DNA from: Phreatobacter stygius
GTDB taxonomy: Bacteria > Pseudomonadota > Alphaproteobacteria > Rhizobiales > Phreatobacteraceae
Length of the DNA stretch: 64,000 bases
NCBI RefSeq assembly: GCF_005144885.1
Contig: NZ_CP039690.1
Location: 5,469,001 to 5,533,000, forward strand
Direction: 5' to 3'
Below the pieces are notes generated by a model. It did no database searches, had not been told where the DNA came from, and was given only the letters and a program-made list of their open reading frames with translations. The position numbers were made by a program, and so were the translations under genes. This document shows, one piece after another, positions 1-64,000 of the stretch (its first letter is position 1; every line of letters begins with the position of its first letter).

Positions 1-51
1 CGGAGCCTATAGAGATCGGGCCTCGTGTGAGGATCATGGCCGGGAGGCGAG

Positions 52-816
52 GTGACCAACGCGCTCGCGCCGCTGCTCGACGGCCAGCTGGCCTTCCTGA
101 AAGAAAAGCTCGCCTTCGCCGATGACCCGCGCGAGGCAGTCCATGGCGCCGATCTCACCGACCGGACGGTCTTGCGTGACATCCTGGCGCGTTACGGCGA
201 GGCCTATCCCGGCCAGGACCCGCGCGCCGTCGCCTCGCTCTGGTCGAAATGGCACTTCGCCGTCGTGCTCGAGCCGGCCTTGGCGACCAACATGCTGCTC
301 GACTGGGCCCTGCCGACCGGTCTCGGCGACATTGGCCTGATCTTCACCGCCGAGGCGCGGGCGCAGGCGCTCAAGGTGTCCCGTGCCGGCCATGCCTTCA
401 AGCCGGCGACGGCGGAGGCGCGTTTCGCCGCGCTGATCGACGGCCATCTCGAACCGGTCATTGCCGCGCTCGCAGGGGAAACCGGCATCACGCCGCGGGT
501 GCTCTGGAGCAATGCCGGCAATTATTTCGAGCATGCGCTGCGCACCGTCGAGCGGGCGACCTCGTCAGCCCAGCCCGGCGTCGTTCACGCCAAGGCTTTG
601 CTGGCGAGCCGGACACGAGCGGATGGCCGGCCGAACCCCTTGTTCGAGCCGGTCTATTACCTCGACCAACAGGCTGAGACCGGCCGGCGCCGGCGGATCT
701 GCTGTATCCGCTACCTCATTCCCGAACAGAAATATTGCGGTGCCTGTCCGATCGTCCGCAAGGATCGGGCGAGCCGCGATGCGGACGAGCGTCAGGCGGC
801 GCGCGCGCGAACATGA
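52..816 (+). CDS. fhuF: FhuF-like siderophore-iron reductase
   Basis: A 254-aa protein with a GTG start. FhuF proteins are cytoplasmic [2Fe-2S] proteins that reduce ferric siderophores after import so that the iron is released. The family's cysteine pattern C-C-x10-C-x2-C is present at the C-terminus: C217, C218, C229 and C232. The N-terminal 200 residues are a helical domain without other metal motifs. The arginine-rich tail after the cluster is unusually polar. A fragment that looks like the end of an iron-siderophore permease lies convergently just downstream, which fits a former iron-uptake locus. The function call rests on the cysteine signature and is fairly safe. Confidence 0.85.
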   Translation: MTNALAPLLDGQLAFLKEKLAFADDPREAVHGADLTDRTVLRDILARYGEAYPGQDPRAVASLWSKWHFAVVLEPALATNMLLDWALPTGLGDIGLIFTAEARAQALKVSRAGHAFKPATAEARFAALIDGHLEPVIAALAGETGITPRVLWSNAGNYFEHALRTVERATSSAQPGVVHAKALLASRTRADGRPNPLFEPVYYLDQQAETGRRRRICCIRYLIPEQKYCGACPIVRKDRASRDADERQAARART

Positions 817-847
817 CTTTGGGACGCCGCGCGCGCCGCTCGATCCC

Positions 848-928
848 TTATCCCCGCCGGCTCCGTTGCCAGACCAGATAGGGCATGCCGATGAGCGAGG
901 CGACGAGGCCGGGGCCCGGCCATGGTTG
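848..928 (-). pseudogene. C-terminal remnant of a FecCD-type permease
   Basis: On the minus strand about 26 codons ending in TAA read as ...GLVASLIGMPYLVWQRSRRG. This closely resembles the last helix and tail of FecCD/FhuB-type iron-siderophore permeases. Upstream of about 928 the similarity stops without any start codon, so only the 3' end remains. Its position next to fhuF, in convergent orientation, suggests that the rest of a siderophore ABC transporter was lost by rearrangement. The fragment is short, so chance similarity cannot be ruled out. Confidence 0.4.
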
Positions 929-1029
929 CGCCGGTCACAGGCGGTTTCAAGCCCGGCGACCGGCGTGACCGTTGCCTCGGATCGATCTCAGAGTGGCCTT
1001 TTGCGCCCCGCGGCGCGCTGCCGGCCGCT

Positions 1030-1452
1030 TCAGCCGTTCCGCGCTTCGCCGGCATGCATCTCGGTGAAGTCTTTGAGCTCGGCTTGCACATCGGCCGGGA
1101 AATCGTCGAATTCCTGCACCTGGCGTATCTCGATGGTCGCGTCGTCAGTGCCCGGACAGCGTGAGGCCCAGGCGACAGCTTCCGCCTTCGACTTCACGTC
1201 GATCATCCAATAGCCGCCGAGCACTTCCTTGGCCTCGGAGAAGGGACCGTCGGTCACCTTGGCCTTGCCGCCGGGAAAGGTCACCCGCGCGCCCATCGAC
1301 GGCGGGTGCAGGCCATCCAGCGTGATCAGCACGCCGGCCGCTTTCAGCTCCTGATTATATTTCATCATGGCGGCCACCGCCTCGGCGTCGGGCAACGTGC
1401 CGGGCGCCGCGGTCTCATAGCCCCTGGGGATCATCAGCATCATGAATCGCAT
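1030..1452 (-). CDS. YCII/DGPF-domain protein
   Basis: A 140-aa protein starting MRFMMLMIPRG behind a good AGGAGA ribosome site. It carries the family hallmark DGPFSEAKEVLGGYW at about residues 68-82, followed by an acidic tail. YCII-related proteins are small ferredoxin-like folds, often encoded beside ECF sigma factors, and their substrates are mostly unknown. No sigma factor gene is adjacent here. The frame is open further upstream, but the residues before this Met are low-complexity and lack family similarity, so the shorter start is preferred. The 222 bp between this gene and the next one upstream hold no recognisable gene. Confidence 0.8.
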   Translation of the reverse strand: MRFMMLMIPRGYETAAPGTLPDAEAVAAMMKYNQELKAAGVLITLDGLHPPSMGARVTFPGGKAKVTDGPFSEAKEVLGGYWMIDVKSKAEAVAWASRCPGTDDATIEIRQVQEFDDFPADVQAELKDFTEMHAGEARNG

Positions 1453-1674
1453 GGTCGTGTCTCCTGGTTCGCATGTTGTCGGGAGGCGGGCCTTGGGGCT
1501 CGCGCTCCATCCTGACAACGAACGGGATCCCGCGGGATCGACATCGTCCGATGCTTTTTTCGAGGCAGGGCCGTGCGCCGTTTGCGCGCGATCCTGGAGC
1601 GACAGCGCGGCAAGGCGGGGTCCTGCCGGATCGGCCAACTGAATTGCGGAAGCGGCCAGCTTCGACGGAAATGC

Positions 1675-2187
1675 TCATCCTGGACGCCGCTTGATCCACC
1701 GATCGAGCCAGTGGTCGAGCGAAATCCGCCCCGGCCCAGACGCCATGATGGCGAGCGCCATCGCGGCCCAGGTCACATGCAGAGGCCAGCCCTGCGGCAC
1801 GGTCAGTTGCACGACGAGCGTCATGACCAGAAGTCCGAACGCAGCCGGTCGCGTCGCCAGACCGAGAACGAGGAGGATGGGCAAGAGGATTTCCGCGGAA
1901 CCTGCGGCGAAGGCCACCACGGCGGGAGCCGGGAAGGAATAAGGACCGCCCGGCAAGTGCAACTGGAATTCCGAACTGAAGAGCAGCACGGCGACCTCGT
2001 TCAATTGCAGGAAACCGTCCCATTTGTTGACCCCGGATCGCCAGAACGGAACTGCCAGCGCGCAGCGCAGGACAAGCTGGGTCAGCGACGGCGGGGCGAG
2101 GGCGCGAAGGATGGCGCCTGCGCGGTAGAAAACCCTGCCGATCGCTTGCCATCCAGCGGCGCCGGCGACATGCGGTCCAGGGGCCAT
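1675..2187 (-). CDS. DoxX-family membrane protein of the bufferin operon (BufD-like)
   Basis: A 170-aa protein with four hydrophobic segments and typical DoxX features: an RSGVNKW motif near residue 50 and PILLVLGLATRPAA in the third segment. It starts with ATG at 2187 behind GGAGGATAAGG, only 4 bp after the DUF2063 gene, so the two are co-transcribed. In bufferin loci a DoxX protein is a common fourth gene and is thought to act in the membrane, possibly in electron transfer or redox support of peptide maturation; that role is inference. It is the last gene of the operon. Confidence 0.85.
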   Translation of the reverse strand: MAPGPHVAGAAGWQAIGRVFYRAGAILRALAPPSLTQLVLRCALAVPFWRSGVNKWDGFLQLNEVAVLLFSSEFQLHLPGGPYSFPAPAVVAFAAGSAEILLPILLVLGLATRPAAFGLLVMTLVVQLTVPQGWPLHVTWAAMALAIMASGPGRISLDHWLDRWIKRRPG

Positions 2188-2191
2188 GGCC

Positions 2192-2992
2192 TTATCCTCC
2201 CTGATTTGCCGCGATGAAGGCACCGGCCTCGAGCATCCCGACGATGCTGGCGGAGAGATCGAATTCCGGACTGTCCGCAAGCGCCGCCGCGGCGGCCGCG
2301 CCGAGTGGCGCGCCCGCGACGAGGTGCATCAGAAAGACCGTGCCGCCAGGTGGCAGGCGCCTGACAACGACCTCGAGACCGGGCCTCGTCACCAGCGCGT
2401 CCTCCGGCTCGGTTGCGCGGATCCGCCCGACCGGGCCGTCGCTCCGGTTTGCGACGAATATGGTGAGTGCCGGGAACCGGGAGCGCAGGATCCGGGTCGC
2501 CGGATGGGGCGTCAGAACGGTATCGGCCAGCCGGTCCGACGCTACGGAACCCAGAGCCTGGGGCGTCAGCGGTTCGGCATCGGCGGCGTGATAGGCGTCG
2601 AGCCAGGCCCGCTCGATGCGCGCCACGTCCGCCAGCCATGGCATCGGCTGCGCATGTTCATAAGCTTCGATGAAATCGGCAAAGCCGTGGCCATATTCGA
2701 ACAGAAGCGGCGATGAGGGTGGCGCGGCGCGCACATGAGCCCTCGCCATCGCCCGGAAGAAATCCACGCCGACAATGCGCGCCGTCGCCGGAAACGTTGC
2801 CGCCAGCGCGTTGACGAGACTGACGGTGATGTTGTTGCGATAGACGTCGTAACGTTTGCCCGCGGCCTTGCCGGCTGGCCCGGTGAGCGACGAGGGCGGC
2901 GGTCGACCGGGATCGAGCAGCGCGGCGGCAAAGGCCCGCGCATAGCCAGGCTTGTCGCCGAAATCGTCCGCGGGGCGTTCACGCGCCAGCAT
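2192..2992 (-). CDS. DUF2063 protein, MbnC-like partner of the RiPP oxidase (BufC-like)
   Basis: A 266-aa protein. The N-terminal DUF2063 domain shows YDVYRNN at about residues 48-54 and a following [17 protein letters not shown] helix, both typical. In methanobactin and bufferin biosynthesis this protein pairs with the DUF692 iron enzyme and helps bind the precursor peptide. The C-terminal half (from about residue 150) is the variable domain of the family. ATG 2992 is preferred because AGGA lies at good spacing; a GTG at 3013 is also in frame. The gene overlaps the end of the DUF692 gene by 14 bp, implying translational coupling. Confidence 0.85.
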
Positions 2993-3905
2993 GGGTCCTG
3001 TCCCGTATGGCACTGGTCGCGTGGCGGTCGAGGATCGCTTGCGCGGCGGTGGCCTCCGCCTTGAGCACGGGCCAGTCGGGAATGGCGCTGTCCCATTCGA
3101 CCAGCGTCGGTATCGGTCCGCAGTGGCCGATCACGACGCCAAAAAGCGTCCACACGGCGTCGGCGACCGGGCCGTCATGGCTGTCGATGAGCAGGAGATC
3201 GCCTTCGTCGTCCGCCTGTTCGGCATGTCCCGCCAGATGGATTTCGCCGACATGCTCAAGCGGAAAATCAGCCAGATAGGCAAGCGCGGCGTAGCCGTGA
3301 TTGGTGGCGGAAACGAAGACATTGTTGATGTCGAGCAACAGGCCGCAGCCTGTGCGCCGGACAAGTTCGCGGATGAAATCGGTCTCGTTCATCGTCGACT
3401 CGGCAAAAAGGACGTAGGTGGACGGATTCTCCAGCAGGATCGGGCGGCCGATCGCCTCCTGCACTTCATCGATGTGGTCGGCGACCCGGGCGAGCGTGGC
3501 CAGTGTGTAGGGCAGCGGCAATAGATCGTTGAAATAGGTCGTATCGTGGGTCGACCAGGCGAGATGCTCGGAAACAAGCGCCGGCTCGTAACGATCGACA
3601 AGCGCCTGGAAGCGCCCGAGATGGGTCTTGTCCAGAGGCTCAGGCCCGCCAATCGACATGCACACGCCGTGGAGCGAGACCGGGTAGCTCAGGCGGATGC
3701 GCGTGAGCGCGTCGTGTGGCGGGCCGCCGGCGCCCATATAGTTTTCGGCATGAACTTCAAAGAAGCCGGTCTGCTTCACGTCGGCGAGAATGGCCGGCAG
3801 ATGCTCATGCTTGAGGCTGGTTCCGGCGAGGCCTGCCACGGGATGCGCGGGAAGGCGGAGCATCCCGGATGCGTTCGGCTCGGGTCTTGGCGCCAAATAC
3901 TTCAT
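2979..3905 (-). CDS. DUF692 multinuclear iron enzyme, MbnB-like (BufB-like)
   Basis: A 308-aa TIM-barrel protein of family DUF692. These are non-heme iron oxidases that rework cysteines of a precursor peptide (oxazolone/thioamide in methanobactin, thiooxazole in bufferins). Barrel-strand motifs with candidate metal ligands are visible: FFEVHAENY (E50, H52, E54), SLHG (H79), SEH (E113, H114), LLEN (E159), LDINN (D192), EIHLAGH (H223, H227), DSH (D241, H243) and VEWD (E270). Its length is normal for the family. It lies between the precursor gene (45 bp upstream) and the DUF2063 gene (overlapping), the order expected for a RiPP operon. Confidence 0.92.
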
Positions 3906-3950
3906 CTTGGCCTCCGGTTCGGGTAGCCAGGCTCATGGCTCGGCCGTCCG

Positions 3951-4271
3951 CTACCGCAAGTCGCGCGTCAGCGCCTGAAGCGAGCCGGTGCGACCTCCCG
4001 GTAGCTGCATCGTGGCGCAGGTGCCGCCAGCCACGAACTTCCAGGCATTGCCCTGGTAATCAACGGTAGAAGTGCCCTGGCAGGTCGTCCCGGGACCGGC
4101 GGCGCAGTCGTTCTGTCCCTTCAGCACGACGCCGTAGCATTTCTCCATGCCCCTCGACATGGCGTCCCTGACCTGCGCATCCGTCAGCGGTGCCGCGGCT
4201 GCGAAGGACGAAAGCGCGGTCGCGACGGCGCTCGCCAGGAAGGTCGAACTCACGATTGATCTGGTGGACAT
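3951..4271 (-). CDS. DUF2282 bufferin-type RiPP precursor (BufA1-like)
   Basis: A 106-aa secreted precursor. Residues 1-27 form a signal peptide ending AAA before APLTD. The mature part carries the family signature [18 protein letters not shown] and four cysteines (C45, C56, C64, C85). In characterised bufferins the central cysteines are converted to thiooxazoles by the DUF692/DUF2063 pair and the exported peptide binds copper. The tail after C85 (about 20 residues, [17 protein letters not shown]) is longer than I remember for most members. ATG 4271 has GGAGA at suitable spacing. It is the first gene of the operon, as expected for a precursor needed in excess. Confidence 0.92.
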
Positions 4272-4355
4272 GTTGCCATCTCCGGTGTGTTGCTCAGAGC
4301 GCTATTCCCCAAGCGCCATGGCCACTCGCGCGCGGGATCAGCACGCAATGGGCAG

Positions 4356-4381
4356 TTCGATGCGGATGGGCCATGCGTTAC
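4356..4381 (-). promoter_or_regulatory. candidate ECF (sigma-F-like) promoter of the bufferin operon
   Basis: On the minus strand the sequence reads GTAACG, 16 bp, then CGAA, about 85 bp upstream of the precursor start codon. As I recall, the metal-stress ECF factor SigF of Caulobacter, which controls the homologous DUF2282 operons, uses GTAACC-N16-CGAA. The match is exact apart from the last base of the -35 element. No sigma factor gene lies nearby, so a factor encoded elsewhere would be needed. The rest of the 213-bp gap (4272-4484) holds no gene. Confidence 0.45.
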
Positions 4382-4484
4382 GTGGCTCTGGCGACACGAG
4401 TGCGTGATCGACGGATTCGGCGTAAAAAGCGTAGCTGAATCAACCGCGGCTATTGCTCCCGGCGCCTCACGCCCTGGCCGTCCC

Positions 4485-5258
4485 TCAGCTGCCGGTCCAT
4501 TCCGGCGTGCGTTTGGCGACGAAGGCGTCGACGCCAATGCGGAAGTCGCGGCTGCCGTAGCATTCGCGAACCAGGTCGTCGCCGTCGACTTCGACCGCCT
4601 TCAGGATGCGGCGGATGGCCTCCTTGCTGACCCGCATGGTGACCGGGGCGTGGTTGACCAGGCGCCCGGTGATCTCGGCGACGCGGCCGTCGATGCCTTC
4701 CTCGACCACGTCGAGCAGGAAGCCGGCATCACGCGCCTCGGCGGCCGGGATCATCTCGGCCATCAGCAGGATGCGCTTGGTGCGCGCAACCCCGAGCTCG
4801 GCGACCAGGCGGGCGTAATTGGCGGCGGACAGGCAATTGCCGAGCGTCCGGGCAATCGGAATGCCGAATTGGGCGTCGGCGGTTGCGATGCGCAGGTCGC
4901 AGCAGGCGGCGATCGCCAGGCCGCCGCCGACGCACCAGCCGTCGACCACGGCGAGGGTTGGCACCGGCAAGGTTTCGAGCGCGGTCAGGATCGCCTCGAT
5001 CCGCGCCTCATAAGCGATGCCGTCCTCGCCTGATGTGAAGGCCTGGAACTGATGGATATCGGTACCGGCGATGAAGGCCTTGCCACCGGCGCCGCGGAAG
5101 GTCGCGACCCGCAGCGTGCGGTCGGCGCGGATGGTCGCGCAGATCTCGGCCAGTTGCTCATACATCGCCCAGGTCATGGCGTTGCGCGCCTGTGGCCGGT
5201 CGAACAGGACGTGGGCGATGGCGCCCTCGCGGGTGAAACGGACGGTTCCCTGGTCCAT
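4485..5258 (-). CDS. enoyl-CoA hydratase/isomerase family protein
   Basis: A 257-aa crotonase-fold protein. The oxyanion-hole segment GGKAFIAGTDIHQF and the second motif VVDGWCVGGGLAIAACCDLRIA are clear, followed by QFGIPIARTLGNCLS. It should bind an acyl-CoA thioester and hydrate or isomerise it; the substrate is unknown. The start MDQGTVRF at 5258 fits the family; an open extension upstream is arginine-rich and not conserved. It follows the amidohydrolase gene by 50 bp on the same strand and is probably the last gene of the catabolic run 8269 to 4485. Confidence 0.85.
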   Translation of the reverse strand: MDQGTVRFTREGAIAHVLFDRPQARNAMTWAMYEQLAEICATIRADRTLRVATFRGAGGKAFIAGTDIHQFQAFTSGEDGIAYEARIEAILTALETLPVPTLAVVDGWCVGGGLAIAACCDLRIATADAQFGIPIARTLGNCLSAANYARLVAELGVARTKRILLMAEMIPAAEARDAGFLLDVVEEGIDGRVAEITGRLVNHAPVTMRVSKEAIRRILKAVEVDGDDLVRECYGSRDFRIGVDAFVAKRTPEWTGS

Positions 5259-5308
5259 GCGGGCTGACTTTCTTTTGGCGTCTGGCGGTTCTGAATCGTC
5301 GCCCGAGC

Positions 5309-6586
5309 CTAGGCGCGGTTGGCGAGATCCCAAAGCACATCGGCGAGAACCTGGGTCCCGGCGGTCAGATGCGCCGGCTCGGCCCATTCCGCCGGATTGT
5401 GCGAAATGCCGCCGCGGCAGGGCACGAAAATCATGCCGGCCGGGCAGACATAGTGCAGCTGGCGTGCGTCGTGGCCGGCAGCCGAATAGACATCCATGGC
5501 CGGAATATCGAGCGCGCCGGCGGCCTTGCCGATGGCGTCGCGGATGGCGGGCGCGAAGGTGAGCGAGGGGGAGTGCTGGATCTGCTTCAGCGCGACCTGG
5601 CAGGGCCCGCGCTCGGCCTCGACAATGCGCCTGATCTCGCCATCGACCCGGTCGACGATCGTATTGTCGGGATGGCGCAGGTCGATCGAGAAGAACACTT
5701 CCGCCGGCACCACCGAAGGGGCGTTGGGCGTCACCTGCATGAGCCCGACGGTGAGCAGCGTATCGGCTGGCTCCATGGCCGCCTGATCCATGGCGGCGAT
5801 CATCCTGACCGCGGCCATCAGCGCGTCGCGGCGGTCGGCGCGCAGCGCCGTGCCGGCATGGGCGGCTTCGCCCGTCACCGTCACCCGGTAGCGCCGGGTG
5901 CCCTGGATGCCGGTGACGACACCTAAGGGAATGCCGGCCGCCTCCAGCACCGAGGCCTGTTCGATATGCGGCTCGACATAAGCCGCGATCGGCAAACCGA
6001 AGGGCCGGAGCGGCACGCCCTGGTCGCCGGCGAGGATCGCCTTCACCGCGTCGGCGATCGAAACGCCCTGGGCGTCGCGGATCGGCAGAACCTGGTCGAG
6101 CGTCTTGGTGCCGGTGAAGACGTCCGATCCGGTCATGCCCGGCGCGAAGCGCGAGCCTTCCTCATTGGTCCAGGCGACGATCTCGATCGGCCGGAGCGGC
6201 CGCGCGCCGCGCGCCGCCATGGCCTCCACCGCTTCGAGTGCCGCCAGCACGCCGAACACGCCGTCGAACTTGCCGCCGGTCGGCTGGGAATCGATATGCG
6301 AGCCGGCGACAACCGGCGGCAGCGCGGGATCGCGCCCCTCGTAACGCAGGAACAGGTTGGCGATGCCGTCGGTGAACGGTTTCAGCCCGATCCGCCGGCC
6401 CCAGGCGATCACCTGGGCGCGCGCCTCGCTCTCGACGCCTGAGAGGGTGGGGCGGTCGACGCCGCCATCGTCGCGGGCGCCGAAACGGGCAAGCGCCATA
6501 TGGCGATCCCACAGCCGCTGGCCGTCGACCGCATCCGATGTTCTCGATTGGGAGGTTTTGGATTGGGAGGTTCTCGACTGCGTCAT
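5309..6586 (-). CDS. M20-family amidohydrolase (HyuC/carbamoylase-like)
   Basis: A 425-aa zinc-dependent hydrolase of the N-carbamoyl-L-amino-acid hydrolase/allantoate amidohydrolase group. Metal-site motifs are GSHIDSQPTGGKFDG (H97, D108), TNEEGSRFAPG (E142/E143), EPHIEQ (H208) and, near the C-terminus, SAAGHDARQ. The family cleaves C-N bonds of carbamoyl or ureido compounds; which one is not evident. The first 17 residues are a short repeat of TSQSR/K units encoded by 15-bp DNA repeats and are probably disordered. It starts 8 bp after the alpha/beta hydrolase stop, so the two form one transcript. Confidence 0.88.
   Translation of the reverse strand: MTQSRTSQSKTSQSRTSDAVDGQRLWDRHMALARFGARDDGGVDRPTLSGVESEARAQVIAWGRRIGLKPFTDGIANLFLRYEGRDPALPPVVAGSHIDSQPTGGKFDGVFGVLAALEAVEAMAARGARPLRPIEIVAWTNEEGSRFAPGMTGSDVFTGTKTLDQVLPIRDAQGVSIADAVKAILAGDQGVPLRPFGLPIAAYVEPHIEQASVLEAAGIPLGVVTGIQGTRRYRVTVTGEAAHAGTALRADRRDALMAAVRMIAAMDQAAMEPADTLLTVGLMQVTPNAPSVVPAEVFFSIDLRHPDNTIVDRVDGEIRRIVEAERGPCQVALKQIQHSPSLTFAPAIRDAIGKAAGALDIPAMDVYSAAGHDARQLHYVCPAGMIFVPCRGGISHNPAEWAEPAHLTAGTQVLADVLWDLANRA
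6541..6585 (-). repeat. 15-bp tandem repeat encoding the amidohydrolase N-terminus
   Basis: Three imperfect 15-bp units, each close to TTCTCGATTGGGAGG on the plus strand, encode the pentapeptides TSQSR, TSQSK and TSQSR at the start of the M20 hydrolase. The unit length keeps the frame, so copy changes would only lengthen or shorten a disordered tail. Because each unit also supplies GGGAGG only on the non-coding strand, it is not a ribosome site. Confidence 0.6.
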
Positions 6587-6594
6587 GCCATGCC

Positions 6595-7476
6595 TCAATT
6601 GGTCCGCATGATCTGGGCGGGATTGGCACGCGGGTCGCGCGGCCCCCATTGGCCGGCTTCGACCTGGGCGATGAACTCGGCCACCAGGCGGTTGAACAGT
6701 TCGGGTTCTTCGAGGTTCAGCGTGTGGCCGGCCTTCGGCAGCACGGCGAGACCGCAGCGCGGAATGGCGCGCTTCAGGAACAGGCCGGGCTGGATGCAGT
6801 GGTCGTCCTCGTCGCCGGTCATCACCAGCACCGGCACGTCGAGCTTGCCGAATTCGGCTTCCAGGTCATAGAGCGAGGGCCGGCGCATCTGCACGCCGCG
6901 CATGGTGTTGGCGGCGCCCAGCGCGTCATGCTGGCCGAGCCGGTCGGCGAACAATTGCCAGCCGCGCGGATCCTTGTTCTGGAACTGTACGCGCGAGGCG
7001 CCCTCGGCATAGACGGGGGCAAAGTCTTTTGGGCCGCGCTCCTGGAAGTTGCGCGCGACCTGTTCGGAAATGCCCTTGAAATAGTCCTCATGGGCCTTTT
7101 CCGCGCCATAACCGGCGCCGGCGGCGACCACCGACTTGACGCGGTCGGGATGGCGCAATGCCGCATGCAACGAGGCGAAGCCGCCCATCGACAAGCCGAC
7201 GACATGGGCCTTGTCGATGCCTTCGGCGCTCAGCACGTCGACGATGTCGTCGGCGGCGCGCGCCTGCGAATAGCGCTCGACATCGGCCGGCACGTCCGAG
7301 GGCCGGTAGCCGCGTGCCGCGAAGGTGATGCAGCGGTGCCGCCTGGCGAAGGCATTCATCTGCGGCTCCCAGCTCCAGTGGCTGCCGCCGAACTCGTGGA
7401 CGAAGATGATCGGCGTGCCCTGGCCGGCGGTTTCGTAGAACAGGCGGATGCCGTCGCTGGTCGTCGCAAAAGCCAT
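6595..7476 (-). CDS. alpha/beta hydrolase
   Basis: A 293-aa alpha/beta-hydrolase fold protein. It has the HEFGGSHWSW oxyanion-hole segment at about 27-36, the nucleophile elbow GLSMGG with Ser96, an acid in TGDEDDHC near residue 226, and the catalytic His in KAGHTLN near residue 255. Many such enzymes hydrolyse C-C bonds, esters or enol lactones in ring or ureide catabolism. The neighbours (SDR upstream by 10 bp, amidohydrolase downstream by 8 bp) place it in the same pathway; the substrate is unknown. Confidence 0.88.
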   Translation of the reverse strand: MAFATTSDGIRLFYETAGQGTPIIFVHEFGGSHWSWEPQMNAFARRHRCITFAARGYRPSDVPADVERYSQARAADDIVDVLSAEGIDKAHVVGLSMGGFASLHAALRHPDRVKSVVAAGAGYGAEKAHEDYFKGISEQVARNFQERGPKDFAPVYAEGASRVQFQNKDPRGWQLFADRLGQHDALGAANTMRGVQMRRPSLYDLEAEFGKLDVPVLVMTGDEDDHCIQPGLFLKRAIPRCGLAVLPKAGHTLNLEEPELFNRLVAEFIAQVEAGQWGPRDPRANPAQIMRTN

Positions 7477-7486
7477 GGCTCAGCCC

Positions 7487-8269
7487 TCAGATCACGGAAC
7501 GGCGCGAGGCGATGCCGCCGTCGACGGTGAAAATGGCGCCCGACGTGTAGCCGGAGCGGTAGGAGGCCAGGAACACGATGAGGTCGGTCACCTCGTGGAT
7601 ATGGGCCGGCCGTTTCAGCGGATAACGCTGCTGCAGCTCGTCGTAGCGGTCGGCGTCGCCGAGCCAGTCCTTCGCCCGCTTCTTCAGCATGTTGTAGATG
7701 CGGTCGGTATCGACGGGACCGGGATTGACCCCGACCACCCGGATATTGTCGTCGAGCGAATGGCCGCCCATGGCGCGGGTGAAGGCCATCAGGCTGGCAT
7801 TGCCGGTCGTGCCGGCGACATAGGCCGGGTCGAAGACCTCGCCGCCATTGCCGATATTATTGATGATGACGCCACCGCCCTGCGCCTTCATGCGCGGATA
7901 GAAGGCGCGGGTCAGATTGATATAGCCGAGCACTTTCAGCTCCCAGCCGGCGCGCCACTTGGCCTCGTCGACATCCCACAGCGAGCCGCTCGGAATGACG
8001 CCGGCATTGTTGACGAGAACGTCGATGTCGCCGACGGCGGCGACCAGCGTCTCGACCGCGCCGGGTGCCGTCATGTCCATGGCATGGGCCGTGACGGTGA
8101 CGCCGTGCTCGGCCTCCAGCGCGCGCTTCAACGCGTCGAGCCGGTCGCCCGAGCGCGCCACGACATGCAGGTTGCAGCCTTCCTCGGCGAAGGAACGGGC
8201 GAGCCCTTCGCCGATCCCCTGCGAGGCGCCCGTGATCAGCACCGTCTTGCCTTTGAGCCCGAGGTCCAT
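7487..8269 (-). CDS. short-chain dehydrogenase-like protein lacking YxxxK
   Basis: A 260-aa SDR-fold protein. The nucleotide-binding motif TGASQGIG (13-20) and NNAG (87-90) are intact, and the C-terminal NPGPVDTDR and DGGIASR segments are typical. The catalytic region is not: where classical members have YxxxK, this one reads G153-T-T-G-N157, and the usual Ser about 13 residues earlier is Gly. The protein may bind a dinucleotide without classical oxidoreductase chemistry, or use other residues. I believe close homologues share the same change, so it is probably a subfamily rather than a dead gene. It heads the run of genes down to 4485. Confidence 0.85.
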   Translation of the reverse strand: MDLGLKGKTVLITGASQGIGEGLARSFAEEGCNLHVVARSGDRLDALKRALEAEHGVTVTAHAMDMTAPGAVETLVAAVGDIDVLVNNAGVIPSGSLWDVDEAKWRAGWELKVLGYINLTRAFYPRMKAQGGGVIINNIGNGGEVFDPAYVAGTTGNASLMAFTRAMGGHSLDDNIRVVGVNPGPVDTDRIYNMLKKRAKDWLGDADRYDELQQRYPLKRPAHIHEVTDLIVFLASYRSGYTSGAIFTVDGGIASRRSVI

Positions 8270-8413
8270 GGTTCGAAATCTCCGTATGAGAGTGGTGTCT
8301 GCGCGACGGGTGAGGGTGGTCGCCTAGGGACGTCTTGTGTTCCGGCCTTCGACCCGCGGGGTGAACTTGGTCTGATGCACGAGCCTTGAAGGTCCGCCCG
8401 AGAACCACCGCCT

Positions 8414-8439
8414 TGACCTCTCCCCGGCGGGGAGAGGTC
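8414..8439. repeat. perfect intergenic hairpin
   Basis: GACCTCTCCCC (8415-8425), loop GGC, then GGGGAGAGGTC (8429-8439). This GGGGAGAGGT motif is of the kind scattered between genes in rhizobial genomes; related cores occur at 48245-48267, near 54517 and at 54770 in this window. No poly-T follows, so it is not an obvious terminator. Confidence 0.7.
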
Positions 8440-8512
8440 GGCCGAAGGCCGGGAGAGGGGGCGCGCCGCTTTCCGCGAAGGCATCATGCGAAACCGGCGA
8501 CGCACCATGCTC

Positions 8513-8667
8513 TACGTCACCCCCGGCGAGCGAAGCGAGGGAAGGGGGGCCAGGGGTCGCTTCGCCGCGCCCCCAGTGCATGTGTTTGGGTGATCTCGCT
8601 GTGTTGAGGCCAGGGCCCCGCAACTCCTGGACCCCCTTCCCTCGCTTCGCTCGCCGGGGGTGACGTA
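8513..8667. repeat. large inverted repeat with 42-bp arms
   Basis: The left arm (8513-8554) and the right arm (8626-8667) are reverse complements apart from one or two positions; both contain CGAGCGAAGCGAGGGAAGG or its complement. The 71-bp spacer has no gene. With the hairpin at 8414-8439 it occupies much of the 554-bp gap between the SDR and the aminotransferase genes, where I see no credible coding sequence. Just to the right, 8686-8703 (TGTGTGAATCCGGTAGCC) recurs exactly at 54749-54766. Confidence 0.75.
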
Positions 8668-8823
8668 CTGCGGCGTGTAATGCGTTGTGTGAATCCGGTA
8701 GCCCCGCCGGGGAGAGGTGAAGAGGTGCCGCTGGGAAAGGCAAAGCGAACCTGGGCCGGTTGTGGGTCTTGCGTTCTGCGAAGGCGGCCATTGGCGGAAA
8801 CCTCATGGGCGAGGGCAGGCGGG

Positions 8824-9960
8824 TCAGAACAATTTGACGGCTTCGTTGCGGCCGCGGGCCTGTTCGACCAGGCGCGGCAGCAGGTCGACGAATTCCTCGA
8901 CCCAGGCGGTCGGCACGCTGGTGCTGATCTTGACGAAGCGGTCGCCGAAGGTCGGCGTGTGATAGGCGCCCTGGCGGATCATGATGTCGTGCTCCTGATA
9001 GGCGGCGACCAGCGCCTCCGGCTTGACCCCGGCGCGCTCGCATTCCAGCACGATGAAATTGCCGTTGGAGGGATAGACCGGCATAGCGAGGCCGGGGATC
9101 CGGTCGGAGGCGTCCTTGATCAGCTTCTGGTTCGCCCGCTGCTGAGCCAGCACGCCCGGGAACCATTCGTCCTTGATTGTCAGACCGGCGAGCGCTGCGC
9201 GCTGCGACAGGATGTTGGAGCCGAGATTGTTCGGCGGCGCGCCGGCGAGCTTTTCGACGATATCGGGATGGGCGACCACGGCGCCGACCCGAAGGCCCGC
9301 GAAGCCCAGCCATTTCGAGAAGCTGTAGATGGTGATGGTCCGCTCGGGGTAGCGGGTCGCGGCGAGCGTGTGGTCATAGGCGAAATGGCGATAGGTGCAG
9401 TCGTGGATCAGATAGGCGCCGGCCTGTCTTGTCGCCGCGACGATGCCGTCGATCTCGGCTGCCGTGCAGGCGCTCCCGAGCGGATTGTTCGGATCGACCA
9501 GGTAAACCACCTTGGTCTTCGGCGTGATGGCGGCGGCAAGCCGTTCCGGCGCCAGGCGATAGCCGTGCTCCTCGCCATAGATCGGGATCTGCGTCACCGT
9601 GGCGCCGACCGAGCGGGCAAAGGCCATCGGCCAGTTCCAGGTCGGATCGGTGGTGATGAACTCGTCGCCGGGCTCAAGCAGCGTGTGGCAGACGTGGTAG
9701 AGCGAGGCGACCGCCCCGTCCGACAGCAGCGCCGCCTGACCTGGCAGCCCGAGATCGGCGACGATGCCGTGGCGCAGCTCTTCCAGGCCCGCCGGCGGCG
9801 CGTAGATGTGGAACTCCTCGTCGCGGATGCATTTCTCCATTGCCGCCAGGACGGCTGGATGCGGCGTGGCGTGATTGGTGTTCTGACCCATCCAGCGCAG
9901 GCCCGGCGTGTTCACCAGGCGATCGAAATGGGCGTTCCTGACCTCGAAGGGTTTCATCAT
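8824..9960 (-). CDS. PLP-dependent class I/II aminotransferase
   Basis: About 378 aa of fold-type I PLP enzyme. Visible features are ATPHPAVLAAMEKCI near the start, the DPNNPLGS loop, HDCTYRHFAYD with the cofactor-contacting Asp and Tyr, and SFSKWLGFAGLRVG with the PLP lysine. It probably transaminates an amino acid or amine handled by the divergent ABC importer. Two adjacent Met codons (9960, 9957) follow GGAGAG; the spacing slightly favours the second. The open frame extends upstream through the promoter region, but those codons are not family-like. Regulation by the GntR at 13019 is likely (see the repeated operator). Confidence 0.88.
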   Translation of the reverse strand: MMKPFEVRNAHFDRLVNTPGLRWMGQNTNHATPHPAVLAAMEKCIRDEEFHIYAPPAGLEELRHGIVADLGLPGQAALLSDGAVASLYHVCHTLLEPGDEFITTDPTWNWPMAFARSVGATVTQIPIYGEEHGYRLAPERLAAAITPKTKVVYLVDPNNPLGSACTAAEIDGIVAATRQAGAYLIHDCTYRHFAYDHTLAATRYPERTITIYSFSKWLGFAGLRVGAVVAHPDIVEKLAGAPPNNLGSNILSQRAALAGLTIKDEWFPGVLAQQRANQKLIKDASDRIPGLAMPVYPSNGNFIVLECERAGVKPEALVAAYQEHDIMIRQGAYHTPTFGDRFVKISTSVPTAWVEEFVDLLPRLVEQARGRNEAVKLF

Positions 9961-9981
9961 CTCTCCGCACATATCAGGCGA

Positions 9982-10111
9982 TCTGGCATAATGAGAGGCC
10001 GTCTCGCTCCTTGCTCGAGCCAAATATGCACTATTCTGGCATGCCGGATAGCTCAAAAAATGCGCAATAAGCAAAAATATTATGCCAAGTTTGATTTCTG
10101 GCATAATGAGA
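9982..10111. promoter_or_regulatory. repeated TGGCAT operator sites between divergent promoters
   Basis: TCTGGCATAATGAGA occurs identically at 9982-9996 and 10097-10111. ATTATGCCA at 10079-10087 is the exact inverse of TGGCATAAT at 10099-10107, forming a dyad with an 11-bp gap. TCTGGCATGCC at 10035-10045 is another variant. The sites lie in an AT-richer stretch between the aminotransferase and ABC-importer genes. The natural candidate ligand is the GntR protein encoded at the end of the importer operon. Confidence 0.6.
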
Positions 10112-10199
10112 CTTGCGCGCCAGAGCAAAGGCAGTGATGGTTGTGGCCTGGGTGTAGAGGGGATCTCACCGCATGACCGACGGGTTTGGGAGAAGTCAC

Positions 10200-11288
10200 A
10201 TGCTGTCACGCCGAAATGCTCTTAAAGGCCTGGGCGCCGCCGCTGCCGCCGCCGGTGGCCTGACGCTCTCAGCCCCGGCCATCGCCCAGGGCGCGAGCCG
10301 GGTGTCGTTCACCACCTCGTGGATTCCGGAAGGGCCGAACCTCTTCGCCTATGTCGCCCGCGACAAAGGCTTCTGGAAGAATGCCGGCCTCGATGTCAGC
10401 GTCGCTCGCGGTTCGGGCTCGGGCGCCGCCGCCCAGGCGGTCAGCGCCGGCACTTTCGATTTCGGCATGGCGGCGACACCAACCGTCATCATCCAGGCCG
10501 CCAAGAAGCTGCCGATCACCTGCATCGGTCAGATCAATTACGATGCGCTGATGGGTGTCGGCGTGCTCGCCGCCTCGCCGATCCGGGCCCCGAAAGACCT
10601 GGAAGGCAAGAAGCTCGGCGCCAGCGTCACCTCGGGCGAATATCCCTTCCTGCCGCTCTATGCCGAGAAGGCCGGCTTCGACCTCGCCAAGGTGCAGATC
10701 GTCCAGGTCGACGGCAAGGTGCGCGAGCGCACCCTGGTCGAGAAGCAGGTCGATGCCGTCTCGGCCTTCGCCACCAGCACGGTGCCCTCGCTGGCACCGC
10801 TCGGCACCGACGTGCGCTTCATGCTGTTCTCCAGCGTCGGCATCGAATTCTACGGCCAGTCGCTGACCACCCAGCCGGCGCGCATCGAGAAGGACCGGGC
10901 GCTCTGCGAGGCCTTCGTCCAGGGCGCCATGGAGGCGATCCGCTTCACGCTGACCAATTTCGACGAAGCCATCGACATCTTCCTGAAGGCCAATAGCGAG
11001 GTGGCGATCTCCGCCACCGGCAAGGACTATTCCCGCATCGGCCTCGGCCTCACCAATCTGACCAACCTGGTGCCGGAGGTGAAGGACAAGGGGCTCGGGT
11101 TTGCCGACCCGCAGAAGGTCGCGACCATGGCCGATCTCGTGCTGAAATATGCCGCCGGCGAGGGCGCCACGCGGCCCGATCTCGGCGCCCTGTTCACCAA
11201 CGCCTTCGCCGGCAAGATCAAGCTGACCGCGGCCGAGCTCGCAACCGCCGAGCGGACCGCCGCGGCCTACCGCAAATATGTCGGCTGA
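10200..11288 (+). CDS. NitT/TauT-type ABC importer, substrate-binding protein
   Basis: A 362-aa periplasmic binding protein of the SsuA/NMT1 type. A twin-arginine-like leader ([15 protein letters not shown]...) ends at APAIAQG, cleaved near residue 30. The mature part begins [13 protein letters not shown], contains [14 protein letters not shown] and a [18 protein letters not shown] ligand-loop segment, all typical. The start at 10200 is preferred over an upstream Met because GGGAGAAG sits at good spacing. It heads a four-gene unit (binding protein, ATPase, permease, GntR). The ligand is unknown; sulfonates, pyrimidine precursors and amines are known for relatives. Confidence 0.9.
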
Positions 11289-11322
11289 CCACGCGCAAGA
11301 CGTGCCAGAAGGGAAGAACGCA

Positions 11323-12189
11323 ATGTTGGCCTTGGCAACGAAAGCGGAGCTCATGCCGCCACAGGAGCCCCTTGTTTCCGTCAGCGGGGTGCAGAAGACC
11401 TATTTCACCCGCCAGTCGCCGATCCAGGCCGTGGCCTCGGCCTCGGTCGATGTCGCCCGGGGCGAGTTCGTCTCGCTGCTCGGGCCCTCGGGCTGCGGCA
11501 AGAGCACGCTGTTGATGATGATCGCCGGCCTGGAAAAGCCGACGGCCGGGTCGATCAGCCTGCACGGCTCGGCCGTCGTCAATCCGCGCCGCGACATCGG
11601 CATCATCTTCCAAGACGCCACCTTGCTGCCCTGGAAGAGCACGCTGGAAAACGTGCTGTTTCCCATCCAGATCCTGAAGCTGCCGATGGAGAAATACCGG
11701 GAGAGGGCGCGTGAACTGATCGCCATGGTCGGGCTGACCGGTTTCGAGCACAAGAAGCCGGCGGAACTGTCGGGCGGCATGCGCCAGCGCGTCGCCATTT
11801 GCCGGGCGCTGATCCACGACCCCGACATTCTCCTGATGGACGAGCCGTTCAGCGCTCTCGACGCCATCACCCGCGACCAGATGAACGTGGCGCTGTCGGA
11901 GATCCTGGAGACCTATAAGAAGACCGTCATCTTCGTCACCCATTCGATCCGCGAGGCGGCCTTCCTGTCCGACCGGGTGGTGGTGATGGGCGGCCGTCCC
12001 TCGACCATCATTCTCGACATGAAGATGCCGTTTCCCCGTCCGCGCCGCTTCGAGATCGAGGAGACGCAGGAATTCGCTCAAGTCTGCCGGCAATTGCGCC
12101 TGACCATCGAGGCCGCCCACGGTCATCCGCCTGCATTGGTCAAATCTTCAACTGCGAGTCCGGCTTCCGGCTCGGCCGTCATCGAGTGA
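11323..12189 (+). CDS. NitT/TauT-type ABC importer, ATP-binding protein
   Basis: About 288 aa. Walker A is GPSGCGKST, the Q-loop FQDATLLPW, the signature LSGGMRQRV and Walker [13 protein letters not shown], with the H-loop in FVTHSIREA. This sequence pattern is that of SsuB/TauB-type ATPases. An ATG at 11278 overlaps the previous stop but lacks a ribosome site, while ATG 11323 follows GGGAAGAA. The C-terminal 30 residues beyond the ATPase core are Ser/Ala-rich. It energises the permease encoded immediately downstream. Confidence 0.9.
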
Positions 12190-12197
12190 GGTCCACC

Positions 12198-13022
12198 ATG
12201 GCCACCGCCACCATCGGCACGGAGACCGGTGCCGTCATCCCCAGCGCCCATGCCGGCCAGACCGTCGCCGGCCTGCGCAGCATCCTGCTGCCGCTGGGCC
12301 TCGCCTTCATCGTGCTCGCCGCCTGGCAGCTCTATGTCACCATTGGCAACATCCCCTCGGTGATCCTGCCGTCGCCGATCTCGATCGCCCGCTACATCGT
12401 CGCCCGCTACGACATCCTGTTGATGCACGCGGTCCCGACCACACTGGAATCGGCTGCCGGCTTCCTGCTCGCCCTGGTGCTCGGCATCGTGCTCGCCATC
12501 ATCATCACCTATTCGCGGGTGGCCCATGAGGCGCTTTATCCGAACCTGATCTTTTTCCAGCTGATCCCCAAGATCGCGCTGGCGCCCCTGTTCATCATCT
12601 GGCTCGGCATCGGCTCGCAGTCGCGCATCGCCTTCTCGGTGTTCATCGCCTTCTTTCCTGTCGTGATCGCCACCACGGCGGGATTCTTGAGCGTCGACAA
12701 GGGCATGCTCAGGCTCTGCCGGTCGCTCACCGCCACCGAATGGCAGGTGTTCACCAGCGTGCGCTTCCCTTCCGCGCTGCCGCATATCTTCTCCGGCGCC
12801 AAGATCGCGGTCACGCTCGCCATCATCGGCGTGATCATCGGCGAGTTCATCACCGCCCAGGCCGGCCTTGGCTATCTCATCATCTTCGCCACCGCGCGGG
12901 CCGATACCGAGGTCTCGATGGCGGCCATCGTGGTGCTTTGCGTTTGCGGACTGTTGCTGTACGGCCTTGTGGCGCTCGCGGAATCGATCGCGAACAGGTT
13001 TTACTCTTCGGACAGCCGATGA
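12198..13022 (+). CDS. NitT/TauT-type ABC importer, permease
   Basis: A 274-aa inner-membrane permease with six predicted transmembrane helices. The EAA-loop region is LCRSLTATEWQVFTSVRFPS followed by ALPHIFSGAKIAV, which contacts the ATPase. ATG 12198 follows GAGG; a GTG at 12186 overlapping the ATPase stop is also possible. Its own stop overlaps the start of the GntR gene (ATGA), so all four genes are probably one transcript. Confidence 0.9.
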   Translation: MATATIGTETGAVIPSAHAGQTVAGLRSILLPLGLAFIVLAAWQLYVTIGNIPSVILPSPISIARYIVARYDILLMHAVPTTLESAAGFLLALVLGIVLAIIITYSRVAHEALYPNLIFFQLIPKIALAPLFIIWLGIGSQSRIAFSVFIAFFPVVIATTAGFLSVDKGMLRLCRSLTATEWQVFTSVRFPSALPHIFSGAKIAVTLAIIGVIIGEFITAQAGLGYLIIFATARADTEVSMAAIVVLCVCGLLLYGLVALAESIANRFYSSDSR

Positions 13023-13753
13023 AGCCCCGTCTCGGCGTGCAGCGGAAAATCGGAACGGTCATGGCGTCTGAGGAACCGGAATCGCTTTCGGCCGAGGTCG
13101 TCCACCGGCTCGAGGAGGAAATCCTCAAAGGCCTCAGGCGTCCCGGCGACAAGCTCGACGAGCGCCAGCTCGCCGAGCAGTTCGGCATGTCGCGCACGCC
13201 GGTGCGCGAGGCGCTGCAGCGGCTGGCCGCCAGCGGCCTGGTCATTTCGCGCGGCCGCCAGGGCCTGCAGGTCGCCCAGCTCTCGCTCGCCGACCTGCTG
13301 GACGCCTTCTCCATCGTCGCCGAACTGGAGGGCCTGGCCTCGGCCCAGGCCGCCCGGCGCATCCAGCCGGACCAGCGCCAGCGGCTGCAGGCCGCCCACG
13401 CGGCCTGTGCCAGGGCTGCCGACGCCGAGGATGTCGAGGGCTTCTACGAGGCCAATCTGGTGTTCCACGAGACCATCGCGGCGGCGAGCCACAACCGTAT
13501 CCTGCAGGAGGAGCTGCGGCGGCTCACGCTCAAGATCTCGCCCTACCGGCGCACCATCACCTATCAGCCGGGCCGCATGCAGTCGTCGATTCCCGAGCAT
13601 GGCCAGGTGATGGAGGCGATCCTGCGCGGCGACGGTGCCCAGGCGAGCCAGCTGATGCGCGCCCATGTGACGCTGCTCGGCGAGGGCCTGTCCGACCTCT
13701 TGCATTTCCTGCGCTTCTCGGGCGACCACAACCTGCTTGCCGAACTGGCCTGA
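13019..13753 (+). CDS. GntR-family regulator (FCD type)
   Basis: A 244-aa regulator. The N-terminal winged helix includes GLRRPGDKLDERQLAEQFGMSRTP and VREALQRLAASGLV at about residues 40-85. The rest is an all-helical FCD ligand domain with candidate metal-site residues around NLVFHETIAAASHN and an H in SIPEHGQV. It starts by ATGA overlap with the permease; an ATG at 13061 is an alternative. Being the last gene of the importer operon, it is likely to sense the imported compound and act on the repeated TGGCAT sites at 9982-10111. A weak hairpin (13757-13775) follows the stop. Confidence 0.88.
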   Translation: MKPRLGVQRKIGTVMASEEPESLSAEVVHRLEEEILKGLRRPGDKLDERQLAEQFGMSRTPVREALQRLAASGLVISRGRQGLQVAQLSLADLLDAFSIVAELEGLASAQAARRIQPDQRQRLQAAHAACARAADAEDVEGFYEANLVFHETIAAASHNRILQEELRRLTLKISPYRRTITYQPGRMQSSIPEHGQVMEAILRGDGAQASQLMRAHVTLLGEGLSDLLHFLRFSGDHNLLAELA

Positions 13754-13809
13754 CGCACCGCCGGTCAGCGGCGGTCATGCAGCCTTTGGCCTGGGCGCAG
13801 GCGCAGGCC

Positions 13810-14625
13810 TCAGCCGACGCTCGCCGGCTTCGCCCATGCCGGGCGGACCCGCCGCGCCGCCGGCTGCTTGCGGGCCGCCAGCGCCTCGCCGAAGGCCTCG
13901 AACAGCGCGCGGTTCACCGGGTTGCATTGCGGATCATATTCCGCGTGCCATTGCACGCCGAGCGCAAAGCCCGGCGCATCGGCAATGCGGATCGCCTCGG
14001 CGGTGCCGTCTTCGGCCACGCCCTCGATCACGACCCGCTCGCCGGGTTCGAGAATGCCCTGGCCATGCAGCGAGTTGACGCGGATCGTCTCCCGGCCGAA
14101 GAGCCGCGCGAAGACGCCGCCGGGGACCAGACGGACATCATGGCGATCGGCAAAGACCACGGCGGGATCCGGATGAACTTCGCCGGTCTCCAGCCGCGGC
14201 ATGCGATGGTTCATGCGGCCGGGCAGGTCGCGGATCTCCGGATGCAACGAACCGCCGAAGGCGACGTTCATCTCCTGAAAGCCGCGACAGATGCCGAAGA
14301 TCGGGATGCCCTCGGCGACGCAGATCTCGGTCAGTGCCAGCGCCATGGCGTCGCGGGCATTGTCATAGGGCTCGTGCCGCGGATCCGGTTCGGTGCGGAA
14401 ATGGGCCGGGTGAACATTGGCGCGCGCGCCGGTCAGCAAGATCCCGTCGACCACCTCGAGCAATGCGCCGATATCGGTGATGTCTGGCGCCCCGGCGAAC
14501 ATCAGCGGCAAGGCTTTGGCGACCTCGGTGACCGCGCGCAGATTGCGCTCTCCGACGTGCTGCACGACGAAACGATTGTCGACGAGATGCGAATTCCCGA
14601 TGACGCCGACAACAGGCCTGTTCAT
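13810..14625 (-). CDS. class I glutamine amidotransferase-like hydrolase (peptidase C26)
   Basis: A 271-aa protein of the gamma-glutamyl-gamma-aminobutyrate hydrolase (PuuD) family. The catalytic triad is visible: Cys113 in GICRGFQE, and His227 with Glu229 in GVQWHAEYDP. The strand motif DGILLTGARANVHP precedes it. Family members split gamma-glutamyl amides formed during amine degradation. The start MNRPVVGVIGNS at 14625 follows GGGAG; longer frames upstream lack similarity. It is convergent with the GntR gene (56 bp apart) and may serve the same amine- or amino-acid-related pathway, though nothing proves this. Confidence 0.88.
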   Translation of the reverse strand: MNRPVVGVIGNSHLVDNRFVVQHVGERNLRAVTEVAKALPLMFAGAPDITDIGALLEVVDGILLTGARANVHPAHFRTEPDPRHEPYDNARDAMALALTEICVAEGIPIFGICRGFQEMNVAFGGSLHPEIRDLPGRMNHRMPRLETGEVHPDPAVVFADRHDVRLVPGGVFARLFGRETIRVNSLHGQGILEPGERVVIEGVAEDGTAEAIRIADAPGFALGVQWHAEYDPQCNPVNRALFEAFGEALAARKQPAARRVRPAWAKPASVG

Positions 14626-14740
14626 CTCCCGTCTCCCATTCACGCAGGCGAAAATTCCCGCCATCGCCCGCAACCATAGCATTCTCGACCCAACGGGCCG
14701 CGTCGAGAAGTCTTCAATTGCAACATCTGCATTTCCGCTT

Positions 14741-14850
14741 TGGCGCCCAATCGGCGGTTGTTGTGGCGCGCGGTTCCAGGCGATAGGGAGGACCGCCTGA
14801 TAGTGCCGGGCCGATTCCATGGCGCTCCTGGCGGCCCGGCTTTTGTTGTT
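14741..14850 (+). ncRNA. candidate small RNA with rho-independent terminator
   Basis: In a 365-bp gap (14626-14990) with no gene, two hairpins follow each other on the plus strand. The first is CAGGCG (14777-14782), an 11-nt loop containing GGGAGG, and CGCCTG (14794-14799). The second is GCCGGGCC (14805-14812), a 20-nt loop and GGCCCGGC (14833-14840), directly followed by TTTTGTTGTTGT. The second looks like an intrinsic terminator although no plus-strand gene ends nearby (the nearest ends at 13753). A short structured transcript starting around 14700-14770 would explain it. The 5' end is a guess. Confidence 0.4.
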
Positions 14851-14990
14851 GTCATGACGACAGGCCGCAAGCGCCGGTCCTGCCGGTCGAAATATCCCGA
14901 GGTCGCAGGAACTTAGTGAGTTGTCGACGCGTTCCTGATCTGGGATTCCATTGAGAATACCGGATTGCTCTCACACAACGGAGGCTGACC

Positions 14991-15230
14991 ATGCATCGTC
15001 GAGCTCTGATTCTAGGCGCGATCGCCGTTCCCTTGGCGGCCTGCGCAGGCACGACGACCACCGAGCAGCGTATCGGTGGCGCCGCCGTCGGCGCTGGTAC
15101 CGGCGCGGTGGTTGCCGGTCCGGTCGGCGCGGTCGTCGGCGGTGTCGCCGGTGCCGTGACTGGACCGAGCGTGGTGCGCGGCACGCGCCGTGCGACACGG
15201 CGTCGGCGTTACAGGCGTACCCGCGCCTGA
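14991..15230 (+). CDS. small glycine-zipper lipoprotein
   Basis: A 79-aa protein with a lipoprotein signal ending LAAC (Cys18). Residues 28-58 are a glycine-zipper stretch (GGAAVGAGTGAVVAG, then GAVVGGVAGAVTG), and the C-terminus is a strongly basic Arg-rich tail. Such proteins are anchored in the outer membrane and are often made under envelope stress. ATG 14991 follows ACGGAGG. A hairpin (15278-15300, arms CGGCGGGGCC and GGCTCCGCCG) follows within 50 bp and may end the transcript. Confidence 0.75.
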   Translation: MHRRALILGAIAVPLAACAGTTTTEQRIGGAAVGAGTGAVVAGPVGAVVGGVAGAVTGPSVVRGTRRATRRRRYRRTRA

Positions 15231-15305
15231 CGGCGCGCGTGCTTCAATTGCGCAAGAGCTTCAATCGGGGATGAGTTCGGCGGGGCCTTTGGCTCCGCCG
15301 TTGCT

Positions 15306-15331
15306 GTTTCGGATCGGGTTCGATCCGAAAC
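15306..15331. repeat. perfect 11-bp inverted repeat
   Basis: GTTTCGGATCG, loop GGTT, then CGATCCGAAAC. It stands alone between the lipoprotein gene and the next small gene. No T-run follows on either strand. It could be a protein-binding site or an RNA processing hairpin. Confidence 0.55.
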
Positions 15332-15481
15332 GTGATCATGCCGGTTCGGCTCAGGCCGCTGCTTGCGGTTGGTCCTCCCCTCTGCCATGTCAAAACCGTC
15401 GATCGCGCGTGCGGCCTGATTTTTGATGGAATGACCAGGCTGTAATGGCGCTCCCGCGACCCGGCGAAGGCAGTTCGACCC

Positions 15482-15724
15482 ATGCAGCGAAACCGACCCC
15501 ATTTTGACAGCGGCCAGACGGTTGCCGTCGCCGTCGCGGTGGCCTTCCGCCAATTCGCCGAGGCCGTCGCGACATCCGATCGCGCGCTTGCGGTCGCCGC
15601 CCTCGAAGTCACTGAGCGCCTGACCTTCGAGACCCTGGCCGGCCGCTATGTCAGCGAGGCGGACCGCAGGGCGGTGGCGAAGCTGATCGCGCAGACGATC
15701 TCGGAGATCAGGGCAAGGGCTTAG
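15482..15724 (+). CDS. small hypothetical protein
   Basis: An 80-aa protein that I do not recognise. It has a conserved-looking amphipathic C-terminal half (VSEADRRAVAKLIAQTISEIRARA) and no signal peptide or membrane segment. ATG 15482 has a modest GAAGGCAG upstream. Codon use resembles neighbouring genes. It is not part of an obvious operon. Confidence 0.5.
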   Translation: MQRNRPHFDSGQTVAVAVAVAFRQFAEAVATSDRALAVAALEVTERLTFETLAGRYVSEADRRAVAKLIAQTISEIRARA

Positions 15725-15856
15725 GCCACACTAAGGGCTGGCAATGAGGGCAGGCTTCACCCGCGTCGTCGTCTTGCGCGAATGGGCGCTCCGGCGCGGT
15801 ACCCCGTCAGCCGGCGGGAAATGCAGCAACGTTCGCTCGACCTGCGCTCGAAGGCA

Positions 15857-16273
15857 TCAATTCGATTGCGGCATCACCGAACGTTTCATTGCATGAATGC
15901 CGTCGCCGAGAAGGGCAAGCGCAAAGCAGGCGATCGCCCAGAATACCGGGAACTCATAGCCTCCCCCCCGATTTGTAAACTGCCAACCGGCATTGCCGTG
16001 GCCGAGATAGGCGGCGGCCAGAAGGTGTACGCCGAGAAAGACGGCAACAGGGCGCGCATATATGCCAAGGATCAACATGATCCCGCCGATTGTCTCATAG
16101 ATCATGACGACCCATGCGAACCATCCCGGCAGGCCGAGCGAGCCGAAGTAACCCGAGGCCCCCGCCATCGAGAATACGAAGACCTTGAGGTAAAGGCCGT
16201 GCAGGATAAACAAAATGCCCATGCTCACGCGCAGCAGAAGGGCAGCGTAGGGCGCATATTGTTGGTCAACCAT
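15857..16273 (-). CDS. DoxX-family membrane protein
   Basis: A 138-aa protein with four transmembrane segments and the DoxX pattern LLLRVSMGILFILHGLYLK near the N-terminus, GLPGWFAWVVMIYETIGG in the second helix and LGIYARPVAVFLGVHLL in the third. It starts MVDQQYAPY at 16273 behind GGAGGA. DoxX-like proteins are inner-membrane proteins linked to redox or thiosulfate metabolism, but most are uncharacterised. It is only distantly like the DoxX protein of the bufferin operon. It stands alone. Confidence 0.8.
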   Translation of the reverse strand: MVDQQYAPYAALLLRVSMGILFILHGLYLKVFVFSMAGASGYFGSLGLPGWFAWVVMIYETIGGIMLILGIYARPVAVFLGVHLLAAAYLGHGNAGWQFTNRGGGYEFPVFWAIACFALALLGDGIHAMKRSVMPQSN

Positions 16274-16473
16274 GGTCGTTTCCTCCGACCTGTCGCAGGC
16301 GCCCGAGTTCTCGAGGCGCGTGCACATGATCGCAGAGATTTGGAATCTTGTGTAGACGATGCCGAATTGGCCAGTGAAATGGATCGGCCAGTTCTACCTT
16401 GTTTCCTCGCGCGTCACGGCTGCGCGACACGAACCACGGCGACGACGGATGACTGCCGATCTCGACCGGATCG

Positions 16474-17043
16474 TCAGGACATATCCGGCGCTCGCTTGCC
16501 ATCGCGAAGCGTCTCGTCCATTTCCAGCTTCGCCAGCAACAGTGCCTCGGTGTCGGCCGGCACGGCACCGCGCCTGACGATGCGCGGCCACAGATCGACA
16601 GGCGGAGCGCTGATGAGCGCGGGGCTCAGCGTGATGATCTGGAGGTCGTCGTTCAGGTGCTGCCGCTGGCCGCAATGGGACGCCCGGCAGGCGACGCGAG
16701 TGTGGCACTCCCGATAGTGGCAGATGCGCCCAAGGTAGCGGTCCGCCCGGTCGGCAAGGAAGATGTCGGCACCCAGGTTGATCGTCTGCGCCGTGCCTTT
16801 GAGGCGCCGGCCCAGGCGGGCGAGGCCCGAAAGATCCATGGCGGCCTCGATGGTGACGAGCACGTCGGCATCCTTCGGTACGGGCTTGTCGGTGGTCAGC
16901 GACCCGAGGAGGGCGATCCGCTGGACGCCCGGCGACGATTGCGCCGCACGCGCGAAGGCGAGCACGGCCTCCAGCAGATGACGCCGCGGATCAGGGACAG
17001 AGGGTTGTGGTCCGAGCCGGCTTCTTATCGCGTTGCGCCTCAT
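16474..17043 (-). CDS. nucleotidyltransferase-fold protein with a Cys cluster
   Basis: A 189-aa protein. IALLGSLTTDKPVPKDADVL matches the MNT-type nucleotidyltransferase motif (GS, then D-x-D). A second block, ADIFLADRADRYLGRIC, leads into a cysteine arrangement C-x4-C-x5-C-x4-C (in CHYREC...VACRASHC) that could bind a metal. I recall similar conserved proteins annotated only as nucleotidyltransferase domain. The start could also be at 17061. No HEPN partner gene lies beside it, so a toxin-antitoxin role is not supported. Confidence 0.65.
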   Translation of the reverse strand: MRRNAIRSRLGPQPSVPDPRRHLLEAVLAFARAAQSSPGVQRIALLGSLTTDKPVPKDADVLVTIEAAMDLSGLARLGRRLKGTAQTINLGADIFLADRADRYLGRICHYRECHTRVACRASHCGQRQHLNDDLQIITLSPALISAPPVDLWPRIVRRGAVPADTEALLLAKLEMDETLRDGKRAPDMS

Positions 17044-17111
17044 GTGGCGTGACCTGCCCACGCATGATTGCGAGGGGCGCAGAGTACACTGGCGTCCGAC
17101 TTGGTCGAGAT

Positions 17112-17990
17112 CTAGTCGCGCAATTGCTGCAGCCAGACCGGGAAGGCGAGGCGTTCCGTGACAGCCCCTGGTGCCCTGGCGGCCGGCGCGCCGCGCACCG
17201 GTGTCGTGAGCCCGATGCCGCGGATCTCCCGGGGCGCGTAACCGAACCGCTTGCGGAAGGCCCGGCTGAAATGGGCTTCGCTGGCCATGCCATGGTCATG
17301 AGCGATGTCGGCGACGCGGCGGTGCTCGGCGGGGTCGGCCAGCATGGCATGGATGCGCCCGAGGCGGCGGCCCTGGATGTAACGTGCGACGCCGTTATGG
17401 GGCGTGAACAGCTGGTAGAGCGCCGATCGCGACAGGCCGAGCGCCGTGGCGAGCCGCGCCGACGAAAGATCCGGATCCATCAGGTTGGCGTCGATATGGC
17501 GCCTGGCCCGCGCTATCAGCGTCGCCTCGATCTGCGGCCGGGCGTCGGCCATGCCGTCGCGCGCCGGACCGAGGCAGGCGGCGATCATCTGCTGGGTCGC
17601 GCGGGCGAGGAGAGGCGCCGGCAGTGTCGGCGCGGCGCGGATGCCGGCGTCCCGGCCCTGCGCCAGGGGATCGTTGAGCCGCGGATTGAAGCCGGCGAAC
17701 AGCGCGCGCCCGGCACCATGTTCCAATTGCCACTTCGGCGTCCGCACATAGCGGTTGCGGCAGGTCACCCGGCCGTCTTCGATGCGGAACGCATGGACCA
17801 TGCCGTCGCCGGTGAACCAGCGATAGTCGGGACCGATCGGCGCGAATTGCGGATTGGGACCGATGCGGTAGAGCGTTCCCTGGAGTTCCCGAGGGATCTC
17901 GCCGGTGACCGCCAAGGCGAAATCGTCTTCGGATCGCACGGGCGCGAAATTACCGTCGAGATAGGGATTGGTGTGAAGAATGCCGTCCAT
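17112..17990 (-). CDS. chimeric protein: carotenoid-oxygenase N-terminus fused to AraC-type HTH
   Basis: A 292-aa product of two unrelated parts. Residues 1 to about 117 match the start of carotenoid cleavage oxygenases: NPYLDGNFAPV, GEIPRELQGTLYRIGPNPQF, HWFTGDGMVH-like YRWFTGDGMVHAFRI and VRTPKWQLEHGAGRALF. The four iron-binding histidines of that family lie downstream of this part and are absent. From about residue 122 the sequence is the linker and double helix-turn-helix of an AraC regulator, ending KRFGYAPREIR. The junction is near plus-strand 17630-17650. The frame is intact and the start (17990) has GGAGG. An in-frame deletion between two neighbouring genes is the simplest origin; whether the product works is unknown. 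Confidence 0.8.
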   Translation of the reverse strand: MDGILHTNPYLDGNFAPVRSEDDFALAVTGEIPRELQGTLYRIGPNPQFAPIGPDYRWFTGDGMVHAFRIEDGRVTCRNRYVRTPKWQLEHGAGRALFAGFNPRLNDPLAQGRDAGIRAAPTLPAPLLARATQQMIAACLGPARDGMADARPQIEATLIARARRHIDANLMDPDLSSARLATALGLSRSALYQLFTPHNGVARYIQGRRLGRIHAMLADPAEHRRVADIAHDHGMASEAHFSRAFRKRFGYAPREIRGIGLTTPVRGAPAARAPGAVTERLAFPVWLQQLRD

Positions 17991-18192
17991 GGCGGACCTC
18001 CAGGGGACTGGCGTTCGGCCATTTGCCGAGCCCTGGCCCGCTGTTAGCCGCGCGCCGCCGCCAGGCGTTAGCCCCGGCGTCCGGAGCGCTTGACCGGGCG
18101 TCCGGAAACGGAGCCGGCCAGTTTGCGCGGTTGCAGCCGGGCCGGCACGGCGGTGCGAGGTCGGCGCCGCCGCATGGTCCGCTGCCGACGGC

Positions 18193-19167
18193 TCACTGCC
18201 GCAGGTTGCCGCGCGTCGCCACGCGCTCCCAGACCACACGGTCGTCGCGGATCAACTGGCCGAAATCCTCGGGTTTGGCGCTCGGCGCGATGTCCAGCCC
18301 GATTTCGCCGATGCGCCGCCGCACCACGGCGTCGTCGAGCGTCTCGTTCAGCGCCCGGTGCAGCTTGGCGATCACCTCGGGCGGGGTTCCCGCCTTGACG
18401 ACGATGCCGAACCAGCCGGTCGCGATGACTTCGGGAAATCCCTGCTCGGGGCCGGTCGGCAGATCCGGCATGACGCGGCTGCGCTCGGCGGAAGCGATCG
18501 CCAGTGCCCGCAGGGCGCCCGCCTGGACATAGGAGAGAATGCCGGGAAAGGCGATGGTATAGGCGTCGATCCGCGCCGCCAGCAGGTCGTTCAGCACGGC
18601 CGAGGTGCCGCGGTAGCGCACCTCCTCGATCGGAATGCCCAGGCCTTGCGCAAAGAGCTGCCCCGAGAGGCCGGATCCGGGCGACCCGAAGCGCAGCGGG
18701 TGCGGCGACTTGCGGGCATAGGCGAGGAACTCGTTGAGGTTCTGCGCGGGAATGGACGGGTGCACCACCAGAACCAGCGAGCTTTTGGCGGCAAGCCCGA
18801 CCGGTGCGAAGGCATCGACCGGGTCGAAGACCATGGCCGTGCCGACGGCGGCGGCCTGATTCAACCCGTCGGTATGAAGCATCAAGGTATAGCCGTCGGC
18901 CGGCTGCTGGGCGACGAGCTGGGCGGCCAGCACGCCACCGGCGCCGCCGCGGTTCTCGACCACGACCGGCTGGCCGAGCCGGGTGCTCAGGCCGTCAGCC
19001 ACCAGGCGCGCGATGATGTCGGTCGAGCCGCCGGGGGCAAAGCCGACGACGATGCGCAAGGCGCGGTCCGGAAAGGCGGCGCGGGCCGGCAGGCTCGCTG
19101 CGAGCGAAAGCAGCATCAAGCCCAGCATCGTGATGCCGGTTGCCTGCCAGTATCGGGCTGTCCTCAT
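18193..19167 (-). CDS. Bug/TctC-family tripartite tricarboxylate receptor
   Basis: A 324-aa periplasmic receptor with a signal peptide (cleaved after ARAAF region, about residue 31). The family motifs IVVGFAPGGSTDIIARLVA, VVENRGGAGG and the ligand-loop segment FGSPGSG are clear. Bug proteins capture carboxylates; many, like this one, are orphans without TctAB membrane genes nearby. It starts at 19167 behind GGGAGGAA and lies 85 bp downstream of a CoA-transferase gene on the same strand, so it likely binds the acid degraded by that operon. Confidence 0.9.
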   Translation of the reverse strand: MRTARYWQATGITMLGLMLLSLAASLPARAAFPDRALRIVVGFAPGGSTDIIARLVADGLSTRLGQPVVVENRGGAGGVLAAQLVAQQPADGYTLMLHTDGLNQAAAVGTAMVFDPVDAFAPVGLAAKSSLVLVVHPSIPAQNLNEFLAYARKSPHPLRFGSPGSGLSGQLFAQGLGIPIEEVRYRGTSAVLNDLLAARIDAYTIAFPGILSYVQAGALRALAIASAERSRVMPDLPTGPEQGFPEVIATGWFGIVVKAGTPPEVIAKLHRALNETLDDAVVRRRIGEIGLDIAPSAKPEDFGQLIRDDRVVWERVATRGNLRQ

Positions 19168-19252
19168 GGCGTATTCCTCCCTGTCGCGGGCCTCTCGTGG
19201 AGGCGCCGTCCTCGTGTTTGTCGCGCTGAACTGATCTTGGCGCGGTTCCGCC

Positions 19253-20299
19253 TCAGCGGGCTGCGATGCGACGCGGCGCGGTTGCAAGCGCGCCCTTGTC
19301 CTCCAGCATGGTGATGTGCCGATCGGTCAGTCCGGCCTCCGCCAGCACGGCGCGGTTGTCGGCGCCGAGCTTGTGGCAAGCGCCCTTGACCGACAGCCGG
19401 CGATTGGCGAGGCGAAAAGGAATGCCCTTCACGGGGCGCCCGTCCGGATCGTGCAGCATGGCGGTGCCGCGCCCGAACTCGCTCGATGCGACCAGCGCCC
19501 GGCCGTCGCGCACCGGGGCCTGGCCGCCGGGCCATTCGGCCTGCCAGCCTTGCGTGTCGCGGACCAGCCGCTCCGCCGGCTCGGCGGGATTGGCATTGCC
19601 GAACCGCGGCGAGGCGGCGCCGGCGGCAGCGGCGATCAGTTCCTCGCCGATCAGAAATGTCGTCAGCTCGCGCTGCGACAGATCAAGATGGCTGCCCTGG
19701 CCGGTCCGGTCCCGTTCGATCAGCGCCGCGACGATGGCGCCGGCAGCGAAAAGACAGACGACCTGGTCGGGATAATTCATGTCCCGGCCGGTGACGACCG
19801 GCGCTTGGCCGGCTCCGGTCAAGGCCGCGAGACCGGCGGTTGCCTCCAGCGTCGAGCCGAAAGAAATCATGTCGCGCTCCGGGCCGTCCTCGCCCTGGCT
19901 CGAGATGCTGGCGATCACCAGCCGCGGAAACCGGCGGCGCAGGCCGGCGGCATCGAGCCCCAGTTGAACGAGCACGCCGCGCCGGTAATTCTCCACCAGG
20001 ACATCGGCCTGTTCGAGCAAGCGGAACAGAGCCTGCTGGCCGTCCGGATCCTTGAGGTCGAGGCAAAGCGAGCGCTTGCCGCGATTGGTGAAGGCGAAGA
20101 AGGGCGAGCGGTTCCACCAGTCGGTGTCCGGCCCCGGCTCGTCCCAGAGGCGGAACGGGTCGACGGCGCCCGGGCCTTCGACCTTGGTCACCTCGGCGCC
20201 GAGATCGAGCAGCAAAGCCGAAGTGCCGGCCCCGGCGGTGATCCAGCCGAGATCGACCACGCGGATGCCGGCCAGCGGCAGGGCGGTTTCAGGCGGCAT
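19253..20299 (-). CDS. CaiB/BaiF family III CoA-transferase (subunit with catalytic Asp)
   Basis: A 348-aa family III CoA-transferase. It begins PLAGIRVVDLGWITAGAG, contains GKRSLCLDLKDPDG and VENYRRGVL, and has the Asp expected to form the acyl anhydride at D178 in GRDMNYPDQV. It is somewhat shorter than single-chain members (about 400 aa). It overlaps by 11 bp the end of a second CaiB/BaiF gene, which suggests a heteromeric enzyme that activates a carboxylic acid to its CoA ester. Confidence 0.88.
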   Translation of the reverse strand: MPPETALPLAGIRVVDLGWITAGAGTSALLLDLGAEVTKVEGPGAVDPFRLWDEPGPDTDWWNRSPFFAFTNRGKRSLCLDLKDPDGQQALFRLLEQADVLVENYRRGVLVQLGLDAAGLRRRFPRLVIASISSQGEDGPERDMISFGSTLEATAGLAALTGAGQAPVVTGRDMNYPDQVVCLFAAGAIVAALIERDRTGQGSHLDLSQRELTTFLIGEELIAAAAGAASPRFGNANPAEPAERLVRDTQGWQAEWPGGQAPVRDGRALVASSEFGRGTAMLHDPDGRPVKGIPFRLANRRLSVKGACHKLGADNRAVLAEAGLTDRHITMLEDKGALATAPRRIAAR

Positions 20300-21266
20300 G
20301 ATCGAACTCCCGCGCAATTCGCTGTCCATCGGCGCGCAACGGCATCAGCGGCGTGCCGTCCGCGGCGAGGAAACCGCGCGCCTGGTGCTGCCGGTCATGC
20401 AGCAATTCGGCTGGCCACAGCACCGGCCCGATCGGCAGGCGCCGGGCCTCGGCCGCGGCGCCGATCTCGGCCCGGGTCCGCGCGGCGAACCAGGGACCGA
20501 GGATCGCCGTGACGCGATCACGGCCGGCGCGCCGGCCCGCGGCGGTCGTCAAGTCGTCGCCCAGGAGGCGCGGGTCGCCGATCATCGCGCAGAGCGCCGG
20601 CCAGTCCTTGTCCTGATAGACCAGCGCAATGTGGCCGTCCCTGGCCGGCAATGTCAGCCAGTCGCTCGGCCCGGGGCGGCCGGTCTCGCCGAGCACCGCG
20701 ACGCGCGCCGCGACCTTCCAGTTGAGCCAGGCCGAGACGTCGAACAGCGAGACGTCGACGATTTCGGCGCCGCCCGCCTTGAGCGCCGCCAACAGGCCGG
20801 TGCAGGCGGCAAGACCGGCGGCATAAGCGGCCTGGTGGCCGGGCAGGCGGGTCGGTATGCCCGCTCCCTGGCCGACGATGTCGAGCAGTCCGGAGAGCGC
20901 CTGCAGGCCGAGTTCGCTCATCGGCGGATCCTCGCCGGGACCGAACACCGAGACCCGCACCTTGACGGCAATGCCGGCGGCATGACGGGAAAGCGCGGTC
21001 GTGTCGCCAATGACCGCGGCGAAGCAGCCATCGGTGCCGCCCGCGCGCTTGTCCGCATTGAGGAAACGATCCAGCGCCGAGCCGCCGGCCGGCAGCAGCG
21101 GCGGCATGGTTGCGAAGGGCTCGCCGGCCTCCGGGACTGGCCGGACCACGATCGCACCGAAACCGGCGCAGAGCTTGGCGGCCATCGAAACGGCGAGGGC
21201 ATGCGGTGGCTGCGCGCAGAGCGCGCCGAGATCCAGGACCGTGAGGCCGGCAAGCGGGGCGGTCAT
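20289..21266 (-). CDS. CaiB/BaiF family III CoA-transferase-like (lacks catalytic Asp)
   Basis: A 325-aa protein of the same family, starting MTAPLAGLTVLDLG at 21266. The position equivalent to the catalytic Asp falls in RLPGHQAAYAAG, where I see His144 and Gln instead of Asp. In heteromeric family III enzymes one subunit is known to lack the Asp, so this is probably the structural partner of the protein encoded just downstream. It starts 3 bp from the end of the enoyl-CoA hydratase gene. Confidence 0.82.
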   Translation of the reverse strand: MTAPLAGLTVLDLGALCAQPPHALAVSMAAKLCAGFGAIVVRPVPEAGEPFATMPPLLPAGGSALDRFLNADKRAGGTDGCFAAVIGDTTALSRHAAGIAVKVRVSVFGPGEDPPMSELGLQALSGLLDIVGQGAGIPTRLPGHQAAYAAGLAACTGLLAALKAGGAEIVDVSLFDVSAWLNWKVAARVAVLGETGRPGPSDWLTLPARDGHIALVYQDKDWPALCAMIGDPRLLGDDLTTAAGRRAGRDRVTAILGPWFAARTRAEIGAAAEARRLPIGPVLWPAELLHDRQHQARGFLAADGTPLMPLRADGQRIAREFDHAA

Positions 21267-21268
21267 GG

Positions 21269-22048
21269 TCAAACCCCCTGGCCGGGGTTTTTCCGGCCGG
21301 CGGCGAAGCGCGCGCCGCCCTCGGCCTGTGCCGTGGTGTTCGCGCGGATGATCTCGTTGACCCGCTGGCCGTGATCCATGGCCTGTTGCCAGCCGGTGAT
21401 CTCAGCCGGAATGCGGTCCAGCGCCTTCTTGCTTTCGGCCAGCGCGACGGCGTCGAAACCGGCGATCTGGGCGGCCAGTTCACGGGCGCGCGGCAGAAGC
21501 TGATCTGGTTCGACAGAGGCGTTCACCATGCCCCAGCGTTCGGCGGTCGCGCCGTCGATGCGGTTGGTGGTCAGCACCAGCCAGGCGGCCCGCTTGCGCG
21601 TCATGCCGGCCAGCTGGATGGCCGGACCCGCCATGCCGGGATAGGTGGCGAAGCCCATTTCCGGGCAGCCGATCGACGCAGCCGTGCTGGCGATCGCCAG
21701 GTCGCAGACATTGATCAGCGTCGCGCCGCCGCCGAGCGCCAGGCCGTTGACCGCGGCGATGAAGATGGCGGGATGGGCGCGGATCGCCAGGTTGACGGCG
21801 ATCCATTCCGCGCCGGCACCTTCGATGCCCTGCTGGCGATCGAGCTCGTGTTCCTTCAGGTCCATGCCGGCACAGAAGCTTGTGCCCGTGCCGGTCAGGA
21901 CGATGGACTTGGCTTCGCCGCGCAATGCGTCGAAGGCCTGCAGCAGGGCCCGGCGGGCTGCCCGGTCCACGGCGTTGCGCTTGTCCGCGCGGTCGAGGCG
22001 CAGCTCCGCCCAGCCGACGTGACGGGTGACGGCGACGGGGCCGGTCAT
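21269..22048 (-). CDS. enoyl-CoA hydratase/isomerase family protein
   Basis: A 259-aa crotonase-fold protein. Motifs are GTSFCAGMDLKEHE (oxyanion hole), AAVNGLALGGGATLINVCDLA, and ASIGCPEMGFATYPGM with a Glu at a usual catalytic position. It starts by ATGA overlap with the DUF35 gene. It likely hydrates an unsaturated acyl-CoA before the thiolase-fold enzyme acts. Confidence 0.88.
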   Translation of the reverse strand: MTGPVAVTRHVGWAELRLDRADKRNAVDRAARRALLQAFDALRGEAKSIVLTGTGTSFCAGMDLKEHELDRQQGIEGAGAEWIAVNLAIRAHPAIFIAAVNGLALGGGATLINVCDLAIASTAASIGCPEMGFATYPGMAGPAIQLAGMTRKRAAWLVLTTNRIDGATAERWGMVNASVEPDQLLPRARELAAQIAGFDAVALAESKKALDRIPAEITGWQQAMDHGQRVNEIIRANTTAQAEGGARFAAGRKNPGQGV

Positions 22049-22464
22049 GACGCCTGCTCCGCCGGGCCGAACTGCGGCAGCACGAAGCCGTCGGGGCCGC
22101 CGGGAAAGCCGACGGCAAGCCGCATGCCGATGGTCGCGTCCGCGGCATCGATGCCGGCGAGGTTGGTCAAGAGATATGGCCCCTCGTCGAGCTTCACCAT
22201 GGCGACGGGGTAAGGCATCTCGTCCTTCATTCCCTCGAAATAGCTCTGATGGAACACAACGAAGGACCAGAGCTCGCCCTGGCCCGAGGCGGTGACCCAG
22301 TCCCAGGCGGGCTTGCCGGTGAAGGGCGAGACCGGCGCCGGCGGGAAGAAACATTGGCCGGTGGCGCGGCAGCGCTGCAGGATCAGCTTGTGTTCCCGGC
22401 AGGCCTCCCAGAACGGCCGGCTCCAGACGTCGACGACGGGTCTTGGGCGGGTGGCGAGGCTCAT
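22045..22464 (-). CDS. DUF35 OB-fold protein, partner of the thiolase-fold enzyme
   Basis: A 139-aa protein of the DUF35 group (rubredoxin-like zinc ribbon plus OB fold). The N-terminal ribbon region reads REHKLILQRCRATGQCFFPP, with only part of the usual cysteine set; the OB part follows (WDWVTASGQGELWSFVVFHQ). DUF35 proteins bind thiolase-fold enzymes and are needed for their activity or acyl-CoA handling. It overlaps both neighbours by ATGA junctions, consistent with a stoichiometric complex with the protein encoded upstream. Confidence 0.85.
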   Translation of the reverse strand: MSLATRPRPVVDVWSRPFWEACREHKLILQRCRATGQCFFPPAPVSPFTGKPAWDWVTASGQGELWSFVVFHQSYFEGMKDEMPYPVAMVKLDEGPYLLTNLAGIDAADATIGMRLAVGFPGGPDGFVLPQFGPAEQAS

Positions 22465-23618
22465 GCGGCCCTCCGCAGGATCAGGCTTTGGGCGATATTG
22501 GTAGCGCAGATATATTGCAGCGCCTGGGCGTCCGGGATCTGCCGGGCGTCGCAGTCGTGGCGGAGCTGCCGGACGCATTCGGCGATGATCCCCCACCCCT
22601 GCATGTAGCTGTCCGACAGATGGCCGCCCGAGGTGTTGGTCGGCCAGCGGCCGCGGCCGAGCTGCAGCGTGCCGTCCTTGACGAATTCGCCGCCTTCCCC
22701 CTGCGCGCAGAAGCCCAGGCCCTCCAGGCTGAACAGTACGGTCGGCGAGAAATTGTCGTAGATGCCGAGCCCCGACAGGTCGTCGCGGCCGATCCCGGCG
22801 CGGTCATAGACGCTGCGGCAGGCGCTGAGATTGCCGTACCAGAAATCATCCGCCGGGCTGCTGCCATAGTGGAAGGCATCCTGGCGGGTGTAACCGGAAA
22901 GCAGCACCGGCGGGCGTTTCAGGTCCCTCGCGCGCTCGGCGCTGGTGACGATCCAGGCGACGGCACCATCATTGATCAGGCAATAGTCCAGCAGCTTGAG
23001 CGGCTCGCAGATCGGCCGCGCCTCGGCGTGATCGGCCGTGGTCATCGGCCGGCCGTGCATGACCGCATCCGGATTGAGGCAGGCGTGATGGCGGAAGGCG
23101 GTCGAGACCGCGCCGAGATCGGCATGGGTCGTGCCGAACTGATGCATGTGCCGACGCCACATCATGGCGTGGATGGCGCCCGGGCTGGTCATGCCCCAGG
23201 GCGCCCACTGGCTGTCGCCGCCGCCATATTGCATGCGCACGGAACGGCCGTTATTGCCATAGACGAGCGCCACATGTTTGGCGGCGCCGGTCGCGATCGC
23301 CTGCGCTGCGAGCGCCAGCGACACCGAGGCGAAGCGCCCGGGCGCCTCGGTCATCAGGCAATATTGCGGGTCGATGCCCATGATCTCGGCGAACCGCTCG
23401 TAGGACGGAATGCGGTTGACGATGAGCCCGTCGATGTCGGAGGGCTTCAGCCCGGCGTCATCGAGCGCGCCGTTCAACGCCTCGCAGCCGAGACCGTAGC
23501 TGTCGGTGTCCGGGAAGTTGCCATAGGCGGTCGTGCCGATCCCGGCGAAGGCGATCTTGTCGCGCAGCGGCCAGGGCGCGTTCAGCGCCGGCGCGGCAAT
23601 GGGTGTGTGGATTGACAT
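22461..23618 (-). CDS. thiolase-fold (SCP-x/Ltp2-like) enzyme
   Basis: A 385-aa thiolase-superfamily protein. KIAFAGIGTTAYGNFP and PSDIDGLIV near the start and NTSGGHLSDSYMQGWG near the end mark the family. Classical thiolase residues are missing: there is no reactive-Cys motif near residue 90, and the GHP histidine is replaced by DSYMQ. Tyr287 (IYDNF) and Tyr338 (DSYMQ) sit 51 residues apart, like the two catalytic tyrosines reported for the Ltp2 retro-aldolase. Together with the DUF35 partner this hints at aldol cleavage of a beta-hydroxyacyl-CoA rather than thiolysis. Start 23618 or 23630. Confidence 0.85.
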   Translation of the reverse strand: MSIHTPIAAPALNAPWPLRDKIAFAGIGTTAYGNFPDTDSYGLGCEALNGALDDAGLKPSDIDGLIVNRIPSYERFAEIMGIDPQYCLMTEAPGRFASVSLALAAQAIATGAAKHVALVYGNNGRSVRMQYGGGDSQWAPWGMTSPGAIHAMMWRRHMHQFGTTHADLGAVSTAFRHHACLNPDAVMHGRPMTTADHAEARPICEPLKLLDYCLINDGAVAWIVTSAERARDLKRPPVLLSGYTRQDAFHYGSSPADDFWYGNLSACRSVYDRAGIGRDDLSGLGIYDNFSPTVLFSLEGLGFCAQGEGGEFVKDGTLQLGRGRWPTNTSGGHLSDSYMQGWGIIAECVRQLRHDCDARQIPDAQALQYICATNIAQSLILRRAA

Positions 23619-23777
23619 GGCGCTTGGCATTTCCCCGATGTCCTGGGCCGGCCGGCAAGGCCGGCGGCACGATCGGGATGGTTTCGGCCGTCCCGCTGCG
23701 CCGGAGTTGTCCACGTCTCGGCGCTGCTGTCAGGCGAGGAATTTGTGGGGTAGGCCAACTCCAGGTTAGGCTGCGGC

Positions 23778-24659
23778 ATGTCCGAAACACCGCCGCCCCT
23801 GGTCAGCCTCTATGCCTTCGCCCTGGTCGCCGAAACCGGCAGCCTGGCGGCGGCGGCCGGCCGGCTGAACGTCACTCAGCCGGCCATCAGCAAGCGGATC
23901 CGCGGCTTGGAGGACCAGCTCGGCGTCGCCCTGATCGCCCGCGGCGCCAATGCCGTGCGGTTGACCGAGCTGGGCCGCGGCTACGCCGCCTCGCTCGGTG
24001 TCGCCTTTCGCGCCATCGACGAGGCGACCGCCAGGCTCGACACGCGCGCGGCGCGGCCGCTGCGGGTGCGCGCCTACACGACCTGGGGGATGCGCTGGCT
24101 GATCCCGCGCCTGCCGCACTTTCGCGCGCGCCATCCCGGCCAGGAGGTGGAACTGACCACATCCGTCGAGCCGGTGGATTTCGCCCGTGACAAGGTCGAT
24201 GTGGCGATCCGCGCGGCCGAGACGCCGCCGACGCCGACGGCCGTGCGGCTGCAGGCGGCTATGGCCGCGGCTTTCGGCGCGCCGGGACCGGCGCGGGTTG
24301 CCAGGAAGCAGGGTTTCGGTGGATTGACCTTGCTCGGCAGCCGGGCTCGGCCGGACGACTGGGCGATCTGGAGCGCCGCCACGGGAATTGCGCTGCCGGG
24401 CGCGCCGCTGATGTTCGAGAGCACCTCGCTGGCGATCCAGGCGGCGATCGAAGGACTTGGCGTCGTCATCGTCTCGCCGATCTATGTGGCCGACGAGGTG
24501 CGCCGCCGCCGCCTCGTGCAGATCGTCCCGGGGACCGTGCCGACCGGCCACGACTTCTGGCTCGTCCTGCCGCCGGGGCCGGTGCGGCCAGCCTCGGGCG
24601 CCTTTCGCGACTGGCTGTTCGAGGAGATCGCCGCCGACGCGGCACGGGGCGCCGGCTGA
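23778..24659 (+). CDS. LysR-family transcriptional regulator
   Basis: A 293-aa GcvA-like LysR protein. The winged helix at residues 8-66 includes LAAAAGRLNVTQPAISKRIR and LTELGRGYAAS. The effector domain (from about 92) has WLIPRLPHFRARHPGQEVEL and a closing AAIEGLGVVIVSP segment. It is transcribed divergently from the thiolase/CoA-transferase operon with about 150 bp between, the standard layout for a LysR regulator of the neighbouring catabolic genes. Confidence 0.9.
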   Translation: MSETPPPLVSLYAFALVAETGSLAAAAGRLNVTQPAISKRIRGLEDQLGVALIARGANAVRLTELGRGYAASLGVAFRAIDEATARLDTRAARPLRVRAYTTWGMRWLIPRLPHFRARHPGQEVELTTSVEPVDFARDKVDVAIRAAETPPTPTAVRLQAAMAAAFGAPGPARVARKQGFGGLTLLGSRARPDDWAIWSAATGIALPGAPLMFESTSLAIQAAIEGLGVVIVSPIYVADEVRRRRLVQIVPGTVPTGHDFWLVLPPGPVRPASGAFRDWLFEEIAADAARGAG

Positions 24660-25056
24660 GGCACCGATCGACGGGCTTTTGGGACAGGGCCTGCTTGCCG
24701 CAGCGCAGCGAGGCCCTGGCACTAAATTCGCAGTTGCAAAAATGGTCGCCACGCCTCTTGCGATCCTTTTCACAAGTATTCGTGGTGGAACCGGGCGCAA
24801 TGCAGCAAGTTGCCGCTAAGACAACGGAATCGATTGACAATTCGGCCGGGCCGGCCTCATCATCCGAGACCCTGAGCTGCGCTCGATGACGCTGGCGGTG
24901 AGAAGGCCTTTTTTGCGTCAATCTTGAGGTCACGGCCGGCTAGGCGGGCGGAGACAGGGGCACGACGACGGTCGGTGCGAAGTCCGCCATCGCTGCAGAT
25001 GTGCATGACGTCCTTGAAAATGAAATCCGCAGCCTCTGGCCAAGGATGGATGGGCG
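24660..25056 (+). other. non-coding interval upstream of the cytochrome oxidase operon
   Basis: 397 bp without a credible gene. TTGACA at 24834-24839 could be a -35 element for the oxidase operon, but the -10 region (near 24858) is weak. The stretch 24720-24840 is less GC-rich than its surroundings, as expected for a promoter region. No riboswitch or tRNA was recognised. Confidence 0.4.
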
Positions 25057-25908
25057 ATGCCTACTGCGATCATTCTGCTGCTCGTGGCCGTTGGCTCGGT
25101 GCTGTTCCACATCGTCAGTCCGTGGTGGTGGACACCGATTGCGTCCAACTGGAGCTATATCGACCACACCCTGACCGCGACCTTCTGGATCACCGGTGCG
25201 GTGTTCTTCGCGGTCGTGGCCTTCATGGCCTATTGCATCTTCCGCTTCCGCCATGTCGAAGGCCGCAAGGCCGACTACGAACCGGAAAACCGCAAGCTCG
25301 AAAGCTGGCTGACGGTGGCAACCGCGATCGGCGTCACCGCCATGCTGGTTCCCGGCCTGTTCGTCTGGCACCAGTTCATCACGGTGCCGGCCGGCGCCGC
25401 CCAGGTCGAGGTGATGGGCCAGCAATGGCGCTGGAGCTATCGCCTGCCCGGCGCCGACGGCCGGCTCGGCACGTCCGATGTCCAGTATATCAGCGCGGAA
25501 AATCCGCTCGGGCTGAACCCGAACGACCCGAACGGCAAGGACGACGTCATCATCGACGGCGGCGACCTGCATTTCCAGATCGGCCGGCCGATCAAGGTCC
25601 TGCTGCGCTCGGTCGACGTCCTGCATAATTTCTACGTGCCGGAGTTCCGCGCCAAGATGGACATGGTGCCCGGCTCGGTGACCTATTTCTGGTTCACCCC
25701 GATACGTGCGGGCGAGTTCGACGTGCTGTGCGCCGAGCTTTGCGGCCTTGCCCATTCGCAGATGCGCGGCAAGGTGATCGTCGAGAGCGCCCAGGCCTAC
25801 AACGCCTGGCTCGCCCAGCAGAAGACCTTTGCCGAAATGTCCGCGCGGTCGAGAACCGCCGCGGCCGAACGCCAGCCGGACCAGGAGCGCGCGCGCCCGG
25901 GCCGGTGA
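25057..25908 (+). CDS. coxB: cytochrome c oxidase subunit II
   Basis: A 283-aa subunit II. Two transmembrane helices (about residues 40-65 and 85-107) follow an N-terminal hydrophobic stretch, then a periplasmic cupredoxin domain. All CuA ligands are present: H190 in DVLHNFYVPEF, C225, E227 and C229 in CAELCG, H233 and M236. QQWRWSYRLPG is the usual aromatic patch. There is no fused cytochrome c domain. A proline- and arginine-rich tail ends the protein. AGGATGG precedes the ATG. It opens a five-gene aa3-type oxidase operon whose gene order resembles coxMNOP of Bradyrhizobium. Confidence 0.95.
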   Translation: MPTAIILLLVAVGSVLFHIVSPWWWTPIASNWSYIDHTLTATFWITGAVFFAVVAFMAYCIFRFRHVEGRKADYEPENRKLESWLTVATAIGVTAMLVPGLFVWHQFITVPAGAAQVEVMGQQWRWSYRLPGADGRLGTSDVQYISAENPLGLNPNDPNGKDDVIIDGGDLHFQIGRPIKVLLRSVDVLHNFYVPEFRAKMDMVPGSVTYFWFTPIRAGEFDVLCAELCGLAHSQMRGKVIVESAQAYNAWLAQQKTFAEMSARSRTAAAERQPDQERARPGR

Positions 25909-26004
25909 GCCCCCGGGGGATCGGCGTCGAACAGGCAGTGCATGGGGAGATTGAAGCCCGGCCTCGTCGCGAAAAAAGCCGGGCGCGCAGCAAAAGCGGA
26001 GCGC

Positions 26005-27792
26005 ATGGCGATGACCGACATACCGATGGGCGATGGCCCGGCTGGCGCCGTTCCGGCGGCCGAAGTTCCCGAGGTCGACCTCTACCATCCGCATAGCTGG
26101 ATAACGAAATACGTCTTCTCGCAGGACGCCAAGGTCATTGCGATCCAATATTCGCTGACCGCGCTGGCGATCGGCATGGTGGCGCTGGTGTTGTCCTGGC
26201 TGATGCGCCTGCAGCTCGGCTTTCCCGGCCTGTTCTCGTTCATCGACGCCAATATGTATCTGCAGTTCATCACCATGCACGGCATGATCATGGTGGTCTA
26301 TCTGCTCACCGCGCTGTTCCTCGGCGGCTTCGGCAACTACCTCATTCCCTTGATGGTCGGCGCCCGGGACATGGTGTTCCCTTACGCCAACATGCTGAGC
26401 TACTGGATCTATCTGCTGGCGGTCCTGGTGCTGGCCGCGAGCTTCTTCGTGCCGGGCGGGCCGACCGGCGCCGGCTGGACGCTCTATCCGCCGCAGGCGA
26501 TCACCGCCGGCACGCCGGGACAGGAATGGGGCATCGTGCTGATGCTCGTCTCGCTGATCCTGTTCATCATCGGCTTCACCATGGGCGGGCTGAACTATGT
26601 CGTCACCGTGCTGCAGGCGCGGGCCCGCGGCATGACGCTGATGCGCATGCCGCTGACGGTCTGGGGCATCTTCACCGCCACCGTCATGGCCCTGCTGGCC
26701 TTCCCGGCGCTGTTCGTGGCCTCGGTGATGCTGCTGTTCGACCGGCTGCTCGGCACCAGCTTCTTCATGCCGTCGCTGATCTCGATGGGCGAGCGCATGG
26801 CCCATCGCGGCGGCAGCCCGATCCTGTTCCAGCACCTGTTCTGGTTCTTCGGCCATCCGGAAGTCTATATCGTCGCGCTGCCGGCCTTCGGCATGGTGTC
26901 GGACCTGATCAGCACCCATGCCCGCAAGAACATCTTCGGCTACCGGATGATGGTCTGGGCGATCGTCGGCATCGGCGCGCTCAGCTTCGTGGTCTGGGCG
27001 CACCACATGTATGTCAGCGGCATGCATCCCTATTTCGGCTTCTTCTTCGCGACCACGACGCTGATCATCGCCGTGCCGACCGCCATCAAGGTCTATAACT
27101 GGGTGCTGACGCTGTGGCGCGGCGATATCCATCTGACCGTGCCGATGCTGTTCGCGCTGGGTTTCATCGTCACCTTCGTCAATGGCGGCCTGACCGGCCT
27201 GTTCCTCGGCAATGTCGTGGTCGACGTGCCCTTGTCGGACACCATGTTCGTCGTCGCCCATTTCCACATGGTGATGGGAGTGGCGCCGATCATGGTGGTG
27301 TTCGGGGCGATCTATCACTGGTACCCGAAGATCACCGGCCGGATGTTCAACGACTGGCTCGGCAAGTTCCACTTCTGGGTCACCTTCCTCGGCGCCTATG
27401 CCATCTTCTTCCCGATGCATTATCTCGGGCTGATCGGCATGCCCCGGCGCTACCACGACATCGGCCAGCTGTCCTTCGTGCCGGACTCGGCCCACACCCT
27501 CAACGCCTTCATCTCGGTGATGGCGCTGATCGTCGGCTTCGCCCAGCTGGTGTTCCTGTTCAACATGGTCTGGAGCCTGCGCAAGGGCAAAGAGGCCGGC
27601 AGCAATCCCTGGCGGGCGACGACGCTGGAATGGCAGACCCCGGAGACGCCGCCGGGCCACGGCAATTGGGGCAAGGAGCTGCCGGTGGTCTATCGCTGGG
27701 CCTATGACTACAGCGTGCCCGGCGCGCCGGAGGACTTCATCCCGCAGAACACCCCGCCGCTCGGCCTGGCGGCCGAAGGGGGCCACCCGTGA
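26005..27792 (+). CDS. ctaD: cytochrome c oxidase subunit I
   Basis: A 595-aa heme-copper oxidase subunit I with about 12 transmembrane helices. Motifs include MHGMIMVVYLLTALFLGGFG (low-spin heme His), FFGHPEVYIVALPAFG (CuB His, cross-linked Tyr and the proton-channel Glu of A1-type enzymes), WAHHMYVSGMHPYF (two CuB His) and VAHFHMVMG (heme a3 and heme a His). MAMTDIP at 26005 is preferred for its GGAG site; an upstream Met at 25942 adds 21 basic residues. Its stop overlaps the next start (GTGA). Confidence 0.95.
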   Translation: MAMTDIPMGDGPAGAVPAAEVPEVDLYHPHSWITKYVFSQDAKVIAIQYSLTALAIGMVALVLSWLMRLQLGFPGLFSFIDANMYLQFITMHGMIMVVYLLTALFLGGFGNYLIPLMVGARDMVFPYANMLSYWIYLLAVLVLAASFFVPGGPTGAGWTLYPPQAITAGTPGQEWGIVLMLVSLILFIIGFTMGGLNYVVTVLQARARGMTLMRMPLTVWGIFTATVMALLAFPALFVASVMLLFDRLLGTSFFMPSLISMGERMAHRGGSPILFQHLFWFFGHPEVYIVALPAFGMVSDLISTHARKNIFGYRMMVWAIVGIGALSFVVWAHHMYVSGMHPYFGFFFATTTLIIAVPTAIKVYNWVLTLWRGDIHLTVPMLFALGFIVTFVNGGLTGLFLGNVVVDVPLSDTMFVVAHFHMVMGVAPIMVVFGAIYHWYPKITGRMFNDWLGKFHFWVTFLGAYAIFFPMHYLGLIGMPRRYHDIGQLSFVPDSAHTLNAFISVMALIVGFAQLVFLFNMVWSLRKGKEAGSNPWRATTLEWQTPETPPGHGNWGKELPVVYRWAYDYSVPGAPEDFIPQNTPPLGLAAEGGHP

Positions 27793-28496
27793 GCGTCACC
27801 CTCATCTTCCTGGCCGGCCTGGCCGTCATCGTCGGCTGGTGGCTGTCGCACCAGCGGCTGATGTCGAAGCCCTGGCTGGAAGAGGGGGCGATTGCCGACA
27901 TGCCGCATACCGAGGCGTCGCAGGTGCCGGCGGCCAAGCTTGGCCTCGGCATCTTCCTGGCCGTGGTCGGCGCCTTGTTCGCCATGCTGATCAGCGCCTA
28001 TCTGATGCGCCGCGATCTGTCGACCGACTGGCGGGCCGTGCCGATGCCGCCGGTGCTGTGGGTCAATACCGGGCTGATCGTGCTGTCCAGCGTGGCGCTG
28101 CATTGGGCCCATCTGGCGGTGCGCCACGGCGACATGAAGGAGCTGCGCCAGGCCTTGCTGACCGGCGGCGTCTCGGCGCTCGGCTTCCTGGTCGGCCAGG
28201 TTCTGGCCTGGCGGCAATTGTCCGGGGCCGGCTATTGGCTCGCGACCAATCCGGCCAACACGTTCTTCTATCTGCTGACCGCGCTGCACGGGCTGCATGT
28301 CGCCGGCGGGCTGGCGGCGCTCGGCAGCACCACGCTCAAGGCATGGCGCACGGCCGATACCGGCCGTGTCCGCCTGAGCGTCGATCTCTGCGCCATCTAC
28401 TGGCACTTCCTGCTGGTCGTCTGGCTGGTTCTCCTGGCCCTGCTGATGCGCTGGGTCGATGATTTCATCGAGATGTGCCGACCGTTGCTGAGCTGA
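27789..28496 (+). CDS. cytochrome c oxidase subunit III-like protein (first)
   Basis: A 235-aa membrane protein with about six helices and the subunit III pattern FFYLLTALHGLHVAGGLAAL and DLCAIYWHFLLVVWLVLLAL. It starts with a GTG overlapping the subunit I stop. In the coxMNOP oxidase of Bradyrhizobium I recall two consecutive subunit III homologues, which matches the arrangement here. The N-terminal helix (VTLIFLAGLAVIVGWWLS) is an extra segment not found in ordinary subunit III. Confidence 0.88.
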   Translation: MSVTLIFLAGLAVIVGWWLSHQRLMSKPWLEEGAIADMPHTEASQVPAAKLGLGIFLAVVGALFAMLISAYLMRRDLSTDWRAVPMPPVLWVNTGLIVLSSVALHWAHLAVRHGDMKELRQALLTGGVSALGFLVGQVLAWRQLSGAGYWLATNPANTFFYLLTALHGLHVAGGLAALGSTTLKAWRTADTGRVRLSVDLCAIYWHFLLVVWLVLLALLMRWVDDFIEMCRPLLS

Positions 28497-28535
28497 CTGC
28501 AAACCTGATTTCAGACCTCAAGAGGATCTGGGCGC

Positions 28536-29273
28536 ATGAATGACAGCACGCTGACCACCATGGAGCCGGCCGCGACCGCCGGGGCGGTTGCCAGGCCCGA
28601 GGGCTGGCGCGGCTTTGCCGCCGACTGGTCGTCGGACCAGCGGGCGTTCAAGGGCGTCTCCTGGGGCAAGGCCATGATGTGGATCTTCCTCCTCAGCGAC
28701 ACCTTCATCTTCGGCTGCTTCCTGCTGTCCTACATGACGGCGCGCATGTCGACGACGGTGGCATGGCCCAATCCGAGCGAGGTTTTCGCCCTGCATATCG
28801 GTGGCCAGGACGTGCCGCTGATCCTGATCGCCATCATGACCTTCGTGCTGATCTCATCGAGCGGCACCATGGCAATGGCGGTCAATTTCGGCTATCGCCG
28901 CGACCGCGTGAAGACCGCGGTGCTGATGCTGATCACCGCGATCTTCGGGGCGACCTTCGTCGGCATGCAGGCCTTCGAATGGACCAAGCTGATCTCGGAA
29001 GGCGCCAGGCCCTGGGAGAACCCGTGGGGGGCGGCCCAGTTCGGCTCCAGCTTCTTCATGATCACCGGTTTCCACGGCACCCACGTGACCATTGGCGTGA
29101 TCTTCCTGCTGATCGTCGCGCGCAAGGTCTGGCGCGGCGACTACGACCGCGGCACCCGCGGCTTTTTCACCAGCCGCAAGGGCCATTACGAGATCGTCGA
29201 GATCACTGGGCTCTATTGGCACTTCGTCGACCTCGTCTGGGTCTTCATCTTCGCCTTCTTCTATCTGTGGTGA
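28536..29273 (+). CDS. cytochrome c oxidase subunit III (second)
   Basis: A 245-aa subunit III. After a soluble N-terminal 40 residues come GKAMMWIFLLSDTFIFGCFL, an Glu-containing helix GMQAFEWTKLI, FFMITGFHGTHVTIGVIFLL and ITGLYWHFVDLVWVFIFAFF, all standard. It is encoded 39 bp after the first subunit III-like gene. One copy may be the true subunit III and the other an accessory, or both may be incorporated. Confidence 0.92.
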   Translation: MNDSTLTTMEPAATAGAVARPEGWRGFAADWSSDQRAFKGVSWGKAMMWIFLLSDTFIFGCFLLSYMTARMSTTVAWPNPSEVFALHIGGQDVPLILIAIMTFVLISSSGTMAMAVNFGYRRDRVKTAVLMLITAIFGATFVGMQAFEWTKLISEGARPWENPWGAAQFGSSFFMITGFHGTHVTIGVIFLLIVARKVWRGDYDRGTRGFFTSRKGHYEIVEITGLYWHFVDLVWVFIFAFFYLW

Positions 29274-29282
29274 GCAGCGACC

Positions 29283-29657
29283 ATGGCGACAGCACACGCG
29301 ACGACAGGCCACGACACCCCGGCTGATGCCGCGGCAGGCCATGCCGAAGGCCAGCAGCATCCGATCAAGCTCTACATGGTCGTCTGGGGCTGGCTGTTCA
29401 TTCTCTCGGCCGCCTCCTACGCGGTCGATTATTTTCATGTTCAGGGCTATCTGCGCTGGACGCTGATCCTCATCTTCATGACGCTGAAGGCCGGCCTCAT
29501 CGTCGCGGTCTTCATGCACATGGCCTGGGAGCGGCTGGCCCTGTCCTATGCTATCCTGGTGCCGCCGGTGCTGGTGCTGGTCTTCGTCGCGATGATGGTG
29601 ATCGAATCCGAATATACGCACTGGCTGCGCGTCTTCTTCTTCGCCGGCGGTGGTTAG
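29283..29657 (+). CDS. cytochrome c oxidase subunit IV (prokaryotic type)
   Basis: A 124-aa protein with three transmembrane helices after a His/Ala-rich N-terminus. The pattern LRWTLILIFMTLKAGLIVAV and FMHMAWERLAL is that of caa3/bo3 subunit IV (CtaF/CyoD-like). It starts 9 bp after the second subunit III gene and ends the oxidase operon. No heme A synthase, CtaB or CtaG genes follow, so assembly must rely on genes elsewhere. Confidence 0.88.
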   Translation: MATAHATTGHDTPADAAAGHAEGQQHPIKLYMVVWGWLFILSAASYAVDYFHVQGYLRWTLILIFMTLKAGLIVAVFMHMAWERLALSYAILVPPVLVLVFVAMMVIESEYTHWLRVFFFAGGG

Positions 29658-29687
29658 GGCCGGCCAGGTGTCAAAGGAGGGAGTGCG

Positions 29688-30017
29688 GTGACCAAGTTCG
29701 CCCTCGCCATCTTATTTGTCGCCCCGCTTGCGATCGCCACTCCAGGCCTCGCCCAAGACCCATCAGGCCTTGTCGACTTGGCCGGTCGCCAGGTTGCTGG
29801 ACGTCAAGTTGCCGAACCTCAAGTTGCCGAACGCCAGCGCGCGGCCGAGGCCAAGCCCCGTGAATATGCCCGGCGGCCGACGGTCCGGTCGCGCCGTTCG
29901 CCCCAGGCGGCGCCACGCGAGACGCCCCGGCCGCAAAGGTCGGTGCCCGGCACACGCCAGCCGATCGACCGGCAAGAGATTCCCACGGGCAGCGGCGGCG
30001 GGGGCGGCAGCTACTGA
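29688..30017 (+). CDS. small secreted Arg/Pro-rich protein
   Basis: A 109-aa protein with a GTG start behind AGGAGGGAG and a clear signal peptide ending GLAQ (about residue 23). The mature part has short internal repeats (RQVAG, RQVAE, PQVAE), a basic Arg/Pro-rich middle and a C-terminal GSGGGGGSY. It is probably periplasmic and unfolded. It follows the oxidase operon by 30 bp and could be co-transcribed. No family recognised. Confidence 0.65.
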   Translation: MTKFALAILFVAPLAIATPGLAQDPSGLVDLAGRQVAGRQVAEPQVAERQRAAEAKPREYARRPTVRSRRSPQAAPRETPRPQRSVPGTRQPIDRQEIPTGSGGGGGSY

Positions 30018-30028
30018 GCTTGAGCGCG

Positions 30029-30691
30029 TCAGCCGACGACGATGTCGAAGGTCGCGGCCATGGCTCCCGCCTCGAGGCCGTTGGCCGGCTCCAGCCGCAC
30101 GATCACGCTGTCGCGCTGGCGCGGGTCGCGGATGCCGTTCAGCACCCCGTCGCGCGCATTCAGCGGCTCGCCGAAGACATACATCTGGGTAATCAGGTTG
30201 CGGCCGGCCGGCAGCGCGACCTTGAAATGGATATGCGGCGTGCGCGAGCCGTAGGCGACCGGCCGGATGGTGCGGAAACGATAGCGTCCGCCGGTATCGG
30301 CCAGACTGCGCCCGCGGCCCTGGAAGCCGCTGTCGCGTCGCCGGTCGCGGCTTTCGTCGCGCGGGTGGAGATAGATCCCGCGGCTGTCGCATTGCCAGAT
30401 TTCGACCGCGGCCCCCGCAACCGGCTGGCCCGACAGGTCGAGCACGCGGCCTTGGATGTGGATGACCTGCCCGAGGGCTCTGGCGGCCTCGCCCCTCACC
30501 ACGACCAGATCGGCGTCGACATCGCCCTGCCAGTTGGTCGGATAGAACGGGCCTTCGGTTTGCCGGGGTGTCGGCGGCAGGGCGCTCTGCGCCCGCGCCA
30601 GGGCAGGCGGCAGGATCAGCGAGGTGGCTGCGGCGGCGAGCCCGGTCACCACCTCGCGGCGACCAATCCAGGGTGTCGTTACGATGGCCAT
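30029..30691 (-). CDS. intradiol ring-cleavage dioxygenase, exported
   Basis: A 220-aa protein of the protocatechuate 3,4-dioxygenase family. A twin-arginine leader (GRREVVTGLAAAATS) ends ALARAQS. Iron ligands are recognisable: Tyr in CDSRGIYLHP, Tyr in GGRYRFRTIRPVAYG, and two His in TPHIHFKV. TEGPFYPTNW is the family's entry motif. Exported single-chain members occur in many alphaproteobacteria and may act on catechols outside the cytoplasm; the substrate here is unknown. The start MAIVTTPW at 30691 has GGAGA. It is convergent with the small secreted protein. Confidence 0.88.
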   Translation of the reverse strand: MAIVTTPWIGRREVVTGLAAAATSLILPPALARAQSALPPTPRQTEGPFYPTNWQGDVDADLVVVRGEAARALGQVIHIQGRVLDLSGQPVAGAAVEIWQCDSRGIYLHPRDESRDRRRDSGFQGRGRSLADTGGRYRFRTIRPVAYGSRTPHIHFKVALPAGRNLITQMYVFGEPLNARDGVLNGIRDPRQRDSVIVRLEPANGLEAGAMAATFDIVVG

Positions 30692-30969
30692 GGGTCGTCT
30701 CCGCGGGAGCTTGCCGATTGCGCATGTCGAACCGTCGTCAGCGCAGGTTAGCGCCGACCCGCGCGCGGCGAAACCGGCCATGGCGTGGGTGGGAATAACA
30801 ATTCCGCGAAGGGGAACCGCGATCGACCGCGTGGTCGGGGCATTCGCGCAGGCGGTTCGCGCCGCAATTTTTTCTTTGGAAATATTCCACCCTGCCCAAG
30901 GGAAGATTCAGTCTTGTGATAGAAATTGCGCGGCAGAATAGCAGACGGCGAAGGGCATTCGGGGGATCC

Positions 30970-32079
30970 ATGGCAATCGGCCCATTCTGGCGCAGCGTCA
31001 GCTGCATGACGTTGTCGCTGGCTGTTTGGGCGGGCCCGGTTTCGTGGTCGAGCGCCGCCGAACTGCCGCCCTACATGAACATTGTCGTCGGCGGCGAGGG
31101 CCCGGGCCCGGCCGATACCGCCCGGCAGAACGTGCTGGCCCTGAACCGGGCCATGTTCGGCCTCTATGACGACTCGTCCCGGGTGTTCCGCCGCAATATC
31201 CTGGCCCAGCATCCAGTCATCCTGGCCATGTTCTCGGGCGCCGGCGGCCGCTTCATCCTCTACCGGCCGGGCATGCCGCCGCTCGAGGCGCCTTCGGTCC
31301 CGGTCGTCTATCAACTGCTGAAATCGATCGGCCACAGCACCATGGTCCTGCCGGTGGTGGCCGGCCCGCATGTCGACAAGCCGGCGGAGCAGTCCTGGCG
31401 CGGGCCGATGGCGGCCTTCCGCGCCCAGTTGCAGGCAGCCCTCGACGGGCTCGACAAGACCGGCATGCGCGACGACTGGCGCCCCGTCAGCCGCGAAATC
31501 CTGGCGAGCAATATCGCCTTCATCGACGACTGTTTCAGCAAGGGCGTGATCACCTTCGCGGCGGTCAAGGAGTTCACCGAGAAGCAGGGGCCCCGGCTCA
31601 AGAAGATCATCGCCTGGGCCGCCGAAACCCAGGTCGCCCATTGGATGGGCGTCGTCGGCGAATGGAAGACCTTGCTCGGCGCCGACTGGGACAAGGCCTA
31701 TGCCGCCAGCAACACGATCTATGTCGCGCGCCAGAACAACATCCTGTTCAGCGTGCTCGCGCAGTTTTTCGGGCCCGAGGCGATCAACTCGCGGCTCATG
31801 CTGATCGAAACGATCTCGTTCACCACCACGCCCGAGGACATGCTGCAATCGCTGACGCGGATCATCGGCGACCGCACCGTCGGTGCGCTGTTCTTCGGCA
31901 ATAGCGCGGTCATGGACTACGAACTGATGGGTGGAAATGCCCGCGACGCCATTGTCGCCGAGGCCGGCAAGCGCGGCATGACGCCGTTCCTGCCGCCGCT
32001 GGTGCCGTTCGGCTCGAAACAATGGCCGACGCTGATCACGCCGGGCCCGGGTCCGGCTTCGCTCGGCCAGTTGCCGTAG
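30970..32079 (+). CDS. secreted protein of unknown function
   Basis: A 369-aa protein with a signal peptide (cleavage near SSAAELPP, about residue 31). I do not recognise the family. The mature part begins PYMNIVVGGEGPGPADTARQ, includes FSGAGGRFILYRPGMPPLEA and GHSTMVLPVVAGPHVD, and is largely helical afterwards (EFTEKQGPRLKKIIAWAAET). There are no transmembrane helices after the signal. ATG 30970 follows GGGGGA. The upstream frame is open but unlike a protein. It lies 131 bp before the molybdoenzyme genes. Confidence 0.75.
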   Translation: MAIGPFWRSVSCMTLSLAVWAGPVSWSSAAELPPYMNIVVGGEGPGPADTARQNVLALNRAMFGLYDDSSRVFRRNILAQHPVILAMFSGAGGRFILYRPGMPPLEAPSVPVVYQLLKSIGHSTMVLPVVAGPHVDKPAEQSWRGPMAAFRAQLQAALDGLDKTGMRDDWRPVSREILASNIAFIDDCFSKGVITFAAVKEFTEKQGPRLKKIIAWAAETQVAHWMGVVGEWKTLLGADWDKAYAASNTIYVARQNNILFSVLAQFFGPEAINSRLMLIETISFTTTPEDMLQSLTRIIGDRTVGALFFGNSAVMDYELMGGNARDAIVAEAGKRGMTPFLPPLVPFGSKQWPTLITPGPGPASLGQLP

Positions 32080-32210
32080 CGGCGCGTTCGCGAGGGCGCC
32101 GCGGCCACCGGCTGTCGGCGCCTGTCACGCAGTCGATACTGTCCTGCCCGGCGCCGGCAGGATGGATGTTTCAGGCCGGCGCCCCGCTGCCTTCGAGCGA
32201 AAGAGACACG

Positions 32211-33044
32211 ATGGACCTGAACACGATCACGGAGGTCAAGCGGCCCGGCTCGATCGCCGACGTCACGGGCTGGCGCCCGGGCCATGCCTGGCTTGCCGGC
32301 GGCACCTGGCTGTTTTCCGAGCCGCAACTGGCGGTCGACACCCTGGTCGACCTCGAAGCCCTCGGCTGGCCGTCGCTCGAAGCGTCATCCACCGGCCTCG
32401 ACATTGCCGCGACCTGCCGCATCGGCGAGCTCGAGCGTTTCGCCGCGCCGCCGGACTGGACTGCCGCGCCGCTTCTGCGCGAATGCAGCCACGCCTTGCT
32501 GATGTCGTTCAAGATCGCCAACGAGGCGACTGTCGGCGGCAATATCTGCATGTCGCTGCCGGCCGGCGCGATGATCTCGCTGACCACGGCGCTGGAGGCG
32601 GTCTACACGCTCTGGCCGCGCACCGGTTCGCCGCGCAGCGTGGCGGCGATCGATTTCGTCACCGCCAACAATGCCAATGTTCTCGGCCCCGGCGAATTGC
32701 TGCGCGCGATCCACATCCCGGCCACGGCCCTGTCGAAACGCTTCGCCTTCCGGCGCGCTTCGCTCACCCGCCTGGGGCGCTCCGCAGCACTTGTCATCGG
32801 CACCCGCGACGACGCCGCCGGCGACCTGCTGCTGACCATTACCGCCGCCACGCCGCGGCCGGTGCAACTGCGCTTCGAGCGCGCACCGGATGCGCCGGCG
32901 CTGCGCCGGGCGATCGACGCGCACATCCCGGCGGATGGCTATTTCGACGACGTCCACGGCACGCCGGCCTACAAGCGCCACCTGACCTACCATTTCGCCG
33001 AAGCGATACGCGCCGAACTGGCCGCGCCGGGAGCACGGGCATGA
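32211..33044 (+). CDS. xanthine dehydrogenase family FAD-binding subunit
   Basis: A 277-aa flavin subunit. The dinucleotide-binding signature appears as AWLAGGTWLF (about 22-31), and SFKIANEATVGGNICMSLPA contains the TVGGN FAD motif. The C-terminal CO-dehydrogenase-flavoprotein domain follows. It overlaps the large-subunit start by ATGA. The two-gene form (separate FAD subunit, fused FeS/Mo subunit) resembles ygfM-xdhD of E. coli. An ATG-initiated start at 32211 with AAGAGA is preferred over longer frames. Confidence 0.9.
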   Translation: MDLNTITEVKRPGSIADVTGWRPGHAWLAGGTWLFSEPQLAVDTLVDLEALGWPSLEASSTGLDIAATCRIGELERFAAPPDWTAAPLLRECSHALLMSFKIANEATVGGNICMSLPAGAMISLTTALEAVYTLWPRTGSPRSVAAIDFVTANNANVLGPGELLRAIHIPATALSKRFAFRRASLTRLGRSAALVIGTRDDAAGDLLLTITAATPRPVQLRFERAPDAPALRRAIDAHIPADGYFDDVHGTPAYKRHLTYHFAEAIRAELAAPGARA

Positions 33045-35740
33045 ACTTCACGGTCGATGCCAAGGATTTTGCCGCCGAGCCGCGCCCCGGCCAATGCCTC
33101 AGGACCTTCCTGCGCGAACGCGGCGTGTTCGGCGTCAAGAAGGGCTGCGACGCCGGCGATTGCGGCGCGTGCACGGTCTGGCTCGACGGCCGGCCGGTGC
33201 ATTCCTGCCTGATGCCGGCCTTTCGCGCCGCCGGACGGCAGGTCACCACCATCCAGGGCCTGGCGCCCGACGGCGGGCTGCATCCGATGCAGCAGGCCTT
33301 TCTCGACGCCCAGGCGTTCCAGTGCGGTTTCTGCTCGGCCGGCATGATCATGACGGCGGCGGCGCTCGACGATGAGCAACGGGACGACCTGCCGCGCGCG
33401 CTGAAAGGCAATCTCTGTCGCTGCACCGGTTATCGCGCCATCGACGAGGCAATCCACGGCATCGCTTCGGCCGAGGAAGACGTGGCGGGCAAGGCCTGCG
33501 GCGCGAGCCTCAGGAATCCGTTCGGCCCGGGCATCGTCACCGGCCACGCGCGCTATACGATGGATGTCGCGGTCGAGCAGGTGCTGCACCTGAAGGTTCT
33601 GCGCTCGCCCCATGCCCATGCCCGCATCCGCGACATCCAGCGGGCGCCGGCGCTGGCCGTGCCTGGGGTGGTCGAGGTGTTCACCTGGGAGGATGTGCCG
33701 CGCCGGCTCTACAGCACGGCGACCCATGAGGACCATCTGGTCGATCCCGACGACACCTATGTTCTCGATAATGTCGTGCGTTTCGTCGGCCAGCGCGTGG
33801 CGGCTGTTGTCGCCGAGACCGAAGCCGCGGCGGAGGCCGGCTGCCGGGCGCTTCTGGTCGATTATGAACCGCTTCCCGCGGTCTTCGATCCGGTCGTCGC
33901 GATGGCTCCCGACGCGCCCATCCTGCACCAGAAGGGCGGCGAGGCGCGCGGCAATATCTATGTCGAGATCCATGGCGAGGTCGGTAGCGTGGCGGATGGC
34001 TTCGCCGAGGCCGACACCGTGCATGAGATGACCTATTCGACCTCCAGGGTGCAGCACGCCCATCTGGAGACCCATGGCTCGATCGCCTGGCGCGGCGAAG
34101 ACGGGCGCTTGCATGTGCGCACCAGCTCGCAGGCGCCGTTCATCGTGCAGCAGAAGCTCTGCTACCTGTTCGGCCTGTTTCCGCGCAACCTGCACGTCTT
34201 CACCGAGCGTGTCGGCGGCGGCTTCGGCGGCAAGCAGGAAATGATCTCGGAAGACCTCTGCCTGCTCGCCACGCTGAAGACCGGCCGGCCGGTCAAATGG
34301 GAGTTCACCCGCGAGGAGCAGTTCACCGGTGCGACGACGCGTCACCAGATGACCACGCGGGTCAAGCTCGGCGCCAAAAAGGACGGCAGCCTGACCGCCC
34401 TCGAGGTCCACGTCGTGTCGAACACCGGCGCTTATGGCGGGCATGGCGGCGAGACGCTGGCTGCCTCGCTTGGCAGTCCGCTGACCGCCTATCGCTGCGC
34501 CAACAAGAAGGCGGACGGTTATGCGGTCTATACCAATATCGTGCCGGCCGGCGGGTTTCGCGGTTATGGCTCGTCGCAGACCACCTTCGCCATCGAATGT
34601 GCCATCGACGACCTGGCGCGCCTGATCGGCGTCGATCCCTTCGTGATCCGCCGCAAGAACATGGTGGGCCCGGACGACTGGATCGAGTCGGTCTGGAGCG
34701 ATCCCTCCGACGTGGCCTTCGGCAGCTATGGCCTCGACCAGTGTCTCGACCTTGTCCAGAAGGGCCTGGACGACGGCGGCGGCGCGCCGGCGCCCGCGGG
34801 CGAAGAGTGGGCGGTCGGATCAGGCGTCGCGCTCGCGGTGCTGGAATCGGGGCCACCGACCGAGCACCGGTCGGGCGGCGTCATGAGCCTTCTGCCGACC
34901 GGCCAATATCATCTGGCGATCGGCTCGACCGAGATGGGCAATGGGTCGGTGACCTCGCACCGCCAGATCGCCGCGGCGGTGCTCGGCTCGCGTGCCGACC
35001 GGATCGCCATCATCAATGCCGATACCGATCTGACCCCTTATGACAGCGGCACCTTCGCCAGCACCGGAACCGTGGTTGCCGGGCAGGCGGTGGAGCTCAC
35101 CGCCATCGCCTTGCGCGACAATATCCTGGCTTTCGCCGCGCGCCATACCGCAACCGATGCCTCGGCCTGGAAGCTCGAAGACGACAGCGTCGTCAGCGGC
35201 AACCGGCGCATCGCGCTGGCCGAGCTCCATGCCGCCGGCAGCGCCGCCGGCCATCGCTTCGAAGCCAAGCGCAAGGCCTATCTTTCGCCGCGCACCGTCG
35301 CCTTCAACGTGCAGGGCGTCCGGCTGGCGGTCCATCGCATCACCGGCGAGATCCGGATCCTGCACAGCGTGCATGCCGCCGATATCGGACGGCTGATCAA
35401 TCCCATGCAATGCCGGGGGCAGATCGACGGCGCGCTCGCCATGGGTTTCGGCTGGGCACTGACCGAAAACATGGTGCACGACGCCGGCGGCAAGATGGTC
35501 AATCCGGCGCTGCGCAACTACCGCATCCCGGCTTTCGCCGACGTGCCGCGCACCGAGATCCTTTTTGCCGATACCTTCGATACGATCGGCCCGCTGGGGG
35601 CCAAGGCTCAGGGCGAATGCGCCATCAATCCGGTGGCGCCGGCGATCTCGAATGCCCTGCTGGACGCGACCGGGGTGCGTTTCGCGCATCTGCCGTTCAC
35701 GCCCGACCGCATCTTCTCCAGCCTGTCGCCGCAGCCATGA
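33041..35740 (+). CDS. fused [2Fe-2S]/molybdopterin subunit, xanthine dehydrogenase family
   Basis: An 899-aa subunit. The plant-type [2Fe-2S] cluster ligands are C36, C41, C44 and C56; the second cluster uses C95, C98, C126 and C128 (QCGFCSAGM, LCRCTGY). From about residue 160 the molybdenum domains follow: RVGGGFGGKQEM, PAGGFRGYGSSQ and, near the end, LGAKAQGECAINPVAP with the Glu that acts as base in this family. The enzyme hydroxylates a heterocycle or aldehyde; purine specificity cannot be read. The same frame is open about 880 bp further upstream but overlaps the FAD gene in another frame, so that extension is rejected. Confidence 0.92.
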   Translation: MNFTVDAKDFAAEPRPGQCLRTFLRERGVFGVKKGCDAGDCGACTVWLDGRPVHSCLMPAFRAAGRQVTTIQGLAPDGGLHPMQQAFLDAQAFQCGFCSAGMIMTAAALDDEQRDDLPRALKGNLCRCTGYRAIDEAIHGIASAEEDVAGKACGASLRNPFGPGIVTGHARYTMDVAVEQVLHLKVLRSPHAHARIRDIQRAPALAVPGVVEVFTWEDVPRRLYSTATHEDHLVDPDDTYVLDNVVRFVGQRVAAVVAETEAAAEAGCRALLVDYEPLPAVFDPVVAMAPDAPILHQKGGEARGNIYVEIHGEVGSVADGFAEADTVHEMTYSTSRVQHAHLETHGSIAWRGEDGRLHVRTSSQAPFIVQQKLCYLFGLFPRNLHVFTERVGGGFGGKQEMISEDLCLLATLKTGRPVKWEFTREEQFTGATTRHQMTTRVKLGAKKDGSLTALEVHVVSNTGAYGGHGGETLAASLGSPLTAYRCANKKADGYAVYTNIVPAGGFRGYGSSQTTFAIECAIDDLARLIGVDPFVIRRKNMVGPDDWIESVWSDPSDVAFGSYGLDQCLDLVQKGLDDGGGAPAPAGEEWAVGSGVALAVLESGPPTEHRSGGVMSLLPTGQYHLAIGSTEMGNGSVTSHRQIAAAVLGSRADRIAIINADTDLTPYDSGTFASTGTVVAGQAVELTAIALRDNILAFAARHTATDASAWKLEDDSVVSGNRRIALAELHAAGSAAGHRFEAKRKAYLSPRTVAFNVQGVRLAVHRITGEIRILHSVHAADIGRLINPMQCRGQIDGALAMGFGWALTENMVHDAGGKMVNPALRNYRIPAFADVPRTEILFADTFDTIGPLGAKAQGECAINPVAPAISNALLDATGVRFAHLPFTPDRIFSSLSPQP

Positions 35741-36711
35741 CCGCCGTGACGACCGACAGTTCGACGCCCTCGGCGGACCGGGGCGTTACCATCGTCACCC
35801 AGACGCGGGTGCGCGGCGGCGAGGAAGACGCATTCGCCCGCTGGCAGAAGGGCATGAGCGACACGATCGCCGGCTTCCCCGGTTTCATTCAGCAGACCGT
35901 CATGCCGCCGAGCCCGCCGGCGCAGCTCGACTGGGTGATCTTGCAACGCTTCACCCATACCGCTGCGGCGACCGCCTGGCTCAACTCGGCCGAGCGGCTG
36001 GAGCGGGTGGCGGGCGCGCAGCCGATGCTGATCGGCCGGGACGACGTTCATATCGTGCCGGACGGCGGATCGGGCGTGCTGCCCGCTCCGGTCTCGGCTG
36101 TCATCGCAACCCAGATCAAGCCGGGCTCGGAGGCGGCCTATCGCGCCTGGGAGCAGCGAATCGCCGGCGTCCAGGCGAAGGCTCCAGGCTTCCAGGGCTA
36201 CCGTTTCGAACCGCCGCTGCCGGGCGTGCAGGACCACTGGCTGGCCATTGTCCGTTTCGACAGCGAGGCGCACCTGCAGGCCTGGCTGGACTCGCCGGAA
36301 CGCCTGAAGCTTCTGGAGGAAGCCAAGCCTTTCACGGTCGAGTTCCACACCCGCATCGCCCGAACCGGCTTCGACCAGTGGTTTCCGTCGCCGGCCGGCA
36401 AGCCGCCGGCCATGTGGAAGCAGAACATGCTGGTTCTGCTGATGCTCTATCCGGTGGTGTTTCTGTTCGGCTATTTCATTCAGACGCCACTGTTGTCGCA
36501 ACGCCTGGGCCTGCCTTTCGCGGTCGCGTTGTTCGTCGGCAACGTCGCCGGCATTCTCCTGCTCAACTACCTGGTTCCCTGGGTCAGCGGCCGGTTCTCC
36601 TGGTGGCTCCAGCCTGATGCTGGCGACCGGCGGCGAAGCGATATCGCGGGCACCGGGCTGGTGATCGCCCTTTACGCGGGGCTGGTCGTCTTGTTCGCGC
36701 GGCTTTTCTGA
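35737..36711 (+). CDS. membrane-anchored protein with two ABM domains
   Basis: A 324-aa protein. Two antibiotic-biosynthesis-monooxygenase-like ferredoxin folds lie at about residues 15-100 (VTIVTQTRVRGGEEDAFARW) and 120-210 (SAVIATQIKPGSEAAYRAWE). Three transmembrane helices follow from about 230 (NMLVLLMLYPVVFLFGYFIQ) to the C-terminus. Such proteins are seen widely, with no known substrate. It overlaps the molybdoenzyme stop by ATGA, so the three genes from 32211 form one operon. Confidence 0.85.
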   Translation: MTAVTTDSSTPSADRGVTIVTQTRVRGGEEDAFARWQKGMSDTIAGFPGFIQQTVMPPSPPAQLDWVILQRFTHTAAATAWLNSAERLERVAGAQPMLIGRDDVHIVPDGGSGVLPAPVSAVIATQIKPGSEAAYRAWEQRIAGVQAKAPGFQGYRFEPPLPGVQDHWLAIVRFDSEAHLQAWLDSPERLKLLEEAKPFTVEFHTRIARTGFDQWFPSPAGKPPAMWKQNMLVLLMLYPVVFLFGYFIQTPLLSQRLGLPFAVALFVGNVAGILLLNYLVPWVSGRFSWWLQPDAGDRRRSDIAGTGLVIALYAGLVVLFARLF

Positions 36712-36846
36712 AGCGGCGACGCACCGGCGGCAACTGGCGCCGGCCGTTGCGCTCGACTAACACTGTGAGCCGATCGCGTTCGGGCGGCTCAGGTTCGCCA
36801 CGTCGCCGCCGCGACGGCCCACTGACAACCAACGGATGCCACGGAC

Positions 36847-37818
36847 ATGCCGGACAGCAGGATATCGATCGGGATCATCGGGGCGGGCATCATGGGTGAG
36901 CGGCTGCTGCGCGCCATGCTGGCCGAGACGCCGGAGCTCATTCGTGTCAGCGGCATCTGGGATCCGTCGCCGGCGGCCCTGGAGCGCATCGCGGCTGCCT
37001 TGCCCGAGGTTCCCCGGCTTGCCGACGCGGCCGCGATCGTGGCGGCCAGCGACTGCGTCTATATTGCCTCGCCCCCAGCCTCCCATCTCGGTCACGCCCG
37101 GGCCGCACTTGCCGCCGGCAAGGCGGTCTTCTGCGAGAAGCCGCTGGCCGTCGATGTCGCCGATTCCAGGGCCTTCGTCGCCGAGGCCGGCGCCAGGGGC
37201 GCGGTCAATTTCCCCTTCGCATCCTCGCCCGCCGTCGCGTCGCTGCGAAAATGGATCGCGGAGGGCGAGGTTGGCGCGGTGTCGCGGGTCGGTATCGAGG
37301 TGGCTTTCGCCACCTGGCCGCGCTCCTGGCAGGCCGATGCCGCGAGCTGGCTGGACCGGCCGGCCCAGGGCGGCTTCACCCGCGAGGTCGTGTCGCATTT
37401 CCTGTTCCTGTCACGCCGGCTGGTCGGCCCCCTGCACGGGCTCGACGCCTCCGCGGACTTCCCCGAGCCGGGCAAGTCGGAACGCCGGATCGGCGCCCGG
37501 CTGTTCGCCGGCGATATCCCGGTCGAGCTGACCGGCAGTGTCGGCACGACGGCCAAGGACGATCACAATATCTGGACGCTGGAAGGCGACAAAGGTGCGG
37601 TCAGGCTGTGCGACTGGTCGATCGCCGAGCGTCGCCTGTCCGACGGCACCTGGCAGCGCGCGCCCGACGCCATGCCGAACGAGCAGGCCCGGCCGCTGGC
37701 CCTGAAACGCCAGCTGGAAGGCGTCGCGCGCCTCGCCCGCGGCGAGCCGAACCATCTCGCGACGCTTGCCGAGGCGCTCAACGTTCAGGAGGTCGTCGAG
37801 GCCATCCTGACACGCTAG
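36847..37818 (+). CDS. Gfo/Idh/MocA-family oxidoreductase
   Basis: A 323-aa NAD(P)-dependent oxidoreductase. The Rossmann motif is IGIIGAGIMGERLL (about 8-21) and the family motif is CEKPLAVDVADS near residue 98. The C-terminal substrate domain contains WLDRPAQGGFTREVVSHFLF, with His in the usual catalytic area. Sugars, inositols and related polyols are typical substrates. It is convergent with the DJ-1/PfpI gene, 12 bp apart, and preceded by 135 bp without a gene. Confidence 0.88.
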   Translation: MPDSRISIGIIGAGIMGERLLRAMLAETPELIRVSGIWDPSPAALERIAAALPEVPRLADAAAIVAASDCVYIASPPASHLGHARAALAAGKAVFCEKPLAVDVADSRAFVAEAGARGAVNFPFASSPAVASLRKWIAEGEVGAVSRVGIEVAFATWPRSWQADAASWLDRPAQGGFTREVVSHFLFLSRRLVGPLHGLDASADFPEPGKSERRIGARLFAGDIPVELTGSVGTTAKDDHNIWTLEGDKGAVRLCDWSIAERRLSDGTWQRAPDAMPNEQARPLALKRQLEGVARLARGEPNHLATLAEALNVQEVVEAILTR

Positions 37819-37830
37819 CGGCGCGGCTGG

Positions 37831-38403
37831 TCATGCCGCCCTGCGGTGCTCGGCGGCATGCATGCCGATGTAGGAATCGAGTTCTTCGTCGCCGAGCCCG
37901 ACGGCGCGCATCACTTCGGCCATGAAGGTCACCGGCGCCGTGCCCGGAGCGGTGATGATATGGCCGTCGGCAACGGCGAACGGCACGTCGCGATAGCGGG
38001 CCTTGCCGGCATAACCCGAGGCGTCGAGATAGCCGGCGCCATTGCTGGTATGGGCAACGTCGTCGAGCAGGCCGGCCTTGGCGAGCTGCAGGGTACCGTC
38101 GCAAATGCCGGCGACCAGCTTGCCTTTGGCGCGCGCCTGCCGGAGCACCGCCGAGATGTCGGGCGCATGCTCGGACTGCCAGATCGTGCCGCCGGCCACG
38201 ACCAGCGCGTCGAGGCTGTCGCAGTCGAGGTCTTCGACCGCCATGCCGGGTTGCACTGTCATGCCGGCCATCGAAACGACGGCCTTGCCGCCAGGCGAGA
38301 CGAACCGTGTGTCCGCCCGGTAGAAGCTGCGGGCCGCGGCGTTGAGCAGGGCGGTTTCCCAATCGGCGAAACCGTCGGCCAGGATGGTGACGATGGTTGT
38401 CAT
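37831..38403 (-). CDS. DJ-1/PfpI-family protein
   Basis: A 190-aa class I glutamine-amidotransferase-like protein. The nucleophile elbow is LVAGICDGTLQLAKAG with Cys101, and Glu16 in FADWETAL is the residue that usually contacts it. Members act as chaperones, glyoxalases or isonitrile hydratases; this one resembles the YoaZ-type group paired with WYL regulators. It is divergent from the WYL gene, 98 bp apart. TGTCA occurs three times in the gap and could be a regulator site. Confidence 0.88.
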   Translation of the reverse strand: MTTIVTILADGFADWETALLNAAARSFYRADTRFVSPGGKAVVSMAGMTVQPGMAVEDLDCDSLDALVVAGGTIWQSEHAPDISAVLRQARAKGKLVAGICDGTLQLAKAGLLDDVAHTSNGAGYLDASGYAGKARYRDVPFAVADGHIITAPGTAPVTFMAEVMRAVGLGDEELDSYIGMHAAEHRRAA

Positions 38404-38501
38404 GGCGAGCGCCCTTTGTCAGATGATGCGATGACGGCAGGCTAAGGCCGGCCTGTGTCAAAAAATGTCAGGAGCCCCCGAGGCTGCCCGAAGGGGGGAC
38501 C

Positions 38502-39197
38502 ATGTCCAAGCGGTCGGAACGCCTTCTCCTGCTCATGCAGGCCTTGCGCCGCCGCCGCAGGCCGGCGACCGGCCAGGTGCTGGCCGATGAAATGGGCATT
38601 TCGCTCCGCTCGCTCTATCGCGACATCGAAACGCTGAAATCGCTCGGCGCGGCGATCGATGGCGCGGCCGGCCTCGGCTTCCAGCTGCGCGCCGATTATT
38701 TCATGCCACCGCTGATGTTTTCGGAGGCCGAGGTCGAAGCCCTGGTTCTCGGCCTGCGTTCGCTGATCCATGGCCCGGATGCCGACATGGCCGAGACGGC
38801 GCGCGATGCCAGTGCCAAGATCGCCGCCATGCTGCCGGAGGACCGGCGTGGCGACATGGAGGCGGTCGGGCTGTTTGCCGTGCCGGGCAGGGCACCCGAG
38901 GCCGCCGACCATACGCTCGCCGACCTGCGCAAGGCGCTGCGCGACGAATTGCAGGTCGAGCTCAGCTATCGCGACGGCGAAGGGCAATTGACCGAGCGGA
39001 CCATTCATCCCGTGGCCTTGGGTTATCGCGACGACGGCCAGATGCTGGTCGCCTGGTGCATGCTTCGCGGCGACTACCGCCGGTTCCGCATCGAGCGGAT
39101 GGAACAGGTCAGGCTGACCGACCGGCGCCTGCCGCGGCCCCGGCGCACGCTGCTCCATGAATGGCGCATGGCCAACCAATTGCCGGACCTGGCCTGA
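38502..39197 (+). CDS. HTH-WYL transcriptional regulator (YafY-like)
   Basis: A 231-aa regulator. The N-terminal HTH_11 domain reads SERLLLLMQALRRRRRP then ADEMGISLRSLYRDIETL. The WYL domain is in the second half (LSYRDGEGQLTERTIHPVAL, then GYRDDGQMLVAWCMLRGDYR), with WYL replaced by VAW. It probably controls itself and the divergent DJ-1/PfpI gene, and perhaps the SnoaL-like gene that follows 68 bp downstream. Confidence 0.9.
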   Translation: MSKRSERLLLLMQALRRRRRPATGQVLADEMGISLRSLYRDIETLKSLGAAIDGAAGLGFQLRADYFMPPLMFSEAEVEALVLGLRSLIHGPDADMAETARDASAKIAAMLPEDRRGDMEAVGLFAVPGRAPEAADHTLADLRKALRDELQVELSYRDGEGQLTERTIHPVALGYRDDGQMLVAWCMLRGDYRRFRIERMEQVRLTDRRLPRPRRTLLHEWRMANQLPDLA

Positions 39198-39265
39198 ACG
39201 GCCGGGTGGACCACGCTCGCGATGCGGGCTTTGATGCGGAAAAATCAGGCCGAGGAGGAAACGCC

Positions 39266-39733
39266 ATGGACACGACGGCCATGCTGAAAGAGTTCTGCGC
39301 CGCGGTGGAGGCAAGCGACGGCAAGCGTTTCGCCCGTCTGTTCGCCGAGGACGCGGTCTATCACGACCTGTTCTATGGTGCCTTCGAGGGCAGGGCCCGG
39401 ATCGCCGAACTGATCGACGACTGGTTTCACCGCACGGCCCGCGATTTCCGCTGGGACCTGCACGATCCCGTCTCGGATGGCCGGCGGCTCTACGCCTATT
39501 ACACCTTCAGTTATGTCTCGACGCTGCCCGAGGCCGGCGGCAAGCGGGTCGGCTTCGAGGGCGTCGCCCGGATGAAGCTGCGCGACGGTCTCATCACCGA
39601 ATACCGCGAAGTGGCCAATGTCGGCCCGACTTTCGTGGCGATCGGCTTTCCGCCCGAGCGGGTCAGCAAGATCCTGGCGCGCGAAGGGGCGGAGCTTGCC
39701 AAGACACCGGCGATGCAGCGACATCTCGCCTGA
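39266..39733 (+). CDS. SnoaL-like (NTF2-fold) protein
   Basis: A 155-aa protein with the cone-shaped NTF2 pattern: EFCAAVEASDGKRFARLFAE, YHDLFYGAFEGRARIAELID, DWFHRTARDFRW and RMKLRDGLITEYREVANVG. SnoaL-like proteins include cyclases, isomerases and non-catalytic binding proteins. The start MDTTAMLKEF at 39266 has an excellent GAGGAGG. It may be co-transcribed with the WYL regulator. Confidence 0.85.
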   Translation: MDTTAMLKEFCAAVEASDGKRFARLFAEDAVYHDLFYGAFEGRARIAELIDDWFHRTARDFRWDLHDPVSDGRRLYAYYTFSYVSTLPEAGGKRVGFEGVARMKLRDGLITEYREVANVGPTFVAIGFPPERVSKILAREGAELAKTPAMQRHLA

Positions 39734-39769
39734 ACGTGCGGCGGCCTGGTATCCAGCGCCGGCGACGTC

Positions 39770-40411
39770 TCACACCGGCAGCAATTCCCTGAGCATCATC
39801 TGCTTTAACGCCTCCACCAGCGCGTCGCCCTCGGCGCGGTCCATGCCAATGGCGAGCCGGACCGTGGAGCCGACAAGATGCATGGTGAGGAAGGCCGGCG
39901 TGTCGAGCGCGGCGCGATCGGCCTTGGGGTCGAGACGCGCCAGCGCCTCGGCGAGCATGGCGCCGAGGATGCGGGTTTCGGCCAGGTCCATGTCCTGCAG
40001 CGTCCTGTCGGCCTGGGTGCCCGACCAGATGTCGCGCATGACCGGTTCGGCCAGGAACAGCGCGTAATAGGTATCGATCAGCCCGGCCAGGGCGGCGCGC
40101 AGCCCGGCGACAGTCCGGACCTTGTCCAGTTCGGTCTTGATGCAGGCCTGCTCCTGGACATTGTAGCGCTCGGCGAGCGTGCGGATGATCGCCGCCTTGT
40201 CTGGAAAATACTGGTAGAGCGAACCGATCGAGACGCCCGCGGTCTCCGCGACCTCGCCCATGCGCATGGCGTCGCTGCCCTTGGCCGCGATCAGCTCGGT
40301 CGCCGCCGCCAGCATGCGCTCGACACGCTCGCGGCTGCGGTTCTGGCTCGGCTGGCGGCGCAGCGGTGTGGCCTCGGCCGAGGCGAGGGGGGTGGCATCG
40401 GCCATGGGCAT
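39770..40411 (-). CDS. TetR/AcrR-family regulator
   Basis: A 213-aa regulator. The helix-turn-helix is in RMLAAATELIAAKGSDAMRM and GEVAETAGVSIGSLYQYFPD, about residues 32-78. The ligand domain has a TetR_C-like helical pattern. Start at 40411 or 40405; AGGACAAGG precedes both. Its promoter region has AATATGAGGAATTGTCACA (40443-40461), nearly identical to a site upstream of the NmrA-like gene at 44194, so it probably represses itself and that gene. Confidence 0.88.
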   Translation of the reverse strand: MPMADATPLASAEATPLRRQPSQNRSRERVERMLAAATELIAAKGSDAMRMGEVAETAGVSIGSLYQYFPDKAAIIRTLAERYNVQEQACIKTELDKVRTVAGLRAALAGLIDTYYALFLAEPVMRDIWSGTQADRTLQDMDLAETRILGAMLAEALARLDPKADRAALDTPAFLTMHLVGSTVRLAIGMDRAEGDALVEALKQMMLRELLPV

Positions 40412-40442
40412 CCTTGTCCTGACGGTTTCGCGTCAGTCCATG

Positions 40443-40461
40443 AATATGAGGAATTGTCACA
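40443..40461. promoter_or_regulatory. TetR-associated operator candidate
   Basis: AATATGAGGAATTGTCACA lies about 32 bp upstream of the TetR start codon. It matches 17 of 19 bases with 44138-44156, which continues there into a dyad. The inverted half is less clear at this copy. Confidence 0.5.
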
Positions 40462-40517
40462 AGCGTAAAGGGGGCTCTCCGGCCATGCCCGCCGCGCGGC
40501 GGCCTCGCATGGCGATA

Positions 40518-42173
40518 TCAGAACCGAGCTGCCGCCTGCACGAAGCCGCCATAGCGTTCGGTCATGACATCCAGTGGTTGTGAGCCGGCGCGATCGAAAT
40601 CGGGCGTGCTCCTTTCGAACCGCGCATGGCCTGTCGTGGCCATGCGCCAATAGCGGGCGCCGAAGCCGACGCTGAAGGCCCGCGTCACCTGATAGCTGAG
40701 GATGGCCTCGAGCTGGATGCCGGAATGGCCGGTGCCGTCCTGTGGTGTCGGACCGGTGAAATCGACCTGATCGATCCTGAGCCAGTGGCTATCCGTTCCG
40801 CTGAGCGCGGTATAGGCCAGCCACGCCGCTTCGGCGGTCAGCGTCAGCCGATCGGTGAGCATGACGTCGCCGGTGAGGCCGAGCCGCAGTGAATGCCACT
40901 GGCTCTTTTGCGAGATCATCTGGACGGTGCGGCCAAGATCATTGGGCGGTGTGCACCAGTCCAGGGCGATGGAGACGCAGCCCATCCCATTGGTCCGCTC
41001 GGCGTAATAGTGGTAGCCGACGAAGCCGCCGAGCCGATAATTGGAGCCGCGCAGGAAGGTGTAGCCGATATCGGCGCTGACATAGCCGAGATGGCCGTTG
41101 CGCTGATCGCTCAGCGTTGCCGAATAGGGATTCTGGAAGGGCGGGAAATCCTCGTCCTTGAGCTGGCCGCTGCCGAGCTTGCCGGTGCCGGCAAAGCCCT
41201 TGATGAACCAGCCGCTGGGCGTGTGGTCGATGCGGAAGAACGTCTCGGCCGCAAGCCCGGAAAGCCCGCCATAGGCGAGCCGCGACCCCAGGTCGGATCG
41301 ATCGTATATGTGCAAGTCGTTTCGCGTGCTGCCAGTGCTGTACCAAGTGCGCAGGCCGGTCTCGACCGTAAAGTCGGACTGGGGCGCGGCGGTGCCGGCG
41401 GCGGCCGCCGGCCCGAAGCGATAATTCAGGCCAGCCCGCACGATATGGCCGGCGAGGCCGAGCTGCGCATGGGTCTGACGCCATGAAGGCGCGGACCGGA
41501 AGCCGACCACCGTGGTCGCGCCGAGATTGTAATGGAGATATTCGAGCCGGGCCGAGAGCCTGTCGGTGAGGACATATTCGATGCCGGCGCCGGCGGCCCA
41601 GCCGACACGCAGGTCGCGGTCGGAGCCTGAATAGGCGGTCCCAGGATAAGTCAGGCTCTGCGACGACGTCACCCGGCCATAGGCAAGGCCACCGGTCAGA
41701 TAGACCAGCAGCCGGTCGGTCGGCGTGACGCCGAACCGCACCCGCGTCGTGCCGAACCAGTCGAGCCTCTGGCGGTGCGCGGCGACGAACGGATAACCGT
41801 CGGCGTCCACGCCGCTGGCGCCGGCGGCTGCGGTGCCCGTGGTGAACGAGAAATCCTGCTCCGCGCCGACCACGAATGAGCCGAACTGGACATTGGTGCC
41901 GAGCTGGCCGCCGCCGATGAAACCAGAGGAGCGGGCGGCGTAGCCAGCCGGCAGCGCGGGCTCCCAGCCGCTCCAATAGCCGGACGGAAAGCCATCGACC
42001 GCGCTTCTGCCCTGGCTGAACATGCCGCCGAGATGGATGCCGAGATAGGGCCCGGTCCAGCTGGTCGGGGCTGCGAGCGGCTGGAGTTCAAGATCGCTGG
42101 CATGAGCGCGCAGCGACGCAAGCGTCGTCCCGAGCGTGACGAGGCATAGGGCCGCAAGCCGAGAGTATCTCAC
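40518..42173 (-). CDS. double-barrel outer-membrane protein (paralogue 1)
   Basis: About 551 aa, GTG start at 42173 behind GGGGA, signal peptide ending RAHASD. Residues about 45-265 form an Omp25/OmpA-like eight-stranded barrel (WTGPYLGIHLGGMF, GFIGGGQLGTNVQFGSFVVG, RVRFGVTPTDRLLVYLTGGL, GWAAGAGIEYVLTDRLSARL). The second half is another beta-barrel (DFTVETGLRTWYS to the C-terminal Phe in GGFVQAAARF), with the omptin-like SGWFIKGFAG block. The terminal Phe suits BAM assembly. It is paralogous to the next gene over its entire length. The function is unknown. Confidence 0.85.
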   Translation of the reverse strand: MRYSRLAALCLVTLGTTLASLRAHASDLELQPLAAPTSWTGPYLGIHLGGMFSQGRSAVDGFPSGYWSGWEPALPAGYAARSSGFIGGGQLGTNVQFGSFVVGAEQDFSFTTGTAAAGASGVDADGYPFVAAHRQRLDWFGTTRVRFGVTPTDRLLVYLTGGLAYGRVTSSQSLTYPGTAYSGSDRDLRVGWAAGAGIEYVLTDRLSARLEYLHYNLGATTVVGFRSAPSWRQTHAQLGLAGHIVRAGLNYRFGPAAAAGTAAPQSDFTVETGLRTWYSTGSTRNDLHIYDRSDLGSRLAYGGLSGLAAETFFRIDHTPSGWFIKGFAGTGKLGSGQLKDEDFPPFQNPYSATLSDQRNGHLGYVSADIGYTFLRGSNYRLGGFVGYHYYAERTNGMGCVSIALDWCTPPNDLGRTVQMISQKSQWHSLRLGLTGDVMLTDRLTLTAEAAWLAYTALSGTDSHWLRIDQVDFTGPTPQDGTGHSGIQLEAILSYQVTRAFSVGFGARYWRMATTGHARFERSTPDFDRAGSQPLDVMTERYGGFVQAAARF

Positions 42174-42271
42174 ACAGGTCCCCGCAATGATCACCGATTG
42201 GGCGTATCAAAGGCGAGTGGCGACGTCTGCGGCCGTTTCGGCGCGGCAGCGCTGCCGTTGAAGAGGGTGCT

Positions 42272-42293
42272 TCTACGCCATTTGCCGTATTGC
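42272..42293 (-). promoter_or_regulatory. conserved upstream element shared by the two barrel genes
   Basis: A 22-bp stretch about 100 bp upstream of paralogue 1 recurs with one change at 44083-44104, about 95 bp upstream of paralogue 2. Its core is CTACGCCATTTGCCG on the plus strand. The surrounding DNA is less conserved, so the block is either a regulatory site or the best-kept part of a duplicated promoter. Confidence 0.5.
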
Positions 42294-42324
42294 GCGGCAA
42301 GGCGCGGGAGGCTCGCGCCAGGTC

Positions 42325-43989
42325 TCAGAACCGGGCTGCCGCCTGCACGAAGCCGCCATAGCGCTCGGTCCTGAAGTCCTGCGGCTGGGCAAAGCCGCCG
42401 GCCTCGACCTTGGCGGCATCGACACGGCCTGTGGTTGCCATGCGCCAGTAGCGGCCGCCGACGCCGATGCTGAAGGCAGGCGTCATCTGATAGCTGAGGA
42501 CCGCTTCCAGCTGCAGGCCGGAACGGCCGGTGCCGGTCTCCGGGATCGGCCCCGACAGGTCGAAGGGATTGATCCGGAGCCAGTGGGAATCCGTCGCGCT
42601 GAGCGCGACAAAGGGCAGCCAGGCGGCTTCGGCGGTCAGCTTCAGGCGGTCGGTGAACATCAGGTCGCCGGTCAGGCCCAGCCTCAGCGAATGCCAGTTG
42701 CTCTTCTGGGTGATCACCAGCACCTCGCCGGGAATCTGCCCCGGTGGGCAGATGTTCGAAGTGGTCGACCGGCAGCCCATGGCATTCAGCCGTTCACCGA
42801 GGAAGTGGTAGCCGACGAAACCGCCGAGGCGATAGCCTGGGCCTTGAAGAAAGCTGTAGCCGATATCGGCGCTGAAATAGCTGAAACGACCATCCTTGAG
42901 GTCGCTGACGGTGGACGAATAGGGGGTGATGAAGGGCGGGAAATCCTCGTCCTGCAGCCGGCCCGCGCCGATCTTGCCGGTGCCGGCGAAACCCTTGACG
43001 AACCAGCCGCTTGGCCGATGGTCGACGCGGAAGAAGCTTTCCGCCGCATGGCCGCCGAGATTGCCATAGGTCAGCCGCGATGCGAGGTCCGACCGGCTGT
43101 AATAGTGCAGGTCGTTGGCCGTGCTGCCGCTGCTGTACCAATATCTGAGGCCGGTCTCGACGGCGAAATCGGACGTGGCCCGCGCCGGGCCGAAGGCGCG
43201 CGCGCCGATCGCCGCCGGATCGAGACGATAGTTGAGGCCGGCCCGCAGGATATGGCCGGTGAGGCCGAACCGCGTGGTGGTCGCGAGCGGCACCGCCGGC
43301 GAGGCGAAGCCGAACAAGGCGGTGCCGCCGAGATCGTAATAGAGATATTCGAGCCGGGCCGAGAGCGTCTGGGTGAGGGCATAGTCGAGACCCGCGCCGG
43401 CGGCCCAGCCGACCCGCAGGTCGCGGTCGGCGCCGGCAACGGTCACATCCGGCAGGGCCACGCTGGATGTGACATTGACCTGGCCATAGGCGAGGCCGCC
43501 GGTGACATAGAGCAGCAGGCGTTCGGTCGGCGTGACGCCGAGCCTGAGCCGTGTCGTGGCGAGCCAGTCGAGCTTCTGGCGGAACGACGAGGCATAGGGG
43601 AGCCCGGCGCTGACCATGCCGCTGGCGCCGTTGCCGGGGCTCAGCGTCGTGACGGAGAAATCCTGCTCGAGGCCGAGGACGACAGGACCGATCCGGATAT
43701 GGGCGCCGATCTGGCCGCCGCCGATGAAGCCGGCGGAGCGGGCCTGGTGGGCCGCCGGGACCGCTGGATCCCCACCCGCCCAGTTGACGTCGGGAATGCC
43801 GGTGACACCGCTGCCGCCGCTCCCCCCGATGCCGCCGAAATGAACACCGAGATAGGGGCCGGCCCAGGGGGTTCCACCAGCTGGCGGCAGCGCCGGCAAG
43901 GCGGGGGGATCGGCTGCCCGCGCATCCTCCGGCGCCAAGGCCGAAGTCATGGCCGCGAGGCAAAGAGCTGCAAGCAGAGATTGTTTCAC
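42325..43989 (-). CDS. double-barrel outer-membrane protein (paralogue 2)
   Basis: About 554 aa, GTG start at 43989 behind GGGGG, signal peptide ending DARAAD. Its architecture is the same as the previous gene: Omp25-like barrel (WAGPYLGVHFGGIG, GFIGGGQIGAHIRIGPVVLG), then a second barrel starting DFAVETGLRYWYSSGS, with SGWFVKGFAGTGKIGAG and the C-terminal GGFVQAAARF. A proline-rich linker follows the signal. High similarity to paralogue 1 and the tandem position show a local duplication. Confidence 0.85.
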   Translation of the reverse strand: MKQSLLAALCLAAMTSALAPEDARAADPPALPALPPAGGTPWAGPYLGVHFGGIGGSGGSGVTGIPDVNWAGGDPAVPAAHQARSAGFIGGGQIGAHIRIGPVVLGLEQDFSVTTLSPGNGASGMVSAGLPYASSFRQKLDWLATTRLRLGVTPTERLLLYVTGGLAYGQVNVTSSVALPDVTVAGADRDLRVGWAAGAGLDYALTQTLSARLEYLYYDLGGTALFGFASPAVPLATTTRFGLTGHILRAGLNYRLDPAAIGARAFGPARATSDFAVETGLRYWYSSGSTANDLHYYSRSDLASRLTYGNLGGHAAESFFRVDHRPSGWFVKGFAGTGKIGAGRLQDEDFPPFITPYSSTVSDLKDGRFSYFSADIGYSFLQGPGYRLGGFVGYHFLGERLNAMGCRSTTSNICPPGQIPGEVLVITQKSNWHSLRLGLTGDLMFTDRLKLTAEAAWLPFVALSATDSHWLRINPFDLSGPIPETGTGRSGLQLEAVLSYQMTPAFSIGVGGRYWRMATTGRVDAAKVEAGGFAQPQDFRTERYGGFVQAAARF

Positions 43990-44082
43990 GTCACCCCCGC
44001 AACAATGCCCATGCGTAACAAGGCGGAACACCGTCGTCTGCCGTCAATTCGGCACGGCAGGGCTGCTGCTGAACCACGCGGA

Positions 44083-44104
44083 TCTACGCCATTTGCCGGA
44101 TTGC
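44083..44104 (-). promoter_or_regulatory. second copy of the barrel-gene upstream element
   Basis: It differs from 42272-42293 at a single position (CCGGAT for CCGTAT). The same distance to the GTG start in both genes supports a function in expression of the surface proteins. Confidence 0.5.
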
Positions 44105-44137
44105 CTTTGCGCCGTTTCGATTTCGCTTGACGTCCAA

Positions 44138-44179
44138 AATATGAGGATTTATCACATTACAAATGTGAGTTTCCCTCAT
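44138..44179. promoter_or_regulatory. palindromic operator upstream of the NmrA-like gene
   Basis: TCACATTACAAATGTGA (44152-44168) is a perfect 7-3-7 dyad. Outer arms ATGAGG (44141-44146) and CCTCAT (44174-44179) extend it. The left part, AATATGAGGATTTATCACA, matches the TetR promoter at 40443-40461 in 17 of 19 bases. It lies just upstream of the start codon at 44194, so repressor binding would block transcription. Confidence 0.6.
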
Positions 44180-44193
44180 GTTGGAGAGCGGCC

Positions 44194-45075
44194 ATGAATG
44201 CGATGAAAGCAGACAAGCAGATCGAGCCGGTCCTGGTCCCGGTCCTGGTCCCGGTCCTGGTCCCGGTCCTGGTCCTGGGCGGCACCGGCAAGACCGGCAG
44301 GCGGGTGGCTGAGGGCCTCGAGGCGCGCGGCGTCGCTGTGCGCATCGGTTCCCGGTCGGCGACGCCGGCCTTCGACTGGAACGACCAGGGGACCTGGGCC
44401 GCAGCGCTCGAGGGCGTGTCCGCCGCCTATATCGCCTATCATCCGGATCTCGCGGTGCCCGGGGCCGCCGCGGCGATCGAGGCCTTTATCGGCCGCGCGG
44501 TCGCCAGCGGGGTCACCCGGCTGGTGCTGCTCTCCGGCCGCGGCGAAGAAGAGGCCCAGCTCTGCGAAGCCATTCTGCAGGCCTCCGGCGCGGACTGGAC
44601 GATCCTCAGGGCGAGCTGGTTCAACCAGAATTTCAGCGAGGGCGCCTTCATCGAGGGCGTGCTGTCCGGCGAGATGACGCTGCCGGCAAATGATGTGGCG
44701 GAGCCCTTCGTCGATGCCGACGATATTGCCGATGCCGCGGTGGCGGCGCTCACCGAACCCGGGCATGCCGGCAAGCTCTATGAGTTGACCGGGCCGGATC
44801 TGCTGACCTTCGCCGAAGCCATCGCCATCATTGCCAAGACGGTCGGCCGAGAGATCCGCCATGTTCAGGTGCCCGTCGAAGACTATGTCGCCGCGGTCGC
44901 CGCCCAGAATCTGCCAGCCGACATCGTGTGGCTGGTGGGTTATCTGTTCTCGACCGTCCTCGACGGCCGCAATGCCTATCTGACCGGCGGGGTCGAGCAG
45001 GCGCTCGGCCGGCCGCCGCGCCGTTTCGCCGACTATGTTCGCAATGCCGCCGCCAGCGGCGTTTGGAACGTCTGA
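44194..45075 (+). CDS. NmrA-like NAD(P)-binding protein
   Basis: A 293-aa atypical SDR of the NmrA/HSCARG type. After an N-terminal repeat (four PVLV units) comes the dinucleotide motif LGGTGKTGRR at about 29-38, then LVLLSGRGEEEAQ and WTILRASWFNQNF, typical of quinone- or NADP-sensing members. No YxxxK is visible, as usual here. GGAGAG precedes ATG 44194. The gene lies under a dyad shared with the TetR promoter and is followed by a DUF1772 gene 83 bp later. Confidence 0.88.
   Translation: MNAMKADKQIEPVLVPVLVPVLVPVLVLGGTGKTGRRVAEGLEARGVAVRIGSRSATPAFDWNDQGTWAAALEGVSAAYIAYHPDLAVPGAAAAIEAFIGRAVASGVTRLVLLSGRGEEEAQLCEAILQASGADWTILRASWFNQNFSEGAFIEGVLSGEMTLPANDVAEPFVDADDIADAAVAALTEPGHAGKLYELTGPDLLTFAEAIAIIAKTVGREIRHVQVPVEDYVAAVAAQNLPADIVWLVGYLFSTVLDGRNAYLTGGVEQALGRPPRRFADYVRNAAASGVWNV
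44227..44274 (+). repeat. 12-bp tandem repeat inside the NmrA-like gene
   Basis: Four perfect copies of CCGGTCCTGGTC, encoding PVLV four times, directly before the Rossmann strand VLVLGGTG. The last PVLV overlaps the natural first beta strand, so the repeat looks like slippage expansion of that strand. Because the unit is 12 bp, copy-number changes keep the frame. Confidence 0.85.
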
Positions 45076-45158
45076 ACATCACCGCCCTGATCCGCTCCGT
45101 TCCGGCAGGCGCGGACACCCTCTTGGACATGACACCCTTTTGGAGATGGAGCATTGCC

Positions 45159-45665
45159 ATGATCGACCGCAGTCTCTTCGCGCTCACCTTTGCCGCCGCT
45201 CTCGGCAGCGGCGTGATCGGCGGCACCTTCTTCGGTTTCTCGGCCTTCATCATGCAGGCGCTTGGCCGCATTCCGCCGCTGGCCGGCATGGCGGCGATGC
45301 GGTCGATCAATATCGTCGTGATCAACCCGGTTTTCCTGGGCGCCTTCATCGGCACGGCGGTGATCGCCGCCTTGCTGACGGTCACCGCGCTGTTCCGCTG
45401 GTCCGAGCCTGGCGCGGCCTGGCTCGTCGCCGGCTGCCTGCTCTATGTCGTCGGCACCTTCGTGGTGACGATGGTCTTCAACGTGCCGTTGAACGACGCC
45501 CTGGAGGCGGTCCAGCCGGAGAGCCCCGAGGGTGCGGCGCTGTGGACCCGCTACCTCACCGATTGGACGATGTGGAACACCGTCCGGACCTGGGCCGGCC
45601 TGGCCGCGGCCGCGGCGCTCACCGTGTCTCTCTGTTTGCAGTTCCGCAGCATCGCCGGGGCTTGA
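45159..45665 (+). CDS. DUF1772 membrane protein
   Basis: A 168-aa protein with four hydrophobic segments and the DUF1772 (anthrone-oxygenase-like) pattern: ALGSGVIGGTFFGFSAFIMQ, INIVVINPVFLGAFIGTAV, FNVPLNDAL and WTRYLTDWTMWNTVRTW. It is commonly found beside NmrA-like or TetR genes. ATG 45159 follows TGGAG; an ATG at 45129 is possible. It is probably co-transcribed with the NmrA-like gene. Confidence 0.85.
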   Translation: MIDRSLFALTFAAALGSGVIGGTFFGFSAFIMQALGRIPPLAGMAAMRSINIVVINPVFLGAFIGTAVIAALLTVTALFRWSEPGAAWLVAGCLLYVVGTFVVTMVFNVPLNDALEAVQPESPEGAALWTRYLTDWTMWNTVRTWAGLAAAAALTVSLCLQFRSIAGA

Positions 45666-45828
45666 GGGCCTGCGGGATATCCAATGCCGTGCAGATGATT
45701 GGGCCGCGCGAATGAATTTTCTCATTCTCGCGGCCCAGCGGCATTTTCCGTGCGTCGACCGGTACCCAAGCCGCCAGGAAATGCTCTACCGTCCGGCTCC
45801 CTGCCGCAGAGATTCTAAGGGAGATGCC

Positions 45829-46869
45829 GTGGCCGAGGTCGAATTATCGGGTGTGACCAAGGCCTTCAGCGGGCAGGCCGCGGTGAACGACGTGTCGTTT
45901 GCGGTCGCCGCCGGCCATCTCGTCGCCCTGCTCGGGCCATCCGGCTGCGGCAAGTCGACGACGCTGAGATTGATCGCGGGGCTGGAGCAGTCCACCGCCG
46001 GCACCATCAAGATCTCGGGGCGCGACGTGACCCATACGGCGCCCGCCGAGCGCGGCGTCTCCATGGTGTTCCAGAGCTACGCGCTGTTCCCGCATCTGAG
46101 CGTCGAACAGAACATCCTGTTCGGCCTCGAGGTGCGCAAGGTGCCGAAGCCGGAGCGTATCGCACGGCTGAAGCGGGCGGTCGGCATCCTCGGCCTCGAC
46201 CAGCTGCTCGACCGCAAACCCTCGCAACTGTCCGGCGGCCAGCAGCAGCGCGTCGCACTTGGCCGCGCCATCGTCGCCGAGACGCCGGTCTGCCTGATGG
46301 ACGAGCCCTTGTCCAACCTCGACGCGCAGCTTCGCCTCGACATGCGCCGCGAGATCCGCGCGCTGCAGCGCCGGCTCGGCGTCACCATGATCTATGTCAC
46401 CCATGATCAGGTCGAGGCCATGACCATGGCCGATCGGATCGTGCTGATGCGGTCGGGCCATGTCGAACAGCACGGCACGCCGGAAGAGCTCTATGGCCGG
46501 CCGGCGACCGTCTTCACGGCGCGTTTCATTGGCACGCCGCCGATGAATGTGCTGCCCTTGGCGGCGCTGGGCGAGGCGGCCGCGCGCTTCGCGCCCGATG
46601 GCCGCGATGCCTCGACCGTCTCGCTCGGGGTTAGGCCCGAGCATGTCCGCCTGAGCGACACCGGCATTCACGCGACCGTCACGGCGGTCGAATATCTCGG
46701 CGCCGACAGCCTCATCGATGCGCGCATCGGCGACGGAGCGCTGGCGGCATCCTTTGTGGTGCGCGTGCCGGGCAAGGTCGCCGCCGGCGAGGGCGGCAGG
46801 CTCGGCCTCGACTGGGATGTGGCCGACACCCACCATTTCGATACGGCAAGCGGGCGGCGGATCGCCTAG
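45829..46869 (+). CDS. CUT1-type ABC importer, ATP-binding protein (UgpC/MalK-like)
   Basis: A 346-aa ATPase, GTG start behind AAGGGAG. Walker [11 protein letters not shown]-loop FQSYALFPH, signature LSGGQQQRV, Walker B VCLMDEPLSNLD and H-loop YVTHDQVEAMT are all intact. The C-terminal TOBE-like domain (VRPEHVRLSD onward) is that of sugar or glycerophosphate importers. It heads the five-gene run to 50970. The open frame upstream of the GTG overlaps the previous gene and is not conserved. Confidence 0.9.
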   Translation: MAEVELSGVTKAFSGQAAVNDVSFAVAAGHLVALLGPSGCGKSTTLRLIAGLEQSTAGTIKISGRDVTHTAPAERGVSMVFQSYALFPHLSVEQNILFGLEVRKVPKPERIARLKRAVGILGLDQLLDRKPSQLSGGQQQRVALGRAIVAETPVCLMDEPLSNLDAQLRLDMRREIRALQRRLGVTMIYVTHDQVEAMTMADRIVLMRSGHVEQHGTPEELYGRPATVFTARFIGTPPMNVLPLAALGEAAARFAPDGRDASTVSLGVRPEHVRLSDTGIHATVTAVEYLGADSLIDARIGDGALAASFVVRVPGKVAAGEGGRLGLDWDVADTHHFDTASGRRIA

Positions 46870-46926
46870 CCTCGGACGAAAAACCCGATAAGCTCGCCGG
46901 CAAACAAAAACACGGGAGGACTGAGC

Positions 46927-48225
46927 ATGACCCGATCCATCGACCGCCGCGCCGTTCTGCAGGGCGCTGCAGCCATCGCTGCCGCTACCGTCGCGGCACC
47001 GGCTTTGGCACAGGCGCGCACCGAAGTGTCGTTTTTCTATCCCGTCGCCGTCGGCGGCCCGATCACCAGGCTGATCGACAGCTTCGCCGCCGATTTCGAG
47101 AAGGAAAATCCCTCGATCGCGCTGAAGCCGATCTATGCCGGCACCTATCAGGAAACCATCGTCAAGGCGCTGACCGCGCATAAGAGCGGCACGCCGCCGG
47201 TGACCTCGGTGCTCCTGTCCACCGACATGTTCACCCTGATCGACGAAGAGGCCATCGTGCCCTTCGACGATTTCATCCGCACCGATGCCGACAAGGCCTG
47301 GCTGAAGAGCTTCTTTCCGGGCTTCATGGAAAACAGCCAGACCGAGGGCAAGACCTGGGGCATTCCGTTTCAGCGCTCCACCGTGGTGCTCTATTGGAAC
47401 AAGGAGGCCTTCAAGGAGGCTGGCCTCGACCCGGACAAGCCGCCGGCCACCTGGGCCGAGCAGGTCGCCTTCGCCGAGAAGCTGACCAGGCGCGACGGCG
47501 GCAACACCACCCAGTGGGGCCTGCAGATCCCGGCCTCGGGCTTCCCCTATTGGCTGTTCCAGGGATTGACGACCCAGGCCGGCGCGATCCTGATGAACAG
47601 TGCCGGCAATCGCACCGCCTATGATGCGCCCGAAGTCATCGAAGCGCTGCAATATTGGGTCGACCTGTCGCGGAAGCACAAGGTTCACCCCACCGGCATC
47701 GTCGAATGGGGCACCACGCCGCGCGATTTCTTCGAGCGCAAATGCGCGATGATGTGGACCACCACGGGCAACCTGACGAGCGTGCGCGCCAACGCCAAAT
47801 TCCCCTTCGGGGTCGGCATGCTGCCGGCCGGCAAGCGGCGCGGCAGCCCGACCGGCGGCGGCAATTTCTACCTGTCCAAGAAGGTCTCCAAGGCCGAGCA
47901 GGAGGCCGCCTTCAAGTTCATCCAATGGATCACCACGCCGGAACGGGCCGCCAAATGGGGCATCGACACCGGTTATGTCGCGACCCGCAAGGACAGCTGG
48001 GACACGCCTGAGATGAAGGCCTATGTCGCCGGCTTCCCGGCCGCGGCGGTCGCCCGCGACCAGCTGGAATTCGCGGTCGCCGAGCTCTCCACCCACGAGA
48101 ACCAGCGCGTCACCAAGGCACTCAATGACGGGCTCCAGGCAGCGCTCACCGGCACCAAGACGCCGGAGGCGGCCATGAAGGACGCGCAGGCCGAGGCCGA
48201 GCGGATTCTCAGGGCCTATCGGTGA
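46927..48225 (+). CDS. CUT1-type ABC importer, substrate-binding protein (UgpB-like)
   Basis: A 432-aa extracellular solute-binding protein. A twin-arginine leader (SIDRRAVLQGAAAIAAATVA) ends APALAQA. The mature part resembles UgpB: VSFFYPVAVGGPITRLIDS at the start, NKEAFKEAGLDPDKPPATW, and FGVGMLPAGKRRGSPTGGGN. That last segment, with GGGN, is typical of glycerol-3-phosphate-type binders. GGGAGGA precedes the ATG. A strong hairpin follows the stop. Confidence 0.9.
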   Translation: MTRSIDRRAVLQGAAAIAAATVAAPALAQARTEVSFFYPVAVGGPITRLIDSFAADFEKENPSIALKPIYAGTYQETIVKALTAHKSGTPPVTSVLLSTDMFTLIDEEAIVPFDDFIRTDADKAWLKSFFPGFMENSQTEGKTWGIPFQRSTVVLYWNKEAFKEAGLDPDKPPATWAEQVAFAEKLTRRDGGNTTQWGLQIPASGFPYWLFQGLTTQAGAILMNSAGNRTAYDAPEVIEALQYWVDLSRKHKVHPTGIVEWGTTPRDFFERKCAMMWTTTGNLTSVRANAKFPFGVGMLPAGKRRGSPTGGGNFYLSKKVSKAEQEAAFKFIQWITTPERAAKWGIDTGYVATRKDSWDTPEMKAYVAGFPAAAVARDQLEFAVAELSTHENQRVTKALNDGLQAALTGTKTPEAAMKDAQAEAERILRAYR

Positions 48226-48244
48226 AGGGGAACAGCGCAAATCA

Positions 48245-48267
48245 ACCCTCTCCCTCTGGGAGAGGGT
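48245..48267. repeat. perfect 10-bp hairpin between binding-protein and permease genes
   Basis: ACCCTCTCCC, loop TCT, GGGAGAGGGT, located 20 bp after the binding-protein stop and 56 bp before the permease start. Hairpins at this place in sugar-importer operons (malE-malF in E. coli) protect the upstream message and lower downstream expression. The same core occurs elsewhere in the window, so it is also a dispersed element. Confidence 0.75.
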
Positions 48268-48322
48268 CGTTTCGTCAGGGCTATTCACGCTGCCGTTCGG
48301 GTTCGGTGCAGGCCGCGGCAAC

Positions 48323-49204
48323 ATGACCTCTTCGGCCAACCGCACCTGGACCCATGCCTGGCTGATGCTGGCGCCCTCGCTCGCGCTTCTGGCGCTGTTC
48401 ACCCATTGGCCTGCCATCGCCACCTTCATCGACAGCTTCTATTCGACGCCCCGGCCGCGCCGGCCCTCGCGCTTCGTCGGCATGGACAATTTTGAGCAGA
48501 TGCTGACCGATCCGGTGTTCTGGCAGGCCATGTCGAACAATTTCTGGTTCGCTGTCGGCACTATTCCCGTGTCGATCGCGCTGGCGCTGCTGATGGCCAT
48601 CTGGGTCAATGACAAGATCGCCGGGCGGACCCTGGCGCGCATGGCCTTTTTCACGCCGACCGTGCTGCCGATGATCGCGGTCGCCAATATCTGGCTGTTC
48701 TTCTACACGCCGCAATATGGCCTGCTGGCCCAGGTGCTCGGCGCCTTCGGCATGAATTCGCCGAACTGGCTCGGCTCCAAGGACACCGCGCTGTTCGCGG
48801 TCACCGTGGTGGCGGTCTGGAAGGAGGCGGGCTTCTTCATGATCTTTTATCTCGCCGCCCTGCAGACCGTGTCGCCGAGCCTTGCCGAGGCGGCGGCGCT
48901 GGAAGGCGCCTCGCGCTGGACCTATTTTCGGCGTGTCCAGTTTCCCTTGTTGATGCCGACCACGCTGTTCGTGCTGGTCAACGCGGTGATCGGCGCCTTT
49001 CGCACCATCGACCACATCTTCGTCATGACCCGCGGCGGTCCCGACAACGCCACCGCGCTCCTGCTCTATTACATCTACCAGGTTGGCTTCAGCTTCTGGG
49101 ACACCGGTTATGCCGCGGCGCTCACCGTCGTGCTGCTGGCTCTTCTCGGCCTCATCGCGCTCGTCCAATACGGCCTGCTCGAACGGCGGATCCATTATCG
49201 ATGA
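48323..49204 (+). CDS. CUT1-type ABC importer, permease (UgpA-like)
   Basis: A 293-aa permease with six transmembrane helices. The EAA loop reads LAEAAALEGASRWTYFRRVQ then FPLLMPTTLFV, close to UgpA. The segment RFVGMDNFEQMLTDPVFWQA is typical of the CUT1 group. The stop overlaps the first ATG of a 16-bp tandem repeat leading to the next permease gene. Confidence 0.92.
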   Translation: MTSSANRTWTHAWLMLAPSLALLALFTHWPAIATFIDSFYSTPRPRRPSRFVGMDNFEQMLTDPVFWQAMSNNFWFAVGTIPVSIALALLMAIWVNDKIAGRTLARMAFFTPTVLPMIAVANIWLFFYTPQYGLLAQVLGAFGMNSPNWLGSKDTALFAVTVVAVWKEAGFFMIFYLAALQTVSPSLAEAAALEGASRWTYFRRVQFPLLMPTTLFVLVNAVIGAFRTIDHIFVMTRGGPDNATALLLYYIYQVGFSFWDTGYAAALTVVLLALLGLIALVQYGLLERRIHYR

Positions 49205-49248
49205 GTCAGTCCTGCGATGAGTCAGTCCTGCGATGAGTCAGTCCTGCG
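49201..49248 (+). repeat. three 16-bp repeats, each carrying a start codon
   Basis: ATGAGTCAGTCCTGCG is repeated three times (49201, 49217, 49233) and the fourth ATGAGT (49249) is the true start of the next permease. The first ATG overlaps the previous stop (ATGA). Because 16 is not a multiple of 3, the ATGs at 49201, 49217 and 49233 each open short frames ending at 49236, 49252 and 49256. Confidence 0.9.
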
Positions 49249-50076
49249 ATGAGTGACGTCTACGCCCCGCGCGGCCTCGCCCGCATCCTGGAGACGGCTG
49301 GCGCCTGGCTGCTCGCGCTGCTTTGGATCGCGCCGCTGGCCTATGCGGTGTGGACGGCGTTCCATCCGCCGGAATTTTCCACCCGGTTCGAGCTGTTCGC
49401 GCCGCTCACCCTCGAAAACTTCGCCCGGGCCTGGGAAGCCGCTCCCTTCGCCCGCTATTTCCTCAACACCTTCGTGCTGGTGACGGTGATCCTGGCTTGC
49501 CAGCTGGTGCTCTGCACGCTCGCGGCCTTCGCCTTCGCCCGTTATGCGTTTCCCGGACAGACGCTGGTCTTCGCCCTGGTGCTGGCGCAGCTGATGATCA
49601 TGCCCGACGTCTTGATCGTCGAGAACTACCGGACCATGGGCCGCATCGGCATCCTGGATTCGATTCCCGCCATCGGCTTGCCCTACATGGCCTCGGCCTT
49701 CGGCATCTTCCTGTTACGCCAGACCTTCAAGACGGTGCCCCGGGAGCTCGACGATGCCGCCCGCGTCGAGGGTGCAACCCCGCTCCAGGTGCTCTGGCGC
49801 GTCTATGTGCCGCTCGGGCGGCCGGTTTATGTCGCCTATGGCCTGGTCTCGGTCAGCTATCACTGGAACAATTTCCTCTGGCCGCTGATCGTCACCAATT
49901 CGGTCGAGGCGCGCCCGCTCACCGTTGGCCTGCAGGTGTTCTCCTCCACCGACCAGGGCGTCGACTGGTCGATCATCTGCGCGGCGACGCTGCTCACCGC
50001 CGCGCCGCTGCTGATCGGCTTCCTGCTGTTCCAGCGCCAGTTCGTGCAGAGCTTCATGCGGGCGGGAATCAAGTGA
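49249..50076 (+). CDS. CUT1-type ABC importer, permease (UgpE-like)
   Basis: A 275-aa permease with six transmembrane helices. The EAA loop is VPRELDDAARVEGATPLQVL then WRVYVPLGRP, and the pattern SYHWNNFLWPLIVTNS is that of the UgpE/MalG group. The start is the last ATG of a 16-bp repeat array; there is no ordinary ribosome site, so translation may depend on coupling with the upstream gene. Confidence 0.9.
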   Translation: MSDVYAPRGLARILETAGAWLLALLWIAPLAYAVWTAFHPPEFSTRFELFAPLTLENFARAWEAAPFARYFLNTFVLVTVILACQLVLCTLAAFAFARYAFPGQTLVFALVLAQLMIMPDVLIVENYRTMGRIGILDSIPAIGLPYMASAFGIFLLRQTFKTVPRELDDAARVEGATPLQVLWRVYVPLGRPVYVAYGLVSVSYHWNNFLWPLIVTNSVEARPLTVGLQVFSSTDQGVDWSIICAATLLTAAPLLIGFLLFQRQFVQSFMRAGIK

Positions 50077-50130
50077 TAGCGAGGCATTGAGATCAATGCA
50101 GTCTTCGCCGGAACAGACGAGCTCAATTCT

Positions 50131-50970
50131 ATGAAACTGATCACCTGGAACATCCAATGGGGCCTCGGCGTCGACGGCATCTTCAGCCTCCGGCGCATTG
50201 TCGACCATGCCCGCCAGCTCGCCGATTTCGACGTGCTCTGCCTGCAGGAGGTGGCCGACAACTTCCCTCAGCTCGAAGGCAGTTCCGGCGAGAACCAGTT
50301 CGCGGTGCTGGCCGGGCTGCTGCCGGGCTTCACCCTGATCGAGGGCGCCGCGGTGGACGTGCCTGACGGCGAGGGCGGCCGCCGCCGTTTCGGCAACGCC
50401 TTGTTGTCGCGGCTGCCGGTCGGCCAGGTGTTCCGCCATAGCCTCGCCTGGGAGGCGGCCGAGGCCCGCTCGATGCCGCGCCTGACGATCGATGCCATGA
50501 TCGAGGCACCGTTCGGCCCGGTGCGGGTGATGACCACCCATCTCGAATATTCCCACACGCTGTTGCGCGCGGCCCAGGTGGAAAGCGTTCGTGACGCCCA
50601 CCGCCAGGCTGCCGCGCGGGTGAAGCGTCCGCCGCTCGAAGGCGGCATCGCGCCCTTCGCGCCGCAGCCGGTGACCGCGTCGGCCATTCTCTGCGGCGAT
50701 TTCAACATGAAGCCGTCGGATCCCTCGAAGGCGCGGCTGGAAGCCTCTTTCGGGGACGGCACGCCGGGCCTGGTCGATCTCTGGATGGCGAAGCATCCAG
50801 GCGAGCCGCATCCGCCGTCGTTCTGCCTCTACGACCAGACCTACGGCCCGGCCCATTGCTGCGATTTCGTCTTCGCCACCGGCGATGTCGCCGAGCGGGT
50901 CACGGCGATCGCCTATGACCTCGCCACCAAGGCCTCGGATCATCAGCCGGTGGTGGTGACGCTCGCGTGA
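50131..50970 (+). CDS. endonuclease/exonuclease/phosphatase (EEP) family hydrolase
   Basis: A 279-aa cytoplasmic EEP-fold enzyme. Motifs in order: LITWNIQWGLG (metal Asn), VLCLQEVAD (metal Glu), VMTTHLEYSH (catalytic His), ILCGDFNMKPSD (Asp/Asn pair) and ASDHQPVVV (Asp-His). EEP enzymes cleave phosphodiesters or phosphomonoesters. As the last gene of an ugp-like importer it may take the place of the usual glycerophosphodiester phosphodiesterase UgpQ, and would then act on an imported phosphodiester. Confidence 0.88.
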   Translation: MKLITWNIQWGLGVDGIFSLRRIVDHARQLADFDVLCLQEVADNFPQLEGSSGENQFAVLAGLLPGFTLIEGAAVDVPDGEGGRRRFGNALLSRLPVGQVFRHSLAWEAAEARSMPRLTIDAMIEAPFGPVRVMTTHLEYSHTLLRAAQVESVRDAHRQAAARVKRPPLEGGIAPFAPQPVTASAILCGDFNMKPSDPSKARLEASFGDGTPGLVDLWMAKHPGEPHPPSFCLYDQTYGPAHCCDFVFATGDVAERVTAIAYDLATKASDHQPVVVTLA

Positions 50971-51003
50971 CGGCGGGGCTCCGGCGGTGGCGGACGCCAG
51001 GCG

Positions 51004-51348
51004 TCATTCGAGCCATTCGGTGATGAAGCCGCCGCTTTCGTGAATGTCGATGGTCTCCAAGAGGCCCGGCCCGAGATTGCCGAACTTGTGCGGCACGTTG
51101 GCCGGCGCCACCAGGATCTGGCCGGCCTCGACCTCGATCTCCCGTTCACCGACGGTGAACAGGGCGCGGCCGGTGCGCACGATGAAGGTTTCCGGATAGG
51201 GGTGGCGATGCAGCTTCGGCCCCGCGCCGATCTCGGTCTGGCTGACGAAGATCACCGAGACACCGGCGCCGGCTGCCGCGCCTTGCCACTCGCCATGCCA
51301 GCGGCCGGGCTCGAAGGCCCAGTCTTCACGTCTGATCAGCTGCGCCAT
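51004..51348 (-). CDS. cupin-domain protein
   Basis: A 114-aa single cupin. The metal motif is GPKLHRHPYPETFIV (two His and a Glu), followed by the second motif in VPHKFGNLGPG (His). It is a small cytoplasmic protein of unknown substrate. The start at 51348 matches the domain; a longer frame begins at 51438. It is followed upstream by an HxlR regulator on the same strand, 123 bp away. Confidence 0.82.
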   Translation of the reverse strand: MAQLIRREDWAFEPGRWHGEWQGAAAGAGVSVIFVSQTEIGAGPKLHRHPYPETFIVRTGRALFTVGEREIEVEAGQILVAPANVPHKFGNLGPGLLETIDIHESGGFITEWLE

Positions 51349-51471
51349 CGGTCGAACAAGCTCCCGGTTCAAGGCCGCAGTCGGATCGCGATCGACGCCG
51401 ATCCGGCCAGCATCATGCCGTGAGCTTAATGCCGTCATCGGAACCGTCCAGATGAGTACGCGCCCTTGCGC

Positions 51472-52017
51472 TCAGAGCACGGCCGGAACGATGTCGGCCG
51501 GTGGACTGGCCTGCCTGGTCCGGGCGACAACCTCTTCATAGGCTGCCTGCAAGGTCGCGCGAACGCTGGTTTGTGGCGCTTGCGCGTCCGGTTCGACCGG
51601 AAGGCCCAGGTGTTCCAGGCGCAACTCGGCCATGAACCGCTCCCAGAGCGCCGGCCCGCCTTCTTCCAGCAGCTGCGCGCGAATGCTCAGCTCTTCGCTC
51701 ACCGGCAGCCAGCGGCGGCCCCAGGCGCCAAGATGGGCCAGGATCGGCAGGACGCTGATCGCCATTTCGGTCAGGCTGTAGATCGCCTTCTGCTTGTGGC
51801 TCGGGTCGTCGGCCTTGGTCAGCATGCCCATGTCGACCAGCATCTTCAGCCGATCCGCCAGGATGTTGGAGGAGATGCCTTCCTCCGAGCGCATGAGCTC
51901 ACGGAAATGCCGCCGGTTGCCGAAGATCACGTCACGGATGATCAGCAGGCTCCATTTGTCGCCGAATATTTCCAGCGACAGATTGATCGGGCAGCCCGAC
52001 CGGTGGGCGTGGTCCAT
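51472..52017 (-). CDS. HxlR-family transcriptional regulator
   Basis: A 181-aa regulator. The conserved CPINLSLEIFGDKWSLLIIR segment with its N-terminal Cys is followed by RHFRELMRSEEGISSNILAD and YSLTEMAISVLPIL, the HxlR winged helix. Cys8 could sense reactive species, as in HypR or QorR. The C-terminal 50 residues are an extension without known motifs. ATG 52017 follows AAGGGGATG. It probably controls itself and the cupin. Confidence 0.9.
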   Translation of the reverse strand: MDHAHRSGCPINLSLEIFGDKWSLLIIRDVIFGNRRHFRELMRSEEGISSNILADRLKMLVDMGMLTKADDPSHKQKAIYSLTEMAISVLPILAHLGAWGRRWLPVSEELSIRAQLLEEGGPALWERFMAELRLEHLGLPVEPDAQAPQTSVRATLQAAYEEVVARTRQASPPADIVPAVL

Positions 52018-52127
52018 ATCATCCCCTTGATGATGGCTTCTCAAGAACTGCTTGCAATATCGCACCGGTATGTCCGGGAGGCAACTGGTTGCGATGTGGA
52101 CGGGCAAGCATGCGGCGAGGCGTCGGA

Positions 52128-53288
52128 TCATGGCGGGCTATTGGCCGGCTCCGGCACGGGCCGCCACTGTTCGATCAGCATCAAGGTGATGGTGACCGTC
52201 AGCGGGCCGAGGACCAGCCCGGCCGCGCCGAACAGCGCGAGGCCGCCGATCATGGCAATGAACATGGGCACCGTGTGGAGGCGTATGCGGCCGCCGACCA
52301 GCAAGGGATAGAGCACGTTGTCGATGCCGCCGATGACGATGCCGCCCCAAAGCGTGAGAATGGCGGCCTTGCCCCAATCGCCGGTGATAGCGAGATAAAG
52401 TGCGGCGGGAAACCAGACGATGAAGGCGCCGAGCACCGGCACGATCGCCAGGATGGCCATGACCAGGCCCCAGAGCAGCGGTGTCGGCAGGCCGAGAAAC
52501 CAGAACATCAGACCGCCCAGCGCGCCTTGCAGCAGGGCGGTGACGAAGGTTCCATAGACGGTTGCGTGGATGGTGTCGTCGACGCTGCGGAACAGCCGTT
52601 CCGTCGCCGGCTCGCGCAGTGGCGACAGGCTGCGCAGATAGCCGAGGATGGCGCGACGATCGCGCAGGAAATAGAACAGCAGATAGAAGGTGACCAACGC
52701 GACCAGCAATTGGGTCATCGAGCCGGTGACCAGCGACGTGCCGGCATTGGTCAGCCAGGTCGCGGCATTGCCGAGGATCGTGGTGAGCTCGATCTGCTCG
52801 CCGATCCAGGCGACCACCGGCCCGAGCCAGGGATGGATCGAAACCGCGTGCTGCAGGTTGCCGGCCTGGACCTCGGCCTGCAGCAGGCCGGCGCCCTTGG
52901 CGGCCTCGACCGCCAGCCTTTGCCCGACCGCGAGGAACGGCACGACGACGACCATGATCACCAAAGCGACCGACAGCGCCGCCGAAAGGCCGGGCCGGTG
53001 CGTCAGGCTTTCGAGCCGGCGCTGCAAGGGGGCCGCGAGCACGGCCAGCGCCAGGGCAAAGGCCAGGGCCGACAGGAAAGGCAGGGCGATCAGGTAGCAG
53101 AGATAAAGGCCGATGACGGTTGCCGCCATCTGGGCGAGGCTGCGCGGCGACCAGCCGTCGAGCGCCTGGCTGAACGCCAGGCGGAAGCTGCCGTGGCCGG
53201 ATGGTGTTTGGTGCGCCGGCGCGGGGTGAGGCGCGTGCGCGCCGATGCGCGGGGCGGGTGGTGTCGAAGCCTGTGCGGGGTCAGCCAT
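52128..53288 (-). CDS. AI-2E-family (PerM-like) transporter
   Basis: A 386-aa membrane protein with about eight transmembrane helices. After a Pro/Ala-rich soluble N-terminus (about 45 residues) come the family blocks LVTFYLLFYFLRDRRAILGY, SVDDTIHATVYGTFVTALLQ and PVLGAFIVWFPAALYLAITG, ending GLVLGPLTVTITLMLIEQWR. Members export signals or act as Na+/H+ antiporters; the substrate is unknown. The start MADPAQ lacks a strong ribosome site. The gene is divergent from the methyltransferase. Confidence 0.88.
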   Translation of the reverse strand: MADPAQASTPPAPRIGAHAPHPAPAHQTPSGHGSFRLAFSQALDGWSPRSLAQMAATVIGLYLCYLIALPFLSALAFALALAVLAAPLQRRLESLTHRPGLSAALSVALVIMVVVVPFLAVGQRLAVEAAKGAGLLQAEVQAGNLQHAVSIHPWLGPVVAWIGEQIELTTILGNAATWLTNAGTSLVTGSMTQLLVALVTFYLLFYFLRDRRAILGYLRSLSPLREPATERLFRSVDDTIHATVYGTFVTALLQGALGGLMFWFLGLPTPLLWGLVMAILAIVPVLGAFIVWFPAALYLAITGDWGKAAILTLWGGIVIGGIDNVLYPLLVGGRIRLHTVPMFIAMIGGLALFGAAGLVLGPLTVTITLMLIEQWRPVPEPANSPP

Positions 53289-53386
53289 GCGCGAACAACG
53301 CCGCAAGGGCGTCCTGGTTCGAATCCGCCACCGATCGGGTTATGCAGAGCCCGCCGGCTTTCGACACCTACCAGGAGCACGCCACC

Positions 53387-54115
53387 ATGACCGAGACGCC
53401 TGTCGACCGGGCGCATTGGGCGCGGGTCGCCGCGCAATGGACCGCCTGGGCGCGCGCGCCGGGCCATGACGCGTTCTGGGCCTATCGCGATGCGCTGCTG
53501 GCCTTCATCGGTCGCGGCGAGGCGCGGGCTCTCGAGGTCGGCTGCGGCGAGGGGCGGGTGTCGCGGACCCTGAAGGAGCTTGGATATCACGTGACCGCCA
53601 CCGATGCGGTGGCCGAACTGGTCGATGCCGCGGCGGCCGCGCGGTCGGCCGATCGTTATGCCGTCGCGCCCGCGGCGTCGCTGCCGTTCGAGGACGGCAG
53701 CTTCGACCTGATCGTCGCCTATAACGTGCTGATGGATGTCGAGGACGTGCCGGCTGCGCTGGTCGAAATCAGCCGGGTGCTGGCGCCGGGCGGCGAGGTC
53801 GTCATCTCGCTGGTTCATCCGTTCTGCGACCGCGGCCGGTTCGCCGGCCCCGAGCCGGACGCGCCCTTCGTGGTCGAGGGGTCCTATTTCGGCCGTGAAC
53901 GGTTCGAAGGCAGCGAAGAGCGCGGCGGCCTGACCATGGAGTTTGCCGGCTGGTCGCAGCCGCTCGAGGCCTATGCCGAAGCCCTGACGCGGGCGGGCCT
54001 TGCCATCACCGGGTTGCGCGAGCCGGTGCCGCAGGTGACCGCCGATGATGATTCGCGTCAGAAGTGGACACGGCTGCCGCTCTTCCTCTGGTTGAAAGCC
54101 AGGCGGCTGGCATAG
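53387..54115 (+). CDS. class I SAM-dependent methyltransferase
   Basis: A 242-aa methyltransferase. The SAM site is ALEVGCGEGRVSRTL (motif I, near residue 50), VTATDAVAELVDAAA (motif II) and FDLIVAYNVLMDVEDVPAAL (motif IV area). The acceptor is unknown. The start MTETPVDRAHW at 53387 has AGGAG. The frame is open for 186 bp upstream, but that part overlaps the divergent gene and lacks similarity. Confidence 0.88.
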   Translation: MTETPVDRAHWARVAAQWTAWARAPGHDAFWAYRDALLAFIGRGEARALEVGCGEGRVSRTLKELGYHVTATDAVAELVDAAAAARSADRYAVAPAASLPFEDGSFDLIVAYNVLMDVEDVPAALVEISRVLAPGGEVVISLVHPFCDRGRFAGPEPDAPFVVEGSYFGRERFEGSEERGGLTMEFAGWSQPLEAYAEALTRAGLAITGLREPVPQVTADDDSRQKWTRLPLFLWLKARRLA

Positions 54116-54235
54116 TCGCGGGCGTGTATCGGCAAGGATGTCCACAGCTCCGGCATGGTTATTGCCTTGAACTCATTAACTATGGCGGGCTCATGCTGTA
54201 GAAATCGGGTCGGCGCGATAGGGGAAGGCGTGGCA

Positions 54236-54436
54236 ATGGCAACAGGGCAGGTTTTTCTTTTCATGTTTCTGATGTTCGCCGATGGGCAATACGTCCATAC
54301 GGTGGATCGCATGGCATCGGTGCAGGCCTGTGAAGCCGAAGAGCGGAACCGGCTCGAGAAATACAAGGTCGACGACAATCTGCGCTCGATCACGGCGTCA
54401 TGCTTCAGGGTCGCGACCTCGCAGACGCCGACCTGA
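54236..54436 (+). CDS. small hypothetical protein with N-terminal hydrophobic segment
   Basis: A 66-aa protein, ATG 54236 behind GGGGAAGG. Residues 6-16 (VFLFMFLMFAD) are hydrophobic, and two cysteines follow (in VQACEAEE and TASCFRVA), which suggests an exported, disulfide-linked small protein. I have seen similar short proteins annotated only as hypothetical. No operon partner. Confidence 0.6.
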   Translation: MATGQVFLFMFLMFADGQYVHTVDRMASVQACEAEERNRLEKYKVDDNLRSITASCFRVATSQTPT

Positions 54437-54516
54437 ATGGCGAATAGTGCGTGGCGAATAGCGCATGGGGATGACGCGGACAGCGCGGCGCTCCCTCTCC
54501 TGCGAAGCCCCGACAA

Positions 54517-54779
54517 CCCTCTCCGTTTGGGCTACGACATTCACAGATCTCTCAAAGGGGCCTGAATTCGCCACCTCTCAAGGCTTCGCACGAGAACCAC
54601 GGATAGCGCATGCGCCGTCCTTTTTCGTCATGGCCGGCCTTGTGCCGGCCATCCACGCATTGCCTTGACCGCGGAGGACGTGGATGGCCGTGACAAGCAC
54701 GGCCATGACGAAGCGAGAAACACCGCGCCAAGACATGGATTGTCGAGATGTGTGAATCCGGTAGCCATTTGGGAGAGGG
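54517..54779. repeat. nested palindromic intergenic repeats
   Basis: AACCCTCTCC (from about 54516) and GGAGAGGGTT (about 54771-54780) are inverse halves of the same short element, separated by about 245 bp. Between them lies a second dyad, 54624-54657 against 54678-54712, whose arms both contain ATGGCCG and CATCCACG or their complements. At 54749-54766 the 18-mer TGTGTGAATCCGGTAGCC is an exact copy of 8686-8703. The 406-bp gap (54437-54842) contains no credible gene. Confidence 0.65.
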
Positions 54780-54842
54780 TTGATTCGACGGCGTTTTTCG
54801 TCGCGACACGCACCGCGCGATGCGCCCCGCAACGGTTTCCCC

Positions 54843-55913
54843 TTACGGCGTGAACACGAAGCCCGGTCCGATCGCCGCATCTGCGGGAATCGCCGGCAGG
54901 TCGCTGAACAGGCCCGGCTGCTCGGCCATGACCTTCAGCATGTGGCGCGGCTCGATATGTTTGTTGACGTCGAAGGTTGCCCGCACGAAGCCGAGCCGGT
55001 GCAGGCGATCGACCGCGCTCCACAAGGCGCGGTAATTATTGGCTGAGAGCCGGCGGTCGGCCTGCTGGATGTTGAACTCCATCGCCGCTTCCGCGACATC
55101 CGCCTTCAGGCCGGGAATCCAGCGGGTGGCGACCTGCGCGGCGGCCTTTGAGTTCTTGCGCATCCACTGGTCGGCTTCCGACACGGCCGCCAGGAATTTC
55201 TCGATCGTCGGGCCGTTGCGCTCGATCCATGGCCGCAGCGCGACGTTGAAGCCGACATAAGAAATGACATTGCCGCCGCGCACCACCTCATAGGCGCCGG
55301 GCACGTCCTTCAAGGCGACGATCGGCCAGGGATCCCAGCCGGAGAAAGCATCGATGCCGCGGGCGAGCAGCGCCACCGTCATGTCGGGCGGCGGGGTGTT
55401 GACCAGCGTCACGTCGGCTGGCGCCAGCCCGGCCTTTTCCAGGAGCGCCAGGATATAGAGATGGTTGATCGTGCCGAAGGAGGCGGCGATCTTCTTGCCC
55501 TTGAGGCTTGAGAGATTGCCCTTGTCGATGCCGCTGTCGGCGCGCGCGATCAGAGCCATTGTGGCGTCCGAACCGCGCCGTGTGGCATTGCCGCTGTAAT
55601 TGCCCAGCGCCACCAGGTCCATGCCACGCAGCACCGCACCGATCATGGGAACGCCGACCTGGACGATCTCGCTTTCGCCCGCCTGCAGGGCGTTCAAGGC
55701 GTCGACGCCGGTGGCATAGGGCCGGGCAATGGTGACATCCAGGCCCGCCTTCTCGAAGAAGCCGCGTTCGAGCGCGATCGGCAGGCCGATCTGGTCGATG
55801 CCGGTGACCATGCCGGCCTTGAGCTTGGTCATGGTCTGCGCCTGCGCCCAATGCGGCACCAGGCCCGGCGCCGCTATCAGCGTGCCGGCAACGATGGTTC
55901 TGCGCGTGATCAT
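54843..55913 (-). CDS. NitT/TauT-type ABC importer, substrate-binding protein (second system)
   Basis: A 356-aa periplasmic binding protein. The leader MITRRTIVAGTLIAAPG ends AQAQ. The mature part (LKAGMVTGIDQIGLPIALER, GFFEKAGLDVTIARPYATGV, SLKGKKIAASFGTINHLYIL) is of the SsuA/ThiY type. GGGAGGGAG precedes ATG 55913. It is the last gene of an operon transcribed from 58590 and overlaps a small unknown gene by 4 bp (ATGA). Confidence 0.9.
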   Translation of the reverse strand: MITRRTIVAGTLIAAPGLVPHWAQAQTMTKLKAGMVTGIDQIGLPIALERGFFEKAGLDVTIARPYATGVDALNALQAGESEIVQVGVPMIGAVLRGMDLVALGNYSGNATRRGSDATMALIARADSGIDKGNLSSLKGKKIAASFGTINHLYILALLEKAGLAPADVTLVNTPPPDMTVALLARGIDAFSGWDPWPIVALKDVPGAYEVVRGGNVISYVGFNVALRPWIERNGPTIEKFLAAVSEADQWMRKNSKAAAQVATRWIPGLKADVAEAAMEFNIQQADRRLSANNYRALWSAVDRLHRLGFVRATFDVNKHIEPRHMLKVMAEQPGLFSDLPAIPADAAIGPGFVFTP

Positions 55914-56242
55914 GATGCTCCCTCCCTCAGTGGCGCTATCCGCCTGACCCAATAGAGCCGGGCAATGGCGGTGAGATCGCTTTTTGCGATGCCTCTCAGT
56001 TCGACGGTATTGCCCTCCGTGCCGGACACCCGGCCATGGCGCTGAAACACCAGGATGTGGAAGCGCTCGGGCGGAAACGGCAAGGTGATCAGGGCGTTGA
56101 CGCGAAGTCTTTCGGGAAAGCCTTCGGCGATCTTGGCCGGTGCCGCGATGGCGAGCCAGGCCTGCCAGACAAGCCAGAGGACCAGAAGCCCGGCGAGGAT
56201 CCGGACCTTGGTCGAGGCCAACGCGGCGCGCACCAGGGTCAC
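55910..56242 (-). CDS. small membrane-anchored protein within the ABC operon
   Basis: A 110-aa protein, GTG start overlapping the ATPase stop and its own stop overlapping the binding-protein start. Residues 14-33 (RILAGLLVLWLVWQAWLAIA) are a single transmembrane segment; the rest (PPERFHILVFQRHGRVSGTE and ELRGIAKSDLTAIARLYWVR) looks like a small soluble domain. I do not recognise it. Tight coupling on both sides argues that it serves the importer. Confidence 0.75.
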   Translation of the reverse strand: MTLVRAALASTKVRILAGLLVLWLVWQAWLAIAAPAKIAEGFPERLRVNALITLPFPPERFHILVFQRHGRVSGTEGNTVELRGIAKSDLTAIARLYWVRRIAPLREGAS

Positions 56243-56997
56243 GCCGACCTCACCAGGCTGAGCACCCGGGCCGACAGGTCCTTGAACTGGTCGTTCTGGA
56301 CGAGCTCGTCCCAGACGCGCGGGCGGGGCAGGGCGACCTCGACCTCTTGCTTCACCCGGCCCTTGGACAGCACGATCACCCGGTTCGCCAGGAACACGGC
56401 TTCCGCGACATCGTGGGTGATGAACAGCACGGTCGGCCGCCGCTCCTGCCAGATGCGCGTCAGCTCCTCCTGCAGCGTCATGCGCGTCTGCGCGTCGACG
56501 CTGGCGAAGGGTTCGTCCATCAGGAGCACGTCGGGCTCGTTGGCCAGCGCGCGGACCACGCCGACGCGCTGCTGCATGCCGCCGGAGAGTTCGTTCGGAT
56601 AGCGGCCGGCGGCCTCGGTCAAGCCGGCCAGCGCCAGATATTCGCGGGCGATGGCGTCGCGCTCGGGTTTCGGAACGCCGCGCATCTTCGGCCCGAAGCC
56701 GACATTGTCGATCACCGTCTTCCAGGGAAACAGGGCAAAGGACTGGAACACCACGCCGCGGTCCGGCCCCGGTCCCCTGATCGGCCGGCCGCCGACCAGG
56801 ATCTCGCCGCCGGAGGCCGGGATGAAACCGGCGATCATGTTGAGAATGGTCGACTTGCCGCAGCCGGACGGCCCGACGATGGAGACGAATTCGCCCTCGG
56901 CAATGTCGAAGCTGACGTCCTGCACGGCGGTGACGTGGACGCCGGCATAGGCATCGAAATAGGTCTTCGACAAGGCTTTCAGGCTGAGTGTCTTCAT
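56239..56997 (-). CDS. NitT/TauT-type ABC importer, ATP-binding protein (second system)
   Basis: A 252-aa ATPase with Walker [11 protein letters not shown]-loop FQSFALFPW, signature LSGGMQQRV, Walker B VLLMDEPFASVD and H-loop FITHDVAEA. This is the TauB/SsuB pattern. It begins 10 bp after the end of the second permease gene. It is the only ATPase for two different permeases in this operon. Confidence 0.92.
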   Translation of the reverse strand: MKTLSLKALSKTYFDAYAGVHVTAVQDVSFDIAEGEFVSIVGPSGCGKSTILNMIAGFIPASGGEILVGGRPIRGPGPDRGVVFQSFALFPWKTVIDNVGFGPKMRGVPKPERDAIAREYLALAGLTEAAGRYPNELSGGMQQRVGVVRALANEPDVLLMDEPFASVDAQTRMTLQEELTRIWQERRPTVLFITHDVAEAVFLANRVIVLSKGRVKQEVEVALPRPRVWDELVQNDQFKDLSARVLSLVRSA

Positions 56998-57007
56998 GAT
57001 GACCGCT

Positions 57008-57814
57008 TCACGGCGTCACGAGCCCCCATCGCTGTCCGGTGGCCCGCTCGATGGGCGCCAGCACCCAGGCGTCGACAATGTACCAGAGGATGCCGAGCAC
57101 GATCATGCCCAGCACGATCTCGACCACCGAACCGGCACGCCGGGCGTCGAACATGAGAAAGCCGATGCCGCTGGTGCCGACGATCATCTCGGCGGCGATC
57201 AGCGCGCGCCAGCCGTAACCGAGGCCGTTGCGCAGGCCGGTGACGATGTTCGGCAGCGCGCCGGGCAGCACCACCTCCCACAGGATGCGCGGCGGCGAGG
57301 CGCCGAGGCATTGGGCGGCGCGGGTCAGGTCCTGCTTGACCGAGCGCACGCCGAGCACGGTGTTCAGCACCACCGGGAACAGCACGGTATAGACGATGAC
57401 GAAGGTCATGGTGGTGAAGCCGAAACCGAACCAGATGATCAGGATCGGCAGCCAGGCAATGTCGCCGATCGCCTGGAAGAACAGAAGGATCGGCGAGAGC
57501 AGGGCATGGGCGCGCGCATTGAGCCCGACCAGCAGGCCGAGCGGAATGCCGATGGCCATGCCGGCCGCGGCGCCGACCACCAGCCGGCCGACGCTGTCGG
57601 CGAGATAGTCGGGCAGGATGCCCTTGTACATGAGGTCGCCGAACGCGCGGATGACGTCGATCGGGCCTGGAAAGAAGGCGCGCGGAAACAGGCCGGCGTC
57701 GGCGACCACGGCCCAGAGCACGATGAGCGGCACGAAGGGCACGATGCTCTGCAGCACCGGAAAGCGCGCGGTCGTGCGGACATAGGCGCCATAGGCTTTG
57801 AGCAAGGGGGTCAT
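57008..57814 (-). CDS. NitT/TauT-type ABC importer, permease B
   Basis: A 268-aa permease with six helices. The EAA loop is LTRAAQCLGASPPRILWEVV then LPGALPNIVTGLRNGLGYGW. It is homologous to, but clearly different from, the permease encoded just upstream; the two probably form a heterodimeric channel. It starts by ATGA overlap with that gene. Confidence 0.92.
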   Translation of the reverse strand: MTPLLKAYGAYVRTTARFPVLQSIVPFVPLIVLWAVVADAGLFPRAFFPGPIDVIRAFGDLMYKGILPDYLADSVGRLVVGAAAGMAIGIPLGLLVGLNARAHALLSPILLFFQAIGDIAWLPILIIWFGFGFTTMTFVIVYTVLFPVVLNTVLGVRSVKQDLTRAAQCLGASPPRILWEVVLPGALPNIVTGLRNGLGYGWRALIAAEMIVGTSGIGFLMFDARRAGSVVEIVLGMIVLGILWYIVDAWVLAPIERATGQRWGLVTP

Positions 57815-58590
57815 GCCGGCCGCACCATGCCCCAGCGCTCGATCGTCGCCCGTTCGAGCGGCGCCAGTACCAGTCGGTCGATGGCGAGCCAGATCAGGCC
57901 GATGACGATCATGCCGAAGACGATGACTTCGGTCCGGTAGAAGTCGCGGGCGACGAACAGCATGTAGCCGAGGCCGACATTGGTCGCGATCATCTCGGCC
58001 GCGATCAGGCCGCGCCAGGCAAAACCCAGGCCCGTGCGGATGCCGGTGACGATATTGGGCAGCGCGCCCGGCAGCAGCACATCGGTGAGCATGGCCAAGG
58101 GCTTGGCGCCGAGCGAGGCGGCGGCATGGCGCAGCGGCATCGGAATGGTCGAGACACCGAGCAGGGTGTTGTAGGCGACGACGAAGAACACCGCGTTGAA
58201 GATGACGAAGATGATCGCGCCGAAGCCATAGCCGAACCAGAGCGTTGCGATCGGGATCCAGGCAATGCCGGCCAGCACCGAAAAGAACCGGAGCAGCGGC
58301 GTCACGAAATTCGACACGCCCTGGCTGACCCCCATGGCGATGCCGAGCGGCACGCCGGCCAGGATGGCCAGCGCGGTGCCGAGCACGACGCGCAAGAGGC
58401 TCGCCCCGACATGCTGGATCAGCGAGCCGTCGCGGATGCCGTCGAGGCCGGCCTGGGCGACCGAGACGATATCGGGGAAGACCTGCGGCGAGACGCCGAA
58501 CAGCGGCACGACCACGGCCCAGACCATGAGCAGGAACAAGAGGGGCGCCGCGAAGGTCAGCGCCTTCAGCGCGCGGTTGGTCTGCCCCAT
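57811..58590 (-). CDS. NitT/TauT-type ABC importer, permease A
   Basis: A 259-aa permease with six helices and the EAA loop LRHAAASLGAKPLAMLTDVL then LPGALPNIVTGIRTGLGF. It begins MGQTNRALKALTF at 58590 behind GAGAGAGG; a Met at 58638 is in frame but less likely. It heads the five-gene operon ending at 54843. The 200 bp upstream (58591-58791) hold the promoter region and no gene. Confidence 0.9.
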   Translation of the reverse strand: MGQTNRALKALTFAAPLLFLLMVWAVVVPLFGVSPQVFPDIVSVAQAGLDGIRDGSLIQHVGASLLRVVLGTALAILAGVPLGIAMGVSQGVSNFVTPLLRFFSVLAGIAWIPIATLWFGYGFGAIIFVIFNAVFFVVAYNTLLGVSTIPMPLRHAAASLGAKPLAMLTDVLLPGALPNIVTGIRTGLGFAWRGLIAAEMIATNVGLGYMLFVARDFYRTEVIVFGMIVIGLIWLAIDRLVLAPLERATIERWGMVRPA

Positions 58591-58791
58591 TGCCTGGCCT
58601 CTCTCGCAGACGAAAAAGTCGAACAGCAACACCAACAAACGTTTGCGCGTCGATTAGGCCCCAGCTTGGCGGTCTCGTCCATGCGCGAATGCCGGGGCGG
58701 GCGCATGGCATGATTGCATGGCCACGCCTTTACTTGGCGAGCCGCGGCCCTAGGCGGTTTTCGGGGGCATGGTTCCGCCCCGGTCATCCGT

Positions 58792-59374
58792 GCAGCCGGT
58801 TCCCGGAAAAAAGCCTATGTCAGGGCGACGATCGCCGGCCCGAGCACGGTCAGCACGATATTGCCAATGGCGTAAGGACGGTGAAACCGAGGATCGGCGC
58901 CGGGCTTTCGGCGAGATCGCAGGCCGCCAGCATGGGCGGCGTCCTGGGTCTGGGCGCCGGCGAGCTGCGGCAGCAGCGTGACGACGACGCCGGCGACAAG
59001 GATCGTCAGGCCCGCCCTACCCAGCGCTGAAGCCGCTTGCGGTCCGGCGGTCCGGCCGACCAGGGCGCAGAACGAGGCGAGGCCGAAATCCCACATGATC
59101 TGGGTCGCGGCGGGCGGCACCGGCGCATCGGCTGGGCGGCGGGCATGGCACCAGCCGAAGGCGAGACCCGCGATGAGCGCCCCGCCACCGGCCGAGAGTG
59201 TCACCGGAAGGCCCTTGATGGTCAGGCTGAGGAGGCCGATCAGCACACCCGACAGAAGGCCCGCTGCGAGAAAGGCGATGTCGGCCCGGTTGCCCTGGCT
59301 GGCGAGCGTGCCGATCAGGGGCACGGTCGCGGCAAGCCGATCGGCGGGGCCGGCAAGGGTCAGCACGTCGCCGG
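58792..59374 (-). pseudogene. decayed partial copy of the aspartate:alanine-exchanger-family gene
   Basis: This segment repeats 63037-63682 at high identity in the same orientation, but is broken. A 63-bp in-frame deletion removes 21 codons (VGLYVGHYLL...), a one-base loss near 58880 and a one-base gain near 58935 shift the frame, and the homology stops at 59374 so the TrkA-C-containing N-terminal part is missing. Remaining reading includes LAGPADRLAATVPLIGTLAS and IMWDFGLASFCALVG. It cannot make a complete exchanger. Confidence 0.85.
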
Positions 59375-59497
59375 TGCTGGCGGCCACAATGTTTTGTTTC
59401 TGCGAAACGAGATCTCAATGGGTTAGCGGGGGCAGATCGAAACCTCTATCCCTGGGGACCAGAATTCGCTGTCCTGCGAGAAACGAAGCGGCAAGCA

Positions 59498-59527
59498 CCA
59501 AAAAGGCCGGGCGAGCGCCCGACCTTT
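59498..59527 (-). terminator. rho-independent terminator
   Basis: On the minus strand the stem AAAGGTCGGGCG / CGCCCGGCCTTT (loop CT) runs directly into TTTTTGG. It lies just downstream of the minus-strand fragment at 59556 and is suited to end transcription of the cupin/methyltransferase unit. Confidence 0.65.
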
Positions 59528-59555
59528 CGGTTGAATCATGATGCCAACAAAGTCG

Positions 59556-59825
59556 CTAAAAGACTCCGGCGATCTCGGAACGACAATAGAAGGTCGCCGG
59601 AACGTGCTGGTCCAACGCTGGCTGAATCCCACGATGCATCAGTTGATCCTGGATCGTCTTGCGCTTCAGCCGGGAGGTTCTCACGAGATCAGCGAGGCTC
59701 ACGAACTCCTGCTCGAAGCGCTCTACCTCGGCATGCGGAACGACCGTCGCAGGACCACGTGGAGACGAGCGTGCGACCTTTGCCTTCGGAGCGGAACGCG
59801 CCGTCCAGATGAGCGACGGACGCAT
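59556..59825 (-). pseudogene. C-terminal fragment of a HTH-containing, possibly TniQ-like, protein
   Basis: An open frame of 89 codons reading PHAEVERFEQEFVSLADLVR, then TSRLKRKTIQDQLMHRGIQP and ATFYCRSEIAGVF before the stop. The pattern of a small helix-turn-helix followed by ATFYxR resembles, as far as I remember, the C-terminal region of TniQ-type transposition proteins. The N-terminal part is missing. If correct it is a trace of the mobile element that brought the segment. The identification is weak; it may also be a short orphan gene. Confidence 0.35.
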
Positions 59826-59851
59826 GCCGTACGCACCACCACTGTCGGCCG

Positions 59852-60322
59852 CTACCTCCTGCGCGGATCGTCGGCCGGATTGACGTAAGTGATGCCCCAT
59901 GGCCCGTTGCCGTTGAGCTGCACGATCGTCTCCTCCGCGGTCCAGGCATAGTGGTTGGTACCTGGTTGCATGATGCCGATCGCGCCCGGCGTCAGCGCAT
60001 GGGTCTTCGCCCTGTCGAAGCTGTCGCCGGTGCCCATGTGGAAGGTTCCCGACAGCACCGTGACACGCTCGATCGCCGGGTGCGAATGCGCGGGTATCAC
60101 GTAGTTGGCGGGGAACTTGAGGCGAATGGTGAAGGGCACGGCCTCGTTCATCGGGCCCTCGATCACGGCGATCTGCGCGCCGGGCGGAAGCGAGGGCACC
60201 GGCCCCCACCTCAAATCGCCGGACATGATCATGCGATGTGCGCCGTGATGTTGGGCCAGCACGAGGGGCGCCGTGGCGGCGCCGATGACGAGTGCGAGAG
60301 CCATGGCTGTCGGGTGCTTCAT
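59852..60322 (-). CDS. secreted cupin-domain protein
   Basis: A 156-aa protein with a signal peptide ending VLAQ (about residue 24). The cupin core has IPAHSHPAIERVTVLSGTFH (His, His, Glu) and PGTNHYAWTAEE (His), so a metal site is likely. Exported cupins of this type are common in alphaproteobacteria, with unknown substrate. It is followed 24 bp upstream by the methyltransferase on the same strand. Confidence 0.85.
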   Translation of the reverse strand: MKHPTAMALALVIGAATAPLVLAQHHGAHRMIMSGDLRWGPVPSLPPGAQIAVIEGPMNEAVPFTIRLKFPANYVIPAHSHPAIERVTVLSGTFHMGTGDSFDRAKTHALTPGAIGIMQPGTNHYAWTAEETIVQLNGNGPWGITYVNPADDPRRR

Positions 60323-60346
60323 GGGGGCCTCCGCTTGCTTGAGCGT

Positions 60347-61186
60347 TCAGCGCTTGGTGATGATGATTTCGAGGTACTCGCTGCGCACCGCCATCGATCC
60401 GTTGCCGGCGCGGTTGAACTCGCCTGCGAGTGCGATGAGATCGGCTGCGAGTGCCTCCTGCTTTCCGGCATCGAGCGCGCCGAACGCCTTGAACATCGGT
60501 CCGTAATAGGTCTTGAACACGTCGAGCCAGTGTTGCGCCGAGCGGTAGCGGAACACAAACATCCGCGGCTCCGCCGTGATGTCGGCGGCATGCTCGCCGA
60601 ACATTTCGGCCAGCCGCACGCGCGTGCCCCACAGGGCGGGCGACTTGACGCCTGCGGCCGGCGCGACGTGTTTGCCGAGCGTCTTGAAGAGCTGTCCGAT
60701 AAAACCCTCCGGCGTCCAGTTGGCGAGGCCGATCTTGCCGCCGCTCTTGCACACCCGCAGCAATTCGGAAGCGGCCCTGTCCTGATCCGCGGTGAACATG
60801 ACGCCGAAGGTGGAGAGCACAACGTCGAAGCTCCCGTCGGCGAAAGGCAGGTCCTCGGCATCCGCCTCGCGAAAGTCGACCTTCAGTCGCTCGGCGGCAG
60901 CGCGCTCGTGCCCGCGCTCGAGCAATGCGGACACGTAATCGGTGGACGTGACATCACACCAGCGCCGCGCGGCAGCGAGCGTCGCATTGCCGTTCCCAGC
61001 TGCAACGTCGAGAACCTTGCTGCCGGCCCGCAAGTCGAGCGCCTCGCACAGGCTCTCGCCGACGATCTGCAGCGTGGTCCCGACGATGGCGTAGTCGCCG
61101 GACGACCACGCGCCCTGCTGGCGCGCCTTCACGGCGATGAGGTCCGGTTGGATCGGCATGGCTTGCGGAACGGCAGTCGCTGACAT
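60347..61186 (-). CDS. class I SAM-dependent methyltransferase
   Basis: A 279-aa methyltransferase of the UbiE-like group. The SAM site is KVLDVAAGNGNATLAAARRW (motif I, about 58-77), VDFREADAEDLPFADGSFDV and LSTFGVMFTADQDRAASELL. Its partner or acceptor is unknown. It is divergent from the CadC-like regulator and probably under its control. The start MSATAVPQAM at 61186 is supported by an AGGAGA-type site. Confidence 0.88.
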   Translation of the reverse strand: MSATAVPQAMPIQPDLIAVKARQQGAWSSGDYAIVGTTLQIVGESLCEALDLRAGSKVLDVAAGNGNATLAAARRWCDVTSTDYVSALLERGHERAAAERLKVDFREADAEDLPFADGSFDVVLSTFGVMFTADQDRAASELLRVCKSGGKIGLANWTPEGFIGQLFKTLGKHVAPAAGVKSPALWGTRVRLAEMFGEHAADITAEPRMFVFRYRSAQHWLDVFKTYYGPMFKAFGALDAGKQEALAADLIALAGEFNRAGNGSMAVRSEYLEIIITKR

Positions 61187-61211
61187 GATGTAGTCTCCTC
61201 TGTTCCGATAG

Positions 61212-61286
61212 AACGGTGACCTTCTCGATCAGGTCTCGCTTCGGGGCGAACACGTCCTTGATCACATCGATCGTCACCAGCGGCAT
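61212..61286 (-). pseudogene. N-terminal stub of a 4-oxalocrotonate-tautomerase-like gene
   Basis: The first 24 codons, MPLVTIDVIKDVFAPKRDLI then EKVT, match the start of tautomerase-superfamily proteins, with the catalytic Pro right after Met. Downstream the similarity ends abruptly and the frame runs into the methyltransferase promoter region. A deletion has removed the rest. It suggests that the ancestral arrangement was regulator, tautomerase, methyltransferase. Confidence 0.6.
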
Positions 61287-61367
61287 TTCGGTCTTCTTCG
61301 TCCGGCGGGCTCACCGCGGGCCGATGCCGGTGTTGTAGGCTGGTCCGAGCGGTCATGCTTGGAGAGC

Positions 61368-62963
61368 ATGTGGAGATTTGCAGAAGATGAGCTGGAGAGT
61401 TACCCTCGACGCCCCATGATCTACGCCTTCGGCGACTGTGAGATGGATATTGCTGCGCGCGAACTTCGTCGCGGCGGCATTGTCGTTCGGCTCGAACCCC
61501 AAGTCTTCGACCTGCTCGGCTTGCTCGTCGAGAACCGCCACAGGGTTGTCGGCCGAGAAGAACTGATCGAGCGCATTTGGCATGGACGCGCGGTGTCGGA
61601 CGCGGCTGTGTCGAGCCGCGTCAAATCGGCCCGCCAGGCGGTCGGCGACGATGGCGAGCGCCAGGGCGTGATCCGCACGCATCACGGCGTCGGCTTCCGA
61701 TTCGTCGGGACGATGGCCGCGCCATCCGCTATGGCGAACCATTGCGTTGCGGTGGGCGAGGCACGAGAACGCGCTGCCTCCGCCCGCCCCTCCATTGCAG
61801 TGCTGCCTTTCGAGCTGGTGGGCGCGGTCGGGGCCTATGCCGCCGTCGCCGATGGATTGCCGCATGACCTCATCCTCGAGCTCTCGCGCCTGCACTGGCT
61901 GACCGTCATCGCCCGAGGCTCATCGTTCCAGTTCCGCAGCGCAGCAGTGGCGCCGGAGAAGGTCGCGGCGGCGCTGGGCGTCCGCTATGTGGTCACCGGC
62001 GACGTCGAAGTCGACGGTCCGCGCATCAGCGTAACGGTCGAGGTCAGCGACACGAGCACCGCCGCGCTGGTCTGGAGCGAAAGGTACGGGCGCCCACTGG
62101 GGGCCGTGCACGAAATCCGAAGTGAGATCGCCAGTTCGGTCGCTTCCGCGCTTGATCTGCATATCGCAGTCGCGGAGGCCCGCCGGGCGCTCTCCTCGCC
62201 GTCGAACCTCGACGCCTGGGCCGCCTACCATCTGGGCGTTGCCGAGATGTATCGATTCGACCGCGAAGGAGCCGAGCGCGCCGCCGCTCGGTTCGAGCAG
62301 GCGATCGAGCGGGAGCCAGGCTTCGCGAGAGCTCATGCCGGACTTTCGTTCGCGCATTTCCAGGGGGCGTTCCAGAGATTCGCCGCCGACCGGGCCGCCG
62401 CGATCGACAAGGCACGGCGCTCGGCGGAGACGGCCGTCGCGCTCGACCCATTCGATCCCTTCTGCAATTTGGTGACGGGGCGCGTGGCCTGGCTGATCGG
62501 CGACCTCGAAGGCGCGCGACCCTGGCTGGACCGTGCGATCGAGCTCAACCCGAACTACGCCCAAGGCAAATACGCCAGCGCCTGGACACGGACGCTGCTG
62601 GGCGAAGGATCGAGGGGGCGGCGGTTGGTCGATGCCGCCATGGAGTTGAGCCCGCTCGATCCGCTGCTCTACGCCATGCTTGCCGTCAGAGCGTTCACGC
62701 ATATCCTACAGGGCGAAACTGCCGAGGCCGCGATCTGGGGCGAGCGCGCGGCAAGGGCTCCCAGGGCCCATCCCCTCATCGAATTGATCGCTGCGGTCAG
62801 CCACGGCCTGAACGGCGACGACGAGCAGGCGAACAGGTGGTTCGCCTCGGCGCTCAGGCGGCAGCCCGACCTGGGGCGCGAGGCGTTCTTCGAGGCCTTT
62901 CCGTTCGGCAACGATGCCGTTCGCGTCCGTATCAACCAGGTGCTTCACCGCATTGCAGTGTGA
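61368..62963 (+). CDS. CadC-like winged-helix regulator with TPR region
   Basis: About 531 aa. Residues about 17-115 are an OmpR-type winged helix (FGDCEMDIAARELRRGGIVV, LVENRHRVVGREELIERIWH, VIRTHHGVGFRFVG). The middle (about 140-265) resembles the adenylate-cyclase-associated/FlgO-like domain that includes SIAVLPFELVG and ALGVRYVVTGDVEVDG. TPR-like helical repeats follow (ALDPFDPFCNLVTGRVAWLI, DRAIELNPNYAQGKYASAW). There is no transmembrane helix. It likely controls the divergent methyltransferase/cupin unit. ATG 61368 or TTG 61359. Confidence 0.85.
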   Translation: MWRFAEDELESYPRRPMIYAFGDCEMDIAARELRRGGIVVRLEPQVFDLLGLLVENRHRVVGREELIERIWHGRAVSDAAVSSRVKSARQAVGDDGERQGVIRTHHGVGFRFVGTMAAPSAMANHCVAVGEARERAASARPSIAVLPFELVGAVGAYAAVADGLPHDLILELSRLHWLTVIARGSSFQFRSAAVAPEKVAAALGVRYVVTGDVEVDGPRISVTVEVSDTSTAALVWSERYGRPLGAVHEIRSEIASSVASALDLHIAVAEARRALSSPSNLDAWAAYHLGVAEMYRFDREGAERAAARFEQAIEREPGFARAHAGLSFAHFQGAFQRFAADRAAAIDKARRSAETAVALDPFDPFCNLVTGRVAWLIGDLEGARPWLDRAIELNPNYAQGKYASAWTRTLLGEGSRGRRLVDAAMELSPLDPLLYAMLAVRAFTHILQGETAEAAIWGERAARAPRAHPLIELIAAVSHGLNGDDEQANRWFASALRRQPDLGREAFFEAFPFGNDAVRVRINQVLHRIAV

Positions 62964-63059
62964 GGGTCGCTACTCGTTGCGCATGATTTTGATGGTGCAA
63001 GCCGGGTCGGAATCGGGGCTGATGGAGGTCACCCGCGCAGCCGGTTCCCGGAAAAAAGC

Positions 63060-64000
63060 CTATGTCAGGGCGACGATGGCCGGCCCGAGCACGGTCAGCA
63101 CGATATTGCCAATGGCGTAAGGCACGGTGAAACCGAGGGTCGGCGCCGGGCTTTCGGCGAGATCGCAGGCCGCCAGCATGGCTGCGTCCTGGGTCTGGGC
63201 GCCGGCGAGCGCGCCGACCAGCAGCACCGGGTGAATGCGCAGCAGGTAATGCCCGACATAGAGACCGACGAGCTGCGGCAGCAGCGTGACGACGACGCCG
63301 GCGACAAGGATCGTCAGGCCCGCCGTACCCAGCGCTGAGGCCGCTTGCGGCCCGGCGGTCAGGCCGACCAGGGCGCAGAACGAGGCGAGGCCGAAATCCC
63401 ACATGATCTGGGTCGCGGCGGGCGGCACCGGCGCAGCGGCCGGGCGGCGGGCATGCCACCAGCCGAAGGCGAGACCCGCGATGAGCGCCCCGCCACCGGC
63501 CGACAGTGTCACCGGAATGCCCTTGATGGTCAGGCTGACGAGGCCGATCAGCACACCGGACAGAAGGCCCGCTGCGAGAAAGGCGATGTCGGCCCGGTTG
63601 CCCTGGCTGGCGAGCGTGCCGATCAGGGGCGCGGTCGCGGCAAGCCGATTGGCGGGGCCGGCAAGGGTCAGCACGTCGCCGGGCATGAGCACGGTCGTGG
63701 CGGTTGCGGGAATGTCGTGCGCCTGCCGGCGGATCCGCCGCAGAAACAGGCCGTGGCCCATCTCGCCGACTTCGGCGACGGCGTCGCGCAGGGTCATGCC
63801 GGCGAAGCGGGACGCCAGCACGACTTCGGTGCCGGGACCGGTGAGGTCGATGACCAGGTCGTCAGCCGAAACCTCGTCGCCGATCCGGGCGGCGGCAGCG
63901 ACCATGGCGGGCCGATAGCCCTGGATGGCGACGAGATCGCCGCGTCTGACCACCAGCTGGGAATGGGGTTCCATGTCGACGCCGCCCCTGCGGATGCGCG
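63060..64000 (-). CDS. aspartate:alanine exchanger family transporter (partial, 5' end outside)
   Basis: At least 313 C-terminal residues of an AAE-family (YbjL/YidE-like) antiporter; the frame remains open at the window edge. The visible part begins in a TrkA-C (RCK) domain, MEPHSQLVVRRGDLVAIQGY and GPGTEVVLASRFAGMTLRDA, and continues with five to six transmembrane helices including GLASFCALVGLTAGPQAASA and VGALAGAQTQDAAMLAACDL, ending PYAIGNIVLTVLGPAIVALT. Full members have about 560 aa with two membrane halves. It is the intact parent of the decayed copy at 58792-59374. Confidence 0.88.
   Translation of the reverse strand, partial: RIRRGGVDMEPHSQLVVRRGDLVAIQGYRPAMVAAAARIGDEVSADDLVIDLTGPGTEVVLASRFAGMTLRDAVAEVGEMGHGLFLRRIRRQAHDIPATATTVLMPGDVLTLAGPANRLAATAPLIGTLASQGNRADIAFLAAGLLSGVLIGLVSLTIKGIPVTLSAGGGALIAGLAFGWWHARRPAAAPVPPAATQIMWDFGLASFCALVGLTAGPQAASALGTAGLTILVAGVVVTLLPQLVGLYVGHYLLRIHPVLLVGALAGAQTQDAAMLAACDLAESPAPTLGFTVPYAIGNIVLTVLGPAIVALT

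Follow-up and report, generated by a model that had tools for sequence, protein, structure and literature searches.

A Buf1-type bufferin operon in Phreatobacter stygius, probably controlled by an unlinked SigF regulon found across the genus

Judged from its sequence, the operon described here is a complete, ordinary and intact Buf1 bufferin operon, the sole one found in the genome of Phreatobacter stygius; it lies in the window, the whole 64,000-nucleotide stretch of chromosome NZ_CP039690.1 that was analysed. Very probably, it serves copper buffering and is an accessory element attached to an ancestral, unlinked SigF regulon of oxidant and metal stress. It is one more example beside the thousands of bufferin operons already collected (PMC12452194), and the new details are that a syntenic site has it or lacks it and that a SigF regulon encoded elsewhere and found across the genus likely controls it. 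The contrast within the genus, where one species has the operon, eleven are without it and all have NrsF, offers a natural setting for the role of SigF without bufferins, and also bears on whether accessory bufferin operons carry their promoter along when they spread but leave the sigma factor behind.

The genes bufA-bufB-bufC-bufD are located on the minus strand at window positions 1675–4271 and encode, from their best start codons, proteins of 106, 308, 266 and 170 aa. These are the Buf1 (DUF2282) bufferin precursor (bufA, 3951–4271), the MNIO (former DUF692) bufferin maturase (bufB, 2979–3905), a DUF2063-RRE partner protein of PME type 1 (bufC, 2192–2992) and a DoxX-family membrane protein (bufD, 1675–2187, ATG at 2187). 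A 45-bp gap separates bufA from bufB, bufB and bufC overlap by 14 bp, and bufC is followed after 4 bp by bufD; the bufC start was placed at ATG 2992, the alternative being an upstream GTG at 3013. All four families were recovered above curated Pfam cut-offs: BufA matched PF10048 (DUF2282; E 7.2e-24, 84 bits, cut-off 22.4), BufB matched PF05114 (E 4.6e-103, 344.5 bits, cut-off 25), BufC, read from the GTG start, matched PF09836 (DUF2063; E 1.8e-25, 89.4 bits, cut-off 27.2), and BufD, read in the longer frame 1675–2280, matched PF07681 (DoxX; E 3.2e-17, 63.4 bits, cut-off 23.6). BufB also scored 374.7 bits against the NCBIfam model MNIO_BufB (cut-off 310). The initial annotation had proposed a bufferin-type RiPP operon in the arrangement known from Caulobacter, and had named a DUF2282 search with the 106-aa protein as its check; since that match is present, the observation stands, as do the coordinates and the gene order, which is that of Caulobacter CC3254–CC3257, and the reading is supported by the family models, the conserved order and a SigF-type promoter. 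Its remark that the four genes carry only domain-of-unknown-function names is outdated, as DUF692 has been renamed MbnB_TglH_ChrH in Pfam and MNIO_BufB is now a named family in NCBIfam.

Related types were compared using NCBIfam. For the Buf2 type, BufA reached 23.5 bits against BufA2 (NF050166), below the cut-off of 60, as expected for a Buf1 precursor, and no BufA1 model was among the matches of BufA in the same scan. The Hvf/oxazolin type was rejected, with HvfB at 228.9 of 360 bits, HvfC at 42.5 of 142 and HvfX at 64.8 of 80. Throughout the genome, assembled as one contig of 7.35 Mb, there was one DUF2282 match and one MNIO match. Among 80 relatives, scored by the best tblastn match per gene only, the order A-B-C-D recurs in 63 and A-B-C in 74, so the operon is not a chance arrangement. 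Two relatives (L051 and L058) have the buf genes in a different order and may be rearranged, and another (L069) has bufA with no bufB or bufC match beside it, possibly an orphan precursor.

The precursors of Buf1 (DUF2282) bufferins have been described as containing four cysteines, of which the central two are modified and the outer two form a disulfide, and the resulting thiooxazoles chelate copper; the core genes encode precursor, MNIO, DUF2063 protein and DoxX protein (PMC12452194). In BufA, the cysteines are Cys45, Cys56, Cys64 and Cys85 and the EKCYG motif is present, and in an alignment anchored on the first cysteine all four are present in each of the 110 relatives. Its N-terminus, read by eye, shows a basic residue, a hydrophobic stretch and AAAA before P28, an apparent Sec signal peptide of about residues 1–27. 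BufC as RRE partner and BufB as MNIO would act on the precursor BufA, which is exported, and would most likely convert its central Cys56 and Cys64 into 5-thiooxazoles, after which a Cys45–Cys85 disulfide would form in the periplasm; the mature peptide would then sequester excess copper, and BufD may be an accessory membrane protein. Solved relatives of BufB in the PDB include 3bww (E 1.3e-35), TglH (8hci, E 7.9e-15) and MbnB (7dz9, E 1.8e-9). Sequence searches of the PDB with BufC and with BufA returned nothing useful. A fold search with the AF2 model of BufC (pLDDT 88.7) retrieved two partner proteins of MNIO enzymes, namely TglI in its complex with TglH (TglHI, E 1.5e-6) and the Neisseria DUF2063-RRE protein 3dee (E 1.2e-4).

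A pattern search of the genome itself placed a predicted ECF16/SigF-type promoter, GTAACG-N16-CGAA, at window positions 4356–4381 on the minus strand, 84 bp before the bufA ATG. Pfam found no sigma factor gene among the four operon proteins, the two left neighbours and the one right neighbour. The genome's one nrsF (170.5 bits) adjoins an ECF sigma factor gene, sigF, with matches to sigma regions 2 and 4, about 2.2 Mb from the operon. Genome-wide, GTAACG-N16/17-CGAA has 15 matches on both strands against 32 for a reversed control; there is thus no enrichment of the motif itself, and only its placement counts. Nine sites have the N16 spacing, and four of these precede bufA, sigF-nrsF, msrA (PF01625, E 2.9e-59) and a YHS-domain gene, whose product is a marginal match (30.4 bits, cut-off 30.3) and looks exported by eye. 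The other five are L114, L117, L122, L126 and L128; L114 (G000:C1:953674-953699) precedes a reading frame of 453 aa by 70 bp. The Caulobacter form, GTAACC-N16-CGAA, has no match in the genome against 11 for its reversed control.

The placement of the motif is largely conserved in the genus. With at most one mismatch it precedes sigF at all 12 genus loci examined, three exact and nine with CGTA at –10, one genome (G006) being represented in this count by a divergent second copy and not by the orthologue. This agrees with an ECF16 SigF-NrsF system, in which the gene of an NrsF-family anti-sigma factor adjoins an ECF sigma factor gene and GTAAC-N17-CGWA precedes the pair. Upstream of msrA it is exact in 10/12 genomes and present with at most one mismatch in 12/12, and two msrA paralogues checked lack it. 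For the YHS orthologue, seven of the nine loci with enough upstream sequence have it with at most one mismatch; the sequence of another orthologue is cut, and in two genomes the gene is represented by a distant paralogue only. The YHS paralogue control is not clean, as four of its 12 loci gave a one-mismatch match, which comes from a different conserved element. An element GGTAAC(C/G)AT(T/C)TGGTCACC is conserved about 122 bp upstream of the aligned start of the second YHS-domain gene in 12/12 genus loci (L164–L175). The divergent second sigF-nrsF pair of G006 (L129, G006:C42) encodes a sigma factor 44% identical and has its own motif, GTAACC-N16-CGAA; DUF2282 and MNIO matches are both absent from that genome.

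Beyond the genus, 48 of the 80 relatives have the strict motif in the 250 bp before bufA, against 141 of 16000 windows drawn at random from these loci, and a looser form occurs in 58/80 against 221/16000, counts that come from mutually related and in part nearly identical loci and so are not independent. At the order-level loci, the corresponding values are 5/30 (strict) and 8/30 (looser), against 83/6000 and 161/6000 random windows. Even the loose motif is absent upstream of bufA in 22 of the 80 relatives and in 22 of the 30 order-level loci. A sigF or nrsF match lies within the examined stretch (up to about 12 kb) in 35 of the 80, 31 of which have the looser motif. Without such a match in that stretch, 27 of 45 relatives have it too; this genome is therefore probably no exception, and sigma factors encoded away from the operon are likely to control it in many relatives. 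Taken from motif placement and conservation, the operon is likely controlled by an unlinked, genus-wide SigF regulon. Transcription would be driven by the ECF16 sigma factor SigF, encoded together with the gene of its anti-sigma factor NrsF elsewhere on the chromosome, and the other probable targets of SigF in this genus are its own gene, msrA and the YHS-domain gene. A literature search, mainly by title and abstract, recognised no paper describing this combination of SigF targets.

Both DUF2282 and MNIO matches were found in one of 12 genus genomes, of which eight have at least 90% completeness and at most 5% contamination, and NrsF was found in all 12. Where the window has positions 1562–4484, the closest sister, G006 (L190), has 24 bp between the two flanking alignments, and the operon-bearing segment is thus absent from this syntenic site. 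The flanks are 87–90% identical in DNA over window positions 4485–12720 and 81% over 1030–1561. Two further sisters (L191 and L192) are uninformative on the left border because only the right flank was found in them, and the enoyl-CoA hydratase gene of the right flank has no close relative in the other eight (best identity 34–36%). No sign of a mobile-element origin was seen: the window has no tRNA gene, and neither a repeat search nor the junctions showed a clear direct repeat bounding 1562–4484. A siderophore-iron reductase FhuF gene is located at window positions 52–816 (TIGR03951, 158.9 bits, cut-off 63.85), and the distance between the aligned FhuF and YCII stretches is about 5.3 kb in L190 against about 0.1 kb in the window.

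On this distribution, the operon is probably an accessory cassette gained by one species of the genus, and gain is more likely than loss. The opposite reading, that the operon was ancestral to the genus, disappeared from its 11 other species and is merely retained here, seems doubtful, even with a DUF2282 match in 196 of the 397 genomes sampled from the order and NrsF in every genome of the genus. The operon was found in none of the 11 sisters, four of which are below 90% complete or above 5% contaminated. The third-position GC content of bufB, bufC and bufD (0.76–0.77) is also lower than that of the eight flanking reading frames (0.79–0.88), while that of bufA (0.81) falls inside the flanking range. 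In addition, BufB nests with sequences from Mesorhizobium, Sinorhizobium and Aestuariivirga: a tree made by a quick method from 106 rows (the window and 105 of the 110 loci) put it next to an Aestuariivirga bin (82% identity, support 83), inside a Rhizobiaceae/Phyllobacteriaceae/Aestuariivirga group of 15 rows whose support, 93, does not reach the threshold of 95. How a gained operon came under SigF is a more evenly balanced matter, and there is about an even chance that it arrived as a self-contained cassette whose own promoter put it at once under an unlinked SigF-NrsF regulon (sigF-nrsF, msrA and a YHS-domain gene) already resident in the genus. If so captured, copper buffering would be an optional module of a conserved oxidant- and metal-damage regulon. 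The function itself could be another, with the modified peptide acting chiefly against other stress (gold, mercury, chromate or cadmium, or oxidants such as hypochlorite) and not in copper buffering, a reading that appears rather improbable. The Caulobacter SigF regulon has been reported to respond to chromium and cadmium (PMC3511200) and ECF16 factors to H2O2 in B. japonicum (PMC3420878) and to hypochlorite (PMC8315932), the SigF-type motif here also precedes msrA and the YHS-domain gene, and the gig cluster of C. metallidurans, described as induced by gold, silver and copper, was without effect on copper resistance (PMC8224329). Nevertheless, the last of these papers reports that the sigF, bufferin and MsrPQ genes of Caulobacter, the bufferin operon being of the same type, are copper-induced and that a sigF mutant is copper-sensitive, and a Buf1 peptide is reported to chelate both Cu(I) and Cu(II) via its thiooxazoles (PMC12452194).

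Copper buffering thus stays the preferred function, and a further proposal concerned the end of BufA, where the initial annotation saw an unusual 20-residue Gly/Arg-containing tail that might alter processing or binding. The tail comprises 21 residues past the last cysteine. In the 30 best order-level DUF2282 matches by score, taken from a longer list with an HMM match that extends about 8 residues into the tail, it measures 19–25 residues in 21 and 15–18 in seven; the two outliers have 9 and 28 (L005 and L016), and RDx occurs inside the tail in 17. The set of 80 picked by similarity leaves 79 measurable, one being cut by a contig end, with 19–25 residues in 42 and 15–18 in 37, a set biased by one search pattern derived from the tail itself. 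A tail of 15–25 residues is hence the rule, in 28 of 30 HMM-picked and 79 of 79 measurable similarity-picked homologues. Within it, Gly96 is conserved in 108 of the 110 relatives, the exceptions being the same two outliers; a 58-row alignment (A1), in which Gly96 is invariant, omits eight of the 65 non-redundant sequences, and L005 and L016 are two of these eight. An AlphaFold model of BufA, weak overall (mean pLDDT 66) and consulted solely to compare the confidence of the tail with that of other parts, gives 85 for residues 81–90 and 83 for 91–100, so that the tail is modelled as well as the rest, the lowest confidence being in the block around Cys56 and the signal peptide. Common length, conserved Gly96 and model confidence together make the tail a normal part of the domain. 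It is therefore not unusual, and an effect on processing or binding is unsupported: that the 21 residues form a novel processing or binding element is very improbable, as nothing beyond the presence of the tail was found in favour.

Among known systems, the closest is that of Caulobacter, in which CC3254–CC3257 (CCNA_03363–03366) comprises the same four families in the same order, with a SigF-type promoter before the precursor gene, and is described as being under SigF with the motif GTAACC-N16-CGAA (PMC3511200). The SigF regulons are alike in including genes for methionine sulfoxide reductases, whereas the reductase target is MsrPQ in Caulobacter and the conserved one here is MsrA; sigF and nrsF are neighbouring loci there (CC3253 and CC3252) and about 2.2 Mb off here. 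In B. japonicum, EcfF-OsrA is reported to recognise GTAAC(g,a)-N14-15-(c,t)CG(t,a), which resembles the motif found here, with a consensus that permits CGTA, and EcfF controls methionine sulfoxide reductases, as SigF probably does here; that paper (PMC3420878) mentions neither DUF2282 nor DUF692. The NrsF-family anti-sigma factors of both have two conserved cysteines, at positions 129 and 179 in OsrA and 127 and 177 here. In S. meliloti, the ECF16 factor RpoE7 is described as controlling a divergent four-gene cluster orthologous to CC3254–3257, and reporter fusions gave no response to H2O2, cadmium or chromate (PMC6180224); rpoE7 adjoins its operon, whereas sigF is unlinked here. Lastly, captophorins have been proposed as a common class (PMC12668002), and those with Lys-Cys repeats (fontiphorin, oxazolin and gonophorin) likewise employ an MNIO and a DUF2063/RRE partner, with 5-thiooxazole chemistry proposed in the same paper; their precursors contain EGKCG repeats, whereas the precursor here is of the DUF2282 family with four non-repeated cysteines.
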